Shown: positions 1 to 64,000 of the stretch, in pieces
Numbering within the stretch: the stretch's first letter is position 1
Layout of the letters: each line of letters begins with the position of its first letter
NCBI GenBank assembly: GCA_015056125.1
Contig: SVGW01000001.1
Span: 62,001 to 126,000 of the forward strand
DNA length: 64,000 nucleotides
From: Clostridiales bacterium
GTDB lineage: Bacteria > Bacillota > Clostridia > Christensenellales > Aristaeellaceae
Reading direction: 5' to 3'
Program-made: the position numbers and the translations under genes
The notes under the pieces: model-generated
The model's database searches: none
Told to the model about the DNA's origin: nothing
The model's input: only the letters and a program-made list of their open reading frames with translations

Positions 1-1
1 G

Positions 2-1516
2 GTGCTGGATTACAGAACGGGGGAACTGAAAGCCATCGTGGGCGGGCGTACGGCCCCTACCAAGCGAAAAACCCTGAATCGCGCTGCGGATATGAATATG
101 CCTGTGGGTTCCTCCATCAAGCCCATCGCCGTCTATGCTCCAGCCATTGAACTGGGCGCAGGGGCGGGCTCCATTCTCTATAATATGCCCCTGCCCATCA
201 AGGGATGGACGGGCAGCGATGGCAAGGATTCCTGGCCTAAAAACTATGGCGGCTCCTCCTACCGGGGGCCTGAAACCATGCGCACCGCCATTGTAAGAAG
301 CGATAATACGGCGGCGGCTTATGCCCTGATGAATTTTGTGGGCGTGGAGCGATCGGCGGATTATCTTTTGCGCTTGGGGGTATCGGAAGAGCATATCAAC
401 CGCACGCCCTTTGGCCTGGCCCTTGGCTCCTCCGGCATTTCGCCCATTGAAATGGCCGTGGCCTTTGGCGTATTGGGCAATGGCGGCGTATATCAAAGCC
501 CCATCACCTTCCTTGGCATCTTTAAAGAGGATGCTCAGGGCCAGATGATCAATATTTATGATGGCCATTCCAATCAGGAGCGTCGCCAGGTATTTGAGGC
601 GTCCACCGCATGGCTCACCGTGGATATGCTCAAAGACGCCGTGTCCTCCGGCACCGGCACGGCAGCCAAAATTTCCGGTCAGACCGTGGCCGGCAAAACC
701 GGCACAAACTCCGATCAGAAGGGTGTATTCTTTGCCGGGCTCACCGGCTGGTACTGCGCCAGCGTATGGATCGGCCATGATAATTATAAAGCGCTTTCCT
801 CCAAAACCACCGGCGGCAATAGCGCGGCGAAGCTGTGGAAAGCCTTTATGCAGCCCATTCACCAGAATCTTTCCAACCGGGATATTATGGAAGGCAGCGC
901 CTCGGATTACGGCTTGGTGAAGGTGACTACCTGCAATGTGTCCGGGCAATTGGCCACCGATGCCTGCCGTACCGACGCCATGGATTACGGCACCACCACC
1001 GATTACTGGCCCCGCTCCAGCGCCCCCGCCGTTTCCTGCCAAATGCACTATACCCTCACCGTGTGCACCTCTTCCGGGATGCTGGCTAGCGAATACTGTC
1101 CCTCCCGGGCCAATCAGGGCGTGGTGATGCTGCCCATCGGCCATCCCCTCTATGAATATACCAACTCTTCTTATGCCGCCATTCTTTCTGATTACCTGGG
1201 CGAATACGCCGCCCTTCGCCTCACTACGGACGGCAATGCCAATGCCGCTATGCTTCAGGGCTACACTTGCCCGGTGCATAGAAATGCAGGAAGCTATGAG
1301 CAGGCCATTGTGCAATCCCAGCTCTTGCCGGATGCCCAGCGCCTTCTTTCCCAGGCCCAGAATCAGCTGGCGGCCATGTCGCCCAGCTATTATGGCTACA
1401 ACGCTCTGCTCAACGCCATTAATGATTTGAGCAGCGTGATCTACAGCAATCCCACCAGCGCAGAGTTGGCAGCCGCTATGACCCGGCTCACCCAGGCCAT
1501 GGCTGCAGCTCAATAA
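2..1516 (+). CDS. Penicillin-binding protein (PBP1A-type transpeptidase domain), 5' truncated by window start
   Basis: PVGSSIKPIAVYAPA (SxxK), SDN (RSDNTAAAY), KTGTN motifs in order; reading frame open at window edge. Confidence 0.9.
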   Translation: MLDYRTGELKAIVGGRTAPTKRKTLNRAADMNMPVGSSIKPIAVYAPAIELGAGAGSILYNMPLPIKGWTGSDGKDSWPKNYGGSSYRGPETMRTAIVRSDNTAAAYALMNFVGVERSADYLLRLGVSEEHINRTPFGLALGSSGISPIEMAVAFGVLGNGGVYQSPITFLGIFKEDAQGQMINIYDGHSNQERRQVFEASTAWLTVDMLKDAVSSGTGTAAKISGQTVAGKTGTNSDQKGVFFAGLTGWYCASVWIGHDNYKALSSKTTGGNSAAKLWKAFMQPIHQNLSNRDIMEGSASDYGLVKVTTCNVSGQLATDACRTDAMDYGTTTDYWPRSSAPAVSCQMHYTLTVCTSSGMLASEYCPSRANQGVVMLPIGHPLYEYTNSSYAAILSDYLGEYAALRLTTDGNANAAMLQGYTCPVHRNAGSYEQAIVQSQLLPDAQRLLSQAQNQLAAMSPSYYGYNALLNAINDLSSVIYSNPTSAELAAAMTRLTQAMAAAQ

Positions 1517-1519
1517 GAA

Positions 1520-1578
1520 AATATCCTCTCCTAAAATTGACAGGATATGTCAATGTTGGAGAGGATATTGCTTTTTTT
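1520..1578 (+). terminator. Rho-independent terminator after PBP
   Basis: atatcctctcc...ggagaggatat stem with inner ttgaca/tgtcaa hairpin, followed by a T-run. Confidence 0.75.
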
Positions 1579-1641
1579 CAAAAAACAAGGTAAAATAGAA
1601 AAAGGTTACAAAGTGAACGAAGAAAGCGAGGGGTTTTATTC

Positions 1642-2520
1642 GTGGAAATGAACTATGTGTTTATGACCGACAGTGACAGCGATTTGCTCTATTCTATCGC
1701 TGATGAAAAAAATATTCCCGTTGTAAAAATGCCCTATATTCTTGACGGCAAGGAATACCTGGATGATAACGGCCGCGCCGGAATCGAAAAGGATTTTTTC
1801 GATCGGATGCGCGCAGGCGCCACGCCCAGCACTTCCCTTTTGCCCACGGAAGTGTATCTGGAATACTTTGAGCCCATTCTTAAGGAAAAGGATCTTTTGT
1901 TTGTGGCCTTTTCCTCCCAGATGTCTGCCACCATCAATAATGTGATGGAAGCCAAGGAGCAGCTCTTGGAAAAGTATCCCGAGCGCAAGTTCATCGTAGT
2001 GGATACTTTGAGCATTTCCGGCCCCATGAGCGTTCTGGTGCTGGGCGCTTATGAGCAGTATGAGCAGGGCAAGAGCATGGAGGAAGTGGAGCAGTGGATC
2101 CGGGATAATCGGCTGCGGGCTCAGGCCTATTTCACGGTGGAAGATCTTAAATATCTCCGCCGGGGCGGCCGTATTTCTTCTGCCAGCGCCGTGATGGGCA
2201 CTGTGCTGGATATCAAGCCGATCATCTCTATGAGCCGGGCCGGTAAGCTGGAATCGGCCGAAAAGGTGCAAGGCCGGAAAAAGGCGCTGCGCACGGTGGT
2301 GGAGCGCACTGTGGAAAATATCGAAGAACCCGAAAATCAAACCCTGATCCTGCTTCATGCCGATGCCCCTGCCGAAGCCGAGCGAGTGGCCGAAATGCTG
2401 CGCCAGCGCATCCCCACCCTCCGGGATATCCGCATCCAGATGGTGGGCCCGGTGATCGGCGCCCATTGCGGCCCCGGCACCATCGCCACCTGCTTTATGG
2501 GCAAGGAACGCCAGAAGTAA
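1642..2520 (+). CDS. DegV family (fatty-acid-binding) protein
   Basis: DSDSDLLYSIADEKNIPVVKMPY; ATPSTSLLPTEVYLEYFEPIL; RRGGRISSASAVMGTVLDIKPI; GTG start. Confidence 0.85.
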   Translation: MEMNYVFMTDSDSDLLYSIADEKNIPVVKMPYILDGKEYLDDNGRAGIEKDFFDRMRAGATPSTSLLPTEVYLEYFEPILKEKDLLFVAFSSQMSATINNVMEAKEQLLEKYPERKFIVVDTLSISGPMSVLVLGAYEQYEQGKSMEEVEQWIRDNRLRAQAYFTVEDLKYLRRGGRISSASAVMGTVLDIKPIISMSRAGKLESAEKVQGRKKALRTVVERTVENIEEPENQTLILLHADAPAEAERVAEMLRQRIPTLRDIRIQMVGPVIGAHCGPGTIATCFMGKERQK

Positions 2521-2537
2521 AAAACGCTTTTATCATA

Positions 2538-2570
2538 AAAACTGCCCGGGCTTGAGCGCCCGGGCAGTTT
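2538..2570 (+). terminator. GC-rich hairpin after degV-like gene (weak T-run)
   Basis: aaactgcccggg...cccgggcagttt perfect inverted repeat. Confidence 0.5.
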
Positions 2571-2586
2571 ACAGGAGGAAAAACAA

Positions 2587-2898
2587 ATGGGAACCGAAAT
2601 TCAGATTTACGAAATTCTGGAAATGGTGATGATCTTTAGCTTCGGCGCTTCCTGGCCGCTGAATGTGCTCAAATCCTGGCGCGCCCGCACTACCAAGGGC
2701 AAGAGCCTGGGCTTTCTCTGCCTGATTCTCTTTGGCTATGTGGCCGGCATCGTGGGTAAGCTCCTTAACCCCGTGTATATGGCGGAATTTGCCCAGAAGT
2801 GGTATGTGCTTTCCCTGTATGTGCTCAATTTCATCATGGTGTTCACCGATTTTTGCCTGTACTTCCGCAATAAGCGGCTGGATAACGCGAAAAAGTAA
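2587..2898 (+). CDS. Small membrane protein, PQ-loop/SemiSWEET-like
   Basis: Three hydrophobic segments; FGASWPLNVLKSWRARTTKGKSLGFL resembles PQ-loop/SWEET repeat; RBS aggagg. Confidence 0.6.
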   Translation: MGTEIQIYEILEMVMIFSFGASWPLNVLKSWRARTTKGKSLGFLCLILFGYVAGIVGKLLNPVYMAEFAQKWYVLSLYVLNFIMVFTDFCLYFRNKRLDNAKK

Positions 2899-2904
2899 AA
2901 ATTG

Positions 2905-2935
2905 AAAAAGCTGCGGCGAAAAGCCGCAGCTTTTT
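2905..2935. terminator. Bidirectional intrinsic terminator between convergent genes
   Basis: aaaaagctgcggc gaaaa gccgcagcttttt. Confidence 0.85.
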
Positions 2936-2937
2936 GT

Positions 2938-4518
2938 TTACGGGTTTGTGGGAATATGGCTGAGGGTCAGAGCCGCCCGTTCTGATATGTTTACGGTGGA
3001 AAGCGTGTATACGGAAGTGTGCAGAATGTCCCGGAAGGGCTGTGTCCAGATGGAAGGAATGCAGGCGCTCCCATTGGCCATGCCCAGAATAGAGCCTACC
3101 GTGGCGCCGTTGCAATCGGTGTCAAAGCCGGCCTCCACAGCCATGCAAATGGATTTTGCATAGTCGCCTTTTCCGTACAGGAGGGAGGCAGTGACGATGA
3201 CGGCGTTTGAAATGGTATGCAGCCAGTGGTAGCGAAGACGATCATCGTATTTCTGATGAATCTGCTCAAAGCAATCTTTCTGTGAAACACCGCTCCGATA
3301 AAGATTCAGCAGCCAGCAAATGGCTTCATAAAGCCGGGAAGTGGCGGGGATTTCCGCCATTCCCCGTTCAATAATGGCTTCAATATGGTTGGTGGAAGCG
3401 GCGGCAGCGATCATGGCGGAAACATACATTTCGCCGTAAATGCCGTTTTTTATGTGGGAAATGGAAGCGTCTCTCCAGGCCATTTCGGCTGCTTTTTCCG
3501 GATCGCCGGGATTGATATAGCCGAAATAGTCGCCGCGGATCTGTGCGCCGATCATTTCCCGATAGGGATTTTGGTAAAGCGCCGTTTGCGGGGGCTCGAA
3601 GCCATTGACAAAGTTGATATAGGCGAAACGCTCTGCCGTGCAATAGGCATTCAGTTTCTGGGCTTCCAGCCAGAAGGCGGATACGTCATAAGGGGTGAAA
3701 TCCCGGCCGTAGTGATCGATCAGCAATTGATACAGCACCATGTAATTGGTATCGTCATCAGCGGGCATGCCGTCAATTTCATCGGCATAGTGGCGGCCTT
3801 TGAATGGAAAGCGGTATTTGGCGCAGATTTCATCTGTGATATCCTTTTTCAGGATATACCGGTGCATGGGATAATTTCCCGTTTCTTTTAGGAAAGGGAT
3901 AAGCTCGTCCAATTTGATTCCTTCCACGGTTTTTCCCAGCATGCAGCCGGCAATCCGGCCAAGCCATGCGCCAAGAATTTTATCTTTCAATGTTTTCCGG
4001 TCAACGGGCAAAGGAATATCGCATTTCTTTCGCAAAAGACGGATGCTTTGCAGGTCCGATGGCTCTTTATAGGGATAGCCTTCTTTGTGCTTAGCGGAAG
4101 CAACGATTTCAAACAGCACATCTCCCAGCTTCTTTTTGAAAGCATTCTTGGGCAGGCGGGCCACTGCTTCAAACAGATCCCGGTAGGCTTCAATATCCAG
4201 CCCTTCTTCCGTGGACTGACGATATTCCACTTCCAGAAAAGCGGGATAAAATCTTCTGTCGTCCAGTGTGGCATAATGGGGCTTGATGGCATTGTAATCC
4301 AGCGCTTCCATCAGTCTGTCGCTGCGCTGAAGAATCATTTCATCCAGAGAAATATCAAAATACTTGGATATTTCAATTAGTTTGCTCAATTCCGGCGTGG
4401 CTGTGCCGTTTTCCCATTTTTGCACCGCCTGCCTGGATACATGGAAAATATGTGCAAATTCTTCCTGGGTTATTTTTGCTTTCATCCGCAATTCATAAAT
4501 TGCATCGTTGACGGCCAT
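2938..4518 (-). CDS. XRE-type HTH fused to ADP-ribosylglycohydrolase (DraG-like)
   Basis: ITQEEFAHIFHVSRQAVQKWENGTATP (HTH) then DKILGAWLGRIAGCMLGK, DDDTNYMVL, GFDTDCNGATVGSILG (DraG motifs). Confidence 0.85.
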   Translation of the reverse strand: MAVNDAIYELRMKAKITQEEFAHIFHVSRQAVQKWENGTATPELSKLIEISKYFDISLDEMILQRSDRLMEALDYNAIKPHYATLDDRRFYPAFLEVEYRQSTEEGLDIEAYRDLFEAVARLPKNAFKKKLGDVLFEIVASAKHKEGYPYKEPSDLQSIRLLRKKCDIPLPVDRKTLKDKILGAWLGRIAGCMLGKTVEGIKLDELIPFLKETGNYPMHRYILKKDITDEICAKYRFPFKGRHYADEIDGMPADDDTNYMVLYQLLIDHYGRDFTPYDVSAFWLEAQKLNAYCTAERFAYINFVNGFEPPQTALYQNPYREMIGAQIRGDYFGYINPGDPEKAAEMAWRDASISHIKNGIYGEMYVSAMIAAAASTNHIEAIIERGMAEIPATSRLYEAICWLLNLYRSGVSQKDCFEQIHQKYDDRLRYHWLHTISNAVIVTASLLYGKGDYAKSICMAVEAGFDTDCNGATVGSILGMANGSACIPSIWTQPFRDILHTSVYTLSTVNISERAALTLSHIPTNP

Positions 4519-4642
4519 GTGTTTTCCTTCTTTCTTTTTTTTTTGAGTATAAAATAATTTATCCTCTCAGGCAACCAACCTGGCTGTGCTTTTTTGGCAA
4601 CCGGCAGTTGACAGAAAAAGCAAAAAAATTTCCTGAAAGTAG

Positions 4643-4671
4643 TTGACAAGCTGGATGGGAATGCGTATACT
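4643..4671 (+). promoter_or_regulatory. Near-consensus sigma-A promoter for leader ORF and ABC exporter
   Basis: TTGACA (4643-4648) - 17 nt - TATACT (4666-4671). Confidence 0.75.
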
Positions 4672-4712
4672 GGAACAGCAATCAAAATTTACAAGAAAGG
4701 AGGCCGCACAAC

Positions 4713-4805
4713 ATGACGAATCGTACTAACTTCCAGAAGTTCATTCTCGCATACGTTGGAGAGGGTACCTCTCTGTCTGTTTGCGGCCGCCTGAGAGCAG
4801 TATAG
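4713..4805 (+). CDS. 30-aa leader peptide candidate MTNRTNFQKFILAYVGEGTSLSVCGRLRAV
   Basis: ATG preceded by aaaggagg (9-nt spacing) downstream of a consensus promoter; ends TAG; followed by an intrinsic terminator; below the ORF-track length cutoff. Confidence 0.6.
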   Translation: MTNRTNFQKFILAYVGEGTSLSVCGRLRAV

Positions 4806-4835
4806 CATTCATTTGGCTATCTTCTGCGAATATTC

Positions 4836-4869
4836 AGGGCACTGGCTGCAAAAGCCGGCGCCCTTTTTT
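4836..4869 (+). terminator. Intrinsic terminator/attenuator between leader ORF and ABC exporter
   Basis: agggc-act-ggct gcaaa agcc-ggc-gccct followed by tttttt. Confidence 0.65.
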
Positions 4870-4964
4870 CATATCCATTGCCACCCTGCGCGAGGGGGAG
4901 CGCGCAGCGGCCAACGCACTTTCTTACTCATTTCAACCGTTTTTTGCAAGGAGGGGATTATCCC

Positions 4965-6788
4965 ATGCATTCCCGCAAGCTTCACCTGATGGGGAAGCTG
5001 ATTCTTAAAAACAAGTGGTTTTTTCTGGTGGCCCTTGTTTGCACGGTGATGACCGTGATCATTGATTTCATTACGCCCATTGTGTTGGCGGAAACGCTGG
5101 ATTATTACCTGCAGGGCAAGCCCTCCAGGATGCCCGGGTTTATCAACGCCTGGGTGGATTCCATTGGCGGCCGGGAATTTATGGCCCGGAATCTGTGGAT
5201 TGTGGGCCTGGTGCTGGTGGGGCTGAATTTGATCAGCGGCGTATTTTCCTTCACCAAAAGCCGCACCCAATCCATCGCCGGCGAAAATGTATCGCTTACG
5301 CTGCGCGAGCGCCTCTATTCCCATATCCAGAAGCTGCCCTTTGCCTATCATGTGAAAGCGGAAACGGGGGATCTGGTGCAAAGGTGCACTTCGGACGTGG
5401 AAACCGTGCGCCGCTTCCTGGCTATGCAGATGATGGCTGTGGTGAACGCCATCATGATGATCGCCTTTGCGCTGGTGTATCTCTTTGGAGAAAGCGTAAA
5501 GATTACGTTGATCAGCATGATTATGGTGCCCGGGCTTTTCCTGTTTGCGTATTTGTTCTTTAAGCTGGTGATCAAGAATTTCCGCCTCTCCGATGAAGCG
5601 GAGGGCAAGATGAGCGCCGTTTTGCAGGAAAATCTCACCGGCGTGCGCGTGGTGCGCGCCTTTGGCCAGCAGGAATATGAAGTGGAAAAATTTGAAAAGG
5701 TGAGCGCCGATTACCGGGTGAAAACCTTTAAGCTGTGCAAGCTCCTGGCGGTTTATTGGGCCACCAGCGATGCCCTGAGCATGTTTCAATCCATGCTTAC
5801 CCTGCTCACCTGCGTATTTTTTGCCATCCGAGGGGATATCACCATCGGTACCCTCACCATCTTCACCTCCTATATCTGGAAGCTGCTCAATCCCATCCGT
5901 CAGCTGGGCCGCATCCTCTCCGATGCGGGCAAGAGCTCGGTGGCCATGGGCCGTATCGATGAAATCTTGTCCACCCCCACCGAGCCGGAAGAGCCCGGCG
6001 CCCTCAAGCCTTCTCTCAAGGGCGATATCGTATTTGATCATGTGAATTTCCACTATGATGAGGGCCGGGAAGTGCTCAAGGATATGAGCTTTGTGATCCC
6101 TGCCGGGAAAACCGTGGCCATTCTGGGCGCCACTGGCAGCGGCAAATCCTCCGTAGTGCATCTGATCCAGCGGCTCTTTGAGCCCCAGGAGGGTGAAATC
6201 CGCATTGGCGGCACACCCATCAATAAGATCGATCGCTATCATCTGCGTTCCCGGGTGGGCTTGGTTTTGCAGGAGCCCTTCCTCTATTCCAAGACGCTCA
6301 AGGAAAACGTGGGCATTGCCGTAAAGGATGCTTCCGAGGAAGCCATTGACCGGGCGGTGACCGATGCCGCTGCCAAGCAGTTTATCCTGGAAAGCGATAA
6401 AGGATTTGATACCGTAGTGGGCGAGCGGGGCGTCACTCTGTCCGGCGGACAAAAGCAGCGGGTGGCCATTGCCCGCACGTTGATGAAGGATAATGATATC
6501 CTCATTTTTGACGATTCCCTGTCCGCTGTGGATACGGAAACAGACGCACAGATCCGCGCAGCGCTGAAAAAGCGCAGCCAGGATACCACCACCATTATCA
6601 TCAGCCACCGCATCGTCACCCTCTCCCAGGCGGATCTGGTGCTGGTGATGGAGGATGGGCGCATTTCCGAGCAGGGTACCCATGAAGAGCTGATTCATTC
6701 CGGCGGCCTGTACAGCAAAATTTTCAATATCCAGTCCGCGCTGGAGGAAGAATTCAAAGAGGAGAAAAATAGCCATGCAACAGTTTGA
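4965..6788 (+). CDS. ABC exporter half-transporter 1 (TMD-NBD, multidrug/lipid type)
   Basis: Six-TM region, GATGSGKSS Walker A, LSGGQKQRVAIARTL signature, ILIFDDSLSAVD Walker B; start at 4965 with aaggagggg RBS. Confidence 0.92.
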   Translation: MHSRKLHLMGKLILKNKWFFLVALVCTVMTVIIDFITPIVLAETLDYYLQGKPSRMPGFINAWVDSIGGREFMARNLWIVGLVLVGLNLISGVFSFTKSRTQSIAGENVSLTLRERLYSHIQKLPFAYHVKAETGDLVQRCTSDVETVRRFLAMQMMAVVNAIMMIAFALVYLFGESVKITLISMIMVPGLFLFAYLFFKLVIKNFRLSDEAEGKMSAVLQENLTGVRVVRAFGQQEYEVEKFEKVSADYRVKTFKLCKLLAVYWATSDALSMFQSMLTLLTCVFFAIRGDITIGTLTIFTSYIWKLLNPIRQLGRILSDAGKSSVAMGRIDEILSTPTEPEEPGALKPSLKGDIVFDHVNFHYDEGREVLKDMSFVIPAGKTVAILGATGSGKSSVVHLIQRLFEPQEGEIRIGGTPINKIDRYHLRSRVGLVLQEPFLYSKTLKENVGIAVKDASEEAIDRAVTDAAAKQFILESDKGFDTVVGERGVTLSGGQKQRVAIARTLMKDNDILIFDDSLSAVDTETDAQIRAALKKRSQDTTTIIISHRIVTLSQADLVLVMEDGRISEQGTHEELIHSGGLYSKIFNIQSALEEEFKEEKNSHATV

Positions 6789-8619
6789 TGAGCAGGATTA
6801 TACCAAGCGATTTGACCTGTCGCTGTGGAAAAAGATTCTGCGTTATGCCAAAGAATATCATATCGATCTGTATAAGCTGGGGGGCTACATGGCCCTGACC
6901 GCGGGATGCGACGTGGTTTTCCCGCTGATGACCAGCTATGCCATCGATCATTTCATTCCCAATCTCAATCATGCCGGGGGCACGGAAGGCCTGCCTGGCT
7001 TCGTGGCGGCCTATGTGCTCCTGGTAGCGCTGCAGGTGTTCACCATTTTCCGCTTTCTGTATTTGGGAGGTAAAATTGAGGTGGGCGTGTGCTACACCAT
7101 CCGCAAGCGCGCCTTCCGAAAATTGCAGGAGCTTCCCTTTTCCTATTATGATAGGATGCCGGTAGGCTATCTCATGAGCCGTATGACCAGCGATACCCAG
7201 CGCCTGGCGGAAACCATCGGCTGGTCGCTGCTGGACTTGGCCTGGGGCGTTGTGATGCTGGTGGCCGCCGGGATTACCATGTTCCTGCTCAATTGGAAAA
7301 TGTCCCTGGTGGTGTTGCTTGTGGTGCCGCCCCTGGCGGTGGTTTCCTGGTGGTTCCAGCAAAGGATTCTCAAAGCCTACCGCAGTGTACGCAAAACCAA
7401 CAGCAAAATTACTGGCGCTTTCAATGAAGGCATCATGGGCGCTAAAACCACCAAGACCCTGGTGCGCGAGGAAATGAACATGGCGGAGTTTACGGAGCTC
7501 ACCCGTGAAATGAAGCGTTCCTCTGTGCGCGCTGCATCCTTTTCCGCCGTGTATCTTCCCATCGTCGTTTCCCTGGGCTCCCTGGCCACGGCCTATGCCC
7601 TGTGGAAGGGCGGCCAGCAGGTGCTGATCGGGGGTATGACCCTGGGCGTATTGCAGGTATTTGTCAATTACACGGTACAGTTTTTTGAGCCCATCCGCAA
7701 TATCGCCAATGTGTTTGCCGAAATGCAGTCCGCCCAGGCGGCGGCTGAGCGGGTGATGACCTTGCTGGAAACGGAGCCGGATATTGTGGATACCCCCGAA
7801 GTAGAAGAAAAATTCGGCGATAATTTCCATCCCAAGAAGGAAAACTGGCCCGCGCTGCACGGCGATATCGAATTTGATCATGTGGATTTCCAGTACAAGG
7901 AAGGGGAAAAGGTGCTTTCCGATTTCAATCTTACGGTGAAAGCAGGGGAGACCATCGCCCTGGTTGGCCCCACGGGGGCAGGAAAATCCACGGTGGTGAA
8001 TCTGGTGTGCCGGTTTTATGAGCCCACGGGCGGCCAGATCAAGATTGACGGGGTGAATTACAAAGAGCGCAGCCAGCTTTGGCTGCAAAGCAATCTGGGC
8101 TATGTGCTCCAGGAGCCGCGCCTTTTCTCCGGCACCATTCGGGATAATATCCGCTATGCCAAATTGGATGCCACCGATGAGGAAGTGGAAGCGGCGGCGC
8201 GTATGGTCAATGCCGAGCCCTTCATTCTCAAAATGGAAAAAGGCTATGATACCGATGTGGGCGAAGGCGGCAGCCGCCTGTCCACCGGGGAAAAGCAGCT
8301 GATCTCCTTTGCTCGGGCCATCCTGGCCGATCCCCGCATTTTCGTGCTGGATGAGGCCACCTCCTCCGTGGATACCCAGACCGAGCAGATCATTCAGCAT
8401 GCCATTTCTAAGGTGCTCACCGGGCGCACTTCCTTCATCATCGCCCATCGCCTTTCCACCATCCGCACCGCCGATCGCATCCTGGTGATCGATGACGGAA
8501 AGATCAAGGAAATGGGCACCCATCAGGAATTGCTCCGCCTCAAGGGCGCTTACTACAACCTCTACACCAACCAGTTCCAGGAAGAACAGGCTATGGAGAT
8601 TTTGGGTAAGGTGGAGTAA
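6775..8619 (+). CDS. ABC exporter half-transporter 2 (TMD-NBD)
   Basis: GPTGAGKSTVV Walker A, LSTGEKQLISFARAIL signature, IFVLDEATSSVD Walker B; overlaps upstream gene by 14 nt. Confidence 0.92.
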   Translation: MQQFDEQDYTKRFDLSLWKKILRYAKEYHIDLYKLGGYMALTAGCDVVFPLMTSYAIDHFIPNLNHAGGTEGLPGFVAAYVLLVALQVFTIFRFLYLGGKIEVGVCYTIRKRAFRKLQELPFSYYDRMPVGYLMSRMTSDTQRLAETIGWSLLDLAWGVVMLVAAGITMFLLNWKMSLVVLLVVPPLAVVSWWFQQRILKAYRSVRKTNSKITGAFNEGIMGAKTTKTLVREEMNMAEFTELTREMKRSSVRAASFSAVYLPIVVSLGSLATAYALWKGGQQVLIGGMTLGVLQVFVNYTVQFFEPIRNIANVFAEMQSAQAAAERVMTLLETEPDIVDTPEVEEKFGDNFHPKKENWPALHGDIEFDHVDFQYKEGEKVLSDFNLTVKAGETIALVGPTGAGKSTVVNLVCRFYEPTGGQIKIDGVNYKERSQLWLQSNLGYVLQEPRLFSGTIRDNIRYAKLDATDEEVEAAARMVNAEPFILKMEKGYDTDVGEGGSRLSTGEKQLISFARAILADPRIFVLDEATSSVDTQTEQIIQHAISKVLTGRTSFIIAHRLSTIRTADRILVIDDGKIKEMGTHQELLRLKGAYYNLYTNQFQEEQAMEILGKVE

Positions 8620-8625
8620 GAAGTG

Positions 8626-8686
8626 GCGGGGGAACCGTTCTTTGGAGGCCAAAGAACGGTTCCCCCGCACCCCTTCCAAGAAAGCC
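8626..8686 (-). repeat. Family-A hairpin repeat, copy 1
   Basis: 20-bp perfect stem gcgggggaaccgttctttgg/ccaaagaacggttcccccgc + tail accccttccaagaaagcc. Confidence 0.8.
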
Positions 8687-8710
8687 GAATATATATTGAG
8701 GAACATAAAC

Positions 8711-9304
8711 ATGTGTACAATAACCACGCATGCTGTTACTTTGGAAAAGAAGCTGGATCAAGGCAATCTCCGGCTCATTCCCCTGTGTGACGAGCATTTG
8801 CCCTATCTGTATCGATGGAACAGCGATACGGACGTGCTGTACTGGACGGAAGCAGATGACGTGATCGAGCCCTATTCCCCTGAAACGGTGAGAGCAATTT
8901 ACGGCGGCGTATCCAAGAATGCCTTTTGCTTTCTGGCGCAGCTGGATGATAAGCCCATAGGGGAATGCTGGCTGCAGAGGATGAATTTACCCAAGGTGCG
9001 CTCCCTGTACCCGGAAACCTGCGATGTGCGCCGGATTGATCTGTGCATAGGCGAAAAGGAATACTGGGGAAAAGGAATCGGCACGGAAATGCTCGCACTG
9101 CTGGTGCGCTTTGCATTTGAGCAGGAAAAAGTGGATGTGCTTCGCTGTTTCAGCGAAGATTACAATCTTCGTTCCCGGCGGGCCTTTGAGAAAAACGGCT
9201 TTTCCTTGGTGCTGTCGGAGCCCGTTTCCACCCCATCCCAGAAAAGAAACGTTGAATATCATTGGGAATTGACGAAAGAAGATTTTCTTTCATTTAGCGG
9301 CTAA
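8711..9304 (+). CDS. GNAT family N-acetyltransferase (AAC(6')/RimJ-like)
   Basis: LRLIPLCDEHLPYLYRW; EYWGKGIGTEMLALLVRFAF acetyl-CoA motif; NLRSRRAFEKNGF. Confidence 0.8.
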   Translation: MCTITTHAVTLEKKLDQGNLRLIPLCDEHLPYLYRWNSDTDVLYWTEADDVIEPYSPETVRAIYGGVSKNAFCFLAQLDDKPIGECWLQRMNLPKVRSLYPETCDVRRIDLCIGEKEYWGKGIGTEMLALLVRFAFEQEKVDVLRCFSEDYNLRSRRAFEKNGFSLVLSEPVSTPSQKRNVEYHWELTKEDFLSFSG

Positions 9305-9384
9305 GCAGCAGAAAAGCGATATATGGCTGGCAGGAGAATGCCCCTGCTGTGTTTCGTGTACGCAAATAACTGGAGGAAAGGAAA

Positions 9385-10401
9385 ATGAGCATTGCAATAG
9401 ACATAACCAATGTGTGCCTGGAAACCGACCGGCTGATCCTGCGCCCCTGGCAGGAAAGCGACCTGGAAGATTTGTTTGCCTATGCCTCCGTGCCAGGCGT
9501 GGGGGAAATGGCAGGCTGGCCCCGCCACGAAAATGTGGAAACCAGCAGAAAGGTGCTGGCCCATTTCATGGAAGAAAAGAACGTATTTGCCCTGGAGGAA
9601 AAGAGAACGGGCAAGGTGATCGGTTCCTTTGGGCTGCATCATTCCTGGACCCATGAACATGCCCTCTATCAAAACATGAAGATCGCAGAGATTGGCTATG
9701 TGCTTTCCAAGGAATACTGGGGCAAGCGGCTGATGACCGAGGCGGTGCGCCGGGTGATCGCCTGGTGCTTTGACGAATTGCATCTGGACGCCTTAACCGT
9801 ATGCCATTTTACGGAAAATATCCGCTCCCGCCGGGTAATCGAGCGGTGCGGTTTCGTCTATTGCCAAAGGGCCAAGTGCCCCGAGCGCTATGCTCAGCAG
9901 CATCAGGAGGAGCGCCAGTATATTCTTTTCCCCTCCTGGCGCACCTGCCAGTGGATCATCGATCCCGAGAAGAAAAAAGAAATTGCGCAGACGGTGCTCC
10001 ATGCGCTGCCGGAATGGTTTGGCATAGAGGAAAGCACCCGGGAATACATCGAAAAATCCCAGCAGATGCCTTTTTGCGCCATTGAGGAAAAGGGGATGCC
10101 TCTGGGCTTTGCCGCGCTAAAAATTCATAATACCGATAGTGCTGAAATTTACGTAATGGGCGTTTTGCCTGCCTTTCACCGGCAGGGTACGGGCCGCCGG
10201 CTGGTGGAAGCCTGCAAATATTACTGCCGGGAAAAGGGCATTCAGTATCTGCAGGTGAAAACCGTGGATGAATCGGGCGGCTATCCGGAATATGACCGCA
10301 CCCGGGAATTCTATCTTGCCCAGGGCTTTGCGCCCCTGGAATGCTTTCCCCGGCTATGGGATCCCTGGAATCCCTGCCTGCTGATGGTGCAGAAATTGTG
10401 A
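9385..10401 (+). CDS. Tandem GNAT protein (RimJ-like N-domain + second GNAT C-domain)
   Basis: N-half ETDRLILRPWQESDLEDLF, EYWGKRLMTEAVRRVIAW, NIRSRRVIERCGF; C-half VMGVLPAFHRQGTGRRLVEACK. Confidence 0.8.
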   Translation: MSIAIDITNVCLETDRLILRPWQESDLEDLFAYASVPGVGEMAGWPRHENVETSRKVLAHFMEEKNVFALEEKRTGKVIGSFGLHHSWTHEHALYQNMKIAEIGYVLSKEYWGKRLMTEAVRRVIAWCFDELHLDALTVCHFTENIRSRRVIERCGFVYCQRAKCPERYAQQHQEERQYILFPSWRTCQWIIDPEKKKEIAQTVLHALPEWFGIEESTREYIEKSQQMPFCAIEEKGMPLGFAALKIHNTDSAEIYVMGVLPAFHRQGTGRRLVEACKYYCREKGIQYLQVKTVDESGGYPEYDRTREFYLAQGFAPLECFPRLWDPWNPCLLMVQKL

Positions 10402-10425
10402 ACGGAACAAAACGAAGGTGATCGT

Positions 10426-11895
10426 ATGAAAAATAATCAGGAAGAATTTACTGCCAGAGTGGATGCTTTGGCGACAAAATGGGATATTTCTGCCGTCCTT
10501 CTCATGGAAAACCGGGAGGGCGTGATGCTGGAAAAAGCTTATGGCTATGCGGACAGGAAAGCGGGACGGAAAATGACCTTACAGGATCGCTTTTGCCTAT
10601 CCGCGCATGTGAATTTTTTCTTGGGCCTGTGCGTGCTGCACTTATATGAAGCGGGCAAGTTTTCCTTGAATGCCAAGGTGGGGGAGTGGATTCCGGAATA
10701 CAAAACGGGCGCTGCGGTTACGGTATCCCAGCTGCTTCGGGCGGAATCAGGCATCCCGGATGAGCTTTATCAGGTGCGCATTCCTGCCCTGCAAAAGGAT
10801 CCTGCCCACGCCGCCCTTTCTAATGAAGAAAAATTCCAGCGGGAATTTGAAGAAAAGGTAAAGGACGTATCCTTTGAAGAGGTGCTCCGGCATATCGAAG
10901 GCAAGGAATTGGATCATATTCCCGGCCAAGAGGATGACGGGAACACCACCGCCATTTCGTTCCTGGCGGAAATCATCCGACGGGCGTCCGGCCTTCTGCC
11001 CCGGGAATATTTGATGCAGCATATCTTCCGTCCCCTTGGTATGGAGGATACCCGCCCAGGCAATGATGAAACGGTAATGCATCAGGGCTGCATGGGGGAT
11101 GATCAATTGGTGCCCCTGCCCCGGGCGGAAGCAAGGCACTGCTTCACCACCACCCTTTCCGATATGAACAAGCTGGCCCGGGCGATCGCCGAAAAGCGGC
11201 TGTTTTCGGAAAAAACCATGAAGCTGGCCCTGAAATGCAAGCGGGAGTTTTGCGGCCTGGGCTTTTGCAAGCAAGGCGATCTCTATTTTGCCGATGAATT
11301 TCCCTCCCTGGCCGGGGATTATCTGCGCATGTATTTCCAGTTTGAGGAGGGTATGAGCTGGGTGTATCTCCTGGGAGAGGAATTGATCAGCCGGCATGAG
11401 GAGAATGAATGGCGGGCCTTTTCCAATGAGGTGCGAAGGGCCTGGCAATATGAAAGGGCATATCCCAAGAAACCGGAGTTAAAAAAGGTAACCGGCAAAA
11501 ACGTATGGGACGCCATGGAGATCCAAATCCGGCCTGAGCAGCTTTCCTTTGTGCCGGACGCCAAATCCTGCATTGCCTCCTCTCTGGCTCATCGCCAGCC
11601 GGTGTATGTGCTGATGGATCACGGCTTGCCCGTTGGCATTGCGGCCCTCACCATTAAGCCCAGGCAAAAGGAATATCACGTATCCTTTTTGCAGGTGGAT
11701 CACCGGCTTCAGGGCAGGGGATACGGGCGGATTCTGCTTACCCACGCCGTGCGCCTGCTTAAAGAAGCGGGAGCAAAAAAGCTGGAAATCGGCGTGAATC
11801 GCTTCAATATCCCCGCCCAGAAGCTTTACATGAGCGTGGGCTTCCAATTGGACACCGTCTACGAGGGCTTCATGCGCCTGAAGATGGAATTATAA
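10426..11895 (+). CDS. Serine-hydrolase/beta-lactamase-like domain fused to C-terminal GNAT
   Basis: AYGYADRKAGRKMTLQDRFCLSAHVNFF...LYEAGKFSLNAKVGEWIPEY...TVSQLLRAESGI (class C-like fold); C-term VDHRLQGRGYGRILLTHAVRLLKEAG (GNAT). Confidence 0.75.
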   Translation: MKNNQEEFTARVDALATKWDISAVLLMENREGVMLEKAYGYADRKAGRKMTLQDRFCLSAHVNFFLGLCVLHLYEAGKFSLNAKVGEWIPEYKTGAAVTVSQLLRAESGIPDELYQVRIPALQKDPAHAALSNEEKFQREFEEKVKDVSFEEVLRHIEGKELDHIPGQEDDGNTTAISFLAEIIRRASGLLPREYLMQHIFRPLGMEDTRPGNDETVMHQGCMGDDQLVPLPRAEARHCFTTTLSDMNKLARAIAEKRLFSEKTMKLALKCKREFCGLGFCKQGDLYFADEFPSLAGDYLRMYFQFEEGMSWVYLLGEELISRHEENEWRAFSNEVRRAWQYERAYPKKPELKKVTGKNVWDAMEIQIRPEQLSFVPDAKSCIASSLAHRQPVYVLMDHGLPVGIAALTIKPRQKEYHVSFLQVDHRLQGRGYGRILLTHAVRLLKEAGAKKLEIGVNRFNIPAQKLYMSVGFQLDTVYEGFMRLKMEL

Positions 11896-11906
11896 AGTTG
11901 AAAATG

Positions 11907-11967
11907 GCGGGAGGGGGATTCTTTTCGGAAAAAGAATCCCCCTCCCGCACCCACCACAAGAAAACCA
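11907..11967 (-). repeat. Family-A hairpin repeat, copy 2
   Basis: gcgggagggggattctttt/aaaagaatccccctcccgc + acccaccacaagaaaacc. Confidence 0.8.
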
Positions 11968-12050
11968 ACTTGGGAAAGGGCTTTTGCCGTACAATTAGCA
12001 ATTTCTCCGCGCTTATATTTCATAGTGAAGAAATACTTCCTTAATGATTC

Positions 12051-12113
12051 GGCTTTCTTGGAGGGGGTACAGGAGGAACCATTCTTTGGCCTGAAAAGAA
12101 TGGTTTCCCCTGC
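12051..12113 (+). repeat. Family-A hairpin repeat, copy 3
   Basis: ggctttcttggagggggtacaggaggaaccattctttggcctgaaaagaatggtttcccctgc. Confidence 0.75.
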
Positions 12114-12168
12114 TTTTTGCATTTTATAGTTGAATTTGTTATAATTACAAATGAAAGGGCGTGAACGC

Positions 12169-15100
12169 ATGCATATTGCCGATCTGCATATCCATTCCAA
12201 ATATTCCCGGGCCACCAGCGCTGATTGCGATGCGCCCCATTTGGATTTGTGGGCCCGTTACAAGGGCATTTCTTTGGTTGGAACCGGAGATTTCACCCAT
12301 CCCAAATGGCGGGAAGAATTAAAAGAAATGCTCATGCCTGCGGAGGAGGGGCTCTATCGGCTCAAGGGGGATTATGCCCTCCCCTGCAGCGTGCCGGGGG
12401 TGAAGGAACCCCGCTTCGTGGTCAGCGGCGAAATCAGCACCATTTATAAAAAGGACGGAAAAACCCGGAAGGTGCATCATGTGATATTGCTGCCCGGGCT
12501 GGAGGAAGCAGAAGAATTATCCCATCGGCTGGGGGCCATCGGCAATCTTCACAGCGACGGCCGCCCCATTCTGGGATTAGATAGCCATGATTTATTGGAA
12601 ATTATTCTGGAAAGTTGCCCCCAGGCCATTTATATCCCTGCTCATATCTGGACGCCTCATTTTTCTTTGTTTGGAGCCTTTTCGGGGTTTGATTCCGTGG
12701 AGGAATGCTACGGCGATCTTTCGCCCTATGTGCACGCCATGGAAACGGGGCTTTCCTCCGATCCCATGATGAATCGCCGGGTATCCATGCTGGATTCCTA
12801 TCAGCTGATTTCCAATTCGGACGCCCATTCTCCGCAAAAGTTGGGAAGAGAAGCCAATTTGCTTTCCTGTGATCTGGGCTTTTCTTCATTTAAAAAGGCC
12901 ATTGAAACGGGGGATGGGTTGGAAGGCACTCTGGAATTTTTTCCGGAGGAGGGGAAATATCATCTGGATGGGCACAGGAATTGCCAGTGCTGCCTGGAGC
13001 CGGAGGAAACCTTGCGTTTTGGAGGCAAATGCCCCGTTTGCGGAAAAAAGATCACGGTGGGGGTGCTTCACCGGGTAGAGACACTGGCCGATCGCCGGGA
13101 ATGCGGTGATCTACCCAAGCCCTTCCAAAGCCTGGTACCGCTTCCTGAATTGATTGGAGAAACCCTGGGCACATCCGCCGCTAGCAAAAAGGCCCAGGAA
13201 AGCTATTTTCAATTGCTGGAAAAGCTGGGGCCGGAATTTTCCATTCTGCGGAATATTCCCATCGAGGAAGCGGAAAAGGCAGGCGGATTTTTGCTGGGAG
13301 AGGGGCTTAGGCGGCTGCGGGCGGGCCAGGTGCACTGCCGGGGCGGCTATGATGGGGAATATGGGGTGGTGCAGGTATTTGAGCCCGGAGAACGGGAGGA
13401 ATTGATGGGCCAGCTTTCCCTTTTGCCCCCAACTGAAAAGAAAGAAAAGAAGCGCGCAGCGTCCTCGCTGCACAAAGCCATTGCGAAAGCAGAAGAAGAT
13501 GACCGGCAGGAGCAGCTCAATGAAGCGCAGAAGCGGGCCGTGGAAAGCTCCGCGCCTGTTACCATGGTGATTGCGGGCCCGGGCACGGGAAAGACCAAAA
13601 CGCTCATCGCCCGCATTGCCTATTTAATAGAAGAAAAAGGGGTAAAGCCCACCGAAATCACCGCCGTTACCTTCACCCGCCAGGCAGCCCTGGAAATGCA
13701 GGAACGATTGGAAAAGCGCCTGGGGAAAAAGGCGGCCAAAGCCGTCACCGTGGGCACCTTCCATGGCATTTGCCAGAAAATGTTGGATCACAAGCCTCTG
13801 ATTTCCGGGCATGCCGCCCGGGAGCTTATGGAGCGGATTTTGGAGGAACGGGGCGAAAAAGGGAAGCCTGCCCAACTTCTTTCCCTGATTTCAAAGGAGA
13901 AAAGCGGCTTGGCCGCTCCGGGATTGCCCCAGGGACTGAAGGCGGCCTATCAGGAAAAGCTGAAAGAATTGGGCCTGCGTGATCTGGATGATCTTTTATT
14001 GGACGCCCTGGAATTGCCCTGCCAGGATCAAAAGCAATTTCATTACCTGCTGGTGGATGAATATCAGGATATTAACAGCGTGCAGCGGAAGCTGGCGGCC
14101 CACTGGAGCCAGGGAAATCATCTTTTTGTGATTGGTGATCCCGATCAATCCATTTATGGCTTCCGGGGCGCCCGGGCGGAATGCTTCGAGGATTTGGAAA
14201 AGCTCTTTCCGGAAGCAGAGAAAATTCGCCTAAAGCAAAATTACCGCTCATCTCCTTCCATTCTTGAAAGCGCCCTGTCTGTGATCCAGGGAAATCCCGG
14301 GGACAAGCGGATTTTATCCTCCGAGAAAGCAGACGTGTGGCCGGTGCGGCTGATGGCGCTGCCCGATGAAGAGGAGGAAGCGCGCTGGATTGCAGAGGAG
14401 ATTGTGCGCTTGGCCGGAGGCGTGGATATGCATGCGGCCGACAGCCGGGAGGGCGGCGCCCGGGCGTTTTCCGAAATCGCCGTTTTGTGCAGAACCCATC
14501 GCCAGCTGGAGAAAATTGAGCGGGCGCTGAACCGGGAGAGCATTCCCAGCACGGTATCGGGTCGGGGCGCTTTTCTGGAGGATGAAAAGGTGCAGGGATT
14601 GATTAGCTTATTGGAAGCTATGCAGGATGGAAACGGTGCTGCCCTGGATGCAGCGCTGAAGAATTTGTTCAGGATGCCTTTGGCTCTTCGGGATTTGGCG
14701 GCAAAAAGCATTGAAAAGGAAGAGGAATGGCTGAGTTTGATGGCGCGGGAGGACGCCTTTTCCCCCGTGCTGCCCATCTGGCAGGAGATAAAGCCCCAGC
14801 TTGCCAAAGGAAAGCCCAGAAAAATCCTGGAGCGGCTTTCCCAAATGCTCATCTGCCGGGGAAAGGAAATGGAAGCGCTGCTGAATACGGCGGTTTTCTA
14901 TCCGGACGTATCCGCTTTTCTTTCGGCCTTGCGCCTGGGGGAGGAAGGGGATATCCTTCGTTTGTCCAATGGGAAGCCCTCCGGCACCGTGCGCCTGATG
15001 ACCCTTCACGCCGCCAAGGGCCTGGAATTTCCGGTGGTATTTCTTTCCGGGGTCGCCGATGGTATGCTGCCCCTTCGCCATGCCGGGGAGGAAACAAATA

Positions 15101-15273
15101 TAGAGGAAGAAAGACGGCTTTTCTTTGTGGGCATCACCAGGGCCCGGGAGGAACTGATTTTCACCTGTGGCGGCGCGCCCTCGATCTTTCTTTCCCAGGT
15201 GGGCGGCCATGTAAAGCGTCAGGAAGTGGGCAGGAAAAAGGAGGCGCGGGTGCAGCAGATGAGCCTGTTCTGA
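12169..15273 (+). CDS. PHP-domain (EndoQ-like, with zinc finger) fused to UvrD/PcrA superfamily 1 helicase
   Basis: N-term MHIADLHIHSKYSRATS; CQCC..CPVC zinc motif; C-term VIAGPGTGKTKTLIARI Walker A, LLVDEYQDINSVQ, GDPDQSIYGFRGA, QNYRSSPSIL, TLHAAKGLEFPVVFLSG. Confidence 0.88.
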   Translation: MHIADLHIHSKYSRATSADCDAPHLDLWARYKGISLVGTGDFTHPKWREELKEMLMPAEEGLYRLKGDYALPCSVPGVKEPRFVVSGEISTIYKKDGKTRKVHHVILLPGLEEAEELSHRLGAIGNLHSDGRPILGLDSHDLLEIILESCPQAIYIPAHIWTPHFSLFGAFSGFDSVEECYGDLSPYVHAMETGLSSDPMMNRRVSMLDSYQLISNSDAHSPQKLGREANLLSCDLGFSSFKKAIETGDGLEGTLEFFPEEGKYHLDGHRNCQCCLEPEETLRFGGKCPVCGKKITVGVLHRVETLADRRECGDLPKPFQSLVPLPELIGETLGTSAASKKAQESYFQLLEKLGPEFSILRNIPIEEAEKAGGFLLGEGLRRLRAGQVHCRGGYDGEYGVVQVFEPGEREELMGQLSLLPPTEKKEKKRAASSLHKAIAKAEEDDRQEQLNEAQKRAVESSAPVTMVIAGPGTGKTKTLIARIAYLIEEKGVKPTEITAVTFTRQAALEMQERLEKRLGKKAAKAVTVGTFHGICQKMLDHKPLISGHAARELMERILEERGEKGKPAQLLSLISKEKSGLAAPGLPQGLKAAYQEKLKELGLRDLDDLLLDALELPCQDQKQFHYLLVDEYQDINSVQRKLAAHWSQGNHLFVIGDPDQSIYGFRGARAECFEDLEKLFPEAEKIRLKQNYRSSPSILESALSVIQGNPGDKRILSSEKADVWPVRLMALPDEEEEARWIAEEIVRLAGGVDMHAADSREGGARAFSEIAVLCRTHRQLEKIERALNRESIPSTVSGRGAFLEDEKVQGLISLLEAMQDGNGAALDAALKNLFRMPLALRDLAAKSIEKEEEWLSLMAREDAFSPVLPIWQEIKPQLAKGKPRKILERLSQMLICRGKEMEALLNTAVFYPDVSAFLSALRLGEEGDILRLSNGKPSGTVRLMTLHAAKGLEFPVVFLSGVADGMLPLRHAGEETNIEEERRLFFVGITRAREELIFTCGGAPSIFLSQVGGHVKRQEVGRKKEARVQQMSLF

Positions 15274-15433
15274 GGGGGCGGTCAGCTGCATAGATATCAT
15301 TTGGGATATCTGTGGCTTGCAAAAGACCGGGGAAATTGGGATGATATCTCCCGAATACTGTCAAAAAATGATAGGAAAAAAGCTTAAATTGCATTTATCC
15401 TGTTAGAAAATGCCGGAAAATTTGCGTAGACGA

Positions 15434-15462
15434 TTGCATTTAAATTGTTTATTTGCTATAAT
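15434..15462 (+). promoter_or_regulatory. Sigma-A type promoter of Opp operon
   Basis: TTGCAT - 17 nt - TATAAT. Confidence 0.6.
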
Positions 15463-15519
15463 TAACAGGTATGGTATCGTATAAACGGTACTTTATCGAA
15501 TTTTAAGGGAGGATTTGTC

Positions 15520-18048
15520 ATGAACAAGAAGCTGAGCATCGTGCTCGCGATCGTTGCTGTTGTGGCGATCGTCTTCTCCGTCGTTTTCGGCGTGCAGAAG
15601 GCTGACCTGGAAAAGCAGGTTGCCGAACTGACCGCGAAGATCGACACCCTCAACGCGGAACTGACCACCGTTAAGGCTGATCTGGCTGCCGCGAAGTCTG
15701 AAGCTGAAAAGGCTGAAGCTGACCGTCTGGCGACCGAAGAGGCCCTCAAGTCTCTGGAAACCTACACTGTCAACTACGCTCTTTCCACCTTCCCCACCCT
15801 GTGGAACATCCACGACTACGAAACCGCTACCGATGCGGAAATCGCTGACTGGATCACCGCCGGCTTCTACTCCTTCGACTACAACGAGACCTTCGATGGC
15901 TACAAGATGGTTCCCGCTGTTGCCGCCGAATTCCCCGTGGACGTGACCGCTGACTATGTTGGCGAACAGTGGGGCATCAAGGAAGGCGACACCGCTCGCG
16001 CCTGGAAGATCCAGCTGCGTCAGGACCTCAAGTGGCAGGATGGCACCGCTATCACCGCCCATGACTTCGAAGAATCCTACAAGCTGCTCATCAACCCCAA
16101 GGCTGCCAACTATCGCGCTGACGGCCTGTGGTCCGGCAACATGGTGATCACCAATTCCGAAGCCTACTACAAGGCTGGCCAGGAAGCTGACACCATGATG
16201 GGCACCTACATGGGCCTGGAAGGCACCGAAGATGCCGCTGCTTTCGTGGAAGCTCATAAGGACGACAAGGGCTACATCAACTGGAACTACTCTTTCGGCG
16301 ATACCTATGACTTCGAAACCAAGGCCTGGACCGGCGCTGCTGAAGACGCCATCGTGGAAACTCCCCTGACCTTTGGCGAACTGTATGAATTCTATACCAA
16401 GGGCGAAGGCAAGGCTTACGCCACCTGGGCTTCCGAAGCCGATATGATCGATTGGGCTCTGGAAGAACTCTACCTCAAGTACACCTATGCCGAAATGGCT
16501 TGGGAAAACGTTGGTGTGAAGGCTCTGGATGATTACAACCTGGTCTTCATCATTGACAAGCCCCTGGAAGGCTTCTATCTGCATTATTCCCTCACCAGCA
16601 ACTACCTGGTGAACCTGGATATGTACAATGCCTGCGCTACCGAAACCGACGGCGTGTACACCAACACCTACGGCACCAAGGCCGAAAACACCATGTCCTA
16701 CGGCCCCTACATGCTGACCAACTTCCAGTCTGACAAGATGTTCACCCTGGAAAAGAACCCCTACTGGTATGGCTGGAACGACGAAGCCAACAAGGGCCTC
16801 TACCAGGCTACCACCATCCGCTACGACTACGTGGCTGAGCCCTCCACCCGTCTGGAAATGTTCCTGAACGGCCAGCTGGACTCCTACGGCCTGCAGAAGG
16901 AAGACATGGAAGAATACGCCATGTCCGATTACACCTACTACTCTGAAGGCGACTCCATCTTCGCCATGGTGTTCAACCCCGAAATGGCTGCTCTGACCAC
17001 CGCTCAGCAGAATGCCGGCGAAAACAAGAACAAGACCATCCTGACCGTGAAGGAATTCCGTATGGCTATGGCTATGGCCATGAACCGCGCCGAATTCTGC
17101 CTGGCCACCTCTCCCACCAACAAGCCCGGCTTTGCTCTGTACTCCAGCCAGATCATCGCTGACCCCGAAAACGGTATCCCCTATCGCGCCACCGACCTGG
17201 CCAAGCAGGTTATCGTTGATTTCTGGGCTCTGTCCGATGAAATCGGCGAAGGCAAGATGTATGCCACCGTGGACGAAGCCATCGAATCCATCTCCGGCTA
17301 CAACCTGGAAATGGCCCGCGTGTACTTCGACCAGGCTTACGAAATCGCCATCAAGGATGGCCTGATGGATGAAGACGACGTGATCGAAATCACCGTTGGT
17401 ACCCCCAACCTGACTTCCTCCTTCTACAACAATGGTTACGATTACATCGTGAACAACTACACCGAAGCCGTGAAGGGCACCAAGCTGGAAGGCAAGCTGA
17501 CCTTCACCCGCGACGGCACCCTGGGCAACGCCTTCTCCGATGCGCTGCAGAACAACCAGGTTGACATGCTCTTTGGTGTGGGCTGGACCGGCTCCACCTT
17601 CGATCCCTACGGCCTGTTCCAGGTGTATGTGGATCCCAACTATCAGTATGACTCTCACTGGGATGCCACCGCTGTGACCCTGGATATCGAACTGAACGGC
17701 ACCGTGTACACTGCTACCGCCCGCGCCTGGTATGATTCCATGCAGGGCACCGGCACCGAAATCGACGCGACCGCCAATGGCGAAGAAGTGAAGGTTTCTC
17801 TGGATGGCACCGAGCAGAAGATGATCGTTCTGGCCGCGTTGGAAAATGCTGTGCTGCAGAACTACAACTACATCCCCCTCATGGGTGACTCCTCTGCCAG
17901 CCTGAAGGGCATGCAGATCAAGTTCTTCACTGAGGACGAAGTGTTCCCCATGGGCCGCGGCGGCGTGAAGTACATGACCTTCAACTACACCGACCGTGAA
18001 TGGGACGAATACGTAGCTTCTCAGGGCGGCACCCTGAACTACAAGTAA
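15520..18048 (+). CDS. Peptide/nickel-type ABC transporter substrate-binding protein (SBP family 5)
   Basis: WKIQLRQDLKWQDGTAITAHDFEESYKLLINP; YGPYMLTNFQSDKMFTLEKNPYWYG; N-terminal TM followed by coiled coil. Confidence 0.85.
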   Translation: MNKKLSIVLAIVAVVAIVFSVVFGVQKADLEKQVAELTAKIDTLNAELTTVKADLAAAKSEAEKAEADRLATEEALKSLETYTVNYALSTFPTLWNIHDYETATDAEIADWITAGFYSFDYNETFDGYKMVPAVAAEFPVDVTADYVGEQWGIKEGDTARAWKIQLRQDLKWQDGTAITAHDFEESYKLLINPKAANYRADGLWSGNMVITNSEAYYKAGQEADTMMGTYMGLEGTEDAAAFVEAHKDDKGYINWNYSFGDTYDFETKAWTGAAEDAIVETPLTFGELYEFYTKGEGKAYATWASEADMIDWALEELYLKYTYAEMAWENVGVKALDDYNLVFIIDKPLEGFYLHYSLTSNYLVNLDMYNACATETDGVYTNTYGTKAENTMSYGPYMLTNFQSDKMFTLEKNPYWYGWNDEANKGLYQATTIRYDYVAEPSTRLEMFLNGQLDSYGLQKEDMEEYAMSDYTYYSEGDSIFAMVFNPEMAALTTAQQNAGENKNKTILTVKEFRMAMAMAMNRAEFCLATSPTNKPGFALYSSQIIADPENGIPYRATDLAKQVIVDFWALSDEIGEGKMYATVDEAIESISGYNLEMARVYFDQAYEIAIKDGLMDEDDVIEITVGTPNLTSSFYNNGYDYIVNNYTEAVKGTKLEGKLTFTRDGTLGNAFSDALQNNQVDMLFGVGWTGSTFDPYGLFQVYVDPNYQYDSHWDATAVTLDIELNGTVYTATARAWYDSMQGTGTEIDATANGEEVKVSLDGTEQKMIVLAALENAVLQNYNYIPLMGDSSASLKGMQIKFFTEDEVFPMGRGGVKYMTFNYTDREWDEYVASQGGTLNYK

Positions 18049-18090
18049 TTTTCCAAAATTTCTTGTAAAAAGTTCTGAATAATCAGCTGG

Positions 18091-18120
18091 GGCAGGGACG
18101 CAGAGTACTGCGTCCCTGCC
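18091..18120 (+). other. Strong hairpin without T-run between SBP and permease genes
   Basis: 13-bp perfect stem ggcagggacgcag agta ctgcgtccctgcc. Confidence 0.7.
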
Positions 18121-18227
18121 TTGGCAGAAATTATTATTTTCCAATGATACTCATTTTCTACGAGTGCACCCGTTTTTGGTGCGCGTGCGGCGGATGCAGC
18201 CGTAGGAAATGTGAAAGGGGTTCACGC

Positions 18228-19187
18228 ATGGTCAAGTATGTTATCAAACGAATTCTGCTGATGCTGATGGTTTTTATGATCATCATCTCCATGTGCTTTG
18301 TATTGGTCAAGCTCCTGCCCAATAAGCCGGCGGAGCAGTTTGGCAAGGACATGGCCGTTATTGAAATGCGCCGCGAGTTGCTGGGCTATAACAAGCCCAT
18401 CATCGAGCAGTACTGGATTTTTATCCAGCGCTCTTTGATTGGCGGCGACTGGGGCATAAGCGAAACCCTGTATATCGGCCAGGATGTATGGGAAAAGTTC
18501 ATGGAAAAAATGCCCGCCACCATTACGGTGAACGTGTATACCATGCTCTTTGCCGTGCCCATCGGGCTGGCGCTGGGCATTTATGCCGCGCTGAAAAAGA
18601 ATAAATGGCAGGATCACGTGATTTCTACCGGCGTGATGATTTTCGTTTCTGTGCCAAGCTATGTGTATGCATTCCTGGTGCAGTATTTCCTGTGCTTTAA
18701 ACTAAAGTGGTTCCCCTTCCAGATGGCGGCGGGCTATGATTATCTGTCCTGGGAAACCTTTGTTTCTCTGGTGCCTGCCATCATTTCCCTGGGCTTTGGT
18801 ACGGTAGCCGGCCTGGCCCGCTACACCCGTGCGGAGCTTACGGAGGTACTCACCAGCGATTATCTCCTCCTGGCCCGCACCAAGGGCCTCTCCCGGGCGC
18901 AGACCACCGTGCGCCATGCCCTGCGCAATTCCATGGTGCCCATTTTCCCCATGATCCTGGGTGAATTCATCGGCATCATCGGCGGCTCCCTGATCATTGA
19001 GCAAATTTTCGGTATCCCTGGCGTAGGCCCTCTGTATATTGCATCCATCACCGCAGCCACGCCGGACTATAACTTCTTCATGCTTCTGTCCGCGTTCTAT
19101 ACGCTGGTGGGCCTTTCCTCCGGCATCCTGGTGGACCTGAGCTATGGCTTTATCGATCCGAGAATCAGAATGGGGAGTAAGAAGTAA
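18228..19187 (+). CDS. OppB/DppB-type ABC permease
   Basis: VKYVIKRILLMLMVFMIIISMCFVLVKLLP; ARTKGLSRAQTTVRHALRNSMVPIFP; start chosen at 18228. Confidence 0.85.
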   Translation: MVKYVIKRILLMLMVFMIIISMCFVLVKLLPNKPAEQFGKDMAVIEMRRELLGYNKPIIEQYWIFIQRSLIGGDWGISETLYIGQDVWEKFMEKMPATITVNVYTMLFAVPIGLALGIYAALKKNKWQDHVISTGVMIFVSVPSYVYAFLVQYFLCFKLKWFPFQMAAGYDYLSWETFVSLVPAIISLGFGTVAGLARYTRAELTEVLTSDYLLLARTKGLSRAQTTVRHALRNSMVPIFPMILGEFIGIIGGSLIIEQIFGIPGVGPLYIASITAATPDYNFFMLLSAFYTLVGLSSGILVDLSYGFIDPRIRMGSKK

Positions 19188-20716
19188 TGAGCGAAAAAGA
19201 TTACATGAATATTCCCGCTTCCGAATTTGAGTTTGTGGGAACAGAGGGACGGCTCCACGACAAAAAACTGGATACCAAACCCATCGGTTATTTCAAGGAT
19301 GCGTTCATCCGCTTTGCCAAAAACAAGGGCTCCGTTGTGGCGGCCATTGTGATTTTTGTGTTGGTGCTGTATGCCATCTTTGTGCCTGTGCTCTTTAAGA
19401 ACAACTACAACCAGGCCCTCACCGATACCATGTATCTGAATTACAGCAAGCTGCCTCCCCGGGTGAAGAGCCTGGGCTGGCTGGGCATGGACGGCACCGG
19501 CAAGGAAACCGTAAATTCCGCCACCTACAACGCCTATCGGGCCATTGCCCAGGAAACGGGCCTGAACCCCATCCTGGAAGTATACCGGGAAAATTATAAG
19601 GATCCCACCGCCAGCCAGACCGCTACCTTCTATGACCTGAAGGCGGATAAGTACTATAAGCTGGGCATGATGCAGATGACTCTCACTCCTCAGCAATATG
19701 AGGATCTGCAGGCTTGGCAGGACGAGACGGGGATTCAGGTGATCTATCCCGCCATCACTGATGCCAAGCAGAGCGACGCCAACATCTGGTATAAAACGGA
19801 TCGTAAGGGCGTGGCACAGCTGGATGAAAACGGCAACTTTGTGCCCATCTACCGCACCACCAAGCCCACCGATACCTCCTACCACAGCCTGCGGATCGCT
19901 TCCGATACCGATCCCGAAAATCCCTACTCCTATGCCCGTGTAACCGGCACCTCCCAGGCCAAGTCCTACATCGTGCGTGTGTGCCGCTACACCTATTTCC
20001 AGTATCGCTACGGCTTTGAGCCCACCTTCGTATTCGGCACCGATGCCAAGGGCGCGGATATCTTTGTGCGCCTGGCTTCCGGCGCTCGCTTCTCCTTCAT
20101 CCTGGCCATCTGCATCTCCGCCATCAACCTCTTTATTGGCGCCATCTACGGCGCCATCGAAGGGTACTATGGCGGCAAGGTGGACTTGATCATGGAGCGC
20201 ATCAGCGACGTGATCAACGGTATCCCCTTTACGGTGGTTACCACGCTGTTCCAATTGCACTTGGCCAATAAAGTGGGCGTTGTGGGGGCATTGCTATTCG
20301 CCTTCGTGCTCACGGGGTGGATCGGCATGGCGTCCCGCGTGCGTATGCAGTTCTACCGCTTCAAGGGCCAGGAATACGTGCTGGCTGCCCGTACCTTGGG
20401 CGCCAGCGACTGGCGGATTATGTTTAAGCACATTTTCCCCAACTCCCTGGGCACCATCATCACCGGCTCCGTGCTGGTGATCCCCGGCGTTATCTTCTCT
20501 GAATCCAGCCTCACTTACCTGGGCATCGTGAACCTGGAATCCTCTACCATGACCAGCGTGGGTACCATGCTGGCCAACGGCAAGAATTACCTGTCCACCG
20601 ATCCCTATATCATTCTCTTCCCCTCGCTGTTCATTTCCCTGTTGGAAATTTCCTTCAACCTCTTTGGCAACGGCTTGCGGGATGCCTTCAATCCTTCTCT
20701 GAGGGGGGCGGAATAA
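19187..20716 (+). CDS. OppC/DppC-type ABC permease with large extracytoplasmic insertion
   Basis: FGTDAKGADIFVRLASGARFSFILAI; AARTLGASDWRIMFKHIFPNSLGTII; ~200-aa loop after TM1. Confidence 0.85.
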   Translation: MSEKDYMNIPASEFEFVGTEGRLHDKKLDTKPIGYFKDAFIRFAKNKGSVVAAIVIFVLVLYAIFVPVLFKNNYNQALTDTMYLNYSKLPPRVKSLGWLGMDGTGKETVNSATYNAYRAIAQETGLNPILEVYRENYKDPTASQTATFYDLKADKYYKLGMMQMTLTPQQYEDLQAWQDETGIQVIYPAITDAKQSDANIWYKTDRKGVAQLDENGNFVPIYRTTKPTDTSYHSLRIASDTDPENPYSYARVTGTSQAKSYIVRVCRYTYFQYRYGFEPTFVFGTDAKGADIFVRLASGARFSFILAICISAINLFIGAIYGAIEGYYGGKVDLIMERISDVINGIPFTVVTTLFQLHLANKVGVVGALLFAFVLTGWIGMASRVRMQFYRFKGQEYVLAARTLGASDWRIMFKHIFPNSLGTIITGSVLVIPGVIFSESSLTYLGIVNLESSTMTSVGTMLANGKNYLSTDPYIILFPSLFISLLEISFNLFGNGLRDAFNPSLRGAE

Positions 20717-20717
20717 T

Positions 20718-22880
20718 ATGGCTACTGAAAAGAAATTACAGGTGCATAATCTGCGCATCTCCTTCCGCACCAACGGCGGCAAGGTGCAGGCTGTGCGGGA
20801 TATCAGCTTTGATCTGCATAAGGGCGAAACCTTGGCCATCGTGGGCGAATCAGGCTCCGGTAAATCCGTTACCTCCAAGGCCATTTTGGGCATCCAGGCG
20901 GGCAATGCCATCACCGAGGGCGGCGAAATTCTCTATGACGGCCAGGACCTGCTGAAAATCAGCGAGGAAGATTTCTATAAGCTTCGCGGCGATAAGATCG
21001 CTATGATTTTCCAGGATCCCCTTTCTTCCCTGAACCCCATTATGCGCATTGGCAAGCAGCTCACTGAGGCTATGATCTTGAAGGGCCGCGCCCGCCAGCG
21101 CAATTGCAAGGAAAACTTCTATGCCAAGCTTTCCCTGATGGAAAAGTATATGACCGAGAGTCATCCTAATCAGGTGGCTGAGGTAAAGAAAAAGTGCGAA
21201 ATCTTCCGCCAGTTTGAAATGAAGCATATTGAACTGGAGCAGGCCTATAATGAAGCCCATGAGGCCGCTGAACTGATGCTGGTGGATTTGGAGCATATGC
21301 TTTTCCTGATTGAGAAAAAGGCCCTGAAGGAGCCTGGCTCTCAGCTGGAAAATATGAAGGAAATGCTCATCAAGGCGCTCAACCCCTATGTGGTGGCGGA
21401 GGATCGGGCGGCACAGTTCAAGGCGGACGTGAAGAACATGACCGCCGGCCTGGGCGCACAGCAGAAAAAAGGCGATTTTTCCAAGCTGCAGGGGCATTTG
21501 GAAAATATCTGCATGGTGCTGAAGGAAGCGTTGGCCAAGGATAAGCCCAATTTCTTTGCTCTGGGCTATTATCGCTTTTCCACCAAGGATCCTGCTCCTA
21601 CGGGCACTGTGGAAGAAAATAATCAGTTCTACCGCCAGTATCTGGATGATCATTTTATGCTGGATTTCATTGCCATGGCTGAAACGGCCATCGGCAAGGC
21701 GGATGAAAAATTCCTGGCCCTCCGGGAAGAGGCCATCACGCAGCTGCAATCTGCGCTGCCCGTGCTGGGCGCCAAGCCTGTAAACGAGGAAGAACTCAAG
21801 AACCTGTGCGCTTCTCTGGGCAAGGTTGTGAACGCTTCCATCAATCCCATTGATATCGTGAAGGATAGCGCCGCCTATACCTTCGCCGGCAGCTTCCAGG
21901 GATTTGTGAATCAGTATTTCACCGGCAAGCGCACCAACGGCCAAAAGATCCGCAAGTATGAAAAGGAACTGGCCAAGTATAATCGCCTGGTAGAAAAGGG
22001 CAAAAACCCCGATTGGCAGGTGGCCGCCGCTTCCGTGATTGATCTGGATCAGGTGCAGGAAAATATTGTGCGCCTGGTCAATAATCTCATCGCCCACTAT
22101 CAGCAGCGCAATGCCGCTGAAAAGCATGTGGATCTCAACGAAAAAACCGTTGCGCTCATTGATTATCTCAAAGAAAATGCCTCCGGCATGGTGCTGAAAA
22201 TCACCAAGCAGGCGGCGAAGAATAAGGCCCTGAAGCTGATGGAAGAAGTGGGTATCCCCGAGCCCCGGAAGCGCTATCGGGATTACCCCTTCCAGTTCTC
22301 CGGCGGTATGCGCCAGCGCATCGTAATCGCTATCGCCCTGGCTGCCAACCCCGATATCCTCATCTGCGACGAGCCTACCACCGCTCTGGACGTGACCATT
22401 CAGGCCCAGATTCTGGAATTGATCAATCGCCTCAAGAAGCAGCGCAATCTTTCCATTATCTTCATCACTCACGACCTGGGTGTTGTGGCAAACATGGCTG
22501 ACAGAATCGCCGTTATGTATGCCGGTAAGATTGTGGAATACGGCACCTCTGAGGAAATCTTCTATGAGCCTGCCCATCCCTACACCTGGGCGTTGCTTTC
22601 CTCCATGCCCGATTTGGATACCAAGGAAAAGCTGGAAGCCATTCCCGGCACGCCTCCCGATATGATCTATCCGCCCAAGGGCGATGCCTTTGCCCAGCGC
22701 AACCGCTACGCCATGAAGATCGACTTTGAAAAGCAGCCCCCGGCCTTCCCCATTTCTGATACCCACTGGGCCGCTACCTGGCTGCTGCATCCCAATGCGC
22801 CCAAGGTGGAGCCGCCTAAGACTGTTACCGAGCGCATTGCCAGAATGAAGGCCAGAATGGGGGGTGAAGCGAATGTCTAA
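20718..22880 (+). CDS. OppD-type ABC ATPase with ~375-aa insertion between Q-loop region and signature
   Basis: [27 protein letters not shown], then insertion, then [36 protein letters not shown]. Confidence 0.85.
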
Positions 22881-23937
22881 TCAGCATGAAGAAGTATTGC
22901 TGCGCATTGAGCATCTTTGCCAGTATTTCAAATCCGTTAAGGCTGTGGACGACGTCAGCTTCGATATCAAAAAGGGCGAAGTATTTGGCCTGGTAGGCGA
23001 ATCCGGCTGCGGCAAAACCACCACCGGCCGCTCCATTATCAAGCTTTATGATATTACCTCCGGTAATATTTACTTCAAGGGCAAGCGCATTGCCGCTGGC
23101 ACAAAGAGCTACAAGGATGCCATCGCCAATGCTCGCATGGAAATGAAGAAGGTGTCCCCGGAGCGCAAAGCGGAATTGAAAGCGTTTATCGCCCAGCAGC
23201 GCCAGGAAATCAAGGCCGCCAAGCAGGATCACGAAAAATGCGATAAGCGCTTTGTAACCCAGATCCAGATGATCTTCCAGGATCCCGTGGCTTCTTTGGA
23301 CCCCCGTAAGACGGTGCTTGAAACCATCGCCGAGGGCCTGGTGATCCGCGGCGAAAAGGATAAGAAGGCCATTGAAGAAAAGGTATTTCGTGTGCTGGAA
23401 ATGGTGGGCCTGGTGCGGGAGCATGCGGGCCGCTATCCTCATGAATTTTCCGGTGGCCAGAAGCAGCGCATTGGCGTGGCTCGGGCCGTGATTATGAATC
23501 CCGAGCTTATCATTGCCGATGAACCCGTGAGCGCCCTGGACGTATCCATCCAGGCTCAGGTAATCAACCTGCTCAATGATCTTCGCCATCAGCTGGGGCT
23601 CACCATCCTTTTCATCGCGCATGACCTATCCGTAGTAAAGTATTTCTCCGACCGGATTGGCGTGATGTATTTTGGCAAGCTGGTGGAGCTGGCTTCCTCC
23701 GATGAGCTTTTTGCCCATCCCCTGCACCCCTACACCCGCTCCCTGCTTTCCGCCATTCCCCAGCCCGACCCCGTCTATGAAAAGACCCGCGAGCGCATCA
23801 AGTATGAGCCCCTGGCGGCCCACGATTACAGCGTGGATAAGCCTTCCATGCGGGAAGTGGCTCCCGGCCATTTCGTGCAGTGCAATGATGCGGAATTTGC
23901 CCGCTATCAGAAGGAACTGGGCATCGTAAACGAATAA
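22873..23937 (+). CDS. OppF-type ABC ATPase with ~50-aa charged helical insertion
   Basis: VGESGCGKTTTGRSII; MIFQDPVASLDPRKTV; HEFSGGQKQRIGVARAV; IADEPVSALDVSIQAQVINLL. Confidence 0.88.
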   Translation: MSNQHEEVLLRIEHLCQYFKSVKAVDDVSFDIKKGEVFGLVGESGCGKTTTGRSIIKLYDITSGNIYFKGKRIAAGTKSYKDAIANARMEMKKVSPERKAELKAFIAQQRQEIKAAKQDHEKCDKRFVTQIQMIFQDPVASLDPRKTVLETIAEGLVIRGEKDKKAIEEKVFRVLEMVGLVREHAGRYPHEFSGGQKQRIGVARAVIMNPELIIADEPVSALDVSIQAQVINLLNDLRHQLGLTILFIAHDLSVVKYFSDRIGVMYFGKLVELASSDELFAHPLHPYTRSLLSAIPQPDPVYEKTRERIKYEPLAAHDYSVDKPSMREVAPGHFVQCNDAEFARYQKELGIVNE

Positions 23938-23943
23938 AGATTT

Positions 23944-23975
23944 ACAGCCGCAGCGTCAACCTGCGGCTGTATTTT
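23944..23975 (+). terminator. Opp operon terminator
   Basis: acagccgcag...ctgcggctgt attttc. Confidence 0.7.
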
Positions 23976-23988
23976 CAAAAGGAATTAT

Positions 23989-24417
23989 ATGAAAAGCAAG
24001 AAAAATGAACGGAACCTGGGCACTTGGGTGCAGTATGTGTCGGCTATTTTTGTGGGGCTGGTGATTGCCGTGCCCGTGGCCCTTCTGCAGGGCTTTTCCT
24101 TTGGCCAGGCGGCCTATCTGAACGCCCGGTATTTAAGCGACGGCTTTTTTGTGGCCGGCATGCTGATTGCCGGTATTGGCGGCATGGTATGGATTTCCTC
24201 CACCGGTTTTTTTGATATTTTCTCTTATGGCTTCCATAGCATCCTGGTGCTGTTTTCTTCCCTGAAAAATCCCAAGGATCATGAAAAGTATTATGATTAC
24301 AAAACCATGCGGGAGGAAAAGCGGGGAAAGCCCTTGTATTTTCTGGTGATTGTGGGCGTATTGTTTTTGCTGCTGGCGGTCGGGTGCCTGGCGTTGTATT
24401 ACAATCTTCCTGCATAA
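23989..24417 (+). CDS. Small membrane protein, DUF3899-like
   Basis: Three TM; YLSDGFFVAGMLIAGIGGMVWISSTGFFDIFSYGF...KYYDYKTMREEKR pattern. Confidence 0.6.
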   Translation: MKSKKNERNLGTWVQYVSAIFVGLVIAVPVALLQGFSFGQAAYLNARYLSDGFFVAGMLIAGIGGMVWISSTGFFDIFSYGFHSILVLFSSLKNPKDHEKYYDYKTMREEKRGKPLYFLVIVGVLFLLLAVGCLALYYNLPA

Positions 24418-24571
24418 AAATGAATCGGCTTGGGCGGCTGGTTGCTTCTGGCAAAAAGGCACAGCCACCCAGGCCGTTTTTCGTATGCATTTGCAGGGGA
24501 AATCGGGTTGAAGAAAAAGGGATTTTCGTTTATAATAGATCAGGTAGTTTTTCGGGTAAGGAGGCGCCTGG

Positions 24572-25276
24572 ATGTTTCCCGGATTCGGCAAAGAATTGAT
24601 TCCCTTTTTTCTGGATTTGAGATTCCATAACCACAAGGCGTTTATGGACGCCAATCGGGAACGATATCTAAAGGATGTGCGCCAGCCTTTCTATCAGTTC
24701 ATTGAGGCCATGGCCCCTTATATGCAGGAAATAGACCCCGATATGGAGGTGCGCCCAGCCAAGTGCCTGTCCCGGATCAACAGGGACACCCGCTTTTCTC
24801 GGGATAAATCCCCCTATCGGGATCATCTGTGGGTAGCGTTTCGTCAATCGGCCATGGGCAAGGATGGCGTTCCCTTCTATTGGTTTGAAATCAGCCCGGA
24901 ATATGTGACCTGGGGGCTGGGAATCTGGGGGGAAAACCGGGAAGTGATGGATGCTATGCGCCGCAGGATTCTGGCGCATCCGGAGGATTACCTGCGCGTG
25001 CTGCCCATATTGCAGGAACGGGGCTTTGCCTTGAGCGGCCAAGAATGGAAAAAGCTGGCCGTGCCCAAAGAAGTTCCTTTGGAACTTAAGCCCTGGTATC
25101 TGAAGCGGCAGATTTATGCTGAAAAGGTGGATCTGCCCCTTTCGGTCATTCATGCTTCCGATCTGGTGGAGCGGGTGGCCAGGGATTTTCAGGCGCTCAA
25201 GCCCCTGTATCAAATGATGCGGGGCTGTGTGGAAGAAGCAATGAACCAGATGGATGAACAGGGAGGAGAATTATGA
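24572..25276 (+). CDS. DUF2461/TIGR02453 family protein
   Basis: FFLDLRFHNHKAFMDANRERYLKDV; RINRDTRFSRDKSPYRDHLW. Confidence 0.75.
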   Translation: MFPGFGKELIPFFLDLRFHNHKAFMDANRERYLKDVRQPFYQFIEAMAPYMQEIDPDMEVRPAKCLSRINRDTRFSRDKSPYRDHLWVAFRQSAMGKDGVPFYWFEISPEYVTWGLGIWGENREVMDAMRRRILAHPEDYLRVLPILQERGFALSGQEWKKLAVPKEVPLELKPWYLKRQIYAEKVDLPLSVIHASDLVERVARDFQALKPLYQMMRGCVEEAMNQMDEQGGEL

Positions 25277-26787
25277 CGGATTTACACGCGCTCAAAAGCG
25301 GCACGGATGTAAGAGGAAAAGCCTTGGGTGAAAATGCAGCCCTGACCTGCGAAGCAGCATCCCGGATTGCCGGGGCATTTGTGAGCTGGCTGAAGCAGCG
25401 GGGTGTGGATATTCCTCGGGTGGCTCTGGGCCGCGATTCCCGCATTACGGGCGAAGCGCTGCTGGCGGCCAGTGCCGATGGCTGTCGCCTGGCCGGTGCG
25501 CGTGTGGAAGTATATGATATGTGCACCACTCCGGCGATGTACATGAGCCTGATCACCGAGGGCTTTGGATGCGACGGCGCCATTATGATCACGGCCAGCC
25601 ACCATCCCTTTGACCGGAACGGCCTGAAATTTTTCACCAAAGAGGGCGGCATTGACAGCAAAGAGCTGGATGAAATCCTGGCCATCGCTATGAGCGATGC
25701 ACCTTTGAATCAGGGGGGCGAACCCATCCAGCGCCGGGAATTTCTGCCGGTGTACTGTGAACAGCTCAAGGAGCGGGTGCGCCGGGGCCTTGGCACGGAT
25801 ATTCAAAAGCCGCTGCTGGGGCTGCATGTGGTGGTGGACGCCGGCAACGGCGCCGGTGGCTTCTATGCTCAGCTGCTGGAAGATTTGGGCGCTTGGGTGG
25901 AAGGAAGCCAATTTCTGGAGCCGGATGGCCATTTTCCCAATCATGTGCCTAATCCTGAAAATGCAGAAGCGATGGCTTCTATCAGCGCAGCGGTGGTGAA
26001 GGCACAGGCCGATCTGGGTGTGATTTTTGACGCCGACTGTGACCGAGCGGCCATCGTGGATCATACGGGAAGGGAAATTAACCGTAACCGCCTGATCGCC
26101 CTGATCTGTGCCATTTTGCTCAATGAAAAGCAGGGGCTGACCATCGTGACTGACTCGGTCACTTCCTCTGGCCTGGCCCGGTTTATTCAGGAATGGGGCG
26201 GTGAGCATTATCGCTTTAAGCGGGGCTACCGCAACGTAATTGATGAGGCCATCCGCCTCAATGAGGCGGGGATTGATTGCCCCCTGGCCATTGAAACCAG
26301 CGGTCATGCGGCTCTTCGGGAAAATCATTTCCTGGATGACGGCATGTATCTGGTGACGGTGCTGATTTGCGAGGCGATGCGCTTAAAGCAAGAGGGCAAG
26401 GAGCTTTCCTCCCTTATTGAAGAATTGCGGGAGCCCAAGGAAAGCGCCGAAGTGCGCCTGAGCATTGCGGCGGAGGATTTCCGCGCAGCGGGCCGGGCGG
26501 CTATCGAAAAGGTGATGGATCATGCGGCCTTTGCGCCCGGCTGGCGCATTGCCCCGGATAACCGGGAAGGCGTTCGCATCTATTTTGATCTGGATGGAGA
26601 AATGGAAAGCGGCTGGTTCTTGCTGCGCCTGTCCGTTCACGATCCTGTGCTGCCGCTCAATCTGGAGAGCGATGTGGACGGCGGCGTAAAATATATGGCT
26701 TCGGCGCTTTTGCAGGTGCTCTCTGCTGCCGAAGGGATCGATTTGACTGCACTCCAACAATTTATTAAAAACGGGGAGGATCAATAA
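25273..26787 (+). CDS. Phosphomannomutase/phosphoglucomutase family
   Basis: ALGRDSRITGE; ITASHHPFDRNGLKFFTKEGG; GVIFDADCDRAAIVDHTG; ETSGHAALRENHF. Confidence 0.88.
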   Translation: MTDLHALKSGTDVRGKALGENAALTCEAASRIAGAFVSWLKQRGVDIPRVALGRDSRITGEALLAASADGCRLAGARVEVYDMCTTPAMYMSLITEGFGCDGAIMITASHHPFDRNGLKFFTKEGGIDSKELDEILAIAMSDAPLNQGGEPIQRREFLPVYCEQLKERVRRGLGTDIQKPLLGLHVVVDAGNGAGGFYAQLLEDLGAWVEGSQFLEPDGHFPNHVPNPENAEAMASISAAVVKAQADLGVIFDADCDRAAIVDHTGREINRNRLIALICAILLNEKQGLTIVTDSVTSSGLARFIQEWGGEHYRFKRGYRNVIDEAIRLNEAGIDCPLAIETSGHAALRENHFLDDGMYLVTVLICEAMRLKQEGKELSSLIEELREPKESAEVRLSIAAEDFRAAGRAAIEKVMDHAAFAPGWRIAPDNREGVRIYFDLDGEMESGWFLLRLSVHDPVLPLNLESDVDGGVKYMASALLQVLSAAEGIDLTALQQFIKNGEDQ

Positions 26788-26789
26788 CC

Positions 26790-28766
26790 ATGGATATCCA
26801 GCTCAAAACCATCAACAACATCCGTACCCTGGCGGCGGACGCCGTTCAGAAGGCCAACAGCGGCCATCCCGGCGCGCCCATGGGCATGGCCCCTCTGGCT
26901 TACGCACTGTGGATGAAGGAAATGAAGCATAACCCGAAGAACCCTGCCTGGAAGGATCGGGATCGCTTCGTTCTTTCCAGCGGCCATGCCAGCGCCCTGC
27001 TGTATACCATGTTCCATCTCACCGGCTATGATATGACCATGGAAGATCTGAAAAACTTCCGGCAGTGGGGCTCCAAGACCCCCGGCCATCCCGAATTCGG
27101 CCATACCGCCGGCGTGGAAACCACTACCGGCCCTCTGGGCCAGGGCATTGCTAATGCCGTGGGCTTTGCCATTGCTGAAACCATGCTGGCTGCTCATTTC
27201 AACCGCCCCAATTTCCCCGTGGTGGATCACCGGGTGTATGCCATCTGCGGCGATGGCTGCATGATGGAAGGCATCGCCAGCGAGGCTGCCTCCCTGGCCG
27301 GCACTTTGAAGCTTGGCAAATTGACCCTGCTCTATGATGATAACGAAATCTCCATCGAAGGTGACACTGATATCACCTTCAAGGAAAACGTGGGCGCCCG
27401 CTTTGAAGCCTATGGCTGGCACGTGATCAGCCTCAAGGATGGCAACGACGTGGAAGCCATTCTGGAAGCCATGGAAGCCGCCAAGCAGGATGAACGCCCC
27501 TCCCTGATCATCTGCCCCACCAAGATCGGCTATGGCTGCCCCGCCAAGGAAGGCAAGGCCTCTGCTCACGGCGAACCCTTGGGCGTGGACAACCTGCTGG
27601 CTGCCAAGAAGAACCTGGGCATGCCCGAAGAAAACTTCGTGGTGCTGCCTGAAGTGTATGATCACTGCAAGGAACTGATGGAAAAGAACGCCCAGGCCGA
27701 AAAGGAATGGAACGAGCTCTTTGCCGCTTATGCCAAGGCCTATCCCGAGCTGGCCGAGGAATGGGAAAATTGGTTCAGCGATGAATTGCCCGACGAAGTG
27801 ATGATGGGCGATGATCTGTGGCAGTGGGACGGCAAGGACGCCACCCGCGGCGCTTCCGGCGCTATGATCAACCGCCTGGCCAAGCTGCTCCCCAACCTGG
27901 TGGGTGGCAGCGCCGACCTGGCTCCCTCCAATAAGACCAACATCAAGGATGGCGGCGATTATTCCGCCGAAAACCGCACCGGTCGCAACCTGCACTTTGG
28001 CGTGCGCGAGCATGCTATGGCGGCTATCTGTAATGCCATGGCGCTTCATGGCGGCCTGCGGGTATTCTGCGGCACCTTCTTCGTGTTCAGCGATTACATG
28101 AAGCATGCCATGCGCATGAGCGCCATTATGAAGCTGCCCGTCACCTACGTGCTCACCCATGACTCCATCGGCGTTGGCGAAGACGGCGCCACCCATCAAC
28201 CCATCGAGCATCTGGCCGGCCTGCGCGCCACCCCCGATATGCTGGTGTTCCGTCCTGCCGATGGCAAGGAAACCACCGCTGCCTGGCTGACTGCCCTCAC
28301 CTCCGGCCTGCCCACCAGCCTGGTGCTCACCCGCCAAACCCTGCCCCTCTATGAAAACAGCTCCTGCCAGGCCATGAAGGGCGGCTATATCCTTTCCGAC
28401 AGCGAAAAGGAAACCCCCGATCTGATCTTGATGGCTTCCGGCAGCGAAGTGGAGCAGATGATGGGCGCTCAGGCCGAACTCAAGAAGGATGGCATCGACG
28501 CCCGCGTGGTATCCATGCCCTGCATGGAGCTCTTCCTCAAGCAGGATAAGGAATATCAGGAATCTGTGATCCCCTCCAATGTGCGCGCCCGCCTGTCTCT
28601 GGAAGCCGGCGTCACCATGCCCTGGTATCGCTTTGTGGGCCTGGATGGCAAGGCCCTGGGTATCGATCATTTCGGCGCTTCCGCTCCCGCCGCTGTTCTC
28701 TTTAAGGAATACGGCTTCACCGTGGAAAACGTGGTGGCCAACGCCAAGGAACTGCTGGGAAAATAA
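26790..28766 (+). CDS. tkt: Transketolase
   Basis: NSGHPGAPMGMAPLAYALW; SSGHASALLYTMFHLTGY; GDGCMMEGIASEAASLAG; THDSIGVGEDGATHQPIEHLA. Confidence 0.95.
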   Translation: MDIQLKTINNIRTLAADAVQKANSGHPGAPMGMAPLAYALWMKEMKHNPKNPAWKDRDRFVLSSGHASALLYTMFHLTGYDMTMEDLKNFRQWGSKTPGHPEFGHTAGVETTTGPLGQGIANAVGFAIAETMLAAHFNRPNFPVVDHRVYAICGDGCMMEGIASEAASLAGTLKLGKLTLLYDDNEISIEGDTDITFKENVGARFEAYGWHVISLKDGNDVEAILEAMEAAKQDERPSLIICPTKIGYGCPAKEGKASAHGEPLGVDNLLAAKKNLGMPEENFVVLPEVYDHCKELMEKNAQAEKEWNELFAAYAKAYPELAEEWENWFSDELPDEVMMGDDLWQWDGKDATRGASGAMINRLAKLLPNLVGGSADLAPSNKTNIKDGGDYSAENRTGRNLHFGVREHAMAAICNAMALHGGLRVFCGTFFVFSDYMKHAMRMSAIMKLPVTYVLTHDSIGVGEDGATHQPIEHLAGLRATPDMLVFRPADGKETTAAWLTALTSGLPTSLVLTRQTLPLYENSSCQAMKGGYILSDSEKETPDLILMASGSEVEQMMGAQAELKKDGIDARVVSMPCMELFLKQDKEYQESVIPSNVRARLSLEAGVTMPWYRFVGLDGKALGIDHFGASAPAAVLFKEYGFTVENVVANAKELLGK

Positions 28767-28882
28767 GTAAATCCATAAAAAGAAAGCTTTCTGCAGTAGG
28801 CTTGATGAAAAGAACGGATTTCTCCTTCACATTTCTTCATGACTACGGCCCGTTTGCGGTGAATGGAAGCAGTTAATACAAA

Positions 28883-28940
28883 CAGCAAGTCATACCAGCG
28901 CGTACGGCTTGCTGTTTTTATATGGCTGTGATAAAATGAT
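28883..28940 (+). repeat. Terminator-promoter block shared with 61191-61245
   Basis: cagcaagtc...acggcttgctgtttttatatggctgtgataaaatga. Confidence 0.6.
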
Positions 28941-28969
28941 GAAAACAAACTTGAATTTGGTGGTGTATT

Positions 28970-29725
28970 ATGAATCTTGATAAAATGTATTTGGAGGAAG
29001 ACTTATTCCCGAGAGAGATAACCTCTTATGAGAAGCGAGATTATGGTTTTTTATTTTATAATGAGGATAACAAAGAATCATTTGACTCTAACCACGCAAT
29101 CATATACAAAGAGAAGATACATGATGTAAAAACGGTTCTCAGGGATATTATTGACTTCTATAAAGAAAAGGGGATTAGACCCAATATATATCAATCGATT
29201 CGTGAGGAAGGATATTTTGAAGAGATAAAAAGAGAACTTTCTACATATGGATTTGAATATTGGACCGAATCGCAGAAATACATGGTTTTGTCCGAGAAAA
29301 ATATGATTGTATCTAATCCTGAGATTTTTGTTCAAAAAACATCTGAATGGAAAGATGAATATGGAACTGAGATCTTTGAAAAGGCAGGAGAACCTTGGGA
29401 AATAGATGTGGCAAAAAGAGCGTTAATGAATAACAATACATTATTTTTTGTCGCTTATTATAAAGGGAAGCCTGTAGGAATGACGCATTGCCATATCACG
29501 AATGAGATTTGCAGAGTTGACTATTTGCTTGTTTCAAAAGCACATAGAAATATGGGAGTAGGGCGAGCATTGATAAACAGCTTTGTAGCGTATTGTCACG
29601 AAAACCACATAACTAACTGTTATTTGTGGCCCGATGGAGAAACGGCGGAGAAAATATATTATGAAGCTGGTTTTCGTTATATAGAAACAAAACAGGCAGG
29701 ACGTGCAACGTGTAAAGGGGGCTAA
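28970..29725 (+). CDS. GNAT family N-acetyltransferase, AT-rich (probable acquired gene)
   Basis: CRVDYLLVSKAHRNMGVGRALINSFVAYC; AT-rich relative to neighbours. Confidence 0.75.
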   Translation: MNLDKMYLEEDLFPREITSYEKRDYGFLFYNEDNKESFDSNHAIIYKEKIHDVKTVLRDIIDFYKEKGIRPNIYQSIREEGYFEEIKRELSTYGFEYWTESQKYMVLSEKNMIVSNPEIFVQKTSEWKDEYGTEIFEKAGEPWEIDVAKRALMNNNTLFFVAYYKGKPVGMTHCHITNEICRVDYLLVSKAHRNMGVGRALINSFVAYCHENHITNCYLWPDGETAEKIYYEAGFRYIETKQAGRATCKGG

Positions 29726-29795
29726 TTCATGGCTGAATTGTTTGGCCAAATTCCAATTTGACGAGCACCCTTTAAAGATTCATTCGTATACATAA

Positions 29796-29832
29796 ACGGG
29801 CATCCGGCAAAACGCCGGATGCCCGTCTTTTT
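29796..29832. terminator. Intrinsic terminator between convergent genes
   Basis: acgggcatccggc aaaac gccggatgcccgt cttttt. Confidence 0.85.
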
Positions 29833-29897
29833 CCATGGGTGGATAAATTGCACCGTAAGAATGCTCTCGCCGCAAAAGCCTTCTTTTGGTACTGGAT

Positions 29898-31259
29898 TTA
29901 TTTTGGCATATGGCGCAGGGTATCTTTGGCTGCTTTGTTCAAATCAATGCGGCCTACGCCGAAAATACTGGTATCCAATTGGCCATTGATGGGCTGGGTC
30001 CAGCATTCAGGGATGCACTTGGAACCGCCCCGCATGCCCATAATAGAGCCCACCGTGGCGCCGTTGCAGTCGGTATCAAAGCCCATCTGCACGGCCCGGC
30101 AAATGGAGAGGCTGTAGTCCCCGCCGCCATAAAGCAGGGCGGCAGCCACGATCATGGCATTGGATATGGTGTGGCACCAGCCATGGGCGGTATGCTCATT
30201 ATAGGCGGCATGGATTTTTTCAACCGCTTCATCATAGGCAACGCCCTGGCGGAAATCCTGGATCACTCCCTGCACCGCCGCATAGAGCCGGGAGGTGGCG
30301 GGAATTTGGGAAAGCCCGGCCAGAATGATCTTTTCCAGGTCATTTTCCACCGCAGCCTCAGCAATCATGGCAGCGGCAAACATTTCCCCGTAAATGCCGT
30401 TTTTGATATGGGAAATGGAAGCATCCCGCCAGGCCATATCCGCGGCAGTTTCGGGATCGCCGGGGTTGATATAGCCAAAGTAATCCCCCCGGATCTGGGC
30501 GCCGATCCATTCCCGGTAGGGGTTCTGGAAGCGGGCGGAGGCAGGGGGCGCATAGCCCTTGGTCAGGTTGCAGAAAGCCACCCGTTCCGCCGTGCAATAG
30601 GCGCTCTTGGGCTGATAATCCAGCCATACCTGGCCTACCTGGGCGGGGGTGAAATCCCGGCCGTATTTTTCCAGCAGCACCTGGGCCAGCACCACGTAGT
30701 TGGTGTCATCATCCACCGGTGCGCATTCGATCTGGTCGGCCAGGCTGTCCATGCGCATGCGATAGGTGTATTTGGCCATCCGTTCGGGGGTGGCGTCCCG
30801 GCTGGTAAGATAGCGGCGCAGCGGGAAATTATCCGTTTCTTTCAGCAGGGGCCAGAGCTCATTGGTGCGGATGCCTTCGATGGGCTTGCCCAGCAGGCAG
30901 CCGCAGATGCGCCCCAGCCAGGCTCCCAGCATTTTGTCTTCCAGGATATCTGCGTCAGGGAGCGGCTTCTTTTCCGGCTGCTCAGAGCGCAGGGCCTGGA
31001 TCTCCGGAAGGTCGGAGGGCTCCTGCCAGGGATAGTTTTCTACTGTGGGCAGGCTGTCCACCAGCTGGGAAAGGGTATCTGCCAACTGGAATTTATAGCG
31101 GCTGTGGGGCATGGCGGCCACGGCCTCAAAGAGCGCCTTGTAGGGGGCGATATCCTTTCCCTCCTCCAAGCACTGGGTATATTCTACTCGCAGTTCCTTG
31201 GCATAACACTCCCAGGTATCCATTTTTTCATAATCCGGCTCCAGATGGATTTTGCTCAT
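29898..31259 (-). CDS. ADP-ribosylglycohydrolase family protein (paralogue of 2938-4518, no HTH)
   Basis: DKMLGAWLGRICGCLLGKPIEGI; DDDTNYVVLAQVLLEKYGRDFTP; GFDTDCNGATVGSIMGM; start chosen at 31259 by RBS. Confidence 0.88.
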   Translation of the reverse strand: MSKIHLEPDYEKMDTWECYAKELRVEYTQCLEEGKDIAPYKALFEAVAAMPHSRYKFQLADTLSQLVDSLPTVENYPWQEPSDLPEIQALRSEQPEKKPLPDADILEDKMLGAWLGRICGCLLGKPIEGIRTNELWPLLKETDNFPLRRYLTSRDATPERMAKYTYRMRMDSLADQIECAPVDDDTNYVVLAQVLLEKYGRDFTPAQVGQVWLDYQPKSAYCTAERVAFCNLTKGYAPPASARFQNPYREWIGAQIRGDYFGYINPGDPETAADMAWRDASISHIKNGIYGEMFAAAMIAEAAVENDLEKIILAGLSQIPATSRLYAAVQGVIQDFRQGVAYDEAVEKIHAAYNEHTAHGWCHTISNAMIVAAALLYGGGDYSLSICRAVQMGFDTDCNGATVGSIMGMRGGSKCIPECWTQPINGQLDTSIFGVGRIDLNKAAKDTLRHMPK

Positions 31260-31328
31260 GGTGCTTTCTCCTTTCCAATCAACAGGGACAGATTGCTGAT
31301 AAGAATCACACAATTAGTTTTCCCATTA

Positions 31329-31388
31329 GGTTTTCTTTGGGAGAGCGCGAGAGGGCCTTTCTTTTTCCTAAAAGAAAGGTCCTCTCGC
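31329..31388 (+). repeat. Family-A hairpin repeat, copy 4
   Basis: ggttttctttgggagagcgcgagagggcctttctttttcctaaaagaaaggtcctctcgc. Confidence 0.8.
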
Positions 31389-31398
31389 CTTATACTCG

Positions 31399-32136
31399 TC
31401 ACCCTAAGTCGGCTTCCAGGCGCACGCAGCGGCCCACGAAGGTGATCTCATTGTAATTTTTGATCTCGCTTTCGCAAGTTTCATTGTAGCTCTGGAGCAT
31501 GGCCTGGTAATCATTCACTTTTTTCACCTTGCGTAGCACCTTGCCCTGGGGCGTTTGCAACAGCATAATGGCTCCATCCACTGCGGCTTGGGCGGGCACT
31601 ACCAGCAAAAGATCGCCCTTTTGCACCCGGAAGCCCCGCAGCTCATTATCCGGCGCCATGAAATAAAACACCTTATCCGGGGACGCGCCTTCAATTTTTC
31701 CGTTGGTGATGGGCAGCAGCCGATGGCCCACTTCCTTCATGACGGCATTGTAAATGGGCACGTGCTTGAGCACTCCGGAAAGGGCGTCCAGCCAGATGGA
31801 GCCGGCGCTGCCGGGATCGCTTTCGGCCACGGCTTCGGGCTTCTGGCTCAGGGGACGGGGGGACGCTTTTTTTACTTCTGCTTTCGCCATTTGGGGCACG
31901 GCGGACTGTAAATCCACCGTGGCAGCGATATCTTCCAGGGTGAAATCCGCCTCCGTGTGCTGCTGCAGGCCCATGGTTTTGAGGATGCGCCGGGCCTGGT
32001 CATCGGCAATAATGCGGGTGCCCGCTTCCACTTCCATCAAATATTTATCGCTCACGCCGCATTTCCGGGCCACCTGCTTATGGGTGAGCCCCTGGCGGGT
32101 GCGCTCCAGTCGAATCAAATCTCCTAATCTGCTCAT
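31399..32136 (-). CDS. XRE HTH regulator with S24/LexA-like C-terminal domain
   Basis: LGDLIRLERTRQGLTHKQVARKCGVSDKYLMEVEAG; LRGFRVQKGDLLLVVPAQAAVDGAIMLLQTPQGKVLRKVKKV; NEITFVGRCVRLE. Confidence 0.7.
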   Translation of the reverse strand: MSRLGDLIRLERTRQGLTHKQVARKCGVSDKYLMEVEAGTRIIADDQARRILKTMGLQQHTEADFTLEDIAATVDLQSAVPQMAKAEVKKASPRPLSQKPEAVAESDPGSAGSIWLDALSGVLKHVPIYNAVMKEVGHRLLPITNGKIEGASPDKVFYFMAPDNELRGFRVQKGDLLLVVPAQAAVDGAIMLLQTPQGKVLRKVKKVNDYQAMLQSYNETCESEIKNYNEITFVGRCVRLEADLG

Positions 32137-32160
32137 TGCGGGATACCTCCTTGTTTTTTT

Positions 32161-32215
32161 GCGCGGGAAGGGATTTTGCGTCAAAAGCCCCTCCCTCGCG
32201 CTCCCACCGAAAACC
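32161..32215 (-). repeat. Family-A hairpin repeat, copy 5
   Basis: gcgcgggaagggattttgcgtcaaaagcccctccctcgcgctcccaccgaaaacc. Confidence 0.8.
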
Positions 32216-32240
32216 GGTATGGAATGGGGCTGTTTGAATA

Positions 32241-33185
32241 CTATTTGCGATTTCCCCATGATACTTCCAGGAAATCTACCATTTTAACGGCACCCTGACA
32301 CACATATTCCAGATTGCTTTCCTCACAGATCACGTCCCGGCGGGTATGGATCCTTGGCACATGATAACCCAGCTTATTCTTTCGGCAGGCAGCAATGGCC
32401 GTGCCTTTGGTGAAGGCGAGCTGATCGGAATTGTAGTGAGTGTTCTTGGCGCTGCAGTGAATGGCCTTATGCTCTCCCTGATCCTGGAAGGAATCAAGGA
32501 GCAGCTTTTCCAGGGCTTCGTCTTTTTTCTTGGGCGCTACGATAAGAAAATGCTGGCCATCCCCAATGCAGTCCAGGTTCACGATCAGGGCATTTTTCTT
32601 GATATCCGGATGGGCTTTGGCGTATTGCTGGGAGCCGATTTTGCCAAATTCTTCGTTATCAAAGAAAATAAAGGCCGCTTTTTTCCTTTGATCCTCCGGG
32701 AGCATTTCCATGATCCTGAAAAGGGAAGCGGTTCCGGAGGTGTTATCATTGGCGGTGTGGCGGTTGGCCGGTCCAAAGAAAATCAGGGCAAAAAGGCCAA
32801 AGTAAACCGTCAGAAAGCCCAGAGAATACATCAATTCGTTGCCTGTTACGTGCCAAAGGAGCAGCCCGGTCCCCAGCCCCAACGCCAGCATTACCAGCAC
32901 CAGAGGCATCTGTACCAGGAAGGTAAGGGGCATATTCTTGGGGAAGATCAGATTGGGTACTGGCATTTCAGCGCAGGTGTCATAGTGGGCGGTAAAAATC
33001 ACCAGGGCTTTTTCCGGATCGCCTGCCACCAGATTCCGGCTTTTCCGGGAGCCTTTGTATTCTTCGATTCTGGCTTCATAGCCCCGCTTTGCGCAGGCTT
33101 CCTGGGCAAATTCCAGGAAAGCGGTCTTTTGCGCCTTGGTGCGGCGCACCTGATATTTTTCCAGTAATTCGTTCAAGATTTCCAT
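32241..33185 (-). CDS. M28 family metallopeptidase (membrane-associated)
   Basis: FTAHYDTC; ANDNTSGTASLFRIME; FIFFDNEEFGKIGSQQYAK. Confidence 0.85.
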   Translation of the reverse strand: MEILNELLEKYQVRRTKAQKTAFLEFAQEACAKRGYEARIEEYKGSRKSRNLVAGDPEKALVIFTAHYDTCAEMPVPNLIFPKNMPLTFLVQMPLVLVMLALGLGTGLLLWHVTGNELMYSLGFLTVYFGLFALIFFGPANRHTANDNTSGTASLFRIMEMLPEDQRKKAAFIFFDNEEFGKIGSQQYAKAHPDIKKNALIVNLDCIGDGQHFLIVAPKKKDEALEKLLLDSFQDQGEHKAIHCSAKNTHYNSDQLAFTKGTAIAACRKNKLGYHVPRIHTRRDVICEESNLEYVCQGAVKMVDFLEVSWGNRK

Positions 33186-33202
33186 GGGAAAGCCTTCTTC
33201 CG

Positions 33203-33493
33203 TTATTCGCCGTAATCTCCCTGCCCGGGCAGCAGCTTAATTTCAAGGCCAGGATTTTCCTGGGCGGAATCGAGGAAAACAGCCAGGAACCCGGCCCATT
33301 TTTCAGGCATATTCCGGGCAGCCAGAGCACAATCCTCGATCACCAGTTGAGTATCGGAAAGCTCCGTCAGGCAATCATGGAGGGCATCCAGGTTGTGGCC
33401 GTAATAATCGGGAAAGGAAAGGGCCTCTTTCAGGGCTTCATGAGCCGCCCGGGGGCTATCCCATGCAGCGGCGGAAATTTGGATCTGTTTCAT
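33203..33493 (-). CDS. Barstar-like RNase inhibitor family protein
   Basis: HEALKEALSFPDYYGHNLDALHDCLTEL. Confidence 0.85.
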   Translation of the reverse strand: MKQIQISAAAWDSPRAAHEALKEALSFPDYYGHNLDALHDCLTELSDTQLVIEDCALAARNMPEKWAGFLAVFLDSAQENPGLEIKLLPGQGDYGE

Positions 33494-34272
33494 GGGGTAA
33501 TCTCCTCAAAGGTTTCGTAGTGGTCATCGGTATAGAAGATCAGGCCATCGTTGCTGAATACAATGCGCTTTGCATTGCGGTATTCTCCGTCAAAATCAAT
33601 ATCGCATTCATAATACTGGCGGCCGTTCTTTTGGGGCAGCAGCTCTTCATAATTGCCGAAACGGTCGCCGCCGATGCTCATGCCCGGGGCTACCTCCCAT
33701 AGATTGCCCTTGTTGTTGACCCAGCCCAGATCCTGGGCCTCTTTTCTTGTAATATAATTTTCCGGCAATTCGCCAAATGCCATGATGTAGGCGGCCACGT
33801 GCTCCTTATCTGAATACCATTCGCCTTTTACCACAAAGGGCGTTTCGCCTTCATCTGGGGCTTTCGTGGCTTCCGGCAGCGTCTTTGGCACGTCGGCGCT
33901 GAGCAGCAGATAAGTGTCATAATCGATGGTTCCTGTGGGCGCCAAATCAAAATCCTGCTGGAAAGCGATGACGGCGGCTTCCAGGGCCTTGCTGAAATTG
34001 CCGTCAAGGGGGCCATCGTAATACTTCAGGGCTTCCAGCGCCCATTGCATTTCCTTCACTTGCTGGCCGGAGGAGCCTTTTTTCAGCTCCTTGAATTCCT
34101 CGGCCTGGGCAGAAGATACAAATGGCAGGGCAGAAGCATCCTTATTTCGCATATCCAGCCCGGGCCACACATACATGAGCACGCTGCCAATGAGCACGAT
34201 GATGGCGGCAATCAGGGTAAGGATGCGCACAAAGGGGGAAATGGGCTTTTTATTTTGCTGGTTTTCCTGCAT
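33490..34272 (-). CDS. Membrane-anchored peptidoglycan-binding (PG_binding_1) protein
   Basis: TM near N-terminus; KKGSSGQQVKEMQWALEALKYYDGPLDGNFSKALEAAVIAFQQDFDLAPTGTID. Confidence 0.75.
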   Translation of the reverse strand: MQENQQNKKPISPFVRILTLIAAIIVLIGSVLMYVWPGLDMRNKDASALPFVSSAQAEEFKELKKGSSGQQVKEMQWALEALKYYDGPLDGNFSKALEAAVIAFQQDFDLAPTGTIDYDTYLLLSADVPKTLPEATKAPDEGETPFVVKGEWYSDKEHVAAYIMAFGELPENYITRKEAQDLGWVNNKGNLWEVAPGMSIGGDRFGNYEELLPQKNGRQYYECDIDFDGEYRNAKRIVFSNDGLIFYTDDHYETFEEITP

Positions 34273-34278
34273 GTTTTT

Positions 34279-35499
34279 TTATTCCTCCTGAATCCATAAA
34301 GAGCGGTTGCCGTATACGTCCACAATGAGAATGGCAGGAGTGCCCCGGAGCTGGGGCAATTGCAGCACCCGGGGGAGGGCAGGGGTATGCTTGCGCCGGG
34401 CGGCGCTGGCATGGGCGTAAAATACGCCCTCCTGATAAAAGCCCACCGACCATTGATCCACGGCATCCAGCCCGGTCACTTGGCAGCCCTCCGGGGCTTC
34501 ATAGGAAGCAAGCTGCACATCGTGGAAGGCAATGCCCGGCACAAAATCAGCCTCCATGTTTACCAGAGGGCAAAGGGCAGGGGCGTGCAGGGTCATAGCG
34601 GTATCCAGGAGGCGCTTCCGGGTAACGGATAAGGCCATGGGGCTCATATCCCCGATCAGATAACGTCGGCCATTGATTGCAGCGGCAATGGCCGTGGTGC
34701 CGGAGCCGCCAAAAAGATCAGCCACCAGATCGCCGGGGTGGGTGGAAGAAAGAATGATTCGGGATAAAAGCGCCTGGGGCTTTTGGGTATCATAGCCGGT
34801 GCGCTGAGGATCCTTCTGCTGCAGATGACTCACATCCGCCCACACGTCTCCGGGATAGACGGGATCATCGTCATAGTAGGTGTAGGTCTTTCCACCGGAT
34901 TGAATAGTGCGGTAGGTGCGCCCATTTTCATCCACGCAGCGGCGCATATGATTTTGCCGGTTCTCGCTGCGGGGAAGGGGCACGGCGGTGATATCAAAAA
35001 AATGCTTTCTGGATTTGCGGTAGAAAAGGATCACATCGTGCTTGCGGGAAAAGCGCTTCATGCTGCGCCCGCCGGATTGATAGGCCCAGATGATCTCGTT
35101 AACGAAATTGCTCTCTCCAAAGATTTCATCGCAAAGAATGCGGGCATGGGCGCTCATGCGGCTGTCCAGGTGCAAAAAAAGGGAGCCCGTTTCATTGAGC
35201 AGCATTTTTGCGTTTTCCAGTGCGGCCCGAAGCAGGGCAAGGTATTCCGCCTTGCCGGAAAAGCGATCACTGTAGGCGGGTAGGGTGAGGGCGTTGCGCC
35301 CGGTTTCCCAGCCCTTTTCGCCCACCCGCATCCGCAGGAAAAAATCTTCCCCGGTCATAAAAGGGGGATCCAGATAAACGCATTGCACCTGGCCGGCCCA
35401 GTGGGAATAATCCCCTTTGCGCACGTCTGTTTGCAGCACATACCCGGCGCTGCCATCCTTATGCACTTCCTGGTGGTATGCAGCTTGCCTCCAGCTCAT
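34279..35499 (-). CDS. Site-specific DNA methyltransferase (N6-A/N4-C, DPPF motif)
   Basis: VYLDPPFMTGEDF (motif IV), LVADLFGGSGTTAIAAAINGRRYLIGD (motif I region). Confidence 0.85.
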   Translation of the reverse strand: MSWRQAAYHQEVHKDGSAGYVLQTDVRKGDYSHWAGQVQCVYLDPPFMTGEDFFLRMRVGEKGWETGRNALTLPAYSDRFSGKAEYLALLRAALENAKMLLNETGSLFLHLDSRMSAHARILCDEIFGESNFVNEIIWAYQSGGRSMKRFSRKHDVILFYRKSRKHFFDITAVPLPRSENRQNHMRRCVDENGRTYRTIQSGGKTYTYYDDDPVYPGDVWADVSHLQQKDPQRTGYDTQKPQALLSRIILSSTHPGDLVADLFGGSGTTAIAAAINGRRYLIGDMSPMALSVTRKRLLDTAMTLHAPALCPLVNMEADFVPGIAFHDVQLASYEAPEGCQVTGLDAVDQWSVGFYQEGVFYAHASAARRKHTPALPRVLQLPQLRGTPAILIVDVYGNRSLWIQEE

Positions 35500-35511
35500 G
35501 GAGAACCCTCC

Positions 35512-35994
35512 TTATAATTCTTTCAGCTTTTCATTATAGGCATGCAGCGCATCCAAAAAAGCGGCATGGGCGGGGCAGGCATATAAAATTTCCCCCGCCT
35601 TGGCTACAGCCTCCACAAATTCCTTGGAAAGCCCGGCCTTGCCGCTTTCCATCAGCGGGCATACGGCCCAGGCGCGCCGATCCATTTTTGCGCCTGTTCT
35701 GGTGGGCAGCATGGGAAAGAGCCGGCAGGAAAGGGGGCGCTGGCTTCGGTCGCAAAAGCCATCGCAGGTGAGAAGAAGCGCACCTTCCGTCACCCCGTCA
35801 TCCCTTTCCAAGGAAAAGCCCTGGGGCAGAGGGGTATACAGCGCTTCCTCACCGGGAAACAGCAGCATGCCTCCCTGGCCGTCTTCGTCGCTTTCACAGC
35901 AGGCGCCGCCGCAAAAACGGCCGCAATCCAATTTAAGGGGCGTCACGGCTTCCAATAGCGCCCGTGCCGCCTGTACAGCTTCCAGCGGATTCAT
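35512..35994 (-). CDS. Cys-rich metal-binding (YkgJ-like) protein
   Basis: LDCGRFCGGACCESD...CDGFCDRSQRPLSCRLFP...VCPL...ACPAH; start chosen at 35994. Confidence 0.55.
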   Translation of the reverse strand: MNPLEAVQAARALLEAVTPLKLDCGRFCGGACCESDEDGQGGMLLFPGEEALYTPLPQGFSLERDDGVTEGALLLTCDGFCDRSQRPLSCRLFPMLPTRTGAKMDRRAWAVCPLMESGKAGLSKEFVEAVAKAGEILYACPAHAAFLDALHAYNEKLKEL

Positions 35995-36094
35995 TCTAAA
36001 ATCCCCTCCGCGCATTTTCTCTATTTTATCACGAATACACGGGATTGACAAGGAGCGAGGAAGGGGATAAGATGAAAGAAAAGGAGGGAATGCC

Positions 36095-37315
36095 ATGGAT
36101 TTTTTGCTGCCCGCCCCGGTTCTTCGCGCCCTGGACATGCTGGAGGAAGGGGGCTTTTCTGCCTATGTGGTGGGTGGCTGTGTGCGGGATTGGGTGCTGG
36201 GTATTCCGCCTCATGATTTTGATATTTGCACGGCGGCCACGCCGGAGGAAATGAAGGAAATATTTAAGGGAGAGCGCACCATTGAAACGGGAATAAAGCA
36301 CGGCACCCTCACCGTGCTTATGGAAAATGAGCCCCTGGAAATCACCACCTTCCGCCTGGATGGGGATTATCTGGATGGACGCCATCCCTCCTCGGTATCC
36401 TTCACCCGCAAAGTGGAAGAGGATCTTTCCCGCCGTGATTTCACCATGAATGCTATGGCCTATTCCCCTAAGGATGGCCTGATTGATCCCTTTGGTGGTC
36501 AAAAGGATTGCCGCGATGAAATCATTCGCTGCGTGGGCGAGCCGGAGCGCCGCTTTCAGGAGGATGCTTTGCGTATTCTCAGGGCCCTGCGCTTTTCTGC
36601 GCGGTTGGGCTTTCCCATCGAGGAAGCAACCGTCCGGGCCATTGGACGGCTCAAAGAAAATTTGGAAAAGATCAGCAAAGAGCGCATTGCCGTGGAGCTG
36701 ACAGGGCTTTTGCAGGGAAGATATGCGCGTGAAATTCTGATGGATTTCGCGCCTGTGATTGTATCTGTCATCCCGGAATTGGCGCAAGCCGATCCTGTGC
36801 TTTGGGAAAGCATGCTTTCTTCCCTGGCGCATTTGCCCCGGGAGCCTTTATATGGCTGGACTGCACTGCTCAATTCCTGCAGCACAGCTCCTGCGGTATG
36901 CGCGGATACGGCGCGCCGGATTTTAAGAAACTTAAAAATGCCGCTCAAGCTGATCGAGGGAGCGGGCGAATTGATCGCATGGCGGGATGCAGATCTGCAA
37001 CCCCACAGGATGCAGAAAATGCTGATGCATCTGGGACCGGAAAGGCTTTCGCAGCTGCTTTTCTGGCGTGAAGCGGAAAAACCGGGGGCATATGAGAAAT
37101 CCCGGACGAGGATGGAAGAATTGCTCAGGGAAAACGCATGCTATTCTTTGGCACAGTTGGCGGTAAATGGCAAAGAAATGGCCGCCCTTGGGCTGCGCGG
37201 CGCGCAGATCGGGGCGGCGTTGAATATGCTGTTGGAGCAGGTGGTAGATGGCAGCCTGCCCAATGAACGGCAGGCGCTGATTCATTATATCAGCAGGCAC
37301 GCACCATGCGATTGA
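36095..37315 (+). CDS. cca: CCA tRNA nucleotidyltransferase
   Basis: YVVGGCVRDWVLGIPPHDFDICTAATPEEM; RRDFTMNAMAYSPKDGLIDPFGGQKDC; EDALRILRALRFSARLGF. Confidence 0.92.
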   Translation: MDFLLPAPVLRALDMLEEGGFSAYVVGGCVRDWVLGIPPHDFDICTAATPEEMKEIFKGERTIETGIKHGTLTVLMENEPLEITTFRLDGDYLDGRHPSSVSFTRKVEEDLSRRDFTMNAMAYSPKDGLIDPFGGQKDCRDEIIRCVGEPERRFQEDALRILRALRFSARLGFPIEEATVRAIGRLKENLEKISKERIAVELTGLLQGRYAREILMDFAPVIVSVIPELAQADPVLWESMLSSLAHLPREPLYGWTALLNSCSTAPAVCADTARRILRNLKMPLKLIEGAGELIAWRDADLQPHRMQKMLMHLGPERLSQLLFWREAEKPGAYEKSRTRMEELLRENACYSLAQLAVNGKEMAALGLRGAQIGAALNMLLEQVVDGSLPNERQALIHYISRHAPCD

Positions 37316-39455
37316 TCACCTCATCCTGAATTTCCTTGGAGAGCAGTACAAAATAATAGCTGTATCCGCATACCCGGACGATGATATCCCGATGAGCATC
37401 GGGATTTTTTTGTGCCTCCCGCAAAAGGTCGATATCCAGCATATTGAATTGAAGGGTGGAGCCGCCGTTAGCCAGAAATTCTTCCACCAGGGCAATCAGG
37501 ATATGCAGCCCACTTTCTCCTTCCAGGGGCGGCAGGGTGATTTCCAGGGCGAAAGAATCGGTGAAATCGGTAAAATCGTAATGCGCGGCGCTGCGGAGAA
37601 TATCTGTGGGCGTGATGCCGGAAATGATCTCGCTGGGAGAGGCACCCCGGGAAATGGGGAAGGAAGCCGGGCGCCCATCGGGAGTGGCCGGGGTGCCTTT
37701 GCCGAGATTACGGAAAATATCATGGGCATAAAAAGCAGGATAATATTTTTTGCCGTACCCGTTCTCCTGGCCGGATACCTGGCTTAAATCATGGAGCACC
37801 CGAGCAGAAAAGGCGTCCGCTTCTTCATTCCCTGTTCCGTATTTGGTCAGCCGATTGACAATGTATTGCCGGAGCCGTTCTTCACCTGTGAAATTTTTTT
37901 CAAGGATTTCAATCAGTCTGGGCAGGGGGTATTTTTGTTCATCAAAGCAAAGGCGCTTGATGGCGGAAAGGGAATCGATGAAAGTGGCCGGGGCCACCAT
38001 GGAAAGGGCGGTGGAGGTATATTTGGCGCCGCACTGGGTCAGATCCAGGCCGGATTCCAGGCAGCCGGTGATCATGGCGCTGTACAGCGGCATGGGCGAA
38101 TGCTCATACCATTGGGCTTCCAGTTTCTCCTTTTGCCCGATCACTTTTTCATGATAGGCCCGCACATCGCTGATAGCTTCCTTGTAAAGGGCTTCAAAGC
38201 TATCGTAGGGCTGTTTTTTCAGCGTATCCAATAAAATGGCGGGCAGGCCCAGCCATGTATCGGCCCGGGAACACATTTCCGTTCCGCCCAGAACGATTTC
38301 ATGGCAGCCGCCGGCCACATACAGCCGGGCGTCCCTTACATCCTGGCCATACTTCACCCGGGCAGCAATATGGGTATCGTCGTTCATGAAAACCAGAACG
38401 GGCAGGCGCGCCAATTGCACCTGGCAAGCCAGGGCGATATATTCTTTGGGATGGCGGGGAGACATGCGGCAATCCAGCTTCACATTCACCGTGCGGCACT
38501 CCAGTACCGCTTCAAAAACCAGCCTTGTAATTTCATTAAATACAATTTCCCCATTCCTATCGCAGCCCCCCAGAATGATGGTGGTGGAGGTTTCATGGGG
38601 ATCCTCGTTTTCATTGAAGCGTATGGCGGTATAGATCAGGCAGTCCTCCAATAAATCCTTGGCTTCCTGCCGGGTGATGCGCCCGTTTTCAAGATCCTTT
38701 TGGTAATAAGGGAAAAGCATTCGATCCAATTGCCCGTAGGTGCTGATGCCGATGCCCTCCAATGTGCCCACGGCTTCCCGGCAGAATAGAATGGCAGAAA
38801 GGGCTTCATAGAAAGTTTCAGCGGGCTCCATGGGCACTTTTTTTGCAGCCTCAGCCAGGCGTATCAGATGTGCGCGCACATGCTCATCCGTTTCTGTCTG
38901 CAGCATGTCCATGGCCCGGACGGAAAAACGGCAGGAGAGCGCAGCAAGAATATCCAGCCCTTCCACAACCGATTCATAGAAAAGTTGCTTATGACGATCG
39001 GTGCAGGCAGCATAAAAGTGCTGGGCACGGGTTTTGAGCCCATTCAGGCCAAGCTCCAGGATATCATCATAATTCAGGGCGTGATGATCGTGGCGGTTAT
39101 TGGTGAAATGAATTTTACCACGTTCCTGGTCTTCCATAAAAAAATTGGCATAAGCTTGAAAAGCGGCAGCGTCTTTCCGGCGGCGCATATGAGCGCCCCC
39201 ACCAAAGCCCCATTGATAGCGATCCCGGCAGGCGGAAAAATCAAACCAAAAGGGAAAATGCCGAAACACATGCACCCGGCTTTTTTCGGCCAATATCCGC
39301 ATCAGGGCGGTCTTTTGCACCGGGGAGGGGGCATTCTGCAGCTGCTGCAGCGCCTGATCCATTTCCGGTTCCAGCAATTCTTTTTGAGGATCCAGGGTAT
39401 CATAATGTTTTTTCAGCTCCCGGATCATTTCTTCGTGGCGTTTTACAGGAATCAT
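37290..39455 (-). CDS. Glycyl radical enzyme, PFL-like family of unknown substrate
   Basis: C-terminal glycyl-radical loop RVCGYSYYFVLLS; thiyl-Cys motif AGGCHEIVLGG. Confidence 0.85.
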   Translation of the reverse strand: MIPVKRHEEMIRELKKHYDTLDPQKELLEPEMDQALQQLQNAPSPVQKTALMRILAEKSRVHVFRHFPFWFDFSACRDRYQWGFGGGAHMRRRKDAAAFQAYANFFMEDQERGKIHFTNNRHDHHALNYDDILELGLNGLKTRAQHFYAACTDRHKQLFYESVVEGLDILAALSCRFSVRAMDMLQTETDEHVRAHLIRLAEAAKKVPMEPAETFYEALSAILFCREAVGTLEGIGISTYGQLDRMLFPYYQKDLENGRITRQEAKDLLEDCLIYTAIRFNENEDPHETSTTIILGGCDRNGEIVFNEITRLVFEAVLECRTVNVKLDCRMSPRHPKEYIALACQVQLARLPVLVFMNDDTHIAARVKYGQDVRDARLYVAGGCHEIVLGGTEMCSRADTWLGLPAILLDTLKKQPYDSFEALYKEAISDVRAYHEKVIGQKEKLEAQWYEHSPMPLYSAMITGCLESGLDLTQCGAKYTSTALSMVAPATFIDSLSAIKRLCFDEQKYPLPRLIEILEKNFTGEERLRQYIVNRLTKYGTGNEEADAFSARVLHDLSQVSGQENGYGKKYYPAFYAHDIFRNLGKGTPATPDGRPASFPISRGASPSEIISGITPTDILRSAAHYDFTDFTDSFALEITLPPLEGESGLHILIALVEEFLANGGSTLQFNMLDIDLLREAQKNPDAHRDIIVRVCGYSYYFVLLSKEIQDEVINRMVRAC

Positions 39456-39467
39456 GGGCGCTCCTTT

Positions 39468-40358
39468 TTATTGGTGGCTTGCTTCAATGCCTAATTGTCG
39501 GGCTTCCTTGAGCAGGGCATCCATTTTTTCCTTGGAGGGGGGTGTAAGCCGTGCACCGGGATAGGACTGATTCATGGATGCGTATTTTTCCGTGCAAAGA
39601 GGATTGAAGGGTAAAAGCTCCAGGGGAATTTTGGGGTTCAGCCCGGCGATGAATGTGCCGATGGCACGGATGCTTTCTGCATCATCATTGACTCCGGGAA
39701 TAATCGGGGTGCGCAGCACCAAGGGAAAACCCTTTTCCGCCAGTCTTTGGATATTGGATAGAATCTGCTCATTGCGTTTCCCGGTATGCGCCTGATGGCG
39801 GATGGGATCCATGCATTTGATATCTGCCATAATCAGGTTCAGATGAGGCAGCAGGAGGCTCAATACCTCCCAGGGAGCATGCAGGGCGCTTTCTATGGCC
39901 GTGTGAATGCCACGTGCCTGCAAAAGGAGAAGGGCCTTCAGAAGGAAAGGCGCTTGCAAAAGGGGCTCGCCCCCGGAAAAGGTGACACCGCCCTGGGAGC
40001 GAAGATAGATGGATTGATCCTTGAGCAGTTCCTCCATGAGCTCTGCTAAAGTGATTTTTCTTCCCATCAGGGACAGGGCTCCCGCATAGCAGGCTTCCGT
40101 GCATTTGCCGCATTGGGTGCATCTATGGGTAAACCGAGCCGCTTTTCCATTTTCGGCCTGGGGACAAGCTTCCCCACATGCGTTGCAATCAATGCAGGCG
40201 GTGGGGTGAAAGCAGAGGGTGGGGGCGTGCTCCCAGGATTCGGGATTATGGCACCACCAGCAGCGTAAATTGCATCCTTTCATAAAAACGGTGGTGCGCA
40301 CCCCCGGTCCATCGTGGATGGAAAAATGCTGAATATTGAAAATAACGGCGCTTTCCAT
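39468..40358 (-). CDS. Glycyl-radical enzyme activating protein (radical SAM with two ferredoxin-like clusters)
   Basis: GCNLRCWWCHNPES (CxxxCxxC), CIDCNACGEACP, CTQCGKCTEACY, GGVTFSGGEPLLQ. Confidence 0.92.
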   Translation of the reverse strand: MESAVIFNIQHFSIHDGPGVRTTVFMKGCNLRCWWCHNPESWEHAPTLCFHPTACIDCNACGEACPQAENGKAARFTHRCTQCGKCTEACYAGALSLMGRKITLAELMEELLKDQSIYLRSQGGVTFSGGEPLLQAPFLLKALLLLQARGIHTAIESALHAPWEVLSLLLPHLNLIMADIKCMDPIRHQAHTGKRNEQILSNIQRLAEKGFPLVLRTPIIPGVNDDAESIRAIGTFIAGLNPKIPLELLPFNPLCTEKYASMNQSYPGARLTPPSKEKMDALLKEARQLGIEASHQ

Positions 40359-40395
40359 GATGATCTCCTCTCATGGGTGTCCGAAAAATTATAAC

Positions 40396-40428
40396 ACAAA
40401 AAAGGCTGAAAGACAATGCTTTCAGCCG
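40396..40428 (-). terminator. Intrinsic terminator of ROK-like gene
   Basis: minus strand ggctgaaag..ctttcagcc followed by ttttttgt. Confidence 0.75.
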
Positions 40429-40443
40429 GAATGAACTTATAAA

Positions 40444-41817
40444 TCAGCCGATATAGGGCAGGCTGGCGGCGGCCACGCTCTGGCCCACGCGGCGGCTGGC
40501 TTCATCGGGGATATGCAGGGTGATCTTCTTGGAAAGCTCGGGGAATTCGGTATCCAATACTTCCTGGGCCTTCTTGAGAAGCAGCACGCCGCCTTCGCCG
40601 GAGGTGACGCGGCCCATGATCAATACATGATCGATATCATAGAAGCGGGCGTACCAGGCCAGGGAATAGCCAAAGTATACGCCAATGGATTCATAAATCT
40701 TGGCGGCTTCGGGGTTGCCATCCGCCATGGCCTTCTGAACCACCTTCAGCTTTTCGGCCAGGGAAAGGCTGTCATCTAATTCAATGCCGGCAGCGGGGGC
40801 GAGCTTGATCACACCGTCCTGAGAGAAATATTTCACGCCGCAGCCCCAGTCGCCGCTCCACTCGTCCACCATGGCGTCCCGGTTGAAGTCCACAGGGGCA
40901 AAGGCCAGTTCGTTAAGCCAGCCGGTGATGTTCATATCCTGATCCACATAGCCGCCTGCTTCGCTGGTACCCATGGCGATGCCCAGCACATTGCCCACTT
41001 CCAATTCCATGGCGCCGGCCAGGGCGGTTACGTCGCCATCGTTGGCCACTTCCAGGGGCGCGCCGATTTCCTTGGCTACGTCGATATACATGGTCTTTAC
41101 CTTCTTGGCAAAGTCCTCTTTATTCACTTTTAGGAACAGGGAGGCCACCATGATTTTGTTGTCGATATACACGCCGGCAGAGGAAACGCCGATGGCGTCC
41201 ACCCGGGGCATATGGCTGGCGGCGGTTTTCATTGCGGCCAGGATACCATCGTAATGATACTGGGGATCGGAATTGGTCTTGGGGAACCAGACCACTTCTT
41301 CAGAATACACCGCTTCGCCATCGACCACTGCGGATACCTTGCGGTCGCTTCCGCCGGCGTCAAAGCCGATGCGGCAGCCCTTGAGATGGCGGCCTACGCT
41401 GCCGGCAGAAGAGCGGGTTACCTTGATTTCATCCATGGAAGCGGCATATTCCACTTCAAAGGGGCATTCGTATACGGTGCTCATAAAATCGGCGTCAAAG
41501 GCGCGCTCGCCGCCTTCCTGATAGGCCGCTTTCAGATGATCGTATACTTCCTTGGAGCCATGCACCAGGATTTTATGGCCGCCCCGGGCCCACAAGAGGG
41601 TCTTTACCAGGCGATCCATCAGGGGCACGGTGCGTGCGTCTTCGCCATCTTTAAAAAGCTTCATGCAGTAATGATCGCAGTAGCCCTGATTGCGCAGAAT
41701 CAGTACGCCAAAATCAACGGTGTTGTTTGCGGCAGCCACGTCCTTTTCGTAGGCGCGCATTTCCACTTCCAGAGGGCGGAAACCGGGATCCAGAGGGGCA
41801 AGAACCTTCAAGCTCAT
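40444..41817 (-). CDS. ROK/ASKHA-fold sugar kinase-like protein with ~170-aa N-terminal extension
   Basis: IGFDAGGSDRKVSAVVDGE; VDAIGVSSAGVYI; ANDGDVTALAGAMELEVGNVLGIAMGTSEAGGYVD. Confidence 0.6.
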   Translation of the reverse strand: MSLKVLAPLDPGFRPLEVEMRAYEKDVAAANNTVDFGVLILRNQGYCDHYCMKLFKDGEDARTVPLMDRLVKTLLWARGGHKILVHGSKEVYDHLKAAYQEGGERAFDADFMSTVYECPFEVEYAASMDEIKVTRSSAGSVGRHLKGCRIGFDAGGSDRKVSAVVDGEAVYSEEVVWFPKTNSDPQYHYDGILAAMKTAASHMPRVDAIGVSSAGVYIDNKIMVASLFLKVNKEDFAKKVKTMYIDVAKEIGAPLEVANDGDVTALAGAMELEVGNVLGIAMGTSEAGGYVDQDMNITGWLNELAFAPVDFNRDAMVDEWSGDWGCGVKYFSQDGVIKLAPAAGIELDDSLSLAEKLKVVQKAMADGNPEAAKIYESIGVYFGYSLAWYARFYDIDHVLIMGRVTSGEGGVLLLKKAQEVLDTEFPELSKKITLHIPDEASRRVGQSVAAASLPYIG

Positions 41818-41842
41818 GGGGAAACCTCCTTTAATGCATTTT

Positions 41843-41898
41843 GGCGAGGGAGATACTTTTGCGTCAAAAGCCCCTCCCTCGCGCTCCCACCGAAAACC
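41843..41898 (-). repeat. Family-A hairpin repeat, copy 6
   Basis: ggcgagggagatacttttgcgtcaaaagcccctccctcgcgctcccaccgaaaacc. Confidence 0.8.
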
Positions 41899-41947
41899 GA
41901 ATGGGATATAACAGCGCTTTATTCTCAATCAACGATCTCTCCCAGTT

Positions 41948-42007
41948 GGTTTTCTTTGGGAGAGTGCGAGAGGGCCTTTCTTTTTCCTAAAAGAAAGGTT
42001 CTTTCGC
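41948..42007 (+). repeat. Family-A hairpin repeat, copy 7
   Basis: ggttttctttgggagagtgcgagagggcctttctttttcctaaaagaaaggttctttcgc. Confidence 0.8.
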
Positions 42008-42016
42008 AAAATGTGT

Positions 42017-43168
42017 TCATTTGGAAAACTTACATACGCCGCGAACGATGGTCTTATGCACTTCGCAAGCGGCATCCATCAGGATGATATCGGCATCCTT
42101 GCCGGGGGTGAGGGAACCCTTGCGATCGGCCACGCCGGCGGATTCAGCGGGGTTCAGGGAAGCGGCGCGCACGGCCTGGTGCAGAGGCAGGGAGGCATAA
42201 TCCCGCAGGTTTCTCACGCCGTGGTTGAAGCGCAGCACGCTGCCAGCGATGGTGCCATCCTGGAGGCGGCATTCGATACCCTTGAGAATAAAGATCTGGC
42301 CGCCGTTTTCATATTCGCCGTCCGGCATGCCGGCAGAGCGCAGCGCATCGGTGATCAATACCAATTTATTGCCCTTCACCTTGGCCATCAGGGGGAAGAG
42401 CCCTTTATTTACGTGAAAGGTATCGGGAATCAATTCGCAGTATACATCGCTGGTAAGGGCAGCGCCCACCACGCCGGGATCACGGTGCATCATGGGGGTC
42501 ATGGCGTTGAAGGTATGGGTGGAGCGGGTAATGCCCTGGTTAAAAGCTGCCATGGCCTGATCATAATTGGCGCCGGTGTGGCCGATGGAAAGCTTGATAT
42601 CGGTTTTATCCTTCAGAACGCGCACAAAATGGTCGCCATTAGGCATTTCGGGAGCGCAGGTGAGCACTTTGATGATATCGGCATGGGGAAGCACCTTTTC
42701 GGGATCCATGGGCTGGATATAGGCTTCGTTCTGGGCGCCTTTCTTGGAAGGATTGATAAAAGGGCCTTCCATGTGCATGCCCAGGATTTCAGCGCCCTCA
42801 AAATCATCGGAAAGGCTTTCTTCCCGCAGCTGTCGCAGCTGCTGGCACACGGTTTCCAGGGTCTCCCAGGCTACAGTCAGGCTGGTGGGGAGGAAGGAGG
42901 TGACGCCGTTTTCCAAAAGGCCCTTGGCCATGCAGCGCACGCCGTCCGGATCGGCGTCGGATACGTCAGCGCCCTGATAGCCGTGGATATGGGTATCCAC
43001 CAGGCCGGGCGCCACATATAGGCCCTGGGCGTCGATGATTTCTTCTGCCTGCGCCCGGGCAACGCTTTCATCCACAATGCCAATGATTTTCTGATCAAAC
43101 AAAAGCGCCTTTCCCAGCACTTCGGATTCGGGAAGCAGGATACGACCGTTGACGATTGCCTTTAACAT
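42017..43168 (-). CDS. nagA: N-acetylglucosamine-6-phosphate deacetylase
   Basis: APGLVDTHIHGYQGADVSDAD; GMHMEGPFINPSKKGAQN; HTFNAMTPMMHRDPGVVGAAL; ITDALRSAGMPDGEY. Confidence 0.92.
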   Translation of the reverse strand: MLKAIVNGRILLPESEVLGKALLFDQKIIGIVDESVARAQAEEIIDAQGLYVAPGLVDTHIHGYQGADVSDADPDGVRCMAKGLLENGVTSFLPTSLTVAWETLETVCQQLRQLREESLSDDFEGAEILGMHMEGPFINPSKKGAQNEAYIQPMDPEKVLPHADIIKVLTCAPEMPNGDHFVRVLKDKTDIKLSIGHTGANYDQAMAAFNQGITRSTHTFNAMTPMMHRDPGVVGAALTSDVYCELIPDTFHVNKGLFPLMAKVKGNKLVLITDALRSAGMPDGEYENGGQIFILKGIECRLQDGTIAGSVLRFNHGVRNLRDYASLPLHQAVRAASLNPAESAGVADRKGSLTPGKDADIILMDAACEVHKTIVRGVCKFSK

Positions 43169-43486
43169 ATGAGCACGCTCCTTTTTGCGCGAATTTGCAT
43201 TTCAATGATATTATAGAATAATTTTTTCTGAATTACAATACAAAAACAGCAAAAAACCGCATGCAGGCGTGAAAAAACATTGCCATGGGCAGGATGCTTC
43301 TCGCCCCCCCTTTGTCAGCGGTCTGTCCATACACAAAAGTATATGGATTTTTTTGCAATAGCAAGGAAATCAACCGGTGAGATAAGGGTTAATCTCTTTC
43401 CGATATATTTACTGATCTTATGTGATATATTATACTTAGCGCATCGATCGAAGCACATTGCTCATTGATTTAGGAGGAATAGAAAG

Positions 43487-44599
43487 ATGCTAAGTTTCGG
43501 AAAAAGATTGAAGGAAATAAGAAAAGGTGCCCAGCTTACGCAGGCTGAGCTGGCGGAAAAACTGATGGTATCGGTGCAGTCCATATCAAAATGGGAATGT
43601 GATAATGCGATGCCCGATATTGTTCAGATTGTTCCCCTTGCTGCCATTCTTGGCGTTACAACGGATTGTCTTCTTGGTGTAGGCGGAGACGAGAAGGCAG
43701 ACAGGAAAACACTCTATGAAAAAACAGAGAAAATAAGCAAAGGTATTGATCCTGTGTATAGTCGCACAGATCATGCATATTATGAGTGCTACGAGCTATA
43801 TAAACAGCATATCAAAAAATATCCTCTCGATTGCGAAGTAAAATTACGGTGTGCAGAATGCTTGATCAGATTGCTTTACTACGGAGCAGGATCGAGGGAA
43901 GAAAAAGATAGGCTTTATGATGAAACGGAAAATCTTTTGAGTTCCTTGATTCATTTTGATCAGGATATCACGAGAGTGATTGATGCGAAACAAATGCTGG
44001 TCATTCTCTATCTTTACCATAACGATTTTGCAAACGCCGAAGAAATTGCAGCTGGATTACCTCAAAGAGGGAACATAAAAGCTTTGATGGACATAGAGAT
44101 TTATTCCAAAAAGAATGATTATAATAAATGTATTGAAATCGCAGAGCGTATGTGCAATGATGCGGTTCATGATTATTATCGCGCATTGGCCAATAAAGCG
44201 AGGAGAATATCGCTTCTCGGTGAGGACAGAAAGCAAGAGGCCATATCTGCTTGGTATCAGCTATTGGGCTGTATAAGATATAACGATAAAATAAGTGATG
44301 ATATAACCATTCACACCAAATGGCTGTACAGCGCGCTCAATAACCTGGCCAATGATTATATTGCAATAGGAGAAATTGGTAAGGCTTTTGATGTGATCGA
44401 GGAGCTTGCTAATATTCTTATTCGTGATTACAAGAAATGCAAAGAAAGTGGCGAGGAGGCCGTGGCAGCAGAAATAAAGAGCAACTTTAAGTTCTATTTG
44501 CACAGTTGCTATAATTTGTGCTTCCATTCAGATGACAATATAATTTCCGAAGATCCGAGGTTCAAGAAATGCGAACAGATGCTCTATAGCGTTGATTGA
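43487..44599 (+). CDS. XRE-family transcriptional regulator with helical-repeat C-terminal region (AT-rich)
   Basis: FGKRLKEIRKGAQLTQAELAEKLMVSVQSISKWECDNAMPDI. Confidence 0.8.
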   Translation: MLSFGKRLKEIRKGAQLTQAELAEKLMVSVQSISKWECDNAMPDIVQIVPLAAILGVTTDCLLGVGGDEKADRKTLYEKTEKISKGIDPVYSRTDHAYYECYELYKQHIKKYPLDCEVKLRCAECLIRLLYYGAGSREEKDRLYDETENLLSSLIHFDQDITRVIDAKQMLVILYLYHNDFANAEEIAAGLPQRGNIKALMDIEIYSKKNDYNKCIEIAERMCNDAVHDYYRALANKARRISLLGEDRKQEAISAWYQLLGCIRYNDKISDDITIHTKWLYSALNNLANDYIAIGEIGKAFDVIEELANILIRDYKKCKESGEEAVAAEIKSNFKFYLHSCYNLCFHSDDNIISEDPRFKKCEQMLYSVD

Positions 44600-44692
44600 T
44601 GGCTGTGTACAAATCCAAGGATGGAGCAGGGATACATTTTCTTTCATTAATAAATAAAGCCATTTTAATCTGTGGAGAATCTGGACTCCGGC

Positions 44693-44830
44693 ATGCGATG
44701 AAGCAAGCTCAAAAAGCCTTGTTTTTTCCGCAAGAAGCTTGAGGAAACGGAAAAGCAATTTCACGGGCACAATGAAAACGAGAAAATACCGGTAGAGAAA
44801 GCAAGCTTTCTCCAACCGGCATTTTCATAC
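44693..44830 (-). repeat. Family-D intergenic repeat, copy 1
   Basis: reverse strand gccggttggagaaagcttgctttctctaccggtattttctcgttttcattgtgcccgtgaaattgctt matches 50523-50680. Confidence 0.75.
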
Positions 44831-44843
44831 TTTCGAAATCCTT

Positions 44844-44964
44844 CCCCTTTGAGGGGAAGGGGGACCGCTTGCGGTGGATGAGGTGGAAATAATCGTTTCT
44901 TTTTCTCTATCGTTCCACTTCATCAGTCGCTTCGCGACAGCTTCCCCTCCAGGGGAAGCCGAAT
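44844..44964. repeat. MITE-like imperfect inverted repeat (family B)
   Basis: ccttcccctttgaggggaaggg..accgcttgcggtggatgaggtgga ... ccacttcatcagtcgcttcgcgacagcttcccctccaggggaagc. Confidence 0.75.
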
Positions 44965-45012
44965 ATCCGAACGAAGGGGCAGCGCCCCTCATCGTTTTCT
45001 TCTATTGGATAC

Positions 45013-46335
45013 TTATCTCTGCTGCAGCTGCTGCATCAGATCGCTGACCAGATTATTAAGGGTAGGCGATATTTTTGTTTCCTTGGCCACCTTCTGGCAG
45101 GCGTGGTTTACCGTGGAATGATCCCGGCCGCCAAAGGCTTCGCCAATTTGAGCCAGGGGCGCGCCCACGATTTCCCGGGCAATGTACATAGCGATCTGCC
45201 GGGGAACGGCCACATCCCGGCTGCGGCGGGGGCTTTTTAAATCTTCCACCGTCACGCTGTAATAGGTGGCCACTGCCTCCATCACATCCTCGCAGGTAAC
45301 GTGGCGGGGCTCATTCTGGGCAAAAATTTCTTTGAGGGCTTCCTCGGCCAGCTGCTGATCGATGGGGCGACCGGTCAGGGAGGAATAGGCCACCAGCCGA
45401 GTAAGGCAGCCTTCCAATTCCCTGATATTGCTGGCTACCCGCTCGGCGATCATGGAAAGCACCTGAGGATCCACCTTCTGCAATTCATCCTCGGCTTTTT
45501 GCTGCAGGATGGCTACTCTCGTTTCCAGGTCGGGCTTGCTGATATCGGCGATCAGGCCCCATTCAAAGCGGCTGCGCAGCCGCTCTTCCAGCTTGGCAAT
45601 TTCCTTAGGGGGCTTATCAGAGGAAAGGATGATCTGCTTGCCGGCAGCGTGGAGGGCGTTGAAGGTGTGGAAGAATTCTTCCTGAGTGCCCACCTTGCCG
45701 GTTAAAAACTGCACGTCGTCCACCATCAATACGTCGATATTCCGGTATTTTTCCCGGAACTCCGTCTGGGTTTTTTTGTTCAGGCTGTTCACCATTTCAT
45801 TCATGAATAGTTCGGCCGTCACATATTTCACCCGCATGGTGGGCTTTTGAGAAAGCACATAATGGCCGATGGCGTGCATGAGGTGGGTTTTCCCCAGGCC
45901 CACGCCGCCGTAGATGAACAGGGGGTTGTAAGCATCGGCAGGGGATTCGGCCACCGCCAGGGCGGCGGCATGGGCAAAGCGGTTGTTGCCGCCCACTACG
46001 AAGGTATCAAAGGTGTATTTGGGATTGAGGGAAGAAGCGTCCGCCGGCTTTTCATCGGGAGTAACGCCCTCCCGGTATTCATTGGCCTGGGCGGGGGTGA
46101 GAATCTGGGCTTTAATGGGCCGGCCCGCCACCTGAGAGAGGGAATTGCTGATCAGCACGGTATACCGGGGCGCCACAAATTGGTGATAAAATTCCGTCAC
46201 CGCTTCCACAAAAAACTGGTCGCCGGAATAGCCCAGGGGGCGCAGGGCGGCTTTGATCCAGGTATTAAAGGTTACTTGTGTCATTTCGCCCAGCATGATG
46301 GTGCATGCTTGTTCCCAAAGCACCTGTTTATCCAA
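45013..46335 (-). CDS. dnaA: Chromosomal replication initiator protein DnaA
   Basis: NPLFIYGGVGLGKTHLMHAIGH; VDDVQFLTGKVGTQEEFFHTFNAL; FGGRDHSTVNHACQKV. Confidence 0.97.
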   Translation of the reverse strand: MDKQVLWEQACTIMLGEMTQVTFNTWIKAALRPLGYSGDQFFVEAVTEFYHQFVAPRYTVLISNSLSQVAGRPIKAQILTPAQANEYREGVTPDEKPADASSLNPKYTFDTFVVGGNNRFAHAAALAVAESPADAYNPLFIYGGVGLGKTHLMHAIGHYVLSQKPTMRVKYVTAELFMNEMVNSLNKKTQTEFREKYRNIDVLMVDDVQFLTGKVGTQEEFFHTFNALHAAGKQIILSSDKPPKEIAKLEERLRSRFEWGLIADISKPDLETRVAILQQKAEDELQKVDPQVLSMIAERVASNIRELEGCLTRLVAYSSLTGRPIDQQLAEEALKEIFAQNEPRHVTCEDVMEAVATYYSVTVEDLKSPRRSRDVAVPRQIAMYIAREIVGAPLAQIGEAFGGRDHSTVNHACQKVAKETKISPTLNNLVSDLMQQLQQR

Positions 46336-46837
46336 TGTACTCTCTCCGCTTCTTATGCATGACTGTGTGCATGTTTATTTGAGGGCTTCTGCCGTATAAA
46401 GGCCGAAAAAATAACACCCTGCGGCGCTTTTGACACCGTGGGATGTGGATAACTTTTTGGGGAAAACTTTTGCTTCCCAGCCACGGCTCTATCATAGCAG
46501 ATTTTGGGCTGTTTTTCAAGGGTTTTGGCCGGTTTCTTTTGGCTTTGAGCACGCTGTATGGGCTTTTTGTGTTGATAACTTTTGCGGATCTACTAATGGT
46601 ATTGCCATAAGCAGGCCACCACAAGCCGTGGCGGGAACATCTGTTTATAAATGAATAATGATGCAAATTATAAATAAACATGCAGAATTTAAGGCTTTTT
46701 TATGTTTTCCTTTCGGGGAAAAAAGAAAAAGTTTTTTTCCGGGGAAGGGTTTTCCTTCTATTTCGTGCCGAGATATGCTATAATGCTTATCAGAAGTATA
46801 AGATGCAACTCAGCATCGTAGGAAGGAAGCAAGAAAT
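46336..46837. other. oriC: Candidate oriC
   Basis: Between dnaA and GH28; DnaA-box TGTGGATAA (46444-46452, perfect), TGTTGATAA (46570-46578), TGTTTATAA (46642-46650) in the same orientation, then AT-rich stretch. Confidence 0.55.
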
Positions 46838-48091
46838 ATGCAGAGAGTTTATGATATCAGGGACTTTGGCGCTGTGGCAGGCGGAGAAATCAAAAATACC
46901 CAGGCCATTCAAGCGGCCATTGACGCCTGCCATGAAAACGGCGGCGGCCGGGTGCTGATTTCGGGGGGCCGGTATATGAGCGGCACCGTTATCTTAAAGA
47001 GCAATGTGGAATTGCATCTGGCTACGGACGGCATCCTTTACGGCTCTCCCGATTGCGCCGATTATCCCGAGCGCCCGGATGTGAAGCACGTGGATTCCAA
47101 ATTGCTGCCCAGGTGGCGAAATGGCTGCTTCATTTTTGCAGAAGAAAGCGAAAACATCAGCATTACCGGCCTTGGTACCATCGATTGCCATGGGGAAGCC
47201 TTTGTGACGGATGAATCCTTCTGCGGCTGGAAGCATAAGCGCATCGACGCTCCCACGCCGCCCCGGGTGATTTTTTTCACTGGCTGCCGCAACGTGCATT
47301 TTGAGGGCTTTACCATGACCAATCAGCCCGCCGGCTGGTCCTTCTGGATCCATGACTGCGATTATGTGGCGCTGGATAAATTGAAGATCCTGGCGGATGT
47401 GGAATATCCCAACAATGACGGAATCCATATCAATTGCTCCCGGAATGTGACGGTATCCAACTGCGATATCACCTGCGGGGACGATTGCATCGTGGTGCGG
47501 GCCAACAGCAGATCCCTGAAGGAAAACAAGATCAGCGAAAAGGTGACGGTGACCAACTGCAACCTCACCAGCTACGCTTCCGGGGTGCGCATCGGCTGGA
47601 TGAATTGCGGCACCATCCGCAACTGCGCCTTCTCCAATCTGGTGATGACCGATTGCTCCGTGGGCATCAATTTCATGTTTCCCTATATTCCCTTTGACCC
47701 TGCCAAAACCAATACGGCCGATACGGGAAGGGAAAATAGCCGGGTGGAGAATATCAGCTTCAGCAATATCATCATGCATCAGGTGTATTCCAATCCTGTG
47801 CGCCTGTGGATTGCTCCTGAAGCGGATGTGAAGATCGATACGGTGAGAAATCTCTATTTCAGCGGCATCCATGCCAGCTCTCCTCAGCATATTCATCTGG
47901 AAGGGCGGCCGGAAAACCAGCCGGAGAATATCGTGTTCACCGATTGTGATTTTGAAATCACAGATGGCAGCGAATTCCCGGATAAAGAGGTGCATGGGTC
48001 TGAAAGCAATCCCGGCGGCGAAACCCATATGCCCACTGTGAAGCATGTCAAGGGTATCACCTTCAATCAGGTGCGCCTGACAGTGAAATAA
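46838..48091 (+). CDS. Glycoside hydrolase family 28 (polygalacturonase-like)
   Basis: YDIRDFGAVAGGEIKNTQAIQAAIDAC; NNDGIHINCSRNVTVSNCDITCGDDCIVV; pectin-lyase beta-helix repeats. Confidence 0.88.
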   Translation: MQRVYDIRDFGAVAGGEIKNTQAIQAAIDACHENGGGRVLISGGRYMSGTVILKSNVELHLATDGILYGSPDCADYPERPDVKHVDSKLLPRWRNGCFIFAEESENISITGLGTIDCHGEAFVTDESFCGWKHKRIDAPTPPRVIFFTGCRNVHFEGFTMTNQPAGWSFWIHDCDYVALDKLKILADVEYPNNDGIHINCSRNVTVSNCDITCGDDCIVVRANSRSLKENKISEKVTVTNCNLTSYASGVRIGWMNCGTIRNCAFSNLVMTDCSVGINFMFPYIPFDPAKTNTADTGRENSRVENISFSNIIMHQVYSNPVRLWIAPEADVKIDTVRNLYFSGIHASSPQHIHLEGRPENQPENIVFTDCDFEITDGSEFPDKEVHGSESNPGGETHMPTVKHVKGITFNQVRLTVK

Positions 48092-48182
48092 GGGAATCGA
48101 ATTTCTTTTCAAATCATCCGGAATGCTGGACAAACCTGCTATTGTGTGGTATCTTGAAATGGTGTAAGGAGGGGAGAAGCCC

Positions 48183-48662
48183 ATGATTACAGTGGCGCAG
48201 GTGATGATCACATTGCATCCCTGGCTGGGGGCGCCTCTTTCCCGGGCAGTGGAGCCGTGCATGGATGAAATCGCCCATCGGCTCAATGCTTATTCCTCCC
48301 GCCAGGCGCCGGATCAATTGCAGGATGATCTGGATAGCCTGCTTTTTTGCGCCGTCAGGGATGCCACCCGTGGGCGGATGCTGGCTCAGATGGCGGACGG
48401 CAGCCTAATCAGGATCCGGGTGGAGGATTTTTCCACCATGGCGGATGAATTGATGTATCTGGTGTTTTCTCGCTTCCCGGTGGATCGGAATCATTTTCTG
48501 CTCCTCAGGGAATATTCCATGCGCCGGGAAAGCCTGTCGGCCCTGCGAGTGCTGTACATCCGCTTTGCCGCCCTCCAATCGCCTCAGGAACTGCATACCA
48601 TCGCTTCTGTGGCCCGGGCATGCCATGAGCCTTTCCGGCTGCGGGGCTGGCTGGATGAATAG
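48183..48662 (+). CDS. Hypothetical protein upstream of parA
   Basis: 160-aa ORF with aaggagggg RBS, no recognised family. Confidence 0.6.
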   Translation: MITVAQVMITLHPWLGAPLSRAVEPCMDEIAHRLNAYSSRQAPDQLQDDLDSLLFCAVRDATRGRMLAQMADGSLIRIRVEDFSTMADELMYLVFSRFPVDRNHFLLLREYSMRRESLSALRVLYIRFAALQSPQELHTIASVARACHEPFRLRGWLDE

Positions 48663-48693
48663 CTTGATTTGCAAATGAAGAAGGGTTTTAAAA

Positions 48694-49452
48694 TTGGGTA
48701 AAATTATTTGTATCGCCAATCAGAAGGGCGGCGTGGGCAAAACCACCACGGCGGTGAATTTGGCTGCCTGCCTGGCAGAGGAAGGCAAGCGCACGCTGCT
48801 TGTGGATATGGATCCCCAGGGCAATGCCAGCAGCGGTATCGGGGTGCGGGCCGGAAAAAAAACGGTATACGAAGCATTGCTTGGGGAATGCACCCTGGAA
48901 AGCACCTTTGAAAAGCCCAAGCAGCCGAATTTAACCGTGTCCCCCTCGGATATTCGCTTGGCCGGGGCGGAATTGGAATTGGCCAATCTGGAGCGCAGGG
49001 AATACCGGATGCGGGCGGCGCTGGAAAGTGTGCGGGGGCATTTTGATTATTTGATCATCGATTGCCCTCCCTCTCTGGGTTTGCTCACCATCAATGCCCT
49101 CACTGCCGCTCAGAGCATCCTCATTCCCATCCAGTGCGAATATTATGCCCTGGAAGGGGTGAGCGCGCTGATGAATACGGTGCAGCGGGTGAAAAAGGGA
49201 TTGAACCCCGCCCTGGAAATTGAGGGCGTGCTGCTTACCATGCTGGATGGCCGCACGAATCTGGGATTGCAGGTGGTGGCGGAAGTAAAGAAGCATTTTA
49301 AGAGCAAGGTGTTTCAGACGGCTGTGCCAAGGAATGTGCGCTTGGGAGAAGCACCCAGCCATGGCCTGCCCATCCATCGCTATGATCCCCGGAGCACCGG
49401 GGCGGAAGCCTATCGCTCCCTGGCAAAAGAAGTGATCAAAAAGAATAAGTAA
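48694..49452 (+). CDS. ParA/Soj chromosome-partitioning ATPase
   Basis: IANQKGGVGKTTTAVNLAACLAEEGKRTLLVDMDPQGNASSGIGV. Confidence 0.95.
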   Translation: MGKIICIANQKGGVGKTTTAVNLAACLAEEGKRTLLVDMDPQGNASSGIGVRAGKKTVYEALLGECTLESTFEKPKQPNLTVSPSDIRLAGAELELANLERREYRMRAALESVRGHFDYLIIDCPPSLGLLTINALTAAQSILIPIQCEYYALEGVSALMNTVQRVKKGLNPALEIEGVLLTMLDGRTNLGLQVVAEVKKHFKSKVFQTAVPRNVRLGEAPSHGLPIHRYDPRSTGAEAYRSLAKEVIKKNK

Positions 49453-49491
49453 GCATTGGCTGTTTCATGGATTTTTATGAGGTGAAAGATT

Positions 49492-50340
49492 TTGAAAAAA
49501 ACCGGCCTGGGCCGGGGCCTGGACGCCCTGCTGCCCGAAACCAACGACCTTGAAAATACAGTGAGCATGATTTCCATCACGGAACTGGATCGCAACCCCG
49601 ATCAGCCCAGGCGGGATTTTGACGAGGAATCCTTGCAGACCCTGGCTGATTCTATTCGGGAAGCGGGGGTGCTGCAGCCTTTGCTGGTGGTGGAAAAGGA
49701 GGGGCGCTACCGCATCGTGGCGGGCGAGCGCCGGTTCCGGGCCGCCCGGATTGCCGGGCTGGATGCCGTTCCCTGCATCATCCGGGATTTTTCTCCGGAA
49801 GAGCAGATGGAGGCTGCGCTGATTGAAAATATTCAGCGGGAGGATTTAAACGCCATTGAAGAAGCGGCAGCGGTGCGCCAGCTGATGGACGCCTGCGGTT
49901 ACACCCAGGAAAAGGTGGCCAAAAGGCTGGGCAAATCCCGGCCCGCAGTGGCCAATCTCCTGAGGCTTCTTACCCTGCCCAAGGACGTGCAGGATGCCGT
50001 GATTGCCGGGAAGCTTTCCGCCGGCCATGCCCGGGTGCTGGCGGGCCTGGAAAATGAAGAAATGCAGATTGCCCTGGCGGAAAAGGCCATCCGGGAAGCC
50101 TTGAGCGTGCGCGCATTGGAAAAACTGGCGGTGAAGCCCGAGCAGCCGGTGAAGGAAAAGCCCCAGCCCCGGCCCCTGCCGTTGGAACTGCAAGATATGG
50201 AAAACAGAATGCGGGAAACCATGGGCGTGCGCGCCCAGATCAAGGGCAACCGCAAGCACGGGAAGATCATCCTGCAATATTATAATGAGGATGAACTGGA
50301 GCAGATCTATCAGTGCCTGGAAAGGCTGGAAGGAAGATAA
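49492..50340 (+). CDS. ParB/Spo0J partition protein
   Basis: GLGRGLDALLPE; GRYRIVAGERRFRAARIAGL; ENIQREDLNAIEEA; HTH GYTQEKVAKRLGKSRPAVANLLRLL; TTG start. Confidence 0.95.
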   Translation: MKKTGLGRGLDALLPETNDLENTVSMISITELDRNPDQPRRDFDEESLQTLADSIREAGVLQPLLVVEKEGRYRIVAGERRFRAARIAGLDAVPCIIRDFSPEEQMEAALIENIQREDLNAIEEAAAVRQLMDACGYTQEKVAKRLGKSRPAVANLLRLLTLPKDVQDAVIAGKLSAGHARVLAGLENEEMQIALAEKAIREALSVRALEKLAVKPEQPVKEKPQPRPLPLELQDMENRMRETMGVRAQIKGNRKHGKIILQYYNEDELEQIYQCLERLEGR

Positions 50341-50522
50341 GCAAGAGGGAACCGGGGGGGGTGCCGCCCCTCCACCCCGCCAGGGACGGTCGTCCCTGGA
50401 CCCGGTCTCGGACATACTTGCTCTGATTTGCAAGCAACGTGCCGGTGATGCACCGGGAAACAAATATCGCCCACGAGCGCGGCGGCATTCTGCTGCCAGC
50501 CGGATGCTATTCATCCGGAGAA

Positions 50523-50680
50523 AACGAGAAAAAAACGCCGGTTGGAGAAAGCTTGCTTTCTCTCCCGGCGTTTTCTCGTTTTCATTGTGCCCGTGAAGCT
50601 GCTTGATTCGTTCCTTAAGCATCATGCGCAAAAACGCAGCATATATAGCATGCCGCTGTCGCATATCGGAGTCCAGAGGA
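50523..50680 (+). repeat. Family-D intergenic repeat, copy 2
   Basis: cgccggttggagaaagcttgctttctctcccggcgttttctcgttttcattgtgcccgtgaagctgctt. Confidence 0.75.
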
Positions 50681-50849
50681 GATATCCTCTGGCGCGGGGT
50701 ACAGGGGCCGAGGAGGCCCCTGCGTTCATCCTGCCGAAAAAAGAAGAGAGCGCATCGCGTTCGATGGGCTCTCCCAAGGCGTTTTAGCAGCACATGCGGG
50801 TTTTGCGATGCGCTCCCTGCCTCACTCTTATCTTGCCCGGGCCGGTGAA

Positions 50850-51250
50850 AAATATGCAAAAAACTTGATGGGATGCATCGAAGGGACGCAGCCCTTCGAC
50901 AAAAATCCGCAGCCGGCGGCATGCATGGCGGCGAGGGCCGTAGCCTGCCGCCGCCTGTGGCGGATGCAGGCAGGAGAAGGCCCAATGAGGCACAGAGCCT
51001 GTAAGCGGGACTTTACCCCGCTTACAGGCGACAATGCCGAATTGTGAGGTTCGGAAGTATTCCGCTTCCTATATCATTTTACGGCCGTAAAAATAGGCTT
51101 TCCATCCCTTTTCATAGGGCTGGAAAGTCATTTTTGCAGTAAATGCGATGGATCGAATGGAAGACTGCTTTAGCTGACTTCCATTCGCAGTTTGTCGAAA
51201 ATACTTTTTCGACAAACTGAAGCCACTTCGCTTGGTTGCGAAGTGGCTTC
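50850..51250 (+). repeat. Family-C structured repeat, copy 1 (multi-hairpin, ends in terminator-like hairpin 51219-51250)
   Basis: aaaaataggctttccatccc..; cgaatggaag/cttccattcg; tttgtcgaaaa/ttttcgacaaa; gaagccacttcgc/gcgaagtggcttc. Confidence 0.75.
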
Positions 51251-51360
51251 TTTGATCCCCTGCGCCTGCCGTCGATAGTGTCGGGAGGCGGAAATTAATT
51301 TAAGAACCGATAATGATTACATTTTAAAAGTGCCGCTTTAAATTGAGGAAATGATACGTA

Positions 51361-52533
51361 TCAACCATTACTTTGGATCCACTCGGCTGGAATAAATCCA
51401 TAGTATGTGGCTCCGTTATATTTTACCCGTATGTAAACCCAATCCGTGCCGAGCCGGGCAAGCATTTCCACCGCTGTCAATCCTTTGATTGTGACGATGG
51501 GCGACCGGGCACCCAAGGGATCATCCGTGAGCTGGTAACTTCCGTCTCTTCCTTCCAGCCAGGTTTGGCTTCCTGTAGAAAAATTCAGCGAAGAAACAAT
51601 TGTGCCTTTGGGAAGAGCCTCATCCCTGATCCAGCCGATACGGAATTTTCCTTCGCTGATGCCGTACTGAATCAGCAGCCAGCCATCATATTCGCCAAAC
51701 ACCTGAATCCAGTCATTGGTGCTGACAACGGCTTTCCCATTCCCGCTGCGTCCGAAATGCTTGCCGGGGCCCATATACACATCATATTTTTTTCCGACAG
51801 GAAAGGCGACGTTCTGTAAAGAGAGTGCAGTAGGGGGAAATCCGTGCGCTTCGCAAGCAATGATGGGAATGAAGTCATGCAGCGTCGGTAGTTCGTGAAG
51901 GGTGGCAGGCAGCTGATCGAAGTTCACAGAACGGATATCGGTATCAAGCGGGTATAGGGCATAGCCATCAAAGCCGCTTCCTAAATTAGAAAATACAAAT
52001 TCATCATGAATGATGTGAACAAAGAGCTGCGTCCTTTTTGAATATTCCATGAGATGATAGCTGCCGTCTCTCCATTGAAAAAAAGCGGTTTCTTCATAGG
52101 TTTCTGTACCGGTGGCAATCAAAAGCAGATTGAAGCCATCGGATACATAAGATGTATCATACTTTTCATGGCCTGTATTGATCTGATAGCTTTCCCCCTG
52201 GGAACGGGTGGTCAGGTATACAGGAAGATCTGTTTGCGGAACGGAATCCTTTACGTCAAGCCATTTTTTCCAGGCCTCATCCTGAGGCTGGAAGCAAAGC
52301 AGCCTGCGCTCGGTACTGGATTTGATCAGCACAAAAAAATGATCGCCTTCCGGGGTGCCGTAAACTTCTTGATGGCTTTCCACATTGTATTGTGGGTACT
52401 CTTCAAAGATTATTTTTTGCATCTGAGCAGGCAAATAATTATTTTTAGGGAGGATTTGCTCTGCATTAGCGACTGATACTCCTAAAATTAGGAGGCTTAC
52501 GAGCGTTAGGATCAAATGTTTCAATTGATTCAT
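51361..52533 (-). CDS. Secreted SH3-like domain protein
   Basis: Signal peptide MNQLKHLILTLVSLLILGVSVANA; KYDVYMGPGKHFGRSGNGKAVVSTNDWIQVFGEYDGWLLIQYG and second RLGTDWVYIRVKYNGATYYGFIPAEW. Confidence 0.7.
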   Translation of the reverse strand: MNQLKHLILTLVSLLILGVSVANAEQILPKNNYLPAQMQKIIFEEYPQYNVESHQEVYGTPEGDHFFVLIKSSTERRLLCFQPQDEAWKKWLDVKDSVPQTDLPVYLTTRSQGESYQINTGHEKYDTSYVSDGFNLLLIATGTETYEETAFFQWRDGSYHLMEYSKRTQLFVHIIHDEFVFSNLGSGFDGYALYPLDTDIRSVNFDQLPATLHELPTLHDFIPIIACEAHGFPPTALSLQNVAFPVGKKYDVYMGPGKHFGRSGNGKAVVSTNDWIQVFGEYDGWLLIQYGISEGKFRIGWIRDEALPKGTIVSSLNFSTGSQTWLEGRDGSYQLTDDPLGARSPIVTIKGLTAVEMLARLGTDWVYIRVKYNGATYYGFIPAEWIQSNG

Positions 52534-52630
52534 AATGCGTTCTTCTCCATAAACAACAATATATTTAATAATACAGATATGATTTTTATATGTCAAGAAA
52601 AAGGTGAGGCTATCCATAGAAGCCTCCCTG

Positions 52631-52846
52631 CAGACTGTCAAAAAAACGCCCCAAATGCATCGAAGAGCTACATTCCGCGAGATCAAAGGTCACTTTGCCT
52701 TCTTTATTAATGTGCGACTACAAAAATAGGCTTTTCAGCTCGGGCTGAAAAGCCATTTTTGCAGTAAATGGGATGGATCAAATGAAAAACAGCTTTTGCC
52801 GATTTTCATTTGCAGGATGGCAAAAATACTTTTTGGACATCCCGGG
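52631..52846 (+). repeat. Family-C structured repeat, copy 2
   Basis: cagactgtcaaaaaaacgcc...caaaaataggcttttcagctcgggctgaaaagccatttttgcagtaaatgggatggatcaaatg... Confidence 0.7.
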
Positions 52847-52875
52847 AGCAGATTTTTTCTGCTCCTTTGTATTTA

Positions 52876-53604
52876 TTATTCGCCCTGGGCCTTGAGGAAG
52901 TCAATGCAGATCTGAGCTTCGGTGGGGCCATCGGGAGTCTGGGTTTCGCTTTCCACGATCATGGGAAGGCCCATTTCCTTGGCCTTTTGCCACACAGCCT
53001 TTACGGGAGCGGTGCCCATGCCCAGCGGATATCCGTGGCCTTCAGCGTTTCCGTCCTTAATGTGGATGGCCACCAGCCGGTCGGCCAGCTTATCCATCAG
53101 AGCCACGGGATCCTGCTTGGCGTTGTAGGCCCAGTAGGTGTCCAATTCCAGCTTGATGCTGGTGCGGCTCAGCAATTCATCGTACACGATCTGGCCATCT
53201 TCATTGGGCAAAAATTCTCTGGAATGATTGTGGAAAGCCAGGGTGATGCCTTCCTTTTCCAGAATGGGCTGCACTTCATTGATCAGATTGATCAGGCCGT
53301 CCACCTTTTCCTTGGTGGAAATATCGTGGCCGGGGATAATGAGCAGATTGCAGCCCATGGCCTTGTGATCGGCGATGGTCTTTTCCAGCACATCGGGGGT
53401 GAGATAAGCGGCGCCGGTATGAGTGCCGCTCACTTTCAGCCCCAGTTCTTTGCACCAGGCGCCCACCTGCGGGGCAGGCACTTCGGGCACCACGATGGTT
53501 TCTACCAATTTGTAGCCCTGCTTGGCTACGGTATCCAAAGCGGCCTTGTAGTCGGCGCGGAGCAGATCGCGGATGCTGTAAAGCTGAATGCCATATTCCA
53601 TCAT
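52876..53604 (-). CDS. Sugar phosphate isomerase/epimerase (xylose isomerase-like TIM barrel)
   Basis: MEYGIQLYSIRDLLRADYKAALDTVAKQGYKLVET; LAFHNHSREF; KLELDTYWAYNAKQDPVALMDKLADRLVAIHIKDG. Confidence 0.88.
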   Translation of the reverse strand: MMEYGIQLYSIRDLLRADYKAALDTVAKQGYKLVETIVVPEVPAPQVGAWCKELGLKVSGTHTGAAYLTPDVLEKTIADHKAMGCNLLIIPGHDISTKEKVDGLINLINEVQPILEKEGITLAFHNHSREFLPNEDGQIVYDELLSRTSIKLELDTYWAYNAKQDPVALMDKLADRLVAIHIKDGNAEGHGYPLGMGTAPVKAVWQKAKEMGLPMIVESETQTPDGPTEAQICIDFLKAQGE

Positions 53605-53801
53605 AAAAATATTCCTCCCTGTTTTTTTAAAAATTATACCACATCTGCATGGCAGGTTACAACCCACTCAAAGTGACAAAAAAGGACGAATAAAAGAAAA
53701 AATGTGAACAAAGCTTGAAACTTTCAAGAATACTGGAAATATGAATAAAAATGTGTTATACTATATGAAAATTTATTATGAAATGACCGGGGGAATGAAA
53801 A

Positions 53802-54533
53802 ATGGCCAAGAAATATCAACAGAGAACCCACGTATCCGTGCGTAAAAAGAAGGAAGAGGAAAAAAAGCTGGCCCAGCGCCGCGCTTTTTATGCAAAGCAT
53901 CGCAAGCAGATTTTGATTGGCATCGCAGCGCTGGTGCTGGTGATTGTGCTGGGCAGCCTGGCATGGGATTATTTCTATGCGCCCAATGGCTCCATGCGGG
54001 TGTTCATGGGCAATCTGATTGGCGCGGAAGAAACCGATATCATCAAGGATCTGGGCACCTCTTCCAAGCCCAGATATTATAAACTGGGCGCTATGGAAAC
54101 CCCTGAAGGCTACGAGGAGGGAGATTACGGCCTCACCACTACCGCTGTATCCTTTGATCAGAAATTTTATTTCGTGGCTACGGATGAAGCCAAGACCATC
54201 AATAATGTATATATTGCCGGCGTGCCCAATAAAACCGGTGCACAAATGATGGAAGTGCTGGCTTCCAATGAAATGTATGCGATGCAGACTGAGGCCCGTA
54301 CGGCTGAAATTGCCGGCCATCCGGTAACCTATCTGTACGCTCAGAACATGCCCAATTCTGAGGATGAAACCATTTATTACTCTTCTCTGGTGATCTACGC
54401 GGATACGATTCAGAATTCCAGCGTGCTGATCAATTGTTCTTCTGCCCATGCTCCTCTGGATCAGGTGCCTACGGAAGAAGCGATGCTGGCTGAGGTGGAA
54501 GGCATCCTTTCCTGCCTGACCATCAATAAGTAA
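53802..54533 (+). CDS. Hypothetical single-TM protein with very basic N-terminal cytoplasmic segment
   Basis: MAKKYQQRTHVSVRKKKEEEKKLAQRRAFYAKHRKQ + TM ILIGIAALVLVIVLGSLAW. Confidence 0.7.
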   Translation: MAKKYQQRTHVSVRKKKEEEKKLAQRRAFYAKHRKQILIGIAALVLVIVLGSLAWDYFYAPNGSMRVFMGNLIGAEETDIIKDLGTSSKPRYYKLGAMETPEGYEEGDYGLTTTAVSFDQKFYFVATDEAKTINNVYIAGVPNKTGAQMMEVLASNEMYAMQTEARTAEIAGHPVTYLYAQNMPNSEDETIYYSSLVIYADTIQNSSVLINCSSAHAPLDQVPTEEAMLAEVEGILSCLTINK

Positions 54534-54572
54534 TTTTCGCAACCTCCAAAACGCCTGAATGATTCAGGCGTT

Positions 54573-54830
54573 TCAGTTTGTCGAAAAAGTATTTTCGACA
54601 AAATGCGAAAGGAAGTCAGCTAAAGCAGTCTTCCATTCGATCCATCACATTTACTGCAAAAATGGCTTTCCAGCCCTGTGAAAAGGGCTGGAAAGCCTAT
54701 TTTTGCGATCGTAAATTGATATAGGAAGCGGAATACTTCCGCTCCTCGCCGCCGCACATGTCGCCGGCTGCGGATTTCAGTCGAAGGGCAGCGGCCCTTC
54801 GACGCATCCCAGGGGTTTTTTGACAGTCTG
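54573..54830 (-). repeat. Family-C structured repeat, copy 3 (reverse orientation)
   Basis: tttgtcgaaaaagtattttcgacaaa...gcaaaaatggctttccagccctgtgaaaagggctggaaagcctatttttgc...tttttgacagtctg. Confidence 0.75.
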
Positions 54831-54865
54831 AAACGCCTGAATGATTCAGGCGTTTTTTGATTATG

Positions 54866-56251
54866 TTATTGTTCCGGTTCCAGCAGCACATTGGATTTGA
54901 GCAGAATTTCGCGGATTTCATTGACATCCACATCCTGGGGCAGAATCCCTTTCTTTACCGCCAGGGCAGCGCCCACGCCGGCGCCCTCGCCCATGGCCAT
55001 GCAAATGGGCATTACCCGGGCGGAACTCATGGCTACGGCGTCCATGCTGGCGCAGCGGCCGGCAAACATGAGCCCGTCAATTTCGCTGCTCACCGTGATG
55101 CCATAGGGCAGCCCGTAGGCGGGAATGCGCTTGATAATGGTGCCGCTGCCATCGCCCATGTGGATATCCACGATGTAGGAGCCGATGCCGATGGTGTCCG
55201 GGCCGATATCGCCATTGATTACGTTTTCTTCCGTTAGCTCCTTTATGCCCTTAAAGCGGCGGCTTTCCCGAATGCCCATGGTGGGGTAGATGGTGGAAAT
55301 ATAGCAATTTTCAAAGCCGGGCACATAGGCGCGCAGGGTATCCACAAATTTTTCAATCTGCAGATAGCCTTCGATTTCGGCATGGGTGAGGCTGAATACA
55401 TCGCTGCCATCGGTGCCCAAATGACGGGTGCAGTTCAGGTGCACTTCGTCTGGCAGCAGGCTTTGGATGTAGATCAGGTTATCCCGGTCGATGGGCAGCT
55501 TTCCTTCGGCTTTCAGCTGCATAAAGAGCTTGCGCAGCCCCACCAGCACGTGATGGGGATTTTTGCGGAAAAAATCGGCGTTGAATCCTTCGCCCACCTC
55601 CATGGTGGCGCATTGGGCCATCTGCTCAGGGTCGGAGGCAATGAAATCAATGGTTTTATCAGTATCCACGCCCCGCACGGTAAACATCAGCGTGGGCGGC
55701 TGCAATACGCCGGTATCCTTTTGCCCCTTTTCATAGCTGGCGCCGCAAAGATAGGCTAAATCGCCATCGCCGGTACCATCGATGAATACCTTGGCATTTA
55801 CTTCAATCAGCCAGCCCTTGCCCGCCAGTTCAACGGATTTGAGCGTGCGGCTGTCCACATTTACAGAGCGAAGCTCTGTATGCAAAAGCACCTGAATTCC
55901 CGCTTCCAGCACCTTGCGGAAGGCCACGATTTTAAATAATTCATGGTCATACAGGGTGACAGAATTATGAAGGGGACAAGCAAGATGGGAGGAGGCTGCG
56001 GGACCGTAGGGGGTTTGATAAGCCCTGAGATCATCGATAAATTCCTGGGCAATGCCCTTTACCACCGTGCGCCCATCCTTATCCAGAAAGCCTAGCAGGG
56101 GAAGGCCCAGGGTCATATTCCCACCCAGGTAGCCGTTTTTATCAACCAATAATACTTTGGCGCCATTGCGCGCAGCCGCCAAAGCAGCCGCCAGGCCGCC
56201 GGGACCGGCACCCAATACGACCACGTCATATTCCTGAATGGATCGTTTCAT
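54866..56251 (-). CDS. FAD-dependent oxidoreductase
   Basis: DVVVLGAGPGGLAAALAAARNGAKVLLVDKNGYLGG; FIDGTGDGDLAYLCGA; GLMFAGRCASMDAVAMSSARVM. Confidence 0.88.
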   Translation of the reverse strand: MKRSIQEYDVVVLGAGPGGLAAALAAARNGAKVLLVDKNGYLGGNMTLGLPLLGFLDKDGRTVVKGIAQEFIDDLRAYQTPYGPAASSHLACPLHNSVTLYDHELFKIVAFRKVLEAGIQVLLHTELRSVNVDSRTLKSVELAGKGWLIEVNAKVFIDGTGDGDLAYLCGASYEKGQKDTGVLQPPTLMFTVRGVDTDKTIDFIASDPEQMAQCATMEVGEGFNADFFRKNPHHVLVGLRKLFMQLKAEGKLPIDRDNLIYIQSLLPDEVHLNCTRHLGTDGSDVFSLTHAEIEGYLQIEKFVDTLRAYVPGFENCYISTIYPTMGIRESRRFKGIKELTEENVINGDIGPDTIGIGSYIVDIHMGDGSGTIIKRIPAYGLPYGITVSSEIDGLMFAGRCASMDAVAMSSARVMPICMAMGEGAGVGAALAVKKGILPQDVDVNEIREILLKSNVLLEPEQ

Positions 56252-56452
56252 GCTTAACGCCTCCTTATATGTAAAAAACGCTCAAAACGATTGTATTATA
56301 AGGCGGTTGTTTTGTCAATGGGATTGGGGCGGCAGGGTGCCTCCATCCATGCATTGAAGGAGGCATTGGCCAATCTCCACGTTTGCGCAAATGAAAGAGC
56401 TTGCCATCCATTCTTCATGGATAACAAGCTCATATAATGGACTATGATTTGA

Positions 56453-57295
56453 TTAGATCAGGGTGCGCAGGAAGTTGGCGGCGGTTTCGATATCCTTAGC
56501 AGGCTGGCCGCCCACTTCGCGCTCGATGGTGAGGAAGCCGTGGTAGCCGATATCGGTGAGCGCGGCCAGGTAGGGCTTCCACGGCACATTGCCTTCACCC
56601 AGGGGCAGCTCAATATAAGCGGCGTCGTGGATCAATTCTTCATCGGGCACCAGATGATACACCTTTTCAGGATCCTTGGCATAGATCTGGCGGCCATCCT
56701 TGGCATGGGTGTGCACGATATACTTGCGCAGGTTGTATACGGCCTGCACGGGATCATCGCCGGTCACCATCACCAGGTTGGCGGGGTCCAGGTTAACGGA
56801 TACGCCGGTGGAATGGAGAGAATCCAGGAATTTGCACAGCACGGCGCTGGTTTCGGGGCCGGTTTCCACGGCGAAATGGGCCTGCATTTGATCGGCATAT
56901 TCAGCCAGCTGGCCGCAGGCATCCTGCATAATGGCATAGCGGGGATGATTGGGATCGGTGGGAACCACGCCGATGTGGGTGGTTACGATATCGGTTTCCA
57001 GTTCCTTGGCCAGGTCCACAATGCGCTTGGATTTTTCAATCAGCTGGGGGTTGAGCTCGGGAATACCAAAGCCCTTGCCCAGATCGCCGCACAGAGCGGA
57101 GATCACCAGGCCGTGATCCTTCACCATCCGCAGAAATTCCTTGCGCTTTTCACCCACCAGCACCTCAGGGTCCAATTCGCCCCGGGTGGCATAGGCCTGA
57201 ATGCCATGGGCGCCTACGGCCACGGCGGCATCCAGCGCTTGGGGAATGGGCAACTTGAAGGATTCCAGCATAACGCCGATAGAGAAATTGCTCAT
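56453..57295 (-). CDS. Sugar phosphate isomerase/epimerase
   Basis: IGVMLESFKLPIPQALDAAVAVGAHGIQAY; VNLDPANLVMVTGDDPVQAVYNLRKYIVHTHAKDG. Confidence 0.88.
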   Translation of the reverse strand: MSNFSIGVMLESFKLPIPQALDAAVAVGAHGIQAYATRGELDPEVLVGEKRKEFLRMVKDHGLVISALCGDLGKGFGIPELNPQLIEKSKRIVDLAKELETDIVTTHIGVVPTDPNHPRYAIMQDACGQLAEYADQMQAHFAVETGPETSAVLCKFLDSLHSTGVSVNLDPANLVMVTGDDPVQAVYNLRKYIVHTHAKDGRQIYAKDPEKVYHLVPDEELIHDAAYIELPLGEGNVPWKPYLAALTDIGYHGFLTIEREVGGQPAKDIETAANFLRTLI

Positions 57296-57458
57296 GAGAA
57301 TAACCTCCTGAAAGTGAAATCAATTACTGTTTCCAGTATACCGAAATTTTGCGGATTATGCAAGGGGCGCTCACCATTTCCAGAGAAAAATTCCAGTTTC
57401 CATCAGAAATGTGCATATCCTGCTCTGGGTTCCCAAGAAACTCATCGCAATAATCTTC

Positions 57459-57487
57459 TTGCATGGAATTTGCATGCATGTTATAAT
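57459..57487 (+). promoter_or_regulatory. Promoter of mscL
   Basis: TTGCAT - 17 nt - TATAAT. Confidence 0.6.
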
Positions 57488-57520
57488 AAAAAAAATTGTA
57501 CACAAGGAAGGGATCTTTTT

Positions 57521-57976
57521 ATGAAGAAACTACTGGGTGAATTCAAAAAGTTTGCGCTCAAGGGCAATGTGATTGATATGGCTGTCGGCGTTATGATTGG
57601 TGGCGCTTTCAGCAAGATCGTCACTTCTCTGGTGAATGACGTGTTTATGCCCGTTCTCTCTCTGGTAACCGGCGGCATGAACACTTCCAGCCTCTTTGTG
57701 GCCCTGGGCGAAGGCGAATTTGCCACCGTTGAGGCCGCCAAGGAAGCGGGCGTTGCCACGCTGAACTACGGCACCTTTATCCAGACCGTGATCGACTTTT
57801 TGCTTATTGCCATCTGCATCTTTGCTTTTGTGAAGCTGATCTCCAAGCTGCATAAGAAGGAAGAACCCAAGCCTGCTCCCGCGCCCCGGCTTTGCCCCTT
57901 CTGCTGCCAGCCCATTGCTGATAAGGCGACCCGTTGCCATCATTGTACCAGCGAAATTCCTGCGGAGAAAAAGTGA
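57521..57976 (+). CDS. mscL: Large-conductance mechanosensitive channel with C-terminal zinc-ribbon
   Basis: FKKFALKGNVIDMAVGVMIGGAFSKIVTSLVNDVFMP; C-term CPFCCQPIADKATRCHHC. Confidence 0.92.
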   Translation: MKKLLGEFKKFALKGNVIDMAVGVMIGGAFSKIVTSLVNDVFMPVLSLVTGGMNTSSLFVALGEGEFATVEAAKEAGVATLNYGTFIQTVIDFLLIAICIFAFVKLISKLHKKEEPKPAPAPRLCPFCCQPIADKATRCHHCTSEIPAEKK

Positions 57977-58608
57977 TGAAATTTCAGCATTTTTTCTGGG
58001 ATTTTGACGGCACGCTCTTTGATACCTATGCCCGGATTACCCGGGCAATCCAGAAGGCATTGAAGGATTTGGGCGTTGAAGCCACATATGAAGAAATATT
58101 CAGCAAGGCCAAAATAAGCATTGGAAAATGCCTTGCTCATTTTACTGCACCTCTGGGCATTGAAAAGGATGCCTGTATGGCTGCCTATCATGCCCATGCG
58201 GAGGAAGAGCCATTTGATACCATTCTGCTCTATCCAGGCGCCCGGGAAATGCTAGAGGAGATTTGCCGCCGGGGCGGTAAAAACTATGTTTACACCCATC
58301 GGGGCGCAAGCGCGAGAGAGGTAATCGCCCTCAATGGAATGGAACACCTTTTTGCTGATTATGTGACCAGCGAAAATGGTTTCCCCTCCAAGCCGGCTCC
58401 CAATGCCCTGCAATATCTCATGGAAAAGCATGGCTTGAAAAAAGACGAATGCATCATGATCGGTGACCGGGGAATCGATGTGGAATCCGGGCTGAATGCA
58501 GGAATGAATGGCGCGTTGATAGATTTGGATGGTATGCACCCTGCTGATCAGGCTCCCTATCGGGCGGATAGTTTTGAGGCCCTTCACATGATCCTGTTGG
58601 AAAACTGA
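57976..58608 (+). CDS. HAD-superfamily phosphatase (PGPase-like)
   Basis: FFWDFDGTLFDTYARI; KPAPNALQYLMEKHGLKKDECIMIGDRGIDVESGLNAGM. Confidence 0.88.
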   Translation: MKFQHFFWDFDGTLFDTYARITRAIQKALKDLGVEATYEEIFSKAKISIGKCLAHFTAPLGIEKDACMAAYHAHAEEEPFDTILLYPGAREMLEEICRRGGKNYVYTHRGASAREVIALNGMEHLFADYVTSENGFPSKPAPNALQYLMEKHGLKKDECIMIGDRGIDVESGLNAGMNGALIDLDGMHPADQAPYRADSFEALHMILLEN

Positions 58609-58701
58609 TATAAGAAAATGAGCCTTCTGTTTGTTAAACAGAGGGCTTTTTTCGTGTGTAGAAAGATAAAAATGGGCAAGATAGCAGGGGAGGGAATTGG
58701 A

Positions 58702-59271
58702 ATGGAACAGGTAAAAAAATTTCTGGATTGTTGGGGCTATTATTTCCTGGCCCTTCTGTGTGCAGCGGTCATCTTGCTTTCTGCGCTTTGGACCAATCAG
58801 CAGCGAATCCAATCCCAGGAGAACGCCCAGGCACTGGCAGATGAAAGCCAGCGCCTGCAGCAGGCGCAGCAAGAGGAAAGCGGATTGCTTTGGCCGACGG
58901 ACGGAACGATCCTGCGCCCATTCAGCCAAGCGCCGGTATATGAGGAAACCTTTCATCTTTGGCAGGCGCACCGGGGAATTGATTTTTCTGCCAAAGCGGA
59001 AGCAGCGGTATATGCCATGGCGCCGGGGCGCATTGCGCTTGCAGAAGAAACTGTGTGCATTGATCACGGCGGGGAAAGCCGGAGCCTCTATCGGGGGCTT
59101 GCGAAAATATCGGTGCAGGAGGGGCAATATGTGAAAGCTGGGGACATATTAGGGGTTGCAGGAAAACATATTCCTTTTGAGGGGGATCAAATCCACATCT
59201 GCGTACAAATGATACAAGAAAATAAGAGCATCGATTTTTCCGGCAGACTGGTTGACAAAATTGCAAAATGA
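58702..59271 (+). CDS. Membrane-anchored M23/LytM-like protein (possibly degenerate, SpoIIQ-like)
   Basis: TM LALLCAAVILLSALW; WPTDGTILRPFS; HRGIDFSAKAEAAVYAMAPG; QIHICVQ replaces HxHFE. Confidence 0.7.
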   Translation: MEQVKKFLDCWGYYFLALLCAAVILLSALWTNQQRIQSQENAQALADESQRLQQAQQEESGLLWPTDGTILRPFSQAPVYEETFHLWQAHRGIDFSAKAEAAVYAMAPGRIALAEETVCIDHGGESRSLYRGLAKISVQEGQYVKAGDILGVAGKHIPFEGDQIHICVQMIQENKSIDFSGRLVDKIAK

Positions 59272-59348
59272 GCATAGAATATATAAAAACAATCATGTTT
59301 TATTAAAAAATGATTGTTTTTAATAAAAAGTGCAATTTTGGAGGGAAT

Positions 59349-61154
<1,806 letters not shown>

Positions 61155-61190
61155 AGCCTCCCTTGTGCAGGAGAAATGCTCAGATCATCA

Positions 61191-61245
61191 CAGCAAGCCG
61201 GATGGATTATGCGGCTTGCTGTTTTTATATGGGTGTGATAAAATG
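61191..61245 (+). repeat. Terminator-promoter block shared with 28883-28940
   Basis: cagcaagccggatggattatgcggcttgctgtttttatatgggtgtgataaaatga. Confidence 0.6.
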
Positions 61246-61279
61246 AACGTAATCAACTTGATTTTGACGGAGGAAATAT

Positions 61280-61648
61280 ATGAGATATACTTGGCTTGAT
61301 GAATATCTAATGAAAAAATCAGGAGTAACAAAAAATACCGAAAATTGGAATTGGGTTCGCTATATGATCGGCGGAAAAATGTTTGTGGCGGTATGCCTTG
61401 ATGATCATGATAAACCCTATTATATAACCTTAAAACTGGAGCCGGTTGAGGGGGATTTTTTAAGGCAACAGTATGATGATATTATTCCAGGGTTTTATAT
61501 GAATAAAATTCATTGGAATTCTATTCATCCGGATGGGGAAGTGCCGGATGATTTGCTGAAAGAGTTGGTTGATAAATCATATCATCTTATTCTGGCAGGA
61601 TTTAGTAAGAAGAAACAGGAAGAAATATTAAATATGAAAAATCAATAA
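61280..61648 (+). CDS. MmcQ/YjbR family (DUF419-like) protein
   Basis: TENWNWVRYMIGGKMFVAVCLDDHDKPYYITLKLEPVEGDFLRQQYDDIIPGFYMNKIHWNSI. Confidence 0.75.
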   Translation: MRYTWLDEYLMKKSGVTKNTENWNWVRYMIGGKMFVAVCLDDHDKPYYITLKLEPVEGDFLRQQYDDIIPGFYMNKIHWNSIHPDGEVPDDLLKELVDKSYHLILAGFSKKKQEEILNMKNQ

Positions 61649-61719
61649 ATGGGATCATTCATCATATAGAAACAAATACATTCTAATTTACCTAACTGTT
61701 CAATACATAAAATGAAAGA

Positions 61720-61766
61720 GCGCACTCGTTCATTACGATAAGGAGAATGAACAAGTGCGCCTTCTT
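61720..61766. terminator. Bidirectional terminator-like hairpin
   Basis: gcgcactcgttcatt / aatgaacaagtgcgc. Confidence 0.65.
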
Positions 61767-61819
61767 TAATGTAAATTAAAACAAATAGAAGGGATCCATC
61801 CGCTTTCAAGCCATATTCT

Positions 61820-61987
61820 TTAGCCGCAGTATGCTTGCGGCTGAGACCATAAGGAGAGCTGATATGCATCGATTTTTTTGCTCAGTTCGATTACCAGAGG
61901 CATGTTTCCTGCATCGTAAGCTTCGCAGAGCTGATTTTCAATGGCAAGCAGAGCGTCGGTAGAAAGGGAAGAATTGATGGTATCCAT
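61820..61987 (-). CDS. Spo0E-like sporulation regulatory microprotein candidate (55 aa)
   Basis: MDTINSSLSTDALLAIENQLCEAYDAGNMPLVIELSKKIDAYQLSLWSQPQAYCG; LSxxIDxY motif; RBS aaaggagg; absent from supplied ORF track (below cutoff). Confidence 0.6.
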   Translation of the reverse strand: MDTINSSLSTDALLAIENQLCEAYDAGNMPLVIELSKKIDAYQLSLWSQPQAYCG

Positions 61988-62046
61988 GAAAGCACTCCTC
62001 CTTTACGCGGCTTTTTTCTTTTTTCGCCGTCGTATATAGCATACGC

Positions 62047-62114
62047 CGTCGAATGCGGCAATGCAAGGAGAAATATCGTCGAATGCTGTCGAATGCGCTA
62101 TATTTCGTTCGACA
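62047..62114. promoter_or_regulatory. Cluster of Spo0A-box-like sites upstream of Spo0E-like ORF
   Basis: CGTCGAA 62047-62053, CGTCGAA 62077-62083, TGTCGAA 62087-62093, TTCGACA 62108-62114 (reverse TGTCGAA). Confidence 0.5.
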
Positions 62115-62141
62115 CAATACGACATCCACAAGATGTGGTGC

Positions 62142-63674
62142 TTAAGGGTTCGCAGAATGGAGAATATTCAGATTGGGCCAGAAATCCCCGGGCAAAAAAA
62201 GCGCGCCGGCCAGGGTTTCGGGCTGCTCTCCCATGATGTAAATGCTCACCTTTTTTACTGGCGATAGCTCCGTTAAGGTATTGACCAGTGAATAGATCAG
62301 CAGCCGCTCCTGGGTTTCGTCCATCCCTTCACACAGCATGGGCAGCTGACTGGAAAAATTCAGCACCAGGGTATCCCCATCCAAAGCCACGCCCAGCAGA
62401 TCGGCATCCCGAAGAGCCTGGGGCAGCGCAGGAGAAAGGGCGGAAACGCTGTCAATGCTCTGGGGCCCCAGAATCAATTGATTCACCAGCGCCCGGGCAT
62501 TGCGGGCTTCATAGAAGGGAATAGCCCGGGATACCTTTTGCAGCATCCCCTCCCGGGTGGCAAAATAGAGGGTACATTCATCCAGCAGGAAGGATACAAA
62601 ATCCCGCCGACGGATCAATCCATCCGCAAAATAAATGGTTTCCCCGGCGCCGGTGTAGGTGGCGGAGGGGGTAAGGGCGGTAAGGCGCTCGCTACCGATG
62701 GAAATGCTGATGCCGTCCAGCCCGGGGAGGAAGGTGGTGAGGGTGTAGGTGAGGGAGGCTACCATCACCGAGCGGGTAATGCCCGCTTCCAGCAGTTGGG
62801 CGTTAAGGGCCTCATCAAAATGCAAAGCCAGCCTGCGCATGCCCCCCGTTTCTTCCAATACGGGCTCCTCGGAAAGCAAGCCTACAAGATCGGGATATTT
62901 GGGCAAACCGGGCAAATATTCTGCGCCGGAGGATAGTGCTTCCAGCAGCGTTTGCGCCATAGCGGCGGGGGAAATTTCTGCAAAGGATAGGGTGCGGGCT
63001 TCGCAAAGAATGCCTTTTCCCGCGGTGGCAGGATAGTATAAAGCGGCGGAAATGGCCCGGCGGGCTGCCGTTTTGGGGGCGGATGCCCGGGCCCACAGGG
63101 TGCTCAGATCCTCCCTGGTGTTGCTTTGGAAGCAGCCGGCGGGCAGAGTGGCGGCGATATCTAAGCCGGGCTGTACACCGGCGATGAGCACGTTTACATA
63201 GCTGATATCCCCAAATTGGCACAGGGTGTTTGCCAGGGCCTGGCCCACAGTAAACAGCGCTTCATGGGAAAGGCGGAGGGCAGAGGCGCTCAGGCTCACA
63301 GTAGCTACCCCACCCGATACCTCCACGGCGTCCGTACTGGCCAGGGAAAGAGCCACTCCTTCTCCCAGGGGGGCAGCCAATTCAGTACCGGGATGGACAA
63401 GCAAAGCGCGGCAAAGGGCCTCCGCATTAGAATGGGAAGCGGATAAAGTGAGCGTTTCCGGTACGGAAAGAAGCCGCGTTCCGTCTACCGAGGGCAGATA
63501 AAGAAGCGCGGTTTGGATGTAGGTTTGATTTACGTCATTTTCCGGAGCAATATGCTTGCTTTCCACAGGGGGCAGCGTCACATTGGGCGCGGCAGAAGGA
63601 TTTTGCGCTCCGCAGCCGGATAAAAGCACACAGGCGCACAGCAGGCATAGAATACGGTAAAGGCGGCGGGCCAT
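62142..63674 (-). CDS. GerMN-domain lipoprotein (sporulation/germination type)
   Basis: Lipobox LLSGCGAQ; tandem GerM-like regions (VATVSLSASALRLSHEALFTVGQALANTLCQFGDISYVNVLIAG; LNFSSQLPMLCEGMDETQERLLIYSLVNTLTELSPVKKVSIYIMGEQ). Confidence 0.75.
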   Translation of the reverse strand: MARRLYRILCLLCACVLLSGCGAQNPSAAPNVTLPPVESKHIAPENDVNQTYIQTALLYLPSVDGTRLLSVPETLTLSASHSNAEALCRALLVHPGTELAAPLGEGVALSLASTDAVEVSGGVATVSLSASALRLSHEALFTVGQALANTLCQFGDISYVNVLIAGVQPGLDIAATLPAGCFQSNTREDLSTLWARASAPKTAARRAISAALYYPATAGKGILCEARTLSFAEISPAAMAQTLLEALSSGAEYLPGLPKYPDLVGLLSEEPVLEETGGMRRLALHFDEALNAQLLEAGITRSVMVASLTYTLTTFLPGLDGISISIGSERLTALTPSATYTGAGETIYFADGLIRRRDFVSFLLDECTLYFATREGMLQKVSRAIPFYEARNARALVNQLILGPQSIDSVSALSPALPQALRDADLLGVALDGDTLVLNFSSQLPMLCEGMDETQERLLIYSLVNTLTELSPVKKVSIYIMGEQPETLAGALFLPGDFWPNLNILHSANP

Positions 63675-63685
63675 GGCTTTTCTCC

Positions 63686-64000
63686 TTACTTTTGATTCAT
63701 CATGGCGATCAGGCGGGAATAGGGAATTTTCCACAGCCCTTCCTCCCGGCACAGGTGCACGGGATAGCCATCCAGGCTTAAATCGCTGCTGGAGGAGTGC
63801 AGGGCCAAATCGGCGCTGAGCACGGCGCTCTGGCCGGAGGAAGCTACATTGCCGGGGGAAAGCAGGAAACCGGTGAGGGCCTGGGCGGCGGCAAAGGCGC
63901 TGTAGGCGCTTTGCTCATCGGGCCGGGGATCCTGAATGGCTCCTTTGGCGGTGAGGGAATAGAGGGTGGGCCAATCCTGGATCATCCAGGCGTTGAGGAT
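63686..64000 (-). CDS. Hypothetical protein, N-terminus beyond window edge
   Basis: Open frame to window end (…ILNAWMIQDWPTLYS…), 12 nt upstream of the GerMN gene start. Confidence 0.5.
   Translation of the reverse strand: MLNAWMIQDWPTLYSLTAKGAIQDPRPDEQSAYSAFAAAQALTGFLLSPGNVASSGQSAVLSADLALHSSSSDLSLDGYPVHLCREEGLWKIPYSRLIAMMNQK

Follow-up and report, generated by a model that had tools for sequence, protein, structure and literature searches.

Does the short reading frame near one end of this DNA encode an antagonist of Spo0A that is itself under Spo0A control? The first-pass annotation of the window (the whole 64,000-nucleotide stretch that was analyzed) had proposed such an arrangement, with a 55-amino-acid (aa) Spo0E-like open reading frame (ORF), a cluster of Spo0A boxes upstream of it, and a negative-feedback loop connecting the two. 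Taken as a whole, the evidence described here suggests that the gene probably encodes a Spo0E-like antagonist of phosphorylated Spo0A (Spo0A~P) that is subject to direct Spo0A feedback and, in addition, to control by NrdR.

The 55-aa gene and its relatives

The ORF and its Shine-Dalgarno (SD) sequence lie exactly where they were first described, and a predicted RNA structure separates them from the promoter.

61820 to 61987, minus strand: 55-aa ORF with an ATG start, encoding a predicted Spo0E-like two-helix hairpin with an SxxxD motif (S36, D40)
61997 to 62004, minus strand: Shine-Dalgarno sequence AAAGGAGG of the ORF; an SD is found in nearly all relatives
62004 to 62034, minus strand: predicted 5' UTR stem-loop near the predicted transcription start (z=-4.8)

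A search for related loci with this locus gave no matches because the small-gene family is too divergent. When 151 genomes were searched at the protein level, many of those from the same genus proved to contain short, divergent ORFs. A profile search placed single-copy relatives in 27 of the 29 genomes of that genus, including all nine of good quality (completeness of 90% or more and little contamination). For genomes left out of profile building, the matches had E values of 7e-16 to 2e-8. The members within the genus agree in length, start, and SD and have the pattern LRxxLxxAYxxxDxxxxxxLSxxIDxxQLxxW in common. A wider profile recovered about nine further members of 50-65 aa from other genera of the same taxonomic family, nearly all with SxxxD; length across the small-gene family is 50-70 aa. 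D40 is invariant among the aligned members and S36 is present in at least 90%. Beyond the taxonomic family, matches in the sampled order fall mostly inside long ORFs or are short and weak. Public contigs that carry this promoter come from metagenome-assembled genomes labeled as uncultured Clostridiales, Clostridia, or Christensenellaceae, and the titles of several point to the ruminant gut.

The ORF is unannotated and has no family match, as would be expected if it were spurious and the conserved DNA had some other role. This is extremely improbable, since the protein motif, SD, start, and length are kept at 18-34% identity in many genomes whose neighboring genes differ. On this comparative evidence, conservation of the reading frame already refutes the idea, and the ORF is confirmed as a real, conserved, single-copy gene. 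Conservation in relatives extends to the boxes as well as the ORF. The gene and its promoter stay together while the surrounding genes change from genome to genome. The gene upstream, on the same strand, encodes a GerM-type sporulation/germination protein (window 62142-63752; Pfam Germane, E=2.4e-33), a linkage that is not kept in relatives; elsewhere the neighbors are SerC-, phosphofructokinase-, or PHP-domain-like proteins (names assigned by eye). A role for the upstream elements in serving a divergent neighbor was ruled out because the neighbors vary while promoter and ORF remain joined. The 5' UTR stem-loop has a mean z of -2.4 over 22 loci (mononucleotide shuffles) and occurs in most relatives at a similar place with differing sequence; it may resemble the stem-loops of stabilized mRNAs.

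The promoter and its Spo0A boxes

The promoter and the four TGTCGAA-like heptamers reported earlier were all recovered in place.

62038 to 62043, minus strand: -10 element TATGCT
62061 to 62066, minus strand: -35 element TTGCAT, with a 17-bp spacer
62047 to 62053, plus strand: predicted Spo0A box CGTCGAA, center -19, between the -35 and -10 elements; in 14 of 22 promoters of the genus and 0 of 9 from other genera
62077 to 62083, plus strand: predicted Spo0A box CGTCGAA, center -49
62087 to 62093, plus strand: predicted Spo0A box TGTCGAA, center -59; place and orientation common to other genera and to spoIIE promoters
62108 to 62114, minus strand: predicted Spo0A box TGTCGAA, center -80, with a conserved CGAAATAT after it and an overlap with NrdR box 2 (see below)

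In B. subtilis and C. difficile, experiments established TGTCGAA as the Spo0A-box consensus (PMC3485338). Of the 10 YGTCGAA sites in the window, four fall within 68 bp at this promoter. Chance does not account for this clustering, as 200 sequences of 64 kb simulated with a first-order Markov model had at most two such sites in any 75 bp. In 22 promoters of the genus, TTCGAC/GTCGAA hexamers average 2.8 per ~100 bp versus 0.06 expected, with the fetched loci themselves as background. When these 22 promoters are aligned, the boxes center at -19, -49, -59, and -80 (sometimes -90), roughly on one face of the helix. Among nine promoters from other genera, a box is found at -59 in five, at -49 in one, and at -69 in one, with orientation unchanged; of the remaining two, one has a box near -46 (its -10 element is uncertain) and one has no box. 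Elsewhere in the window, exact TGTCGAA pairs at 51193/51208 and 54579/54594 are part of an unrelated interspersed repeat, a 176-nt inverted repeat (51046-51221 and 54572-54747, 93% complementary) that contains TGTCGAA-N8-TTCGACA and has partial copies at 52742-52839 and 50869-50936. These pairs were therefore rejected as a Spo0A operator cluster.

The tandem arrangement TTCGACRnnnTTCGACR, with 10-bp spacing, occurs once in the 2.86-Mb assembly, at this promoter. It was dropped as a genome-wide finder of the Spo0A regulon, and known Spo0A targets were examined instead. The genes looked for, spo0A itself (Spo0A_C, E=1e-39; recognition helix B. subtilis-like by eye), spoIIAA, and spoIIE, are all present in the genome. 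In the same genus, the SigH-like promoter of spoIIAA (assigned by eye) is preceded by TGTCGAACG, and spoIIE has TTCGACA/TTCGACGG at -58/-59 and -36/-37. Its occurrence before spoIIAA and spoIIE too makes it very probable that the TGTCGAA-type motif serves as the Spo0A box in these bacteria. With conserved boxes at the promoter, the same motif at known targets, and Spo0A encoded in the genome, direct Spo0A control of the small gene is well supported at the level of sequence. The genome also encodes a second, divergent Spo0A-like response regulator (G000:C82:11225-11527, L002; Spo0A_C, E=5e-27). Its receiver has diverged strongly, and this regulator could bind the boxes as well.

A putative NrdR input

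Upstream of the core promoter, rather than over it, lie two palindromes that the first-pass annotation had missed. They constitute the new part of the present reading, a predicted NrdR input, and with them the heptamers make up just half of the conserved regulatory region.

62095 to 62110, no strand assigned: putative NrdR box 2, reading GAACGAAATATAGCGC along the minus strand and sharing bases with the -80 Spo0A box
62126 to 62141, no strand assigned: putative NrdR box 1, reading GCACCACATCTTGTGG along the minus strand; its center is 31 bp from that of box 2, with a 15-bp spacer

The boxes lie at about -72 and -103. One palindrome of the pair resembles CACAATATCTTGTG and the other GAACGAAATATAGTG, and the distance between them is 31 bp, or 32 bp in two genomes. 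The NrdRs that have been studied require dATP plus ATP for binding and recognize box pairs whose spacers measure 14-17 or 24-27 bp (PMC12051234). The two palindromes have a spacer in the 14-17 bp range, nrdR is found in 26 of 29 genomes of the genus, and like boxes (e.g., CCACAATATATTGTGG) precede the ribonucleotide reductase (RNR) gene nrdD, 31 bp apart in the window's own genome. Five nrdD promoters of the genus (L042, L043, L057, L059, and L060) have boxes about 40-41 bp center-to-center, the class with a long spacer of 24-25 bp.

Counted over homologous sequences, which are not independent events, the pair is present in 20 of the 26 genus promoters scored; 16 of the 22 aligned promoters have a pair score of at least 20, and the other six have lost both boxes. 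In the same non-independent set, a pair score of at least 22 is reached by 13 of 22 promoters versus 0 of 1090 background chunks. The joint loss of the boxes and their fit to the consensus are stronger arguments than these counts. A scan of spacings from 20 to 44 bp gave 31 and 33 as the best, the latter probably being the same two boxes in a shifted register, and four held-out genomes had pair scores of 21-23 with 31-bp spacing. The pair is absent from all nine promoters of other genera. One locus from another genus (L227) has a single NrdR-like palindrome, ACACAAGATATGGTGT, just downstream of the small gene's -10 element, an operator-like position. Because box 2 overlaps the -80 Spo0A box, competition between NrdR and Spo0A at that box is possible.

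Relationship of the protein to Spo0E

The functional signature of Spo0E is SxxxD, whose Asp is critical (PMC11115286). Proteins of the small-gene family, at 50-70 aa, fall within the 40-100 aa of Spo0E and carry the motif on the second predicted helix. AlphaFold likewise predicts the two-helix antiparallel hairpin anticipated for the protein (helices 5-26 and 29-47, pLDDT 90-96 in the core). The HMM search against the Spo0E family went the other way: none of 22 members passed the Pfam cut-off (best E=0.069), and Pfam and NCBIfam scans of the members found no family above cut-offs. A Foldseek search returned unspecific helical hairpins with E>1, and a PDB sequence search returned generic ones. 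A PF09388 (Spo0E) scan of this genome likewise gave no match at E<=0.001, and the sampled members of its order also lacked a recognizable classical Spo0E. The classical version thus seems to be missing, which would leave its role otherwise vacant.

The small-gene profile was also compared by hhalign with one built from 21 classical Spo0E proteins of other members of the class. It scored 22.3 (probability 39-53%), above column shuffles (mean 7.7, maximum 13.3, n=200), the reversed profile (8.6), and decoy windows of SpoIIE and NrdD profiles (maximum 14.9, n=60), and the alignment is in register at S..[IL]D. Single sequences scored against the Spo0E HMM overlap with decoys, although 8 of 28 exceed the decoy 99th percentile. 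Thus, the earlier designation as Spo0E-like holds for size, predicted hairpin, SxxxD, and a profile-profile score above all nulls, but no member reaches the Pfam cut-off. It is likely that the small protein works like Spo0E.

Weighing alternative explanations

The small protein might instead be a Spo0A- and NrdR-regulated product without kinship to Spo0E, its hairpin inhibiting another target such as a sporulation kinase (like Sda) or ribonucleotide reductase. Similarity to Spo0E is remote and without a Pfam match, two-helix hairpins are generic, and RNR genes are the usual NrdR targets. However, the in-register match at SxxxD exceeds every null, and similarity to the B. subtilis Sda sequence used here is absent (score 5.9), making this quite unlikely. 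The palindromes, for their part, could be bound by a different regulator, or could resemble NrdR boxes by chance and be retained through the overlapping Spo0A box. Overlap with the -80 box alone would preserve part of box 2, and NrdR boxes in described RNR promoters tend toward the core promoter, unlike here. Box 1, however, is a palindrome of the nrdD type that overlaps no Spo0A box, and the boxes are retained or lost jointly with a 31-bp spacing in nearly all cases. Assignment of the palindromes to something other than NrdR is unlikely.

As for the proposed negative feedback, direct Spo0A control through conserved boxes stands, and the sign is favored by the -49/-59 boxes and countered by the -19 box. 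Activation by Spo0A~P, and hence negative feedback, is favored because the -49/-59 positions are common to spoIIE and other genera. The -19 box is specific to the genus and, from its placement between the -35 and -10 elements, points to repression when Spo0A~P is high. Carried further, a Spo0E-like brake might merely be repressed by Spo0A~P, with the boxes at -19 and upstream shutting the promoter and a double-negative (positive-feedback) commitment switch as the outcome. The promoter does have its own -35 (TTGCAT) and -10 elements at 17-bp spacing, and the -19 box is within the core promoter in 14 of 22 genomes of the genus. That box is nevertheless missing from eight of 22 genus promoters and from all nine of other genera, whereas the -49/-59 boxes are kept at the spoIIE place and orientation; repression as the whole account is thus rather unlikely.

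Proposed circuit

In the preferred reading, Spo0A and NrdR both control a Spo0E-like antagonist of Spo0A~P. This 50-60-aa antiparallel helical hairpin would dock on the receiver domain of Spo0A, by analogy with Spo0E, and block or remove its phosphoryl group. The sigma-A-type promoter of the gene would be under direct control of Spo0A~P. The -49/-59 boxes, kept across genera, would most likely activate and so provide negative feedback, while the -19 box of this genus would limit expression at high Spo0A~P. Where the upstream pair is present, as in most members of this genus, NrdR carrying dATP and ATP would bind it, overlapping the -80 Spo0A box, and reduce expression under plentiful dATP. The brake would then be produced at the onset of Spo0A phosphorylation under high dNTP demand and released once DNA synthesis slows. 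Comparison supports the gene, its motif, its predicted fold, and especially the regulatory sites; the activity of the protein, the direction of Spo0A control, and the effect of NrdR are inferred. Tentatively, and with somewhat less confidence than in the circuit overall, this may amount to a clostridial replication/dNTP checkpoint in which the amount of a Spo0E-like antagonist not described before depends on Spo0A together with the RNR repressor NrdR, and dATP status gates entry into sporulation.

A limited literature search found no paper that links NrdR to development. The restraint of Spo0A and the coupling of sporulation to DNA synthesis are poorly known in the Clostridia, and the small gene is a concrete candidate antagonist. 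Its compact promoter opens both feedback and dNTP sensing to tests by point mutation. The predicted wiring would tie spore formation in gut (rumen) spore-formers to DNA synthesis.

Comparison with known systems

The small proteins resemble the Spo0E family (PF09388; Spo0E, YisI, and YnzD of B. subtilis and Spo0E of C. difficile) in size, predicted antiparallel hairpin, SxxxD with an invariant Asp, Spo0A-encoding host genome, and remote profile similarity. Unlike that family, they have a very short inter-helix loop and a conserved Q(L)xxW past the motif and score below the Pfam cut-off, and the small-gene promoter directly bears predicted Spo0A and NrdR boxes. The feedback is comparable to the spo0A-spo0E loop of B. 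subtilis, but that loop goes via AbrB (PMC3269414) whereas the Spo0A boxes here are directly at the promoter.

Paired 16-bp palindromes with a 15-bp spacer, nrdR in the genome, and like boxes before nrdD are shared with the NrdR regulon; unlike its known members, the small gene does not encode an RNR and has the boxes upstream of its promoter. Sda targets KinA and is under DnaA control. The small protein would resemble the B. subtilis Sda checkpoint as a small hairpin that restrains sporulation according to the status of DNA synthesis, but the probable sensor here is NrdR and the probable target Spo0A. The best reading, by analogy, is that the small gene is the functional equivalent of Spo0E combined with the Sda checkpoint.
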